Position numbers and translations under genes: made by a program. Positions 1-29,259 of a stretch of DNA of 29,259 nucleotides are shown in pieces; position 1 is the first letter of the stretch, and the number at the start of each line of letters is the position of its first letter. This stretch comes from a virus. The notes under the pieces were generated by a model that saw only the letters and a program-made list of their open reading frames with translations, made no database searches and was not told the DNA's origin. The DNA is taken from positions 1 to 29,259 of the IMG/VR virus record IMGVR_UViG_3300024432_000055; one strand, 5' to 3'.

Positions 1-53
1 GTCTTCATTTCTGTGGCTCTAGTGATTAAATACCCCCCTCCCTTAATGATATT

Positions 54-341
54 TCATTGATTCATTTCACGCATTGTCTTACCTGAATGACATGAATGAC
101 AGGTGCCCTGGAGGTTCTCAGGTGAGTCATCGCCTTCTGGTTTTGGAATGATGTGGTCCACATCGATGGAAGGTTTCCTATCACATATTTTGCATATAGG
201 ATCTCTGGCCAGGATCATGAGTCTGAGGCGTTGCCACCGTCGATCATATCCTCTACAAGCAGCTGATAATCTTTGCAGATCGGCAAGGCGTCTGTTCCTT
301 GCTCTTAGCATATCAGAGTGGCTCTGAGGCATGTATGGCAT
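54..341 (-). CDS. HNH endonuclease
   Basis: Small HNH-family nuclease of 95 aa. Visible motif: CxxC at C50/C53, a VDHI block with D62-H63, the family Asn at N77 (ENLQ) and a second CxxC at C81/C84 followed by H85; these are the zinc ligands and catalytic His/Asn of the phage HNH family. An Arg-rich N-terminus (residues 13-41) would contact DNA. In siphophages such proteins usually sit beside the terminase genes and help DNA packaging, so the terminase probably lies just past the left edge. ATG at 341 is chosen; ATG at 332 is an alternative. No Shine-Dalgarno is visible; the 20 bp upstream of the start are a perfect 10-bp tandem repeat (341-360). Confidence 0.9.
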   Translation of the reverse strand: MPYMPQSHSDMLRARNRRLADLQRLSAACRGYDRRWQRLRLMILARDPICKICDRKPSIDVDHIIPKPEGDDSPENLQGTCHSCHSGKTMREMNQ

Positions 342-403
342 GGAATTGTATGGAATTGTATTATTACAGGAGGGGATGGTAGGTATTAAATATAGTTAAT
401 TTC

Positions 404-423
404 ACTCCCGTTTTTTCGGGAGT
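404..423. other. Short GC-rich hairpin
   Basis: A perfect 7-bp inverted repeat (actcccg / cgggagt) encloses six T. It lies between the small HTH-like gene and the HNH gene. On the minus strand the loop is AAAAAA and the stem is followed by GAAATTAA, with no U-run, so it is a weak candidate terminator or mRNA-processing hairpin. Confidence 0.4.
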
Positions 424-427
424 AAAA

Positions 428-643
428 TCAAGTTGTTTCTATAGTTTGATGTGAAAAACGGTTGATTATATTTTTAATTCTATCAGGTGATAGATGAAAT
501 TCTTGGCTTAAAATAGTAACTTTATCAGCATATTTTAATTTAGAATAAGTCATACCTTCCCATAGATAGCAGAGCTTGATGTTACGGAGAGCTGTATCAT
601 TAATAAGATCGTCCTTCTCGAGATCAATAAAGCCGAATCTCAT
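428..643 (-). CDS. Small HTH-like protein
   Basis: A 71-aa protein. Residues ~40-64 (KVTILSQEFHLSPDRIKNII) look like a helix-turn-helix in which the second helix follows the 'LSPDRIKNI' turn, a pattern seen in small phage and Bacteroidetes-type DNA-binding proteins. The start overlaps the stop of the gene before it (ATGA, positions 643-640), so the two HTH genes are translationally coupled. Its place just before HNH/terminase suggests a regulator of the packaging or late genes, which is an inference. Confidence 0.65.
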   Translation of the reverse strand: MRFGFIDLEKDDLINDTALRNIKLCYLWEGMTYSKLKYADKVTILSQEFHLSPDRIKNIINRFSHQTIETT

Positions 644-1089
644 TCAGGTTTTTCCTTATTTCCATTACCATTTAGTCTATAAAAAAGATACATATTTCTT
701 AGTTGTTCTAATATTATCGAAGCATTTTTATAAAGATCCTTGGCTTTCAATTCCATCCAGGGAGCATCATCCAAGCCTCGTCTGCTATGATATGTATATA
801 AAATTCTAAGCTCTCTACTCACAATTCTCCATATATTAGTGGGACTCATTTTAAAGCGCCTGGCGGCTTCGCTATGTGTTATATTATATTCAAAAATGTA
901 CAATACTATTGCCCTATAACGCTTTTCTTTTTGTCTTGTTTTCTCGTCTATTTTATCGCGCTCATTGATACAATCAATAGCATAATATTTTCCTGAATGT
1001 CCTCGAAAATCTCGGTGTCTATGCCAGGGAATATTGCACGTCCAATAAATGCTCTCAATATATTCGATTATTTTTTCAGGAACGGTCAT
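640..1089 (-). CDS. HTH DNA-binding protein
   Basis: A 149-aa protein when started at ATG 1089, which overlaps the stop of the upstream gene (ATGA). A longer start at 1122 would run further into that gene. Residues ~70-95 (THSEAARRFKMSPTNIWRIV) form a clear helix-turn-helix of the sigma-factor region 4 / transposase type: a scaffold helix, a turn at 'FKMS', and a recognition helix. It is flanked by a very basic stretch (DKIDEKTRQKEKRYR). The N-terminal ~45 residues are aromatic-rich (IYWTCNIPWHRHRDF). Likely a transcription regulator; no effector domain is recognised. Confidence 0.7.
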   Translation of the reverse strand: MTVPEKIIEYIESIYWTCNIPWHRHRDFRGHSGKYYAIDCINERDKIDEKTRQKEKRYRAIVLYIFEYNITHSEAARRFKMSPTNIWRIVSRELRILYTYHSRRGLDDAPWMELKAKDLYKNASIILEQLRNMYLFYRLNGNGNKEKPE

Positions 1090-1454
1090 CTGTATTTTGC
1101 ATCTAAAAAGAACTCGGCGCAAGCATCAGCTGGATATTCAGCTTTACCTTCACAAATTCTACCTCGAAAATCAGGATTTAAACAGATCCAGACTTCATGC
1201 TTTTTGTCGTAAGATAATTCTGTTCCAACTGGATATATCAGCAACATTTCAGTGGCAATAGGAGCAGCGCAAAGTATAGAGATTTGAGCAACAACCGATT
1301 GTAACTCACCGAATAAACAGTAATACGGTTGGCCTTTTTGCTGGTATGCTAAACGAATGCCACTAGGAGTTTCAGCCCAATAAAACAGGGTAGGTCCTTG
1401 CCAATTAATTTTCTTGGCTAATTGAACATTGACTATGTTTTTATTTATTTCCAT
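1086..1454 (-). CDS. Hypothetical phage protein
   Basis: A 122-aa protein that I do not recognise. ATG 1454 is preferred because GGAAGGA lies 6-7 nt upstream; the open frame reaches 1499. It overlaps the stop of the zinc-finger gene by 14 nt. It has a hydrophobic middle ('VVAQISILCAAPIATEMLLIYP', about residues 52-73) but no charge pattern typical of a membrane protein, and four scattered Cys. Probably a small soluble accessory protein of the early region. Confidence 0.6.
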   Translation of the reverse strand: MEINKNIVNVQLAKKINWQGPTLFYWAETPSGIRLAYQQKGQPYYCLFGELQSVVAQISILCAAPIATEMLLIYPVGTELSYDKKHEVWICLNPDFRGRICEGKAEYPADACAEFFLDAKYR

Positions 1455-1626
1455 TGTTTTTCCTTCCATCATATTCAAATGCAAGTCCCACTTCGCCATG
1501 CACTACATGGCCATAGGTTTTAGCGTGTAATGCAGCTAACGCCTGGCCATTCGTATGACTCTGCCATTCTTTCCCGCAATCATCGCACTTGGCGATCGTG
1601 TGAACTTTCCATGTAGATTTCTTCAT
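1441..1626 (-). CDS. Small C2H2-type zinc-finger protein
   Basis: A 61-aa protein with one zinc-finger-like site: C14-x2-C17-x16-H34-x5-H40 (CDDC...HAKTYGH), followed by a VHGEVGLAFEYDGR tail. This 'C..CGKEW...HA..TGH.V..E...YDGR' layout is common in small phage proteins of unknown role. Start ATG 1626 follows AAGAAGAGG and lies 10 nt after the stop of the previous gene; the frame could extend to 1713 but that would overlap the previous gene. Confidence 0.7.
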   Translation of the reverse strand: MKKSTWKVHTIAKCDDCGKEWQSHTNGQALAALHAKTYGHVVHGEVGLAFEYDGRKNNGNK

Positions 1627-1636
1627 TGCCTCTTCT

Positions 1637-1825
1637 TTAGATTTCTCGCAATGCTGTGCTTCCCCCCACGTCCTTGAAATTATCAACATTGATCCATTTA
1701 ATATCTTTTTCATCAGGGATTTGAATCCCTAATTCTCGACGTGTGTAATCGAATCGTATAACTAATCCCATTTCTCCATTTTTCAAATAAACAGGAGCAT
1801 TATATTCAATCTTATTCATATCCAT
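1637..1825 (-). CDS. Small hypothetical protein, SH3-like
   Basis: A 62-aa protein, mostly short beta-strand-like segments (APVYLKNGEMGLVIRF ... LGIQIPDE ... IKWINVDNF), which suggests a small SH3/KOW-like barrel; this is a guess from pattern only. The ATG at 1825 follows AAGG at ~8 nt. Its whole 5' leader is the stem-loop repeat 1823-1938, and the same leader precedes the next gene upstream (1935-2144). Confidence 0.6.
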   Translation of the reverse strand: MDMNKIEYNAPVYLKNGEMGLVIRFDYTRRELGIQIPDEKDIKWINVDNFKDVGGSTALREI

Positions 1826-1938
1826 TTGTATGACCTTCCATCAATTATCTGACAGAGCGAGAACGTTTCCCTGATATGAGGAGCCTCAAGCTCGGAATGA
1901 CTTAAAGGCAGGATCTCGCTCTGTCGTTTTAAATTCAT
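1823..1938 (-). repeat. Stem-loop leader repeat, family 1, copy A
   Basis: An intergenic repeat of ~116 bp, largely identical to 2142-2252. It has perfect 12-bp arms, gacagagcgaga at 1851-1862 and its complement at 1914-1925, around a ~51-nt loop. On the RNA of the minus strand the order is stem, loop, stem, AGATAATTGAT, GGAAGG (ribosome site), start codon of gene 1637-1825. The last nt overlap the stop of gene 1935-2144. No U-tract follows, so it is not an ordinary terminator. Confidence 0.9.
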
Positions 1939-2144
1939 ATCTTTACTGGCAGCACGCAATGGTCATCTATCATTTCACCACCACAAGACGGGCACTTTTT
2001 TATATAGGGATATGCGGAATTCTTTACTCCACATTCACTACATCGTTGGACGTAAATATTGCCTCCTTTGTGGAGCCAGCCTTTTATCCCGTAATATATC
2101 GTTTTCAATTCCAGGAGCTCTTTACACCAATTACATATATACAT
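1935..2144 (-). CDS. Small multi-CxxC zinc-ribbon protein
   Basis: A 69-aa protein with three CxxC knuckles: C4/C7, C35/C38 and C51/C54, plus C63. Two of the pairs could form one zinc ribbon and the third pair a half-site. Function unknown; such proteins bind nucleic acid or protein partners. Start ATG 2144 follows GGAAGG, supplied by repeat copy B. Confidence 0.7.
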   Translation of the reverse strand: MYICNWCKELLELKTIYYGIKGWLHKGGNIYVQRCSECGVKNSAYPYIKKCPSCGGEMIDDHCVLPVKI

Positions 2145-2252
2145 TTATATGACCTTCCATCAATTATCTGACAGAGCGAGAACTTTTCCATGATATGAGG
2201 TAAGCCCGGAATGGCTTAAAGGCGGGATCTCGCTCTGTCGTTTTAAATTCAT
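2142..2252 (-). repeat. Stem-loop leader repeat, family 1, copy B
   Basis: Second copy (111 bp) of the repeat at 1823-1938. The 12-bp arms lie at 2170-2181 and 2228-2239 and are identical in both copies, while the loop differs by several substitutions and a 5-bp length change. It supplies the GGAAGG ribosome site of gene 1935-2144 and fills nearly the whole gap after the E2-like gene. Confidence 0.9.
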
Positions 2253-2254
2253 TA

Positions 2255-2722
2255 TCAATAGGGTATGTAATCGATCTTGACTTTACTAGGATCATAATCG
2301 GTTAACAACCAGGTAAGGATCTTAATATATCTCGAGATATTATCTCTCTCCGGATCCCATCCTTTTATTTCCATGCACAAATACATCCATTGTTTTCCGT
2401 ACTTCAATACATCGCCAAAACCTTTCCCTGGTTTGGTTCCATCAGACATTCTCAAACTTTGATTAAAATATACACCAACAGGAAACCTGGATGGATATAA
2501 CTGAGGTATCATAAACATTATTTCAATTAATCTATCCGAGTGGCCCAATTTAGGAGCTACATTTTTCCAACCGATTGGCAATTCAAAATCAGATATCAAC
2601 ACTATGGCCAGAGCCTCTGGTTTTAAACCAATTTTCCAGGTTAATGAAGGATATATTTTACGCGCATCATAAAGATGTTTACCAATGAGCCGACCCGAAA
2701 TAATACCCTGTAATTTCTTCAT
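2255..2722 (-). CDS. Ubiquitin-conjugating (E2)-fold protein, putative
   Basis: A 155-aa protein whose pattern matches prokaryotic E2-like (UBC-fold) families such as Pfam Prok-E2_E. In order: a strand then ELPIGW (47-52); a strand, IEIMFMIPQLYP (67-77); FP (80-81) and VYFNQSLRMSDG (84-95), as in the E2 'YP..P' and 'LR..nG' region; then LC116MEIKGW122DP, resembling the E2 active-site 'CL.IL...W.P' although two residues shorter; then a long helix SRYIKILTWLL (130-140). In bacteria these families work with ubiquitin-like, E1 and JAB proteins, none of which was found here. Start ATG 2722 follows GGAG. The fold call is from pattern memory only. Confidence 0.5.
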   Translation of the reverse strand: MKKLQGIISGRLIGKHLYDARKIYPSLTWKIGLKPEALAIVLISDFELPIGWKNVAPKLGHSDRLIEIMFMIPQLYPSRFPVGVYFNQSLRMSDGTKPGKGFGDVLKYGKQWMYLCMEIKGWDPERDNISRYIKILTWLLTDYDPSKVKIDYIPY

Positions 2723-2745
2723 TTTAACTCCAACTATTGAAGATA

Positions 2746-2946
2746 TTAAACCTCAACAAAGCGATCGCTAAGGTCGCCTCCAGATTTAGCAATGACCGTA
2801 AATCCTTCGACTGGCCTGTAATATTTTCCCGTTTCAGGATCTTTGAAGTAAGAATATTTATCACCAACCTTAAGATCCAGGTCCGGATTTTTTAGGTCTT
2901 TCTTTGTAACTGTAAAATCTTCTGCTATCAGTTGTTTAATTATCAT
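2746..2946 (-). CDS. Small hypothetical protein
   Basis: A 66-aa acidic and beta-rich protein (MIIKQLIAEDFTVTKKDL ... GFTVIAKSGGDLSDRFVEV). ATG 2946 is chosen over the TTG at 2961 because AAAGGA sits just upstream, supplied by family-2 repeat copy A. It lies directly before the E2-like gene. I compared it with multi-ubiquitin-type beta-grasp domains; only a short C-terminal resemblance (DLSDRF) was seen, which is not enough. Confidence 0.6.
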   Translation of the reverse strand: MIIKQLIAEDFTVTKKDLKNPDLDLKVGDKYSYFKDPETGKYYRPVEGFTVIAKSGGDLSDRFVEV

Positions 2947-2950
2947 GGCT

Positions 2951-3086
2951 TTTCCTTTCAATTATATCGCACATCCTCGGCTGCTCCCTGCCGTGCTCTT
3001 AGCTTATCAGAGTGGCTGATGACCCTATGAACCTCGAGCGGTGATCGCATAATTTGTTTTGGCTTTCAGGATGTGCGACAATTCTT
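2951..3086 (-). repeat. Stem-loop leader repeat, family 2, copy A
   Basis: A repeat whose ends match 3258-3370. The 42 nt at 2951-2992 differ from the other copy at one position. The arms tcgcacatcc (2967-2976) and ggatgtgcga (3069-3078) are perfectly complementary. The ribosome site AAAGGA of gene 2746-2946 follows the stem on the RNA. The right arm falls inside the 3' end of gene 3025-3255. The loop carries a 23-bp piece (2995-3017) nearly identical to the start of the HNH gene (301-323). Confidence 0.85.
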
Positions 3087-3255
3087 TATCACAATTCTTG
3101 CAGACTCTTCTTCCCAATCCAAATGGAGCGTTTATGCTTCGATTGAATCTGTGGCCGATCTCACATAGCGCCACCATTAGCGGGTTACCTACCTGGTTAT
3201 ATTTTTCTATGTGCATTACTCGTCTTGGCTTTCCTGTTTCCCAAATATATCTCAT
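3025..3255 (-). CDS. Small Cys-pair protein, hypothetical
   Basis: A 76-aa protein with HRFNRSINAPFGLGRRVCKNC at ~35-55; the single CxxC (52/55) plus His residues could hold a metal. I take residues 14-55 (from MHIEKYNQVGN) as the conserved core of a small phage protein. The C-terminal ~18 residues (LSHILKAKTNYAITARGS) are encoded by the family-2 repeat, so the gene has probably read through into the element and gained a new tail. Start ATG 3255 has AAAGGA 5-6 nt upstream. Confidence 0.6.
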   Translation of the reverse strand: MRYIWETGKPRRVMHIEKYNQVGNPLMVALCEIGHRFNRSINAPFGLGRRVCKNCDKELSHILKAKTNYAITARGS

Positions 3256-3257
3256 TA

Positions 3258-3370
3258 TTTCCTTTCAATTATATCGCACATCCACGGCTGCTCCCTGCCA
3301 TTGAGATCGATAGACCCTTTAGCAATAAGCGCATGTCTGTTTTGGCTTTTAGGATGTGCGATCAATTCTT
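3258..3370 (-). repeat. Stem-loop leader repeat, family 2, copy B
   Basis: Second copy of the family-2 element, with 11-bp perfect arms at 3273-3283 and 3352-3362. It covers the stop of gene 3349-3753 and gives the ribosome site AAAGGA to gene 3025-3255. The inner loop is unrelated to that of copy A, while both ends are conserved. Confidence 0.85.
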
Positions 3371-3753
3371 TTAAACCTGATCAAATTATTCGCCTGACCT
3401 TTTGGATTGTCTTCAAATTCCAAAGCTATGGGACCATATCCTTTATCATCAACACCGAAAAGACCATTAAATATTCCTAACAATCCTACATAAAATCCAC
3501 CATGCTGGGCAGATACTTGAACAGTCGGATGTTTTGCCAGAGCCTCATTGCATGGGATCCTATTGGCTATAAGCGAACCTATTGCCGGTTTATCCAGGGC
3601 AATTAATTCATTGAGTAGCTTAATGAAATCATCTATTGTTACGGTTTCCTTGATCATTTTAAACCTCTTCTTTTTAAACCTCTTCTTTTTATCCAGGCAG
3701 ACTCGACCTTTGCTGTCATACCTGGGTTTATTAAACCGAATTTCATTGATCAT
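3349..3753 (-). CDS. Conserved phage protein with grafted N-terminus
   Basis: A 134-aa open frame made of two parts. Residues 1-20 (MINEIRFNKPRYDSKGRVCL) copy the first 20 residues of the gene at 4376-4933. Residues 21-32 (DKKKRFKKKRFK) come from a tandem 15-bp repeat. From M33 (ATG 3657) begins a complete-looking protein (TVTIDDFIKLLNELIALDKP ... NRIPCNEALAKHPTVQV ... VGLLGIFNGLFG), a type common in phages with unknown role. Both starts have a good ribosome site: GAGAGG before 3753 and AAGAGG before 3657. The shorter 102-aa form is probably the original gene. Confidence 0.7.
   Translation of the reverse strand: MINEIRFNKPRYDSKGRVCLDKKKRFKKKRFKMIKETVTIDDFIKLLNELIALDKPAIGSLIANRIPCNEALAKHPTVQVSAQHGGFYVGLLGIFNGLFGVDDKGYGPIALEFEDNPKGQANNLIRFKRIDRTS
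3691..3753 (-). repeat. Duplicated gene-start segment (matches 4871-4933)
   Basis: 63 bp that match 4871-4933 at 55 of 63 positions by eye. In both places it is the 5' end of an open frame, from the start codon through codon 21. It ends exactly where the 15-bp tandem repeat begins. Confidence 0.85.
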
Positions 3754-3765
3754 TCAGGAATCCTC

Positions 3766-4122
3766 TCACTTATTTATCACAAAGTTAATAAATGTTGGGA
3801 TCCAACGGATATCTGCAGCTGACGCTTTATCTCCATTTTGATCGATTATTCCTTCACACCTTAGAGATATTTCATTCTCCTCGCTCATGTCCCAACCATA
3901 TTTATACTTCTTAATTTGTCCATCTATCACATATTCTTTATCATCGACAGCCTCTTCCTCGAGAATTACAGAAACCGATCCATCCCTGATCAGCTGCTCA
4001 AACAGATAAGTGATAAAATAGTCGGTTGAACCCTTTCCATATTTCTCTCGCAGCGCTTTAATATTCTTTGCCATGTCCTTGTCCCAATCACCGGCAAAGT
4101 CGTCTAGCCATTTCAAAGCCAT
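3766..4122 (-). CDS. Hypothetical acidic phage protein
   Basis: A 118-aa acidic protein, not recognised. It starts MALKWLDDFAGDWDKDMAKN and has predicted helices to about residue 45, then a charged beta-rich part. No Cys-based metal site. ATG 4122 has AAAGGA ~9 nt upstream and directly follows the stop of the previous gene (4123). Confidence 0.6.
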   Translation of the reverse strand: MALKWLDDFAGDWDKDMAKNIKALREKYGKGSTDYFITYLFEQLIRDGSVSVILEEEAVDDKEYVIDGQIKKYKYGWDMSEENEISLRCEGIIDQNGDKASAADIRWIPTFINFVINK

Positions 4123-4413
4123 TTATTTATCCTTTTCATTGAGCCTGACAATTCTATCTTCTGAAACATCAAGCTCAGGAGTCCCAGACGTTATTCCAGG
4201 CAATATAGGTTTATTGAATAAATCCTTTAAAAACCTGACTTCGTGGGTTATCTCTTCATGTGTTGAAACTCCACAAAACCTATAACTTGATTTTACAACC
4301 CTACCGATTGGTGGATTGTCAAGCTCATAGTTTTTTTCTAAGTCCGGGATCCTAACGAAATCACCCAATTTAAATTTAGCTTTTTGTATGGGTTGTAATT
4401 TTTGCTTTTTCAT
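4123..4413 (-). CDS. Hypothetical protein, SH3-like start
   Basis: A 96-aa protein from ATG 4413; the frame opens from a TTG at 4467, deep inside the previous gene, which I do not favour. Residues ~13-40 (KFKLGDFVRIPD ... PPIGRVVKSSY) look like a small SH3/KOW-type strand pair. Neither start has a strong ribosome site, so translation is likely coupled to the overlapping upstream gene. Confidence 0.5.
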   Translation of the reverse strand: MKKQKLQPIQKAKFKLGDFVRIPDLEKNYELDNPPIGRVVKSSYRFCGVSTHEEITHEVRFLKDLFNKPILPGITSGTPELDVSEDRIVRLNEKDK

Positions 4414-4933
4414 TATGTTTGCCGATGAATTCCAAATCCTTTTCAGTTGTTTCAACCTCTCCTTCAACTCCTGGAAAAAACAGATTGATTTGAGCTCTAT
4501 CTCCTTCGAGATATCTCCTGGCCTCTTCCATCAATGTCCTGATATTCTCTAAACATTTCGAAGATAAACAGGACATTTCTCCTTCCTCAGAATATGATGT
4601 TTCAGGCAAATGTGGAGTATTGAGGATCAATGGAGCATTTGAGTGCTCCAAAGTTTTCAAGGCTGTGATCACGGCTCCCATGATACCATGTTTCCAGCTC
4701 AGTGATACGCCTCTAATCTCAAGCCTTTCAGCCTGTTTTTTAGGGATCTCACAAATGTTTACTACGTGGATTTTAAGAGCTGCCAATGACTGTTTAAATT
4801 CATCTCGAGGAACATCAGTACACTTGATGGAATATTCATTTACCTTGTCATCAGATAAGATTTCATCATATACCAGGCAGACTCGACCTTTGTTATCATA
4901 CCTGATTTTATTAAAGCGAATTTCGTTGATCAT
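4376..4933 (-). CDS. Hypothetical phage protein
   Basis: A 185-aa protein, not assigned to a family. It begins MINEIRFNKIRYDNKGRVCL, the segment copied at 3691-3753. The middle (res. ~40-90) is amphipathic, and the C-terminal third is Glu/Lys rich. ATG 4933 has AAAGAGG upstream and overlaps the preceding stop (ATGA). The overlap of 38 nt with the next gene fits a compact operon. Confidence 0.6.
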   Translation of the reverse strand: MINEIRFNKIRYDNKGRVCLVYDEILSDDKVNEYSIKCTDVPRDEFKQSLAALKIHVVNICEIPKKQAERLEIRGVSLSWKHGIMGAVITALKTLEHSNAPLILNTPHLPETSYSEEGEMSCLSSKCLENIRTLMEEARRYLEGDRAQINLFFPGVEGEVETTEKDLEFIGKHNEKAKITTHTKS

Positions 4934-5190
4934 GTAGTCCTCTTTTTCTTTTTATCTTCCTTATTTTCAGACAACAATTTCACTAAATTTTCTACTGTGG
5001 ATAAACGCAACTTAGCGCCCCAATCATGGATAATTTTGATATCGGTATCTGCATCAATCGCCTGACCATGTCCTATCAAAGCCTTCCTTTTACCATCCGG
5101 ATTTTCAATAATCACAATCCCAATCATTCCTCTTGAAGTGCTAAACCATTGAGAATCCACAATCTTATTTCCCTTATATTTCTTTAACAT
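4930..5190 (-). CDS. Conserved small phage protein
   Basis: An 86-aa protein. The 'RGMIGIVIIENPDGKRKALIGHG' strand pair (about residues 20-42) and 'IIHDWGAKL' (54-62) recall a widespread small phage protein without known function. It ends in a Lys-rich tail. Strong ribosome site AAAGGAGG, 7 nt before ATG 5190. Confidence 0.65.
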   Translation of the reverse strand: MLKKYKGNKIVDSQWFSTSRGMIGIVIIENPDGKRKALIGHGQAIDADTDIKIIHDWGAKLRLSTVENLVKLLSENKEDKKKKRTT

Positions 5191-5206
5191 TAAAAACCTC
5201 CTTTTA

Positions 5207-5515
5207 TCAGATTTGACCTCCTGGAATGTTTAAAAACTCTTGTCTGGTAAGTTCGTGAAGGTGGAAAGTATTAGGGTGATGTTTGACGTATTCACGCGAT
5301 GGAGGAAATAACAATGCCACATGAATGTTATCTGGCATAATCTCGTATCTAGCTCTTTTCATTTCATCCCAGGATGGATAACGGTCCTTGCAGCTGATAC
5401 TAAGATGGTATAAACCCTTTTCAATACCAACCAGGATCCTACAGGGTCCCATTGAGTAGGCTACGGTACCAGGTACCGGTGAGCTGGCCAGTTCAATTAT
5501 CGGTAATTCGTTCAT
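5207..5515 (-). CDS. DUF7694-like phage protein
   Basis: A 102-aa protein from ATG 5515; a TTG at 5533 is possible but lies further inside the previous gene. The block YHLSISCKDRYPSWDEMKRA, then RYEIMPDN and YVKHHPNTFHLHEL, is the signature I associate with DUF7694, a small family of phage proteins of unknown role found in early regions. It overlaps the previous gene by 23 nt. Confidence 0.65.
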   Translation of the reverse strand: MNELPIIELASSPVPGTVAYSMGPCRILVGIEKGLYHLSISCKDRYPSWDEMKRARYEIMPDNIHVALLFPPSREYVKHHPNTFHLHELTRQEFLNIPGGQI

Positions 5516-5924
5516 CCGAAAATATTGCTGCAAGAAACATGGCCATGTTTGCTATCCTGGCGCATTTATTTGTAAGGTCCTTAAATAAATCCTGGTTTCT
5601 TTTTGATTCCAAAAACCCTTCATAGACTTGTGGACTATGCTGGTTGATCATTTCAAATTCCTTACCCATTTCAATAATGAGAGCTCCAACATCGTAACGT
5701 TTGAAAAGTTCTATTTCGGTCCATTTCTTTTTGTTTGCTGAATCTTCTCTCAATACTGATTCCATGAGCTCACAAAACCAGGCCATTGGATCCGACATTT
5801 CAAATGCGTACAAAATAGAATGTCGTCTACCTACTTTTTTCTTGATTCTTGGTGAATCGATATTTTCTATTTTTTTCTTACTATTTGGACCGGTAATATC
5901 CCAGTCTTCATTTCCGCCGCTCAT
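5493..5924 (-). CDS. Hypothetical phage protein
   Basis: A 143-aa protein with a charged, Lys-rich N-terminus (res. 1-32) and a helical rest (FEMSDPMAWFCELMESVL ... ALIIEMGKEFEMINQHSP ... LFKDLTNKCARIANMAMFLA). The all-helical layout resembles small phage nucleotide-metabolism or recombination accessory proteins, but no catalytic motif is seen. ATG 5924 has AAAGGA upstream. Confidence 0.6.
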   Translation of the reverse strand: MSGGNEDWDITGPNSKKKIENIDSPRIKKKVGRRHSILYAFEMSDPMAWFCELMESVLREDSANKKKWTEIELFKRYDVGALIIEMGKEFEMINQHSPQVYEGFLESKRNQDLFKDLTNKCARIANMAMFLAAIFSDERITDN

Positions 5925-5952
5925 TAATTATCCTTTCTAAAGCCATAGGAAT

Positions 5953-6408
5953 TCAGTGATCACCTGGCGTTTTTAATACCCAGGCGTATCTAACGCTTAC
6001 ACCATACTCCAGGATTCCTTTGTCGGCCATCTTTTCCATTTTCGTTAAGATGACATTTTCCGGCTGGCCAGAAAAGTCCGGATATTTATCTACCAAAAAT
6101 GTTACGGGATCTTTGGGTCTGGGTTTAGCAGTAGGATTATCAAGTAACCATATATTAACCTCTTGAGCATATTGATTACAGGCGTCAATTATCTCCTGCT
6201 CGGAGACATCTTTGCATTGCATTTTCCGTAATGGACCGCCGATAACTATGTCGTTATCCTTAACCATATCACGTCTCAATACGATCGTCGAATGATAGTG
6301 TGAGTGCCAGGGTGTCATAATGTTATATAGCGGTGCTTCAACGCCTTTTCTCAAGGTCTGCATACCGACGAAAGTATATTTAATAGAATAATTGATGCTG
6401 GATTTCAT
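5953..6408 (-). CDS. Hypothetical protein with HxHxH
   Basis: A 151-aa protein, not recognised. A His cluster 'MTPWHSHYHSTIVLRR' (about res. 31-46) and 'IVIGGPLRKMQCKDVSEQEI' stand out; the cluster could bind a metal. ATG 6408 is preferred to TTG 6420. Neither has a clear ribosome site. The ~120 bp before it (6409-6526) hold no gene that I can support. Confidence 0.55.
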   Translation of the reverse strand: MKSSINYSIKYTFVGMQTLRKGVEAPLYNIMTPWHSHYHSTIVLRRDMVKDNDIVIGGPLRKMQCKDVSEQEIIDACNQYAQEVNIWLLDNPTAKPRPKDPVTFLVDKYPDFSGQPENVILTKMEKMADKGILEYGVSVRYAWVLKTPGDH

Positions 6409-6526
6409 TTGAATATCCAATGGAGGATAATATCATAAATGCCAAATTTAAACAGCAATATAATTATCACGAAAGCAGCAAACATTCCACTCAATACCGG
6501 GATTATAAATTGGGTAAATTCAAACA

Positions 6527-6784
6527 TTATTCAGCCGGTACATCCTCAAATTTTATTGATGGGATCCCAATCTTTTTTACAATCTTTTTTATGGACAATT
6601 CAGCAAGATTTATCTTGTATAATATCCCGGTATAATGGACAGCAATCCCGGAGAAAAAGTTCTTTTCCCATAACAAAACAGCTGCATGTTTTGGTCCTTC
6701 TGGATACCTGAATTCTTTATCTGGGTGGCCTGATTCGGGAGTAAAGGGATCGTGTCTTGTTATCATCAATAGATATTTATTCAT
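6527..6784 (-). CDS. Hypothetical phage protein
   Basis: An 85-aa protein from ATG 6784, which overlaps the stop of the preceding gene (ATGA). The open frame extends to 6889 in the wrong context. It begins MNKYLLMITRHDPFTPESGH and includes 'KHAAVLLWEKNFFSGIAVHY'. No known family was recalled. Confidence 0.55.
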   Translation of the reverse strand: MNKYLLMITRHDPFTPESGHPDKEFRYPEGPKHAAVLLWEKNFFSGIAVHYTGILYKINLAELSIKKIVKKIGIPSIKFEDVPAE

Positions 6785-6969
6785 GATTTTTTCAGTTCCC
6801 TGCATACAGTACGATGATCGATATGACCTTTTTCCGGTTCGAAATATTTGTCTGTCCTGAAAGCGGAATCGTGGACGATTGGGATCCAATTATTATTGCG
6901 ACCGGTTACCCAGTAGATCCAGGCGGTACAGTGTTTACAATAAGAAAGCGAATTTATGAACTTAGACAC
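6781..6969 (-). CDS. Small zinc-knuckle protein
   Basis: A 62-aa protein with GTG start at 6969, directly after the stop of the gene at 6972. Residues 11-14 (CKHC) followed by 'AWIYWVTGRNNNWIPI' match the small phage/mobile-element pattern 'C..C...I.W......P.', in which a second ligand set comes from a His/Cys later in the chain (here H49, H52, C56). Function unknown. Confidence 0.6.
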   Translation of the reverse strand: MSKFINSLSYCKHCTAWIYWVTGRNNNWIPIVHDSAFRTDKYFEPEKGHIDHRTVCRELKKS

Positions 6970-6971
6970 TA

Positions 6972-7211
6972 TTACAGGATCCCTTCTCGTTTAAGTTCCT
7001 TGAGTGTTTTTATCAGCTCCTCACGTCTTCTATTAAAACTATCTTCAAAAAGACCATGATCAATAAGAACGGATACCAGGGCGCTTATCTGTGAGCTTTT
7101 TATGCCCCTGGGTTTATCCTGCATGGCTAAATGATCGCTCGTATTTCTTTCCCATTCCTGCTGGATTTCAGCAAGCATCATATTCAGTTTTGATTTCTTT
7201 TTGTCATCCAT
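6972..7211 (-). CDS. Small helical hypothetical protein
   Basis: A 79-aa, highly charged and all-helical protein (MDDKKKSKLNMMLAEIQQEW ... RREELIKTLKELKREGIL). It could be a small HTH or coiled-coil adaptor. ATG 7211 has GGGAGG about 7 nt upstream, a strong ribosome site, and overlaps the previous gene by 28 nt. Confidence 0.6.
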   Translation of the reverse strand: MDDKKKSKLNMMLAEIQQEWERNTSDHLAMQDKPRGIKSSQISALVSVLIDHGLFEDSFNRRREELIKTLKELKREGIL

Positions 7212-7573
7212 TTTTTATCCTCCCATTCGTTCAGGTAATTGATCGCAATTTGTAATTGCCTGTTATTTTTCAACAGCTCATTTGCAAACCTTTTTGCCAG
7301 TGTTACTGTATATCTTCGACTATACCATTTTGAATAGGACCGTCTGTAAATACGGCCTCCAAGAATAATCTCTATTTTGGTAAATTCAATAAGTTTGTTA
7401 TCACTTAAATTTCCTGACATATAGAGCGTGGCCACATAATCTCTCATAAACAGTGTACCGGATTCCCAATCAGGGTGAGCGGATTCCCACCGTGTAAATC
7501 CTTTGATTGGAATTTTCCAATTATATTTATACCAGTGATCCACAATTTTTCCTGTTGAATTAGTCATTGGCAT
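7184..7573 (-). CDS. Hypothetical basic protein
   Basis: A 129-aa protein rich in Trp, Tyr and Arg (IYRRSYSKWYSRRYTVTLAK at ~74-93), with a helical C-terminus. It follows the replication gene with a 14-nt overlap, so it may be a replication accessory protein, but this is inference from place only. ATG 7573 and ATG 7567 are equally possible; neither has a clear ribosome site. Confidence 0.55.
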   Translation of the reverse strand: MPMTNSTGKIVDHWYKYNWKIPIKGFTRWESAHPDWESGTLFMRDYVATLYMSGNLSDNKLIEFTKIEIILGGRIYRRSYSKWYSRRYTVTLAKRFANELLKNNRQLQIAINYLNEWEDKKWMTKRNQN

Positions 7574-8489
7574 ATAATTTTTTAAGTGTGAGCTCAGGAT
7601 GGATCTTGCATTTAGGCTTCTTAATTTTCATAGGGACCGCCCAAACCTGAGTATTTCCCTGTTTCTTACATTCCGGACATTGCATCAGGACTCTTTTTTC
7701 ATTATCGTTCGATTGATTTTTATAGATGTTCATCCAGATAACAACAAAATCACTTTTTAAGAACGTTGTCAATTTCATGACATGGCCATTTTCTTCTCTC
7801 TCTTCACCGGTTGGATTCTCAATATGAGCATTATAATTTTGGACCGCTGCCATAGTTTCATCAAATGTATATCGATAGGTTTCAGCCTGGATCATATCCT
7901 TGGCAATCTGTTTGGGTCCCCTATCCCTGGATTTACCTGGGTAGGTTTTCCAGAGCTCTTCGAATTGATCATCTGAAATTTTGTGACTCTCTCCCTTACC
8001 TTCCCTCATACTCCTATCCCTATCCCTCTCACTATCGCTATCTTTTTTCTCTCTTTTTTTCTTTGATACAACTTTCTTTTTTTCTCCCTTTTTTAAGTTC
8101 GCATGCAGTATGCTGTCATCCTGCATGTGCTCTGCATGCAACTTGCCTTCATTGTGCATGTTCTCCGGTAATCCCGTGCTTTCATCGTGTTCGACTCCCT
8201 CAAGAAACCCGGCATTTAAAAGGATATCCAAATCAACCGGTTTCCTGACACCTATTTTCCTTGTTACCCATACTGAGTCGTAAGGAAGTAGATTATCGTA
8301 CCTGGATGCTAATAGAAATATCAGTATCAAATGCAGCTTACTGTCATCATTCAAGCATTCGAATTCGTATTGCTCACGCGGCGAAGAGCTCTTCCCGAAC
8401 GGCAATGAATTGTATAGACAGATCCAGGGCGGACTACGTTTCTTGTAATACTGCATTTTCTCGAAATTCTTTACCCTGAAATAATTCAC
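7560..8489 (-). CDS. Replication initiator-like protein
   Basis: A 309-aa protein. N-terminal ~95 residues (VKNFEKMQYYKKRSPPWICL ... LILIFLLASRYDNLLPYD ... LDILLNAGFL) look like the winged-helix start of phage replication proteins (lambda O / DnaD-type replisome organisers). Next is a Lys/Arg/Asp-rich linker (~132-170), then 'FEELWKTYPGKSRDRGPKQI' (~178-197), the 'F..W..YP.K....K..A' block seen in such proteins. The C-terminus has a zinc ribbon (C271, C274, C294, H297). GTG 8489 overlaps the preceding stop (GTGA). The linker region of the gene contains a candidate origin. Confidence 0.65.
   Translation of the reverse strand: MNYFRVKNFEKMQYYKKRSPPWICLYNSLPFGKSSSPREQYEFECLNDDSKLHLILIFLLASRYDNLLPYDSVWVTRKIGVRKPVDLDILLNAGFLEGVEHDESTGLPENMHNEGKLHAEHMQDDSILHANLKKGEKKKVVSKKKREKKDSDSERDRDRSMREGKGESHKISDDQFEELWKTYPGKSRDRGPKQIAKDMIQAETYRYTFDETMAAVQNYNAHIENPTGEEREENGHVMKLTTFLKSDFVVIWMNIYKNQSNDNEKRVLMQCPECKKQGNTQVWAVPMKIKKPKCKIHPELTLKKLYAND
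8036..8160. other. Candidate replication origin inside the initiator gene
   Basis: Four GCATG motifs begin at 8101, 8123, 8134 and 8156, so the spacings are 22, 11 and 22 bp (whole helical turns). Next to them, 8036-8098 is an almost pure polypyrimidine, AT-rich tract on the plus strand. Iterons beside an AT-rich strand-asymmetric tract, inside the initiator gene, is the plan of the lambda origin in gene O. The protein side of this stretch is the repeat-like linker (LHAEHMQDDSILHA) and the Lys-rich run. Confidence 0.45.
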
Positions 8490-8878
8490 GGTTTTTTAAA
8501 ATACCCCATAGCATCATTTTTATAACATTCATAACATTCAAGAGCTGCAAGACAAATGGCCCTGGCAGGATCACGATCGTATTTAATATCAGCTCTGCCG
8601 AATATGCAGCCATATAAACCGTTTCGTGCCCCAGTCCTGTGCATAGTAAAACCAAGACCCTTTCCAATGAGCTTCAAAACCACAAGCCAGGCTTCGTTTA
8701 TATTAGTTGAATATCTAGGAACATTGAACCGGTCAAGACCTTTGTTAAATCTCCAATGCTCAATATTTTTATCAGATATCTTCAAGTGATATCTATAATC
8801 ATTTTTAGAACGGGTTAACGCCAGGCCCATTACTCTTTTGGCAATCTGAATGTCTAACCGGCTGTTGAATTTGTTCAT
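8486..8878 (-). CDS. ABA-sandwich-like protein, paralog 2
   Basis: A 130-aa protein from ATG 8878, one nt after the stop of its paralog (TAACATG). It resembles the Phage ABA sandwich family: 'YSTNINEAWLVVLKLIGKGL' in the middle and 'ARAICLAALECYECY' near the end, where family members have a 'AP..IC.AAL' helix. About half of the residues are shared with gene 8880-9212, including the first 15. Role of the family is unknown. Confidence 0.65.
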   Translation of the reverse strand: MNKFNSRLDIQIAKRVMGLALTRSKNDYRYHLKISDKNIEHWRFNKGLDRFNVPRYSTNINEAWLVVLKLIGKGLGFTMHRTGARNGLYGCIFGRADIKYDRDPARAICLAALECYECYKNDAMGYFKKP

Positions 8879-8879
8879 G

Positions 8880-9212
8880 TTATGGAATTTCCTTACAGGC
8901 AAGCGCCGCAAGACAAATGGCCCTGGCTGGATTATGATCGTATTTCAAACCAGTTCTGCCAAACATACAGCGATATAAACCTTTGCGGGTCCCAACCCTA
9001 TTCAATGCAAAACCAAGACCCTTTCCAGTGAGCTTCACAACCACGAGCCAGGCGTCGTTAATGTTTGTTGAATATCTCCGGACCGGGATATTTAAATATG
9101 GAGACACTTCAAATTTCAAATAATATCTATGACTCACTTCACCTCGTCTTAACGTCAGGCCCATTATTCTTTTGGCAATCTGAATGTCTAACCGGCTGTT
9201 GAATTTGTTCAT
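8880..9212 (-). CDS. ABA-sandwich-like protein, paralog 1
   Basis: A 110-aa protein from ATG 9212, directly after the Lar-like stop (TAACATG), with AAGGAG ~10 nt upstream. It carries 'YSTNINDAWLVVVKLTGKGL' and 'ARAICLAALACKE', as its neighbour does. The two genes are a tandem duplication: the DNA at both 5' ends and at both 3' thirds is nearly the same, while the middle has diverged and differs in length. Confidence 0.65.
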   Translation of the reverse strand: MNKFNSRLDIQIAKRIMGLTLRRGEVSHRYYLKFEVSPYLNIPVRRYSTNINDAWLVVVKLTGKGLGFALNRVGTRKGLYRCMFGRTGLKYDHNPARAICLAALACKEIP

Positions 9213-9213
9213 G

Positions 9214-9396
9214 TTACTGAGGCTCCTTGACACGAGTATTCCACGCTTTTACCGCATCCTCCCGCCTATGATATGACCGCCTCATTGGACACTGTGGATT
9301 TATACAAAAAGCCTTGCGTGGTGTTACTTTTCTCTGTCCTGATATCCACGGTTTTTCACCACAATGAGGACAACCATCAGGCTCAATTTTACTCAT
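9214..9396 (-). CDS. Lar-like restriction alleviation zinc protein
   Basis: A 60-aa protein with C9-x2-C12 (CPHCG), C31-x4-C36 and the closing 'YHRREDAVKAWNTR'. That closing motif ('..EAI.AWN.R') plus two Cys pairs is the layout of the Lar family, whose prototype from the Rac prophage modulates host type I restriction. Here the second pair is CINPQC rather than CxxC. Start ATG 9396 overlaps the DUF5131 stop. Anti-restriction is inferred from the family and fits a genome that also carries a DNA methyltransferase. Confidence 0.65.
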   Translation of the reverse strand: MSKIEPDGCPHCGEKPWISGQRKVTPRKAFCINPQCPMRRSYHRREDAVKAWNTRVKEPQ

Positions 9397-10106
9397 ATTA
9401 TCGGAAACTCCCTGACTTTCAGATCCCCTGGGATCGGTGCTCTGCCGGTCATCTGCTTCATAAAGAACGATACACCCATTCTTTCACATTCCATCTTGAT
9501 TATCCTGGCCCAATGCGGCCTCATGAATCTTGCATTATGGCCGGACTCTCCGCCTACTATGATCCAATCCAGGGGATAGAGTTCCGGATCTCCATTACAT
9601 TCCGGGATCATATTTTGAATGTCTATGTACTGCAGCATCGGCTCAATGGATACAAATCGTACCCTGGCCGGGACCTTGAGTAATAAAGGGACACGCTCAT
9701 TCCATGTAGACTGGTCCTCAGCTGACACTCCCAGCCATACATTTGGATATCCATCCCCCCAATCGTAAGGTAAGCAGCTCAGGATCCTCTCAGGCCGCTT
9801 TGTAGGGATCTGATAGGTAAGGTGAGGCGTTTTCCTGATTATATGCCAGGCTTCAAGCCGTGCAACATCAGCCTCAGAAATGAAGAAATCGCTCCAGCTG
9901 TTTACAAACACATACGGTCCCTTGAATTTATAGGGAGCTTTGAAAATAGCATCTGAGGAAAAGTGGACAATATTTGGATCACCCCTTTTAAAGCGCCTCA
10001 TGTCCCGGTACATATAACAGTTGAGACACCCGTCCGAAACCTTGTGGCAGCCATACCACGGATTCCAGGTGTCGTTAGTCCATTCTATTTTTGATCTGGA
10101 TCCCAT
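9393..10106 (-). CDS. DUF5131 (phage Gp37/Gp68) family protein
   Basis: A 237-aa protein. It starts with the family block 'KIEWTNDTWNPWYGC' and C20-x6-C27-x2-C30-Y, a three-Cys motif like that of radical-SAM iron-sulfur enzymes; then 'FVNSWSDFF', 'QIPTKRPER', 'WLGVSAEDQ', 'RFVSIEPML' and 'WIIVGGESG', the usual order of a TIM-barrel-like DUF5131 protein. The family is widespread in phages and its reaction is not firmly known. TcmP, a frequent partner of this family, was not found. ATG 10106 lies 22 nt inside the previous gene. Confidence 0.9.
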   Translation of the reverse strand: MGSRSKIEWTNDTWNPWYGCHKVSDGCLNCYMYRDMRRFKRGDPNIVHFSSDAIFKAPYKFKGPYVFVNSWSDFFISEADVARLEAWHIIRKTPHLTYQIPTKRPERILSCLPYDWGDGYPNVWLGVSAEDQSTWNERVPLLLKVPARVRFVSIEPMLQYIDIQNMIPECNGDPELYPLDWIIVGGESGHNARFMRPHWARIIKMECERMGVSFFMKQMTGRAPIPGDLKVREFPII

Positions 10107-10474
10107 TTTGGATTAACTTTCTTGTGTAAAAAATCCCTCGTCAATTCAAGCATAGTGCTTGCAATATCCATTAAGGACGGATTGGGGTCCTCGTCAGTGT
10201 CAACAATCAATGGCCACCAATCGTAAAAGAAAAGGTCCTGCGGTATGGAAACTAATGAACTATTCGAAATAGGTCTGATAATATCCTCACCATCCCCTAA
10301 ACCAAAAAAGAATGTCGTGGAATTCAAGTCTACATTATCCTCTATCAGCCTTTTTTTAACATCTTTATGCGTGCCCTGATATTCCGGAAACTGAGCACCG
10401 TCTGAATCGAAGCACATAACCATTCCGTTAGACCATAAAATGATCGTGCCTATTTTTGTTGATCCGGATCCCAT
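10085..10474 (-). CDS. Hypothetical phage protein
   Basis: A 129-aa protein, not recognised. The N-terminal half is beta-rich (TIILWSNGMVMCFDSDGAQF), resembling a small WD/beta-propeller-like strand pattern of a type seen in other phage proteins; the C-terminal part is helical and acidic. Its first codons (ATGGGATCC-GGATCAACAAAAATAG) almost repeat those of the next gene, DUF5131. ATG 10474 directly abuts the preceding TAA. Confidence 0.6.
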   Translation of the reverse strand: MGSGSTKIGTIILWSNGMVMCFDSDGAQFPEYQGTHKDVKKRLIEDNVDLNSTTFFFGLGDGEDIIRPISNSSLVSIPQDLFFYDWWPLIVDTDEDPNPSLMDIASTMLELTRDFLHKKVNPKWDPDQK

Positions 10475-11302
10475 TTATAAAACTTCCTCTATTGGCTTTA
10501 TTGGAAATGTTTTCAGAGCACTACCAGGGCTGCAGTTAAAAACCTCGATCTCCAATTTCTTTAGCGGATCCACAAGCGTATCAAATGCCGGCAGCATTAT
10601 CTCATAGGGTGGCGGAGAAACCTTCGCGATCGCCGGTCTGGCGGAGCTGCTAAATCCCAGGTGTACTTTGTCCCATTTCTCGCGGAGATCCTTTTTTGCT
10701 TTGGGCGATAAGGTTGAATGTTCCAGGATACCATCCGGGCAGGGATGATCACCGAACCAATGATGATTACCGTCCTCCGATCTCTTCATGTCATAACCTA
10801 AAAGCACGATTGTTTTCGCCCCCAGGTGGACCGCAAGATTGATGGCCTGGTATCCACTGTTGTTCCCTGTCCGTATACCTCGAGGATTTGTCTCCAATCC
10901 TTCTTTCCCGGTACTGATTAAAAATCTTATGTTTGTATAATCGATCTTATCCCAACCTGGAAACCAGTCGTTATCGATGCAGCTCCAGGCCAGTCCAACT
11001 TTGATTCCTGGGAACAGGGATACTCCTTCGTGCCACAACCACCACCGCGAATCACAACCATAGAGCACGTCCGCCATTGGGAGCAACCTGTAAGCGTCGT
11101 TTATTACGATGATCCTCGCGTCCAGGCTTTCCACGGCGTCCCTGCAGCGCTGGATCTGTACTTCGTCCAGGCTTGGTCCACAACCAACACAGATAAACGT
11201 GGATCCTGGCCATACCTGGGGCACCATCCAGAATCTCGGATCCTTTGGCCAAATAGAAAGGGACAGAATTTTTCCCTTATAAATTTTATTTGATTCAATC
11301 AA
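10475..11302 (-). CDS. DUF115/MptE-like Rossmann protein
   Basis: A 275-aa protein. 'STFICVGCGPSL' (34-45) is a nucleotide-binding-like loop, followed by 'IIVINDAYRLLPMADVLYGC' (80-99), 'GYQAINLAVHLGAKTIVLLG' (~149-168) and 'YDM...HHWFGDHP'. This order is typical of phage proteins related to DUF115 / 6-hydroxymethylpterin pyrophosphokinase MptE-like and of sugar-transfer accessory proteins. The substrate is unknown. The start is TTG 11302, without a good ribosome site, immediately after a terminator-like hairpin. The first 30 nt match the start of the methyltransferase gene at 26 positions. Confidence 0.7.
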   Translation of the reverse strand: MIESNKIYKGKILSLSIWPKDPRFWMVPQVWPGSTFICVGCGPSLDEVQIQRCRDAVESLDARIIVINDAYRLLPMADVLYGCDSRWWLWHEGVSLFPGIKVGLAWSCIDNDWFPGWDKIDYTNIRFLISTGKEGLETNPRGIRTGNNSGYQAINLAVHLGAKTIVLLGYDMKRSEDGNHHWFGDHPCPDGILEHSTLSPKAKKDLREKWDKVHLGFSSSARPAIAKVSPPPYEIMLPAFDTLVDPLKKLEIEVFNCSPGSALKTFPIKPIEEVL

Positions 11303-11314
11303 AGCAGCTCACCC

Positions 11315-11349
11315 AAAAATTGGCGGAGAAAAGAGGACGAAACTCCGCC
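11315..11349 (-). terminator. Intrinsic terminator
   Basis: On the minus strand a perfect 7-bp GC-rich stem (GGCGGAG / CTCCGCC; arms at 11343-11349 and 11322-11328) is followed by AATTTTT. A second hairpin, gatacc/ggtatc at 11365-11385, lies just upstream. Together they fill the ~150-bp gap after the HTH gene and would end transcription from the promoter region at 13132-13684. Confidence 0.65.
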
Positions 11350-11451
11350 GGGGTTATTGAGACAGATACCAAAGGAGTAGGTATCAGGTGAGATCCTCTT
11401 TTTAGGTTTGCCGATGATAGAAACAAATACATGGCCATGCTTTCAGAATTA

Positions 11452-11817
11452 TCAGCCTTGCAGATATAAGTCAAGGTCATCCCTGTAAAATCTTACTGTT
11501 CTGTGACCTCTCCGGTGCCCTTTGATTTTCCCAGCTCTGTATTTTTTCATGATCGTTATACGCGAGAGCCTGAGATAGTCAGCGGCTTCATCCGGAGTCA
11601 ATACAGATCGTTTTTTCATCATTTCAATTTGACTCCTTTCCAAAAATTCTTGTGTCTTTTTCATAAGAAATTCGAAATCGCAAACGGGCCTTACGTGTAT
11701 GTATTTTTTTCCGCCTATTAATAATTCCTTGTGTTTCGCAAGGGAACCTTTCTTGATAACATCACCGCAAACAGCACATGGATGATTTTTTCTTGTTATA
11801 ACCTGGCGTTCATACAT
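11452..11817 (-). CDS. Zinc knuckle plus excisionase-type HTH protein
   Basis: A 121-aa protein in two parts. Residues 1-60 hold a probable zinc site (C14-x2-C17, H41, C46). Residues 72-119 are a MerR/excisionase-type winged HTH (VLTPDEAADYLRLSRITIMK ... GHRTVRFYRDDLDLYL). An ATG-ATG pair at 11622/11619 has its own AAGGAG 10 nt upstream, so a ~56-aa HTH-only form may also be made. Likely a DNA-binding regulator; no integrase is near, so an excision role is not supported. Confidence 0.75.
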   Translation of the reverse strand: MYERQVITRKNHPCAVCGDVIKKGSLAKHKELLIGGKKYIHVRPVCDFEFLMKKTQEFLERSQIEMMKKRSVLTPDEAADYLRLSRITIMKKYRAGKIKGHRRGHRTVRFYRDDLDLYLQG

Positions 11818-11822
11818 TGGTG

Positions 11823-12227
11823 TTATTCTCCCTTCGATATTTTAATGATCACTTTCAAAACCTTATCTGCTTTATTTGCAAAAATACCCATGCGTCCGGT
11901 TTTAGAATCTGTGTCATCCTTTTTTATTTCCTCAAATGCGGACATGGCAGCGTTTGATCGCGCTTCCAAATTTTCGATCATGACAACATATCCCTCTTGC
12001 ATTTCTTCATAATTTGTTAACGCCTTATTCAGCTCAGTAAATGCAGCCCTTACTCCCTTATTTTCTTCTGTACAAGCTATCAATGCTTTTGAATAATGTA
12101 GTGCCCTCTTACGCATGCCAGAGAATAATTTAACTATCCTGCAATTCTTTTGTTTGAGAAGGACATTGTCTTTTTGAACCTTTAAAGCAGCTGTTTTGTC
12201 CATCGTTAATAAGTCCTCCATTTTCAT
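11823..12227 (-). CDS. Coiled-coil hypothetical protein
   Basis: A 134-aa all-helical, charged protein (for example 'LNKALTNYEEMQEGYVVMIE'), probably a coiled coil. It has no recognised family. Two starts are possible: ATG 12227 or ATG 12203. The 15 nt at and before each ATG are the same apart from one base (12225-12239 and 12201-12215), and GGAGG precedes 12203. Confidence 0.6.
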   Translation of the reverse strand: MKMEDLLTMDKTAALKVQKDNVLLKQKNCRIVKLFSGMRKRALHYSKALIACTEENKGVRAAFTELNKALTNYEEMQEGYVVMIENLEARSNAAMSAFEEIKKDDTDSKTGRMGIFANKADKVLKVIIKISKGE

Positions 12228-12297
12228 CGTTAATAAATCTTCATATCTTAATTAAATATAGCACTTAATATTTCAAAAAACGGGACGTGGCCACATC

Positions 12298-12537
12298 TCA
12301 ATTAAACACTGTTTTTTTAATCACGATAGCAACCGGTGGCTGAGTCTCTCCGCTCCAGATATATAGCCATAAATTTCCGAACAGCAATCCTTTCACCCGC
12401 TCCGCAAATGTTAATTTCCATAGTGAAATACAATGCTTACCATCGCTGTAAACATGAAGCGGGCCACACTCTTTATCAGTCATCCCTTTTGGCTTTGTTA
12501 ATACCTTATTTGATTCCGCGAATTTCATTGGTTTCAT
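12298..12537 (-). CDS. Conserved small phage protein
   Basis: A 79-aa protein from ATG 12537 (TAATG overlap with the preceding stop; AGGAG upstream). The segment 'CISLWKLTFAERVKGLLFGN' then 'LWLYIWSGETQPPVAI' (about res. 40-73) is a signature of a widespread small phage protein ('W.p...er...lf...vwl.v....qPPv.i') of unknown function. One stretch is hydrophobic but too short for a sure membrane helix. Confidence 0.65.
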   Translation of the reverse strand: MKPMKFAESNKVLTKPKGMTDKECGPLHVYSDGKHCISLWKLTFAERVKGLLFGNLWLYIWSGETQPPVAIVIKKTVFN

Positions 12538-12800
12538 TAAAATATCTCCTCTGATTTTAAATGCGTCCAATCTTCTGGAAGGCCATAAAATCCAATATCC
12601 TTGGCCCTATTGATAACTGCATTCCAGCGGTTATCAACCTGATATTTTGAACCGCTTTGTGATATACCTGAATTAAATTTCTCTGATTTATCCGCTAAAA
12701 TTATGAGCTCTTTTCTGATCCAGCGGAGTGTTTTGTTCTTAATTTTAATGCCACTGATCTCCTGCTCATGTCTGTTTATTTCAGCTTGTATATTAAGCAT
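12537..12800 (-). CDS. Small helical hypothetical protein
   Basis: An 87-aa protein, charged and helical in residues 1-45 (AEINRHEQEISGIKIKNKTL). It overlaps the preceding stop by 8 nt and its own stop overlaps the next ATG (TAATG), so it is translated in step with its neighbours. No family was recognised. Confidence 0.55.
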   Translation of the reverse strand: MLNIQAEINRHEQEISGIKIKNKTLRWIRKELIILADKSEKFNSGISQSGSKYQVDNRWNAVINRAKDIGFYGLPEDWTHLKSEEIF

Positions 12801-13131
12801 AATGGTAAGACACCGGTTTTAGGATCATCAGTTTTTTTTGAGAATCAGAAGAGAGATAATATCTGCCCAATTCGTCCTCATGATACATGTCCTCAATCCA
12901 TTTATGGGACAGGCCAGACTCAAATATCACTTCTCTGATTGTCAATCCTGCTTTCAATATTTCAATTTTCAAAGAATCGATTTTTTTCTGATTATACATC
13001 CGGATCCGGGCATTACCATATTCATATCCACCACGTACTTTCCTTCTCTCAACGTGGCACTTGAATTCACTTCTCTTGAATCCAGCTTGCAGCATTTTTT
13101 CAATGGCATATTTAACTTGGCTTGTTACCAT
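12793..13131 (-). CDS. First gene of the early operon, hypothetical
   Basis: A 112-aa basic protein. 'AIEKMLQAGFKRSEFKCHVE' (9-28) and 'IDSLKIEILKAGLTIREVIF' recall a small phage family with an 'L..AGF.RSEF.V' start, of unknown role. ATG 13131 has the strong ribosome site AGGGAGG. It is the first gene after the 553-bp control region, so it is probably the promoter-proximal early gene. Confidence 0.65.
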   Translation of the reverse strand: MVTSQVKYAIEKMLQAGFKRSEFKCHVERRKVRGGYEYGNARIRMYNQKKIDSLKIEILKAGLTIREVIFESGLSHKWIEDMYHEDELGRYYLSSDSQKKLMILKPVSYHYA

Positions 13132-13174
13132 GTGGGCCTCCCTTGGCTTTTTGATGTCTCATAACCTACCTAAT

Positions 13175-13202
13175 ATTATCCCATTAATGCTCAAAAATGC
13201 AA
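13175..13202 (-). promoter_or_regulatory. Candidate promoter of the early operon
   Basis: On the minus strand TTGCAT (13202-13197) and GATAAT (13180-13175) are 16 bp apart. The predicted start (~13168) lies ~37 nt before the ATG of gene 12793-13131, leaving room for its ribosome site. The -10 is 5/6 to consensus; the -35 is weak. Confidence 0.4.
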
Positions 13203-13239
13203 TAGTTTTTGATCCGGTTGAATTTTGAAACTCTCCATA

Positions 13240-13277
13240 CGACAATAAGAACATACTTTTTCAGCCTCTTATTGTCG
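13240..13277. promoter_or_regulatory. Perfect 11-bp inverted repeat, operator-like
   Basis: cgacaataaga (13240-13250) and tcttattgtcg (13267-13277) are perfectly complementary around a 16-nt spacer. It lies ~40-75 bp upstream of the candidate early promoter. It could be a repressor site or an RNA hairpin. Confidence 0.5.
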
Positions 13278-13403
13278 GATATTAAGGGCGTCAATAATGG
13301 CGTTATTAAAATCGGATATTAAAGCCGGTGTGGATCCGGCACTTTATTTAATTAGCTCCGGAGAGCTCCTGGTTATGGCGAACAAAATGCGTAAGCCCGG
13401 TTT

Positions 13404-13488
13404 AAACTTAAATAAATTAAGTTTGGGCAGCCGCCGGTTGGCCGGATCCGGCGCGATCGCGTGGACCAGAACTTAAAATAATTAAGTT
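13404..13488. promoter_or_regulatory. Pair of AACTTAA-N5-TTAAGTT palindromes
   Basis: Two similar sites: 13404-13424 (8-bp arms aaacttaa/ttaagttt, 5-nt spacer) and 13470-13488 (7-bp arms, 5-nt spacer). Same arms and same spacer, 66 bp centre to centre, is what two binding sites of one dimeric regulator look like. Confidence 0.55.
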
Positions 13489-13499
13489 TGAGCTCAAAA

Positions 13500-13552
13500 T
13501 CGGATTAAACCAGGTATAGCCTTAGTCGGATTAAAACCAGGTATAGCCTTAG
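13500..13552. repeat. Tandem 26/27-bp direct repeat
   Basis: Two back-to-back units, 13500-13525 and 13526-13552, are identical except for one extra A. Each holds CAGGTATAG. Related CAGGTAT motifs lie at 13623-13629 (inverted) and 13650-13656. Confidence 0.9.
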
Positions 13553-13684
13553 AAGGCCGTAGGATCGATTATAAGACAGGTTAAATTTTTTCGATGTAAG
13601 TATCGAGATTTAATATTAGTAAATACCTGGTATAGTCTATACGACCTATCAGGTATCTGAGTGTCCCAGCGAAAGTAAGTTTAA

Positions 13685-13828
13685 TTATCTGCAGCCGTGA
13701 CAGCCCGAACATTGCATGCAAACTTTACTGTTATATCCGTTTTTCTCCGCGAACTTTTTGATGATATCTACACCGATCATCAGACCTTTTTCCTTCTCAA
13801 ATACAGGCTTTTCGTACTTCTTTTTCAT
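13685..13828 (-). CDS. 47-aa peptide with CxxCxxCxxC tail
   Basis: A short gene: ATG 13828, stop 13685-13687, and AAGGGGA 7 nt upstream, one of the better ribosome sites of the region. The peptide begins MKKKYEKPVF, has a helical GVDIIKKFAEKN segment, and ends VCMQCSGCHGCR, with Cys at 37, 40, 43 and 46. No signal peptide. A 'KKxYEKP' start plus a short Cys/Gly tail is a look seen in precursors of ribosomally made modified peptides (RiPPs); a [4Fe-4S]- or zinc-binding microprotein is the other option. It is the last gene of the lysis cassette, starting one nt after the endolysin stop. No maturase was found nearby, except that DUF5131 has a radical-SAM-like motif 3.6 kb away. Confidence 0.75.
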   Translation of the reverse strand: MKKKYEKPVFEKEKGLMIGVDIIKKFAEKNGYNSKVCMQCSGCHGCR

Positions 13829-13829
13829 A

Positions 13830-14351
13830 TTAAATCCCCTTCAAGTAGATATTGGATATTCTCACGAACTTGACCGGATCCGCTTTGCCCTTGATGTTAT
13901 AATGATCTTTCCAATATAGGGACTGGCCTTTAACTGTGCGCGGGATCCTGGCCGGGACCGGGCGATACTTTAATCTACATAATCCAATTTCCAGAAGCAA
14001 ATTACCCTGGAGCTGAAATCTCATTATTTCAAGCTCGTCCGGATCATCAAGTTTCGAAAGGTCGCACATACATATCCTTTCAATATCCTGGTAGATCGAT
14101 TCCCGGTACTCGAGATAATCATTTATGATCGATTGGGCAACCCACGGCTCAAACTGCCAGAAACCTCTTGCCCTGCCGATCCGTTTTCTTGAGGATCTCT
14201 GTCTAAGGAAAACATAATTGGACTCCGCCAAACCTGTTCTGAGAACGAGCATTTTAGCTTCCCTAGAATTCCAGCCTGGGGTTTGTGCGGTTCTCTGAAG
14301 TTCATCGAGCACATACTCAATGAGATGATAAATGTCCTTACAGTTGACCAT
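13830..14351 (-). CDS. Lysozyme/transglycosylase-like endolysin candidate
   Basis: A 173-aa protein. 'LVLRTGLAESNYVFLRQ' (36-51) holds a candidate catalytic Glu (E43), and 'GRARGFWQFEPWVA' (59-72) resembles the 'GxxQ' strand region of lysozyme-like folds. I recall a phage family with 'ESxFxYLRQ...PARGFWQMEP' and a later 'YW..HYNT'; here 'YWKDHYNIKG'. It follows a holin with a TAATG overlap, so it fits the lytic enzyme of the cassette. The catalytic role is inferred, not shown. Confidence 0.6.
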   Translation of the reverse strand: MVNCKDIYHLIEYVLDELQRTAQTPGWNSREAKMLVLRTGLAESNYVFLRQRSSRKRIGRARGFWQFEPWVAQSIINDYLEYRESIYQDIERICMCDLSKLDDPDELEIMRFQLQGNLLLEIGLCRLKYRPVPARIPRTVKGQSLYWKDHYNIKGKADPVKFVRISNIYLKGI

Positions 14352-14572
14352 TAGCGTCGTTTTTTCGCTTCGTTTGTTATCGCTTTCCTGATGAATATTG
14401 GGAGCAATGGAAGTATAGCCGCCAGGGCCATACCAAGCCCCAGCTTCATCATGGGCATTAATTCGATTATACCCTGGAAATCAGCCTGTAAGATTATGGC
14501 AAAAATAAAAGCCAAAACCGAAAGGGTATATGTACGCATACCAGGCAAAAATAGTCCTAATAAAAATCTCAT
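14351..14572 (-). CDS. Two-TM holin
   Basis: A 73-aa membrane protein. Two hydrophobic helices, about residues 16-32 (TLSVLAFIFAIILQADF) and 43-61 (KLGLGMALAAILPLLPIFI), are joined by a short loop and followed by a basic tail (KAITNEAKKRR). This is the usual shape of a class II holin, which opens the inner membrane for the endolysin encoded next. ATG 14572 follows AGGAGG. Confidence 0.75.
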   Translation of the reverse strand: MRFLLGLFLPGMRTYTLSVLAFIFAIILQADFQGIIELMPMMKLGLGMALAAILPLLPIFIRKAITNEAKKRR

Positions 14573-14588
14573 AATATCCTCCTATGGG

Positions 14589-14873
14589 TTAATTTTTCGT
14601 GAACGCTGATGTTACATAACCTACAATTCCACCTATAAATCCCGCTGCAGCTGAGATCCATCTTACCCTGTCTATCCGTTGATGTGCACCCGTTGTTCTT
14701 TCTTCTGATTTTTCGTCTACCTTGGCAATTTTCCCGTCAAGTTTTTCGTCCTGTTTTTTAAGCTCGAGAAAGGTTTTCTCCACATTTTTTGAGTGCTCGT
14801 CCTTCCAGGTGTGGAGTGATACAAGCAGATCGTGATCGCTTTTAATTTCATATTTATGACTTTTACTTGCCAT
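14589..14873 (-). CDS. XhlA-like membrane-anchored lysis protein
   Basis: A 94-aa protein with a charged coiled-coil body (res. ~20-70) and one C-terminal membrane helix (WISAAAGFIGGIVGYVTSAF, 72-91). This shape matches the haemolysin XhlA family, which works with a holin in several phages. A spanin-like role is possible but less likely because there is no signal peptide or lipobox. TAATG overlap with the methyltransferase stop. Confidence 0.65.
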   Translation of the reverse strand: MASKSHKYEIKSDHDLLVSLHTWKDEHSKNVEKTFLELKKQDEKLDGKIAKVDEKSEERTTGAHQRIDRVRWISAAAGFIGGIVGYVTSAFTKN

Positions 14874-16036
14874 TAAAATAATGTGTTTTGGACTAATCGC
14901 TTCTCAGCAATTTTGATATATTCATCTGACAGTTCTATTCCAATCCATCTCCTGATCATTCGTTGAGCTACTTCTGCAGTTGTTCCGGACCCAATGAAAG
15001 GATCCAGGACAACACATGGTTTAATTTCTTTTGTATCACAGTTACAAGTAGGCTGCCAGCCCGTTGTCTTTCTATTCGGCTCACCAGCTCGTCCTTTTCT
15101 GCCTATTTCTGTATCTTGTCCTTTACCGGTTTTTCGTGTACGTGTTATATTTTCAACTTCAACAACCCTCTCCCATGGGCCCTCACATTCAGCACATGCA
15201 CCGTATTCGCTTGTACCGGCTTTTAAACATTGAGACACTAATTTTCTGGGATAGGTAGCAAAATGAGCCCCCGGAAATGGCTCAGTAGGAATCTCCCAAA
15301 CAGATCGAATGTTACGACCTTCATGGGAATAACAATCATAATTCATTCTATTTAATTGTCCCTGTCCTCCTGCTCTATAATCGCCAGGTTTTATTTTAAC
15401 AGAATCTTCATTTGTTTTATATTTCCCACCCCAGCGATTCATCTTATAATCTTCCCTTATCGCGTCCTGATCGTAATAGTAGAACCTGTTTTTAGTAAGC
15501 AGGAATATATATTCATGGCTATTGGTTGGTCTGTCAGTCACAGACTCAGGCATGGGATTTGGCTTTGACCAGATAATAGGACTCCTCAACCACCATCCAT
15601 CGGCTTGAAGAGCGAAGGCAACATGCCAGGGAATACCAATAATATCTTTTTGTTTTAGATTTATATTCCGATAATATCTTGCACCTCTTGAAGCTGTTAC
15701 CTTTTCATAATCGTTGTTTTTAGCTCTTTGATTTGCTTGGATACCGCTGCCCAATTTCACAGACATTCGTTTTAATCCGTCTGATGTATAACTATCACCC
15801 AAATTCAACCACACCGTTCCATCTTTCCTCAACACCCGTCGCACTTCCCTGAATATCTCAACTAATTTCTCTACATATAACCCAGGAGTTTTCTCCAACC
15901 CGAGTTGTCCATTAACACCATAATCACGCAATCCCCAATATGGAGGTGAGGTAACGACACATTGAACCAGTTCATCAGGAAACGTCTTCATTACCTCAAG
16001 ACAGTCTCCCTGATAAATCTTATTCAATTCAATCAA
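14873..16036 (-). CDS. Beta-class DNA amino-methyltransferase
   Basis: A 387-aa DNA methyltransferase. Catalytic motif IV TSPPYWGLRDYG (29-40) comes first and the AdoMet motif I LDPFIGSGTT (344-353) last, the order of the beta class, which makes N4-methylcytosine or N6-methyladenine. Between them lies a Cys-rich insert (CAEC ... CNC) typical of phage members and probably zinc-binding. The start is TTG 16036; the first residues MIELNKIYQGDCLEVM are the usual start of the family. No restriction partner is present, so it probably protects phage DNA. The target is unknown; GGATCC is strikingly over-represented in the window. Confidence 0.9.
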   Translation of the reverse strand: MIELNKIYQGDCLEVMKTFPDELVQCVVTSPPYWGLRDYGVNGQLGLEKTPGLYVEKLVEIFREVRRVLRKDGTVWLNLGDSYTSDGLKRMSVKLGSGIQANQRAKNNDYEKVTASRGARYYRNINLKQKDIIGIPWHVAFALQADGWWLRSPIIWSKPNPMPESVTDRPTNSHEYIFLLTKNRFYYYDQDAIREDYKMNRWGGKYKTNEDSVKIKPGDYRAGGQGQLNRMNYDCYSHEGRNIRSVWEIPTEPFPGAHFATYPRKLVSQCLKAGTSEYGACAECEGPWERVVEVENITRTRKTGKGQDTEIGRKGRAGEPNRKTTGWQPTCNCDTKEIKPCVVLDPFIGSGTTAEVAQRMIRRWIGIELSDEYIKIAEKRLVQNTLF

Positions 16037-16040
16037 TTAG

Positions 16041-18806
16041 TTAAATGTCCGCTATCAATGATATCGATGGTAACCAGGGACTATTAGGACCGTATTTATA
16101 TTTGTATTTTAATCCACCCTGGATCCTGACCCTCCAAAATACCGGGTGCATCCCATTGTAATCAAAACAGACATAGAACGGGAACAATCCATTTTGAACT
16201 ACATCAATCATTTCCTGAAGATCCTCAAATTGTGCTTTACTGGATATCGTAAATACTAACTCCCAGGAAGGCCGTAGCCCGTAGCGCATTTCCGCCTGGA
16301 TAATACCCGCGTCGCTTTCTTCAATCATTACGCCTGGATATCCGTACTCGCCCGCGTAGCCACCTTCAGGAGTGAATCCATTAAAAGTAAAAATCCTGCC
16401 AAGCACGATTTGTCCTATGAGAGTGTTCTTACCGGCCCGGCCTGTCACCGCATCATTGTTAAATTCCATGAACCAAAACTTTTCATCAACCTCGGCGAAC
16501 GTAAACAGGGTAAACTCCTTTTCGGTTGCGGAGGGAGTGAGCCTGAATAGGGCCTGCGTCACGGTCGCATCCAGGCTGTTAGTACCGGAGTCATAAATTT
16601 TGTTGTCCTCGCTCTTCAATCCATCTGGGTGATATTCTATTGTACAACCTTTAGTGATTGCGTAGACCCAATCTGCGTAAGTGTCATCTATACCCGACGA
16701 TACTTTTTGGATCGAAATATGAGTCGTCGTTGATATTGCGCTGAATATCAACTCCTTTTTTACCCAGGTATCTTGAGGAGTAACCGCATCCGATTCTATT
16801 ATATTATTGTCCCCGGCAGAAGTACCGACTCTTAAAGTCATGGCTCCCACCGCAGTATCGGTATCTTTCAACCAAGCCGTTATTGTATAGCTGAGTCCGA
16901 TCACGGTTGGAAATGATTGTCTTGCCTGAGCGGGCGAAGCGGTCATCGCTATTTTCATAAACTTGGTGCCTTCTTTCGGGCTACCATCCCCGTTTCCCAC
17001 AATAGAAGTGAGATTCGCGTTATTGCCCGTCCAAGCCGCAACGGTATTACCTTCTGTTTTCCGGTCGGATGTCGCCTGGTTGTCCGCAAGCAAGTCTCCC
17101 GAACCCCACCTGTCAATGGCCGGCAGTAAATTGGCGAGCGGCTGACCTCCATTATAAAGGCTTTCTATCTCAGTTATCAGTAATTCGTAATTGAACAGTC
17201 TGAACCCATAGAAAAGCATTTTTGAGTATACTAGCGCAATAGAAATACCTCTCCCTATGGTTGTTCCTGGGTCGGTCGGATCTTGATCGCAGACCTGGGC
17301 TTCAGGGGTAAAGGATTGGAGCACCCCGTCAATATATATTGCGGGCTGGGCACCATCCACTTTCGTTATCATTAAATGATAGACTTTTGTCAAGTCGGTA
17401 AACTCGGCCGTAGGCATTCTATGTCTGAAATTTCCATGCCCCTTATCTCTCCAACATAAAGAACCGTTAGGATCCAGAAACACATGAAAGTATTTAGCAG
17501 AACTTCTTCTGATAGTAAACAGATGTGCCCCGTCATTAGTAAACTCGGCCTCTGTCCAAGAGACTTGATCAGGATCGGTTACTACCAAAGTCGCGTGATT
17601 TGCATTGACCGAGCTATCCATCAGGATACTGCCATTAACCTCTGTCCCGCTTATCTTCCAATATCCTTGAAGGCCCGCTGTCTTATCGACATCGTAAGAA
17701 TCGGCCCTGGTCAAATCGGCAGGCAAGCCGTCGTTATATAATTTAAGGGCATCCGCGGCAGTCAGGGCAACATTCCAAAAGCCAACCGACCGAAAGTGAG
17801 TATACGCATATCTATGGGTTGCGGTGGCCATTCTACCGATCGTGCAATATCCTTGACCTGGTACCATCGCCCCCCCGTTTCCGCTATACGCCCCGCCGTC
17901 GTCAGCCCCGTTAATATATATCTGCATATTAGCTGGACCCTGCATTACGCAAACTATATGATACAACGTGATGCCATTACAGTTAAAATGAGTAGTGCCT
18001 ATTTTCGTTTTTCTTGAAGTCGAACCAAAGCCTATACCAGAACCATAATTACACGAAAAAAGATTAGTGGTCTCTTTGACAAACCAAGCGCCTCTATAAC
18101 CGACCCCGTCCCAATTATTACAAAATATTTCGGCTCTTCTATTTATATCATTCGTTCCAAACATGACCCAAAACTCCGCACTTACAGGTAGGGCATCTAC
18201 CTGGAGAGTCGAGTCTGGGTTTATTCTCGCATAATTCTGAGCCTCCTCGAATATTGTATTAAGCACGAGATAGTAATCGTTAATTCCCAAATCCTTTGGT
18301 GCAAATAATATCTCGGCAGAAAATTCCCGGTCATTATTAAAGATGTCAATCACCTCTGTATTTGAGTTGTTCAAATAGTCGTCGATTCCGTCCAGATCCA
18401 GATACGGTCTTTTCTTTCCAAGGTGCCCGCCGAAACTCTTGGCAGGGGAAATCCTGGTTGCGGAACCGAAAACATCAGCCGAGTGGTGGTGAATGTCGGC
18501 CTGCTCCTTCACGGCTGCCGCAAAAGCGTCGCGTATATTGTGTCCATCAAGTAGCATAAAGTCGATCTTTTCCCTGACAGTCATTTCAGCATCGATGCGA
18601 AATATTGTAGCTGCTCCATCGCTATTTGCCTGGACTGTTCTTCTTGGATGGCCATCCATTGCGTTGATAGCTTGATCAGTGTCCGCCAGGGCATTGCCCA
18701 AATAGTCCTTTCCCGCAATACCTTCGATCGTAGGCTCCGCGGTAGCATCGAATTTCTCGATTGTCGTAGGGATAAAAAACTTTGTTTGTGTCGGTTCTTT
18801 TATCAT
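16041..18806 (-). CDS. LamG-type receptor-binding tail protein
   Basis: A 921-aa protein from ATG 18806, two nt after the previous stop (TAACATG); a TTG at 18836 would start inside that gene. After a ~115-aa tail-attachment-like part come LamG/concanavalin-like folds ('YLDLDGIDDYLN' ... 'TLYHIVCVMQGPANMQIYIN' ... 'GYCTIGRMA' ... 'ALKLYNDGLP'; then a second set with 'YHLMITKVDGAQPAIYIDGV' and 'SLYNGG'), then a CBM-like jelly-roll segment ('SYTITAWLKDTDTAVGAMTL'), and a C-terminal part with 'PSWELVFTISS' resembling a tail protein. These folds bind carbohydrate, so this is the best candidate for host recognition. Confidence 0.75.
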   Translation of the reverse strand: MIKEPTQTKFFIPTTIEKFDATAEPTIEGIAGKDYLGNALADTDQAINAMDGHPRRTVQANSDGAATIFRIDAEMTVREKIDFMLLDGHNIRDAFAAAVKEQADIHHHSADVFGSATRISPAKSFGGHLGKKRPYLDLDGIDDYLNNSNTEVIDIFNNDREFSAEILFAPKDLGINDYYLVLNTIFEEAQNYARINPDSTLQVDALPVSAEFWVMFGTNDINRRAEIFCNNWDGVGYRGAWFVKETTNLFSCNYGSGIGFGSTSRKTKIGTTHFNCNGITLYHIVCVMQGPANMQIYINGADDGGAYSGNGGAMVPGQGYCTIGRMATATHRYAYTHFRSVGFWNVALTAADALKLYNDGLPADLTRADSYDVDKTAGLQGYWKISGTEVNGSILMDSSVNANHATLVVTDPDQVSWTEAEFTNDGAHLFTIRRSSAKYFHVFLDPNGSLCWRDKGHGNFRHRMPTAEFTDLTKVYHLMITKVDGAQPAIYIDGVLQSFTPEAQVCDQDPTDPGTTIGRGISIALVYSKMLFYGFRLFNYELLITEIESLYNGGQPLANLLPAIDRWGSGDLLADNQATSDRKTEGNTVAAWTGNNANLTSIVGNGDGSPKEGTKFMKIAMTASPAQARQSFPTVIGLSYTITAWLKDTDTAVGAMTLRVGTSAGDNNIIESDAVTPQDTWVKKELIFSAISTTTHISIQKVSSGIDDTYADWVYAITKGCTIEYHPDGLKSEDNKIYDSGTNSLDATVTQALFRLTPSATEKEFTLFTFAEVDEKFWFMEFNNDAVTGRAGKNTLIGQIVLGRIFTFNGFTPEGGYAGEYGYPGVMIEESDAGIIQAEMRYGLRPSWELVFTISSKAQFEDLQEMIDVVQNGLFPFYVCFDYNGMHPVFWRVRIQGGLKYKYKYGPNSPWLPSISLIADI

Positions 18807-18807
18807 G

Positions 18808-20970
18808 TTATAGCGCGTGTAATTGAAAGGCTTCAAACTGCATTTTTTTGCTTCTCTCTACATTAAATATCCACCAATATTTATAAATGGTTTGACCATT
18901 TCTTACGACATTGCCCGTGATATCCTCACCCCTTACCTTGTAGGGCATGTTCATAAACTCAATTATGTCTCCGATATCCAGATCGAGATTCTCTTTGCCG
19001 CTATTTGCTATTGCAATATTGTGCGGTTGTTTCCACTGGGCAAGCAAATAGCCCCTGAGAGCAATGGCTGACGCAGAATCTTTGATGTGATAAGCCTTAA
19101 ATCTTAATGTCGATTGGGACAGTGTGACATTATATTTTGTTGCCATTACGGCGGCTGTTGCCTGGGCCGTTTTTGATTTAAACTTTTCTCCGTCCCAATT
19201 ATACCATACTTCACAGACGGTACAAATTCCAGACAATTTTGTGCGATCAAATTTCAGCTCTGTTAAATCGTTAACATCAATTTTCCTATCTGATGCGGTA
19301 TAAGCATCCAATAGCGTTTTCATTTTGTAAGTTCCATCACCCGCCCACCATAGAAAGGATCTGCAGTTGCTCATAGTTTCCTTGATATAATCACTGGGCT
19401 CTGTTTCCTTTTCTATGGAATCTGATATTTTAAATCCAGACACATCATTTGACGCTATATTAAAACTGTCCCTGTTGATCTCGGTATCGCCCAGGTCCAG
19501 CTGATCACGTAAAAACGATTCGGCAGCTCCGGCAAAATTTTCTATCAGTTCCCCGGCGTCGTCGTCGTCAGCATGGGTTTCTGTATATCCCTCTCCCACG
19601 GATCGATCGTTAATCCAGGTCCCATATTCCCAACCCCGGCCACCGGAAAAGACGGGTAGGATTTCGGTCGTAGAATAAATGATCTTTTTCCAAACTTCAT
19701 ATACATGACCATACGCACCGGTATTTACCCCCGTTTTGTTTATTCTTGCAAAGTGGATTGTGACCTCAGCATTAGCCCCTAGAGTCGAGGCGGCTTCTGT
19801 CCCAGCTTGAACAACGGTATTGACATCCTCACCGATCCCGGTTATATCAACCTCGTTTATGTCAAATTCGATATCAGCAACTACGAGCGCAGTTCCCATG
19901 TGAAATTTAGCTTTCACCCAAACTTCAATATCTGAAATGTCAATGTCATCAACCGGTGAATTATATCCATCAAATACCAAATCGACATCTGCCCCAGAGT
20001 CAGCGGGATCATCAGGGGCAACCGAGCACTCAGTAGTAGTATCAGGATCGGAGTCGCAAGCATCTTCTGGATTTAACCAAGTTGCATCATCTTGAACAAG
20101 ATTTTGAAAATGATTATTTCCATAAAAATAGTCCCAATAATCAACGTCCGTGGCTATCGAAACGATACAACCGGCAGAAGTATTCTGCTCAATGTCAAAT
20201 GCTGCCACTTCGACCGTCCTATTTATATTAGGATCTTTTGCCCACAGCTTAGGTACAGCGTCCATCTGATGATCTGATATCAGCCACCGGTGTTTCCCTG
20301 CAGTATCAAGACCAAGGTATCTTGCAGGAACAAGATTATGGTCCCTTTTAGCCGTTGTAAGAGTTGCATCCGACGAGTGACCGCAATAGTACAGGTGATC
20401 GCCAATAATTTTAGGTTTGATGGTTCCCTTGGTTTCTTCCGGAAGATTTCCGCCTTCACCGCTGGCAGCGTCCGACTCCTCCACTCTATCACCGAGTACA
20501 ACCATAACCATTTCGGACCGGTCCTCTATCCCCGCCTCTAAATCCTCGTGGCCATGAGGCGATTCCCGAACGATCCCATTTTCCATTAACGGGAAGCAAT
20601 TAGCAAAAGATGTTATACCAGGTAAAAATAATCTTACATCGACTTTTCTATTATCAAATCCAATGTCGGCGCCGGCGCCCAGTTCCTCCAACCAATCGGA
20701 GAAGCGCTTTCCCGGTTGAAATTCAAGGTTGTTAATTCCCAACTTAAATGAACTTATCGAATGCCCGTGGTCCTTCATGTCAATTAATGAAACCACATTA
20801 GGCACATTTTTTACCACTCCCAGGAAATTTTCAACGCCTAGAGTTAAATCGGTACTCGCAATAGGCACGTAATCGCCAGCTCCTTCAGCGCCATAATACA
20901 TCCGGGCAACCAAAATAGGCTTGCCAGGTCTTTTACTTAAAGAAGCCCACTCAGTAGATACAGTAATCAT
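18808..20970 (-). CDS. Tail hub/tip protein
   Basis: A 720-aa protein that overlaps the tape-measure stop (ATGA), the place of the distal tail / hub proteins of siphophages. It starts with 'WASLSKRPGKPILVARMYYG', has many short beta segments, and its C-terminal region ('LRFKAYHIKDSASAIALRGY ... IAIANSGKENLDLDIGDIIEF') resembles the strand-rich hub domain found in tail tip proteins, where 'DIGDIIEF' is usual. It contains an acidic run (ETHADDDDAGELIEN). No peptidase or lysozyme motif was seen. The exact family is not recognised. Confidence 0.65.
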   Translation of the reverse strand: MITVSTEWASLSKRPGKPILVARMYYGAEGAGDYVPIASTDLTLGVENFLGVVKNVPNVVSLIDMKDHGHSISSFKLGINNLEFQPGKRFSDWLEELGAGADIGFDNRKVDVRLFLPGITSFANCFPLMENGIVRESPHGHEDLEAGIEDRSEMVMVVLGDRVEESDAASGEGGNLPEETKGTIKPKIIGDHLYYCGHSSDATLTTAKRDHNLVPARYLGLDTAGKHRWLISDHQMDAVPKLWAKDPNINRTVEVAAFDIEQNTSAGCIVSIATDVDYWDYFYGNNHFQNLVQDDATWLNPEDACDSDPDTTTECSVAPDDPADSGADVDLVFDGYNSPVDDIDISDIEVWVKAKFHMGTALVVADIEFDINEVDITGIGEDVNTVVQAGTEAASTLGANAEVTIHFARINKTGVNTGAYGHVYEVWKKIIYSTTEILPVFSGGRGWEYGTWINDRSVGEGYTETHADDDDAGELIENFAGAAESFLRDQLDLGDTEINRDSFNIASNDVSGFKISDSIEKETEPSDYIKETMSNCRSFLWWAGDGTYKMKTLLDAYTASDRKIDVNDLTELKFDRTKLSGICTVCEVWYNWDGEKFKSKTAQATAAVMATKYNVTLSQSTLRFKAYHIKDSASAIALRGYLLAQWKQPHNIAIANSGKENLDLDIGDIIEFMNMPYKVRGEDITGNVVRNGQTIYKYWWIFNVERSKKMQFEAFQLHAL

Positions 20971-22976
20971 TTTGTCTGAATCTTATTTAAGCCTTTTCTT
21001 GAAGCGTCTTCCAGGATAGGAGCCACTTTTTTATTTACAAAATCTTCGTCTGTTATATTTCCCGTAAAAGTTATTTCCTGTCTCAATATTATCTGGCCAC
21101 CACCTTCTGCCCTGACGCCGAGATCACCACCTGGCAGTCTTGTTAAGGGCATAATGGCCTCGTCCCCTTTTTCTCCCATTTGACCAATGCCACCCCTAGT
21201 CGAAATCAATGTCGGCCGGTCAATAATCGTGCCATGTTGAAATGACTTTAATCCCAATGGACCAAAAACAGCTCCACGTCCGAAACTTATTCCACCCAAT
21301 AATGCAGTAAGTGGACCACCGGCTTTCGAAATAAGCGCTCCGCCTGCCGGTCCTCCAAACATAGAAAGAACCATCATAATGAAAGCATTACCGATTATCT
21401 GGGCAGCCAATGATCTTAGGGCTGCGTGCCAGGCTGTATGGACCGCCTTGGCTGCCGACGCTCCGGATGTTCCTGCAGAAAGAAAAGCGGTCGATACTTT
21501 ATTGGCCAAACTCGAAATTGTTTGGAGCCCAATTTTTTGGACTTCTGTTAATTTTGTCAGCTGCTCTGCTTTATATTCCGATTCGGCCTTAGCTATTTTT
21601 TTTCGTTCTTCTGATTCATATCGCGCTATTTCAGTTTCGGATGCTCCGGCTTCACGGAATCGTTCAACATTCTCCGTAAGTTTTTGGCGCTCCAAATCGA
21701 ATTGGTCTGTTATCATTTCCTTATATAGCTTATTAAATTCAGTTACAGATTTTTCCCTATCCTTTTCAATCCGTTCCATTTCCTGACGAGTTTTCAAAAT
21801 TCCTAATTGGGCCTCAGTCTCAGCCTGGGACTGGGACATCGCTGCATCGAAACGAGCCTTTTCTGCTGCCTTCAAATCATCAACGACTTTCTGTTGTTCA
21901 TCTCTCTGCTCGGTCAGCTCTTCTGTTTTCTCTGCCATTTTCTTTTCTCCGACAATCAGTTTGTGCAACCAATTTGATACCTTGAGCAGAGTACCCTTGA
22001 ATTCGATCGCGCCTTGAGTTTGCTCTTGAAGATCAAACTCGAAGGGTGTCATCGATGACATGTCTTTCAATCGCTGATTGATACCAATCAATTCTTGTTC
22101 TGCCGCTTTTAACGGACTGGGTTCTAATAATCCAATCCACTCAAGAAACTTATTGACCCACAGAAATAGGGCAGGCAATCCCTCAGTAAAACGCGTGGCC
22201 ATGTTCGTTATCTGTGGTGTAAACTGTATTACAGCCGATGTTAATTTTGTACTTATTACTTTACCCAAAATCGTAAGAGCGTCCTTTGCCGCCTCAGAGC
22301 TCCTGAGCAGTTTTTCATCGATCACAATGTCGAGATCCCTGGCTTTCTGTCGCATTTCATCAATACCTTCAACTCCTTTTTTTAACATATTGGCCATATC
22401 AACGCCAGCGGTCCGGCCAAATGCCGCGGCAAGAAGAGCAGCCCTGTCAAGATGATTTTCCATCTCTGACGCTTTTCGTACTATTAAGTCAAATGCTTCC
22501 TCTGTATTTTCCGCCTGTTGGACATTAGCAAGCAGCTCCTCATCCATTTTTTGAAGTATTGTTATCAATGTTCCAGTTCCATGCTTTGCCTCTCCTACCC
22601 GCTTTGTAAATGCTTTTAATGCGCTAGTCAGGGATTCTTTTGAAATTCCGGCCAGATCGGCAGCAAATGACAATTCTTGCAGAGCATCCGTCGAAATACC
22701 TATGGCATCAGCCGCTTTTGCAATCGCATCTGCAGCATCGATTGATTTCTTTATCAGATAGCCCAGGGCAGCGGGTCCGGCAACGCCAATAAGCATTCCC
22801 TTTAAAGAGCCGAGACTTTTCGAGAGTCCGAGAGAGCTTTTCTTTGATCCCTTGAAACTGCTATTGAGCCCCGCCGCGGTCTTCTTACCTTCCTGGCGAG
22901 CGCTGGTCATGTCGGCCTTGAACCTGGCGGCCGATGCTGCCAGGCTGACGAACATTCCGCCTACTTTATGCGCCAT
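20967..22976 (-). CDS. Tail tape measure protein
   Basis: A 669-aa protein, short for a tape measure. 'ADMTSARQEGKKTAAGLNSS' near the start, a hydrophobic segment (SLKGMLIGVAGPAALGYLI, ~57-75), 'DAIAKAADAIGISTDALQEL', long coiled coils ('EELTEQRDEQQKVVDDLKAA', ~340-450), a second hydrophobic segment (~530-560) and the C-terminal 'GQMGEKGDEAIMPLTRLPGG' mark the family. Length sets tail length; at ~0.15 nm per residue the tail would be about 100 nm. ATG 22976 has AAAGGA upstream. Confidence 0.9.
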   Translation of the reverse strand: MAHKVGGMFVSLAASAARFKADMTSARQEGKKTAAGLNSSFKGSKKSSLGLSKSLGSLKGMLIGVAGPAALGYLIKKSIDAADAIAKAADAIGISTDALQELSFAADLAGISKESLTSALKAFTKRVGEAKHGTGTLITILQKMDEELLANVQQAENTEEAFDLIVRKASEMENHLDRAALLAAAFGRTAGVDMANMLKKGVEGIDEMRQKARDLDIVIDEKLLRSSEAAKDALTILGKVISTKLTSAVIQFTPQITNMATRFTEGLPALFLWVNKFLEWIGLLEPSPLKAAEQELIGINQRLKDMSSMTPFEFDLQEQTQGAIEFKGTLLKVSNWLHKLIVGEKKMAEKTEELTEQRDEQQKVVDDLKAAEKARFDAAMSQSQAETEAQLGILKTRQEMERIEKDREKSVTEFNKLYKEMITDQFDLERQKLTENVERFREAGASETEIARYESEERKKIAKAESEYKAEQLTKLTEVQKIGLQTISSLANKVSTAFLSAGTSGASAAKAVHTAWHAALRSLAAQIIGNAFIMMVLSMFGGPAGGALISKAGGPLTALLGGISFGRGAVFGPLGLKSFQHGTIIDRPTLISTRGGIGQMGEKGDEAIMPLTRLPGGDLGVRAEGGGQIILRQEITFTGNITDEDFVNKKVAPILEDASRKGLNKIQTK

Positions 22977-22978
22977 TA

Positions 22979-23292
22979 TTATTCCTTTTTCTTATCACGC
23001 AAATCCTTGCCTCCGAGTGCTTTTGTCACATATTCAGCTACCTTGAGCATTTCCTCCGGAGTCTGTTGTTTCGCCACCTCGGCACCGAGTTTTGTCATAA
23101 GGACTTTGAGATTTGGGAGATATTTTTGCCTCATGAATCCTGCGACGTGCCAAGCGTGCCAGGCTGACTGACGGTGCTCATAGTCTTCCGCCTCTATTCT
23201 CCCGTTCAACCAGAGCTTCGTTTCGTGTGGAGTCAGCTCCCAGAACTGCTCAGGGGTCAGACCGTAGCGGTGCGCGTTTGTTCTGGTTTTTT
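22979..23292 (-). CDS. Tail assembly chaperone, -1 frameshift extension
   Basis: The frame that is -1 to the upstream chaperone is open from before the slip site to 22979. Its useful part reads 'AHRYGLTPEQFWELTPHETK' then 'NGRIEAEDYEHRQSAWHAWH', which is the usual second domain of tail assembly chaperones ('G..P.efW.LTp.E...'). No ATG or ribosome site serves this frame; the only start is an internal TTG at 23209 that would cut the conserved domain in half. It is most likely made by -1 slippage at C-AAA-AAA (23293-23287), giving a ~228-aa fusion like lambda gpG-T. Confidence 0.75.
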
Positions 23293-23664
23293 GGAGAAGA
23301 TCCGTACGAGTTTCAGTATCTTCTCCATCATAGGGTTTCGCACTTTTGGAGCCTCCGTCGTCCCGTAGAATGCGAGTGAAATTGCTTTGTTAACCGCGTC
23401 AGTAGCCGATACGATCGGCGGAGAGAGTCTTATGATATCCTTCGCCGTCAATTTTCCAGGGTGATGTCTTTGTAACCCTATTACAAGGGTTTCCGCAATC
23501 ACTGATAAATCCATCTGGATTGTTGCCTTCGCAATCTTCTCGTCAAAGTCGGGTCCCAAATCGGTAATCAGTTTACCTACTGCTTCCCAATCGTAGCGCA
23601 GGACATATTTTTTGCGATCCATTTCAATTACTATGTCCCCTCTGTGCTTGTTTGCCGTTACCAT
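23257..23664 (-). CDS. Tail assembly chaperone
   Basis: A 135-aa protein between tail tube and tape measure, the fixed place of tail assembly chaperones. 'IEMDRKKYVLRYDWEAVGKL' and 'ETLVIGLQRHHPGKLTAKDI' match the GTA-gp10/TAC_11-like pattern ('G....Lr.d...l..lE...g.......ii..gL......'). These proteins coat the tape measure while the tube polymerises. Its 3' end carries the slippery run that leads to the extension. TGATG overlap with the tail tube stop. Confidence 0.8.
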   Translation of the reverse strand: MVTANKHRGDIVIEMDRKKYVLRYDWEAVGKLITDLGPDFDEKIAKATIQMDLSVIAETLVIGLQRHHPGKLTAKDIIRLSPPIVSATDAVNKAISLAFYGTTEAPKVRNPMMEKILKLVRIFSKKPEQTRTATV

Positions 23665-24089
23665 CAGGCCAGGGTCGGATCGCCCGAAACCTTCAAGCTG
23701 ATGGATGCTGTCATTCTGTCCTCAATCGGAGCGGTAGGATCAACACCGGTTACTAAGCACGCAATGGTCCAGGTTACAGGTGCCGCGGTGGGCCATATAA
23801 TCTGAAAATTTCTCAATGTCCCGTCGTGCAAATCCTTCAATATACCCGTGGCTTCATTCTGGGTAGCGTGATCCGGTAGCCAGGCCACATCGACAGTAAC
23901 TTCCCCGGCGTCCAGGAGTCCCGCAATAAACTCACGATATTTGTTGGTTGACTCCGTATGGGTAACGTCCACTGTTTCACGGGAAAGGGTAGGTCCGGCC
24001 AGTCCGATCAATTCCGCAATCGCGGTGAACTGTTCCGGTGATGCACCATTGCCCCGTTTAAGCAATATACCAAATCCTATATAACCCAT
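23664..24089 (-). CDS. Major tail tube protein
   Basis: A 141-aa protein. 'AELIGLAGPTLSRETVDVTH' (27-46) and 'YREFIAGLLDAGEVTVDVAW' (~52-71), then 'IACLVTGVDPTAPIEDRMTA' near the end, are the pattern of lambda-gpV-like tail tube proteins (Phage_TTP family), which stack in hexameric rings to form the tail. Strong AGGAGG ribosome site, as expected for an abundant virion protein. Confidence 0.85.
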   Translation of the reverse strand: MGYIGFGILLKRGNGASPEQFTAIAELIGLAGPTLSRETVDVTHTESTNKYREFIAGLLDAGEVTVDVAWLPDHATQNEATGILKDLHDGTLRNFQIIWPTAAPVTWTIACLVTGVDPTAPIEDRMTASISLKVSGDPTLA

Positions 24090-24101
24090 TGTTTCCTCCT
24101 G

Positions 24102-24497
24102 TTAACTTGTTGCCTCATTATACCACACCGAGAAATCCATTTGGACCCGGTGGGCTTTGATTGCTGATTCATAAAGGTCCTGGTCATTTTCAAGAAATGA
24201 TCCGTTTATCTTTTCGGATCCGGCAGCTCCCTTGTATCCGCTCAGTCGTTTCCTTACCGCCGCAGCGAGTTCCCTGGCGTCCTTCAGACCGCTGGCGTAA
24301 CAGTCTATCTGAAATCTGCCGTCCGCAAGCCCAGTCTCTCCTTCAGTAGCAAACATCCTTTCTCCTGAAATCCGCGCGTAAACCATCGCTGGAAAAGTCG
24401 GTTTTTGGGGTAATATTTTCCCGTATAATCTATCAACGATCTTGCCAGCGATAGTCGTGTCAGCAAGTATAAATGTCACGAGTCCTTCCTCTATCAT
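24102..24497 (-). CDS. DUF3168 tail completion protein
   Basis: A 131-aa protein. 'VTFILADTTIAGKIVDRLYG' start, 'PQKPTFPAMVYARIS' (30-44), 'GRFQIDCYASGLKDARELAA' and the 'R.QMDFSVWY' end are the DUF3168 (SPP1 gp17-like) layout; the protein joins the tail tube to the head connector. ATGA overlap with the gene before it. Confidence 0.85.
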   Translation of the reverse strand: MIEEGLVTFILADTTIAGKIVDRLYGKILPQKPTFPAMVYARISGERMFATEGETGLADGRFQIDCYASGLKDARELAAAVRKRLSGYKGAAGSEKINGSFLENDQDLYESAIKAHRVQMDFSVWYNEATS

Positions 24498-25000
24498 AAG
24501 CCCAGGGCCTTCCTGCCGGATCTTGAAAGCTTTCCGGCGTAAGCCTGTTTTTTAAGTCTCTTTGCAAAACGTTCAAGTACATACCACATATTTTTAGCAA
24601 AAGCCGCCAGGGCTGCCCTCTTATTAGTGTCCCATGCAGGGCGCATAAAAGGCTCTGCCGGCCTCCACGGCGTTCCATATTCCTGGAAAACACCATACCA
24701 ATGAGCCGCGTCTGGTCCTATTGCAATGGCAGCGGGTACGGCTGTATTGGTCATAACAAAAGGTTTAATCGAATCGGCCATTGATCCGGTTTTTCCTTCG
24801 CCTTTCTCAGCTCCTCCTTTACTCCTCCATGCGCGGGACCTTGCATCAGCAACGATGGATTTAGCACTTTTCTTGAGAGCTGCTTTTAACTGCGATTTTG
24901 CAGCCGCTTCTGGGAGCTCTTTTAAGACCTTATCAAGCTCTTTTGCTCCTTCAATCTTGAAATCGAAAAAGGGCATATTTGACGGTAATCCCTTTGCCAT
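24494..25000 (-). CDS. HK97 gp10-like head-tail protein
   Basis: A 168-aa protein. 'FKIEGAKELDKVLKELPEAA' followed by an Ala/Lys-rich helix ('LKAALKKSAKSIVADARSRA') and, later, 'HWYGVFQEYGTPWRPAEPFM' define the HK97 gp10 family, a head-tail joining component. It sits in the normal order closure protein, gp10, DUF3168, tail tube. TAATG overlap upstream. Confidence 0.9.
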   Translation of the reverse strand: MAKGLPSNMPFFDFKIEGAKELDKVLKELPEAAAKSQLKAALKKSAKSIVADARSRAWRSKGGAEKGEGKTGSMADSIKPFVMTNTAVPAAIAIGPDAAHWYGVFQEYGTPWRPAEPFMRPAWDTNKRAALAAFAKNMWYVLERFAKRLKKQAYAGKLSRSGRKALGL

Positions 25001-25317
25001 TAGGCTACATTCATTTTTGCTATTATTTCTGTCCCATGTTTCCGCGCGATCTCCAATACGGAAATGATATCGTAAATTTCGGTGCCGATCCTGATTCTAT
25101 GTTTCGGAGTCACGTCCGATCGATACCTTATCCTGAAACGAAAGTCGGCCTGAGCAAGTGTCTGTTGGCTTTGGAATCTTTCCGTACCCCGCAGCGGTAC
25201 CTTTTCGGCCCATACGGTTGCGAGCGTGGACCAGCTAGGTTCCGGATCCGCGTGGCTGTCCTTCACTGGCGTATTTTTCTCAATGACTATTCGCCTGTCG
25301 AGTCTTCCAATTTGCAT
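25000..25317 (-). CDS. Head-tail closure protein (SPP1 gp16-like)
   Basis: A 105-aa protein. 'IGRLDRRIVIEKNTPVKDSH' start, 'WSTLATVWAEKVPLRGTERF' and 'FRFRIRYRSDVTPKHRIRIG' give the small beta-barrel of the phage head-tail adaptor family, which closes the portal exit channel after DNA packaging. It has the typical family length. Confidence 0.9.
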   Translation of the reverse strand: MQIGRLDRRIVIEKNTPVKDSHADPEPSWSTLATVWAEKVPLRGTERFQSQQTLAQADFRFRIRYRSDVTPKHRIRIGTEIYDIISVLEIARKHGTEIIAKMNVA

Positions 25318-25680
25318 TTATGGTATTGTAAATATCGCTATTTTCAATTCAGCATGACTCGTCAGCAAGTGAATGTATCCGGTGGTTTGAATCCATCCGG
25401 TGACCGGGAAGGGGCCGAACACGGAATACAGACCGATCCCAACAGCATAGTCGGTAATGTCCTGAGTCCGCCTGAACGGATCATTTACGCTTGTTATTGT
25501 GAGCGTTCTCTCCTCCGCACCACTATTGAAAGCCACGATGATTTCCTTACCGGTAGAGATGAATCTGTTTCCATTAGCCGCATCACTGGCGGCAAGCACA
25601 AAATCCGCTCCAAGCGCGGAAATCACTCCTGGATACTTACCGGGTAATACCTTAGGGGTAAGTACTGTTGGATCTGGCAT
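25318..25680 (-). CDS. Conserved small virion-region protein
   Basis: A 120-aa protein. 'VAFNSGAEERTLTITSVNDP' then 'GLYSVFGPFPVTGWIQTTGY' is a repeated pattern of small beta-rich proteins found in siphophage structural modules; they are probably virion decorations, but the role is not known. Excellent ribosome site (AGGAGGATATT) before ATG 25680. Confidence 0.7.
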   Translation of the reverse strand: MPDPTVLTPKVLPGKYPGVISALGADFVLAASDAANGNRFISTGKEIIVAFNSGAEERTLTITSVNDPFRRTQDITDYAVGIGLYSVFGPFPVTGWIQTTGYIHLLTSHAELKIAIFTIP

Positions 25681-25697
25681 AATATCCTCCTGTTAGA

Positions 25698-26381
25698 TTA
25701 TCCCCAAAAATCAGGGTCCACAAAATTAACGACTTCGTCCTCATTCCAATTAAGACCGAGCGCTGTTATGCAATCTTCCAGCTCAGAAAATTCCCCGTCC
25801 ACGATCTTTTGTGGCCATATCGAAAAAATGAAATCAGGGTTAATGTCATCAAACATGAGATCCATCCTGTGATTATATTCTCCCACATAATCGATCCATT
25901 GCCGTAATCCTGACAGCCCGTGCATCCAGGAAGTATCTATACAGGCTTGTGCGTTTTCCTCGATTTCTCTCCTGACAATTATCCATTTGGCCTTTTTATA
26001 TGTGTGGATCCACGCTGATGATATAAGACACATCATTGGGCTTTTGAAAAACCAGGGGCCGTCCTCATATCCTTGCATTTTGGTTATACGCTTAATTTCC
26101 TGTTTCAGCCTGGGGATTCTCCTTTTTCTCAATGGAGGTATTTGCCTTTTGCCCAAAAGATCATAACCCAGACTAAACAAATAAGGGTCTGAAATACCTT
26201 CCTTAATGGCGGTATTCTCGAAAAATCCCTTAGGATTTTCCGGATGTGGGCCAATCATATCACCACCCCAGGAGCCAAGTAAATGAACTATACCGGCGAC
26301 CATTGAAGTTCCGGATCTTGGAGCTCCTGTTATTAGAATGGGATCTGGAATTTGGGGACCTAAATCTTTTACGTCGTTCAT
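25698..26381 (-). CDS. Sulfotransferase family protein
   Basis: A 227-aa protein. 'PILITGAPRSGTSMVAGIVH' (14-33) holds the P-loop-like 5'-phosphosulfate-binding motif of PAPS sulfotransferases, and 'WIIVRREIEENAQACIDTSW' (~133-152) fits the 3'-phosphate-binding strand and helix. The family moves a sulfo group from PAPS to sugars, proteins or lipids; the target is unknown. It interrupts the head-tail connector module, between gp6-like and small virion proteins, so it is an accessory ('moron') gene, but it shares the AGGAGG ribosome site style. It may alter a virion or host surface glycan. Confidence 0.8.
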   Translation of the reverse strand: MNDVKDLGPQIPDPILITGAPRSGTSMVAGIVHLLGSWGGDMIGPHPENPKGFFENTAIKEGISDPYLFSLGYDLLGKRQIPPLRKRRIPRLKQEIKRITKMQGYEDGPWFFKSPMMCLISSAWIHTYKKAKWIIVRREIEENAQACIDTSWMHGLSGLRQWIDYVGEYNHRMDLMFDDINPDFIFSIWPQKIVDGEFSELEDCITALGLNWNEDEVVNFVDPDFWG

Positions 26382-26438
26382 GGTTTTTCCTCCTGTTATA
26401 AGACTTCTTTTATTTTCCTGGGATCCTGGCCTGGTCCA

Positions 26439-27035
26439 TCACAAGATGAAGACCTTGTATGATATGTAGATAAATTTATATGCCAGCGGAACCTCGGCCG
26501 TAATGGTCCCGACTACCACATTTTCCCTATGCTCATACCAATGGCCAACAAGCATCATTATTGCCTGGATAATTAGTTTCGGTATGTCTGTTGCTGCATC
26601 TCCATGACCGGCTTTAAACTGGATATTTACAGCGTTGACTATTCCCCTTGTGGTTGGATAAACAGAGCCGTAGGCGAGTGTTATCCTGGCGGGCTTGGAC
26701 TTTTCATCTACGATATAATTGTCTGATGACCAGGTCTTTTCAATACCATCACTATCATAATATTTGATATGGATCACGGATTGAACTGGATATCTCGGTA
26801 GTTTTATGCCCTCGCCGTTATCAGGAAACCGATCAAGATAGAGATCCCAGGTCTGGGTAATCAAAGCCCTATTTGTGTCACCCTCGAACTTTATACGGGC
26901 AGCCGCTACGAATCCATCAATCAGGGTGTCATCATTGGCAACGTCCACCCGTAAATGGGCCTTCGCATCAGCGGTGCTGACCGGCTCAAGTGAAGGTTCA
27001 GTCTGAATTTTCAGACTGAAATGTATGTCTGTCAT
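26439..27035 (-). CDS. gp6-like head-tail connector protein
   Basis: A 198-aa protein. 'LEPVSTADAKAHLRVDVAND' (16-35), 'LIDGFVAAARIKFEGDTNRA' and 'QTWDLYLDRFPDNGEGIKLP' are the standard start of phage gp6-like/DUF3199-type connectors, which add a ring below the portal. The C-terminal end ('AYKFIYISYKVFIL') is somewhat unlike the usual '...l..pYR'. The ribosome site is weak, so translation may be coupled to the previous gene. Confidence 0.85.
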   Translation of the reverse strand: MTDIHFSLKIQTEPSLEPVSTADAKAHLRVDVANDDTLIDGFVAAARIKFEGDTNRALITQTWDLYLDRFPDNGEGIKLPRYPVQSVIHIKYYDSDGIEKTWSSDNYIVDEKSKPARITLAYGSVYPTTRGIVNAVNIQFKAGHGDAATDIPKLIIQAIMMLVGHWYEHRENVVVGTITAEVPLAYKFIYISYKVFIL

Positions 27036-27046
27036 TTCTCAGTCCG

Positions 27047-27532
27047 TCAGCTTTTACGATCGTCTGTCTTGCGGTCCGGATTCTTTCTATCTTTTTCCTT
27101 CTTCCTGGCGTCAGTTTTAGATGTGTTTTCACTGGTTTCGATCGATGTCGATTCTGTTTTTTCTTCCACCTCTTTATCCTCTTCCTTCTCTTTTTCCTCT
27201 TTATCAGACACAGCCAACATAGTACGACGTTCGATCTCAGCAACAGCGGCAGCTTTCATCTCGTCAGTCCTCCCGAGCCTTTCCAGATAGAGCAGATATT
27301 TGTCAGGGACTTCAGACAATGACTTACCAATATGCGTCCCATAATCAAGCACGATCGGTCCGATTTCTTGATCGGTTTTGGTTTGCATACTCTCGGAAAC
27401 CAGCTCGGCGTAATTCCCACGGATAAAAGCCTTAGCCATTTTCTCTGTAATATCAACACCGACTTCGAGAATCTGTTCTGGCCTGGCCGATATTTCAGGA
27501 CCGGCCACGATAGTTTTCATTCTTATTTTCAT
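27047..27532 (-). CDS. Virion-region protein with DUF3820-like segment and charged tail
   Basis: A 161-aa protein. Residues ~6-45 (MKTIVAGPEISARPEQILEV ...) resemble a small family found next to capsid genes. Residues ~62-91 (VLDYGTHIGKSLSEVPDKYL) match the 'G...GK.l.evPd.YL.wL' motif of DUF3820 and exonuclease-X C-termini. From about residue 107 the chain is almost only Lys, Glu, Asp, Ser and Thr, so it is disordered. Role unknown; ATG 27532 has GGAG upstream. Confidence 0.6.
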   Translation of the reverse strand: MKIRMKTIVAGPEISARPEQILEVGVDITEKMAKAFIRGNYAELVSESMQTKTDQEIGPIVLDYGTHIGKSLSEVPDKYLLYLERLGRTDEMKAAAVAEIERRTMLAVSDKEEKEKEEDKEVEEKTESTSIETSENTSKTDARKKEKDRKNPDRKTDDRKS

Positions 27533-27534
27533 TG

Positions 27535-27915
27535 CTACTCCACTATTATTGTGAATTGACCATCAAGGGTATCTCCACCATTGGCAATCACGATTTTAAC
27601 GCGATCCTTGGCAGCCACGATATAGTCCTCAACTGCCTCGCCAGCTGCAATATAAAAAGAAGCGTCCCCTGAAGCATTGTGCGTCGGTTGGCGCGGAGCT
27701 ATAATTTCGGAGGCTGTTATATTATCCTCTGTCCATAAATTCTGCCCCGTGCCTTCAAGCGTAATCGTAAAGTCAACTGTATCCTCATAGGGTGTAGAGC
27801 CGTCTTTTGTATAGATGACATTAATAATCCGGCCAGTGATCACCGGGCTATATTCAGTAGCAGCTCCGCCGGAGCTGGTCTGTACGGCAATAACATGTCG
27901 TTCAGCATAGCTCAT
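27535..27915 (-). CDS. Small virion-region protein
   Basis: A 126-aa beta-rich protein. 'IINVIYTKDGSTPYEDTVDF', 'TITLEGTGQNLWTEDNITAS' and the end 'VKIVIANGGDTLDGQFTIIV' form a pattern that I have seen in small phage structural proteins of unknown role. AGGGAGG ribosome site. It lies between the beta-helix protein and the DUF3820-like protein. Confidence 0.65.
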   Translation of the reverse strand: MSYAERHVIAVQTSSGGAATEYSPVITGRIINVIYTKDGSTPYEDTVDFTITLEGTGQNLWTEDNITASEIIAPRQPTHNASGDASFYIAAGEAVEDYIVAAKDRVKIVIANGGDTLDGQFTIIVE

Positions 27916-27932
27916 ATTTTACCTCCCTACTT

Positions 27933-28901
27933 CTAAACGGCAGGATTGGCCGCTGTACGACCGCCGGCCATGAGATTACTCCACACATCATTCGTACCCG
28001 CGACATAACCGCCACCATGATCATAAGTGCCCCCGAATATGTTATCGTAGATGTAAGTATCTCTACCGCCTCCATTGTTCAGTTTCTCGTCAGGATTATA
28101 ATAGGAACCATTGGCATAGAAAGTGCATCTTCTGATTGTGGACTCCTTGAAGCCCTGTGCAACCATATCAATCAGGTTATCGGAATCGCCAAACCAGCAA
28201 TCCTCTATCATAACAAATCGTGGTTGATCATGGCTTGAATTTGTGCAAGTAATACATTTACCATCTGTGCTGCCAGAATGAAATCCATAGAAACCACAAC
28301 GACGAATCGTAACATGGGGATTTGATGCCAGTTCGTTTGCAAAATCTATTCCATAAAGACCCTGATTCTGTCCGACAAAGAGGCAATCCTCGATTATGGT
28401 CCCGCCAGCATTACAACCAACTCCCTCGCCGAGAACAACGCATTCAGCATCCGCAAGGGCGTCGAACTCGAAACCGCTAATATACCAGCCCCTTGCTCTT
28501 ACTTGGAGACACTCAACGCCGGGAGTCGCAGCGGTAACCCAGACAGCGCCAAAAGATGACCCTGGGGTTGGATTAACCGCAATGAGTTGACCAAATGGGC
28601 AATCATCATTGAGCGGGGTTTTAATGTCTTCGACGTATCCGCCAGGGGCGACAAAGATCCGAGCACGTCCACGGGTGCCGAGTGCGGCAGCGAGGAGCAT
28701 AGCCGCGCTGATAGTTAATAAAGCAGTAGCCCAGGATAACCCGTCGTTATCGACTGAGCCGAGTGCCGAATCCACGAAATAATCTGTGGTGGGCATAAGC
28801 CCGGTAACGCGACCTTCGATATTCAATATTCCCCTGGGACCGACAGTCATGCGGTCACCTCCGAGGTCACGATATACTTGTGGTGAATATGATGGATCCA
28901 T
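27933..28901 (-). CDS. Right-handed beta-helix (pectate-lyase fold) protein
   Basis: A 322-aa protein. Residues ~43-70 ('DYFVDSALGSVDNDGLSWAT') and later repeats 'TIIEDCLFVGQNQGLYGIDF', 'VTIRRCGFYGFHSG', 'VMIEDCWFGDSDNLIDM', 'STIRRCTFYANGS' show the regular ~22-30 residue rungs of a parallel beta-helix. No polysaccharide lyase catalytic set is evident, so it may be a capsid decoration or surface-binding protein rather than an enzyme. ATG 28901 has AAAGGAG upstream. Confidence 0.8.
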   Translation of the reverse strand: MDPSYSPQVYRDLGGDRMTVGPRGILNIEGRVTGLMPTTDYFVDSALGSVDNDGLSWATALLTISAAMLLAAALGTRGRARIFVAPGGYVEDIKTPLNDDCPFGQLIAVNPTPGSSFGAVWVTAATPGVECLQVRARGWYISGFEFDALADAECVVLGEGVGCNAGGTIIEDCLFVGQNQGLYGIDFANELASNPHVTIRRCGFYGFHSGSTDGKCITCTNSSHDQPRFVMIEDCWFGDSDNLIDMVAQGFKESTIRRCTFYANGSYYNPDEKLNNGGGRDTYIYDNIFGGTYDHGGGYVAGTNDVWSNLMAGGRTAANPAV

Positions 28902-28929
28902 AATTAACTCCTTTCTTGTTGGTTACAGC

Positions 28930-28963
28930 GGAGCAGGGAGAAATTATGGAATCCCCCCGCTCC
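28930..28963. other. 12-bp hairpin between virion genes
   Basis: Arms at 28930-28941 and 28952-28963 pair over 12 positions on the minus-strand RNA (ten Watson-Crick, two G-U), around a 10-nt loop. No U-run follows. It sits after the stop of the right-edge gene and ~30 nt before the ribosome site of the beta-helix gene, so it may act as a processing, stability or attenuation hairpin. Confidence 0.55.
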
Positions 28964-29006
28964 ACCTATCTCATTAAAGAGAACGTAAAAGGGTTACTTG
29001 TTAAGA

Positions 29007-29259
29007 TTAAGCAGTACCTTCAGCCGGACTGACTAGAGTTTCGCCACTCACATTCGTACCCTGAGTAGTGGGCTTTTTCCTTGCTCTGTATTGGATATAA
29101 CGGGCTTCGGCAACAATCGCGTCCTGAGTTCCACGAACAACATACAGTTGGACATATCTTTCAGTCGGTTTAAACAGATCAATATAGAATATTTTCTCGT
29201 CGTCGTCGTCAGCGATATCCTGGCCAGATCCCAAAAGATCGGCCGCGTCCGAGAGATTG
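29007..29259 (-). CDS. Virion protein, C-terminal part (gene cut by window edge)
   Basis: The open frame runs off the right edge, so only the last ~83 residues are seen. The TTG at 29234 is not a convincing start, because the frame continues upstream (NLSDAADLL before it). 'ADDDDEKIFYIDLFKPTERY' and 'QLYVVRGTQDAIVAEARYIQ' then 'YRARKKPTTQ' is a pattern of a small protein encoded next to major capsid genes ('DDDDn...ldiykP..RyV...v.RgT...'). It marks the start of the head-to-tail module. The missing N-terminus, and capsid and portal genes, would lie beyond the edge. Confidence 0.7.
   Translation of the reverse strand, partial: NLSDAADLLGSGQDIADDDDEKIFYIDLFKPTERYVQLYVVRGTQDAIVAEARYIQYRARKKPTTQGTNVSGETLVSPAEGTA

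Follow-up and report, generated by a model that had tools for sequence, protein, structure and literature searches.

A tailed-phage gene predicted to encode a lone E2-fold member of the Prok-E2_E/BubB family, with a cysteine aligned to the E2 active-site column

The gene at positions 2255 to 2722 of a 29,259-base linear virus record of unstated completeness (the whole stretch analyzed, here called the window) almost certainly encodes a stand-alone E2-fold protein, a relative of Prok-E2_E/BubB proteins carried by a tailed phage. According to our preferred reading, to which we give a rough probability of 0.4, this phage E2 would engage the E1 or ubiquitin-like modifier (Ubl) of its host, with Cys116 as the catalytic residue, and the modifier would be diverted for the benefit of the phage.

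Genes in the window lie on the minus strand, and the E2 gene is read from 2722 to 2255, with an ATG start and a product of 155 amino acids. The original prediction had placed an E2-like protein at this location, and a 155-residue ORF is indeed present there, its minus-strand orientation being a detail missing from that account. All the motifs quoted at the time were also found, i.e., ELPIGW (residues 47 to 52), the YP turn within MIPQLYPSRFP (71 to 81), LRMSDG (90 to 95), C116, W122-D-P124, and the helix that follows. The features are as follows.

2255 to 2722, minus strand: gene for the 155-aa protein with a predicted E2 (UBC-like) fold, assigned to Prok-E2_E/BubB (ORF, PF14462, family profile, AlphaFold2 model, PDB matches)
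2728 to 2731, minus strand: GGAG, probably serving the E2 gene as ribosome-binding site, 5 nt upstream of the ATG (sequence)
2480 to 2497, minus strand: Y76-P-S-R-F-P81, the "YP..xP" turn of the E2 fold (alignments)
2375 to 2377, minus strand: codon of Cys116, the sole Cys of the protein, pairing with the catalytic Cys of Ubc4 (family alignment, hhalign, Frankia alignment)
2369 to 2371, minus strand: codon of Glu118 (Cys+2), a position with His in most family members, Glu in Frankia, and Asp in Ubc4 (alignments)
2351 to 2359, minus strand: W122-D-P124, the Trp being invariant in the sampled family; compare "WSP" of canonical E2s (alignments)
2300 to 2338, minus strand: helix 129 to 141, after the active-site loop, at the crossover helix position (DSSP on the AlphaFold2 model)

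A single Pfam family, PF14462 (Prok-E2_E), matched the protein, with an E value of 8e-4 and a score of 19.6 bits that falls below the curated cut-off of 25 bits. A family profile built from 24 members, with the phage protein left out, scored the phage E2 at 45.1 bits (E value of 8e-12 in a set of 20,342 sequences) and matched none of the remaining ORFs of the window. Among 20,000 shuffled versions of the phage sequence, the top score against the same profile was 12.2 bits; this difference, together with the fold matches described below, led us to reject a chance resemblance to E2. When the phage protein was included, the profile retrieved Citrobacter BubB (PDB 9eae/9eav) with an E value of 1.6e-26. 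In tblastn searches against plasmids, the best match was an "E2/UBC family protein" of Salinigranum marinum (E value of 4e-4), and a Bradyrhizobium ORF without annotation was also found; the Frankia, haloarchaeal, and Bradyrhizobium members all score above the PF14462 cut-off. PADLOC and PHROGs returned nothing for the phage E2. In the genomes sampled the family is rare, with Prok-E2_E detected above the cut-off in 3 of 198 and 6 of 398.

The structural analyses were based on an AlphaFold2 model obtained from a 12-sequence alignment (pLDDT 87.1, pTM 0.81), the single-sequence run having given a pLDDT of 37.5. The model shows a helix, a four-strand sheet, and a helix, which is the E2 order. Its top Foldseek match was BubB from the BubCD-BubB complex (9eae_C; E value of 2.9e-5, TM scores of 0.59/0.70), followed by ubiquitin E2s at E values of 0.01 and above. 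Alignment with VIA-align gave a Z score of 12.7 for BubB 9eae_C (rmsd of 2.7 over 122 residues), about 10 for the eukaryotic E2s and UEV domains in the next rows, and about 9.5 for UbcH5b. As the input alignment was made up of family members, the fold result backs the family assignment, yet it is not independent of it. The original prediction had assigned the protein to the E2s and to the Prok-E2_E family, naming profile and structure searches as the way to check it; that assignment is borne out by the profile match, by E2-fold matches in the PDB with BubB ranking first, and by the gene context of the relatives.

The fold match alone does not separate an active E2 from a UEV or RWD domain. A rather unlikely alternative is that the protein is an inactive decoy with an E2 fold as in RWD/UEV proteins, which would block conjugation simply by binding the E1, the E2 partner, or the Ubl of the host, with Cys116 incidental. 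UEV domains such as TSG101 match the model about as well as active E2s do (Z of about 10), in line with such a decoy, and the residues at the active-site column, considered next, bear on it in both directions.

By alignment, Cys116 falls on the E2 active-site column. In the hhalign comparison with yeast Ubc4, C116 lines up with the ICLDI Cys; the match as a whole scores weakly (P of 0.0014 to 0.015), but the family alignment gives the same pairing. Among about 35 sampled family members, the residue located 6 to 8 positions before W-x-P is Ser in most bacterial proteins (WSRH/RWSRH, FSWH) and Cys in haloarchaeal (YCIH) and Frankia-type (YCLE) members. The phage motif is LCME, in which Glu118 lies two residues after Cys116 and the conserved His of the S-x-H of Ser-type members is absent. 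S-x-H is not strictly family defining, given that Frankia members above the Pfam cut-off also lack it. Among the members sampled, the combination of Cys and Glu without the family His is shared with the Frankia type alone, whose YCLE is the motif nearest to LCME. The phage sequence contains no HPN, the motif present in canonical E2s. The Cys proposed in the original prediction at the active-site position thus holds as an alignment column but does not stand as a family trait, the members from the best-known operons carrying Ser and His instead. Bub conjugation has intermediates of an unusual kind, possibly oxyesters, a point on which none of the present conclusions depends.

The E2-like domains of the operon type to which the relatives belong (type 6e) were described as having no conserved Cys and as being likely catalytically inactive (Iyer et al. 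2006, PMC1779556). That verdict on the Ser-type members speaks for an inactive decoy, as do the loss of the family His and the long branch of the phage E2 in the tree. Against it, UEV/RWD domains have no Cys at the active-site position and the phage E2 has C116 there, its single Cys falling on the catalytic column with a chance of about 1 in 155 by position alone; an acidic residue also occupies Cys+2, as in the Frankia members and Ubc4. A decoy and an active enzyme differ only in the use of Cys116, and the data separate them poorly. In the tree, the phage E2 groups with Frankia with support of 84/90; because long branches meet at this node, we distrust the placement and do not derive the phage E2 from the Frankia branch on its strength.

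Most of the homologues whose surroundings were read adjoin a gene for a multiubiquitin-type Ubl and a gene for a ThiF-type E1, often followed by DUF6527. One region has the order Ubl-E2-JAB, and part of the entries carry no annotation or only the label "hypothetical". The Ubl-E2-E1 arrangement corresponds to the polyUbl operon type 6e of Iyer et al. (PMC1779556), now called Bub. With a Ubl gene on one side of the relatives and a gene for E1 (ThiF) or JAB on the other, the family can be taken to work with E1 and Ubl. Cys-bearing members also occur in such operons, as the Frankia E2s pass the Pfam cut-off and one of them (L028) is encoded in a Ubl-E2-JAB-E1 operon. Arrays of a repeat (translated as SIRLGFVDRGD) with a CRISPR-like look flank this Frankia operon, at 4098 to 4760 and 8352 to 9546 of L028.

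The gene content of the window comprises connector, tail, tape-measure, methyltransferase, and replication genes and many small genes. The original prediction saw no ubiquitin-like, E1, or JAB gene in view, and this holds: PF14452 (multiubiquitin), PF14464 (JAB), and PF00899 (ThiF) had no match in the record at E values up to 10, and a profile built from the Ubls neighboring the relatives had no match in the window. The adjacent Ubl, E1, and JAB genes that mark a Bub/polyUbl operon are thus not seen in the 29-kb record, which is a fragment. The 71-aa ORF immediately upstream (2746 to 2961) has an operon-like gene position for a Ubl, but it was rejected as a candidate, with no Pfam support and a Ubl profile score of -1.1 bits. 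The absence of a Ubl, E1, or JAB from 29 kb points to host partners, although, the record being incomplete, partners could lie in its missing part.

This last possibility extends to a full conjugation pathway owned by the phage and modifying virion or host proteins, its other components being either outside the sequenced part or diverged beyond recognition, which we regard as unlikely. Such a pathway would be accommodated by a linear record whose completeness is unstated, by the short upstream ORFs without assignment, and by the many other ORFs that have no family. However, the left end of the record carries an HNH gene and the right end a head-tail connector and other structural genes, a gene order suggesting that mostly terminase, portal, and capsid genes are missing; moreover, the upstream 71-aa ORF does not match the Ubl profile and no E1-like ORF was found.

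Several repeated elements were observed in the window. Two intergenic elements of about 115 nt, about 94% alike (1818 to 1938 and 2137 to 2252), flank a zinc-ribbon ORF (1935 to 2144), the second sitting directly after the E2 stop codon. Both contain a 12-bp inverted repeat (GACAGAGCGAGA/TCTCGCTCTGTC) with a predicted fold (z of -2.9 and -2.4) and a possible short ORF starting MNLKRQSEI, and they could be a gene-cassette boundary or leader. A 42-nt intergenic repeat (2951 to 2992 and 3258 to 3299; 98%) precedes the small ORFs 2746 to 2961 and 3025 to 3255. The E2 gene is thus surrounded by small genes that have repeats at their borders. Elsewhere, ORFs 3349 to 3753 and 4376 to 4933 have a common start (MINEIRFNKxRYDxKGRVCL; 61 nt, 90%, at 3693 to 3753 and 4873 to 4933) and then diverge. 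Two adjacent duplicated ORFs (81 to 82% in DNA) lie at 8486 to 9233, of which the one scanned has a Phage_ABA_S domain, and a sulfotransferase-like ORF (Sulfotransfer_3, E value of 8e-5, below the cut-off) is found amid head-tail genes at 25698 to 26381.

It is also unlikely that the gene is cargo, i.e., a single gene from a bacterial Ubl operon in a temperate phage, used with the host E1 and Ubl against other phages or for host physiology. Its location in a region where small accessory genes alternate with intergenic elements that recur would be consistent with this, as would the occurrence of homologues on plasmids, some of them conjugative or mobilizable (the collection searched consisted of plasmids). 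The proteins scanned, which represent part of the window ORFs, include no integrase or repressor, and no Ubl, E1, or JAB was found alongside the phage E2, both of which argue against cargo. So do the homologous regions read, which always show a recognizable partner gene or an unannotated neighbor and never a phage setting.

Searches for phage relatives of the E2 gave none that was convincing in 50,697 phage records, one query returning mostly internal virion proteins, all with E values of 0.03 or worse, and none in IMG/VR contigs scanned with short patterns and tblastn. As the IMG/VR scans miss distant relatives, we do not claim that the phage E2 is unique. A search for a sister phage via the 720-aa structural protein of the window yielded none, and no record matched the first 25 kb of the window by megablast. 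Within the collections searched, two things are new, namely a phage with a lone E2 of the Bub family and the occurrence of the Cys/Glu signature beyond Frankia-type genomes; already known are the Prok-E2_E family and its operons, and phage E2-like domains have been annotated at least once (A0A6J5NSM8).

Overall, the lack of partners in 29 kb indicates that the lone E2, if catalytic, most probably depends on an E1 and a Ubl supplied by the host. In our preferred reading, for which the E1/Ubl operons of the relatives and the Cys at the active-site column also speak, the phage E2 would act within a Bub-type or related ubiquitin-like pathway belonging to the host, being charged by the host E1 or binding the host E1 or Ubl. 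Cys116 would take the Ubl as a thioester, and the protein would then divert or exhaust the modifier to the benefit of the phage, or redirect it to another target. The interference with host conjugation suggested in the original prediction is plausible. The rarity of the family in the sampled genomes, the missing HPN, the lack of phage relatives in the collections searched, and the incomplete record count against a host-pathway mechanism. More tentative is the proposal that a lone, Cys-active phage E2 takes Ubl from a Bub-type E1 of the host and diverts it, in which case the phage protein would antagonize or hijack a ubiquitin-like pathway of bacteria. Bub operons have no demonstrated antiphage defense according to a 2026 paper (PMC13373217), and a "counter-defense" role for the phage E2 is hence a guess.

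A lone Bub-family E2 in a phage suggests that phages meet the Bub pathway and provides a small, testable handle on its role. Bacterial ubiquitin-like conjugation has been proven experimentally only recently, and some of the pathways (Bil, type II CBASS) stop phages. The present phage may tap into the tagging pathway of its host or jam it. The phage, Frankia, and haloarchaeal members represent Cys-bearing branches in a family described as lacking a catalytic cysteine, and they are relevant to the mechanism of the Ser-type members, BubB among them.

Among known systems, a tailed-phage E2-type domain also appears in A0A6J5NSM8, a "Type II CBASS E2 protein domain-containing protein" from an uncultured Caudovirales phage; annotated as another E2 family and with a weak fold match (E value of 0.92), it is a precedent by annotation only. 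Canonical E2s (Ubc4, UbcH5) have the same fold and the same succession of a Cys, a hydrophobic, and an acidic residue before W-x-P (ICLDI..WSP versus LCMEI..WDP in the phage), but the phage E2 lacks HPN, is about 20% identical, and its alignment stops before the canonical last helices. Citrobacter BubB (PDB 9eae/9eav; PF14462; polyUbl type 6e) is homologous over the whole core and has the YP turn and W-x-P in common with the phage protein. However, BubB and the other Ser-type members carry Ser and a conserved His (WSRH) where the phage E2 has Cys and Glu, and the phage gene stands alone, with a product about 20% identical to BubB and below the Pfam cut-off. The haloarchaeal members (Salinigranum, Natribaculum, Natrinema) have Cys at the phage column but keep the His, and their genes, unlike that of the phage, lie directly before a ThiF E1. 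The Frankia-type members (L026 to L028, and the same-order genomes L044 and L045) differ in the Cys-to-Trp spacing, which is 8, as in canonical E2s, and 6 in the phage E2, and in the operon setting of L028, yet they carry Cys and Glu at the very columns where the phage protein does (YCLE versus LCME).
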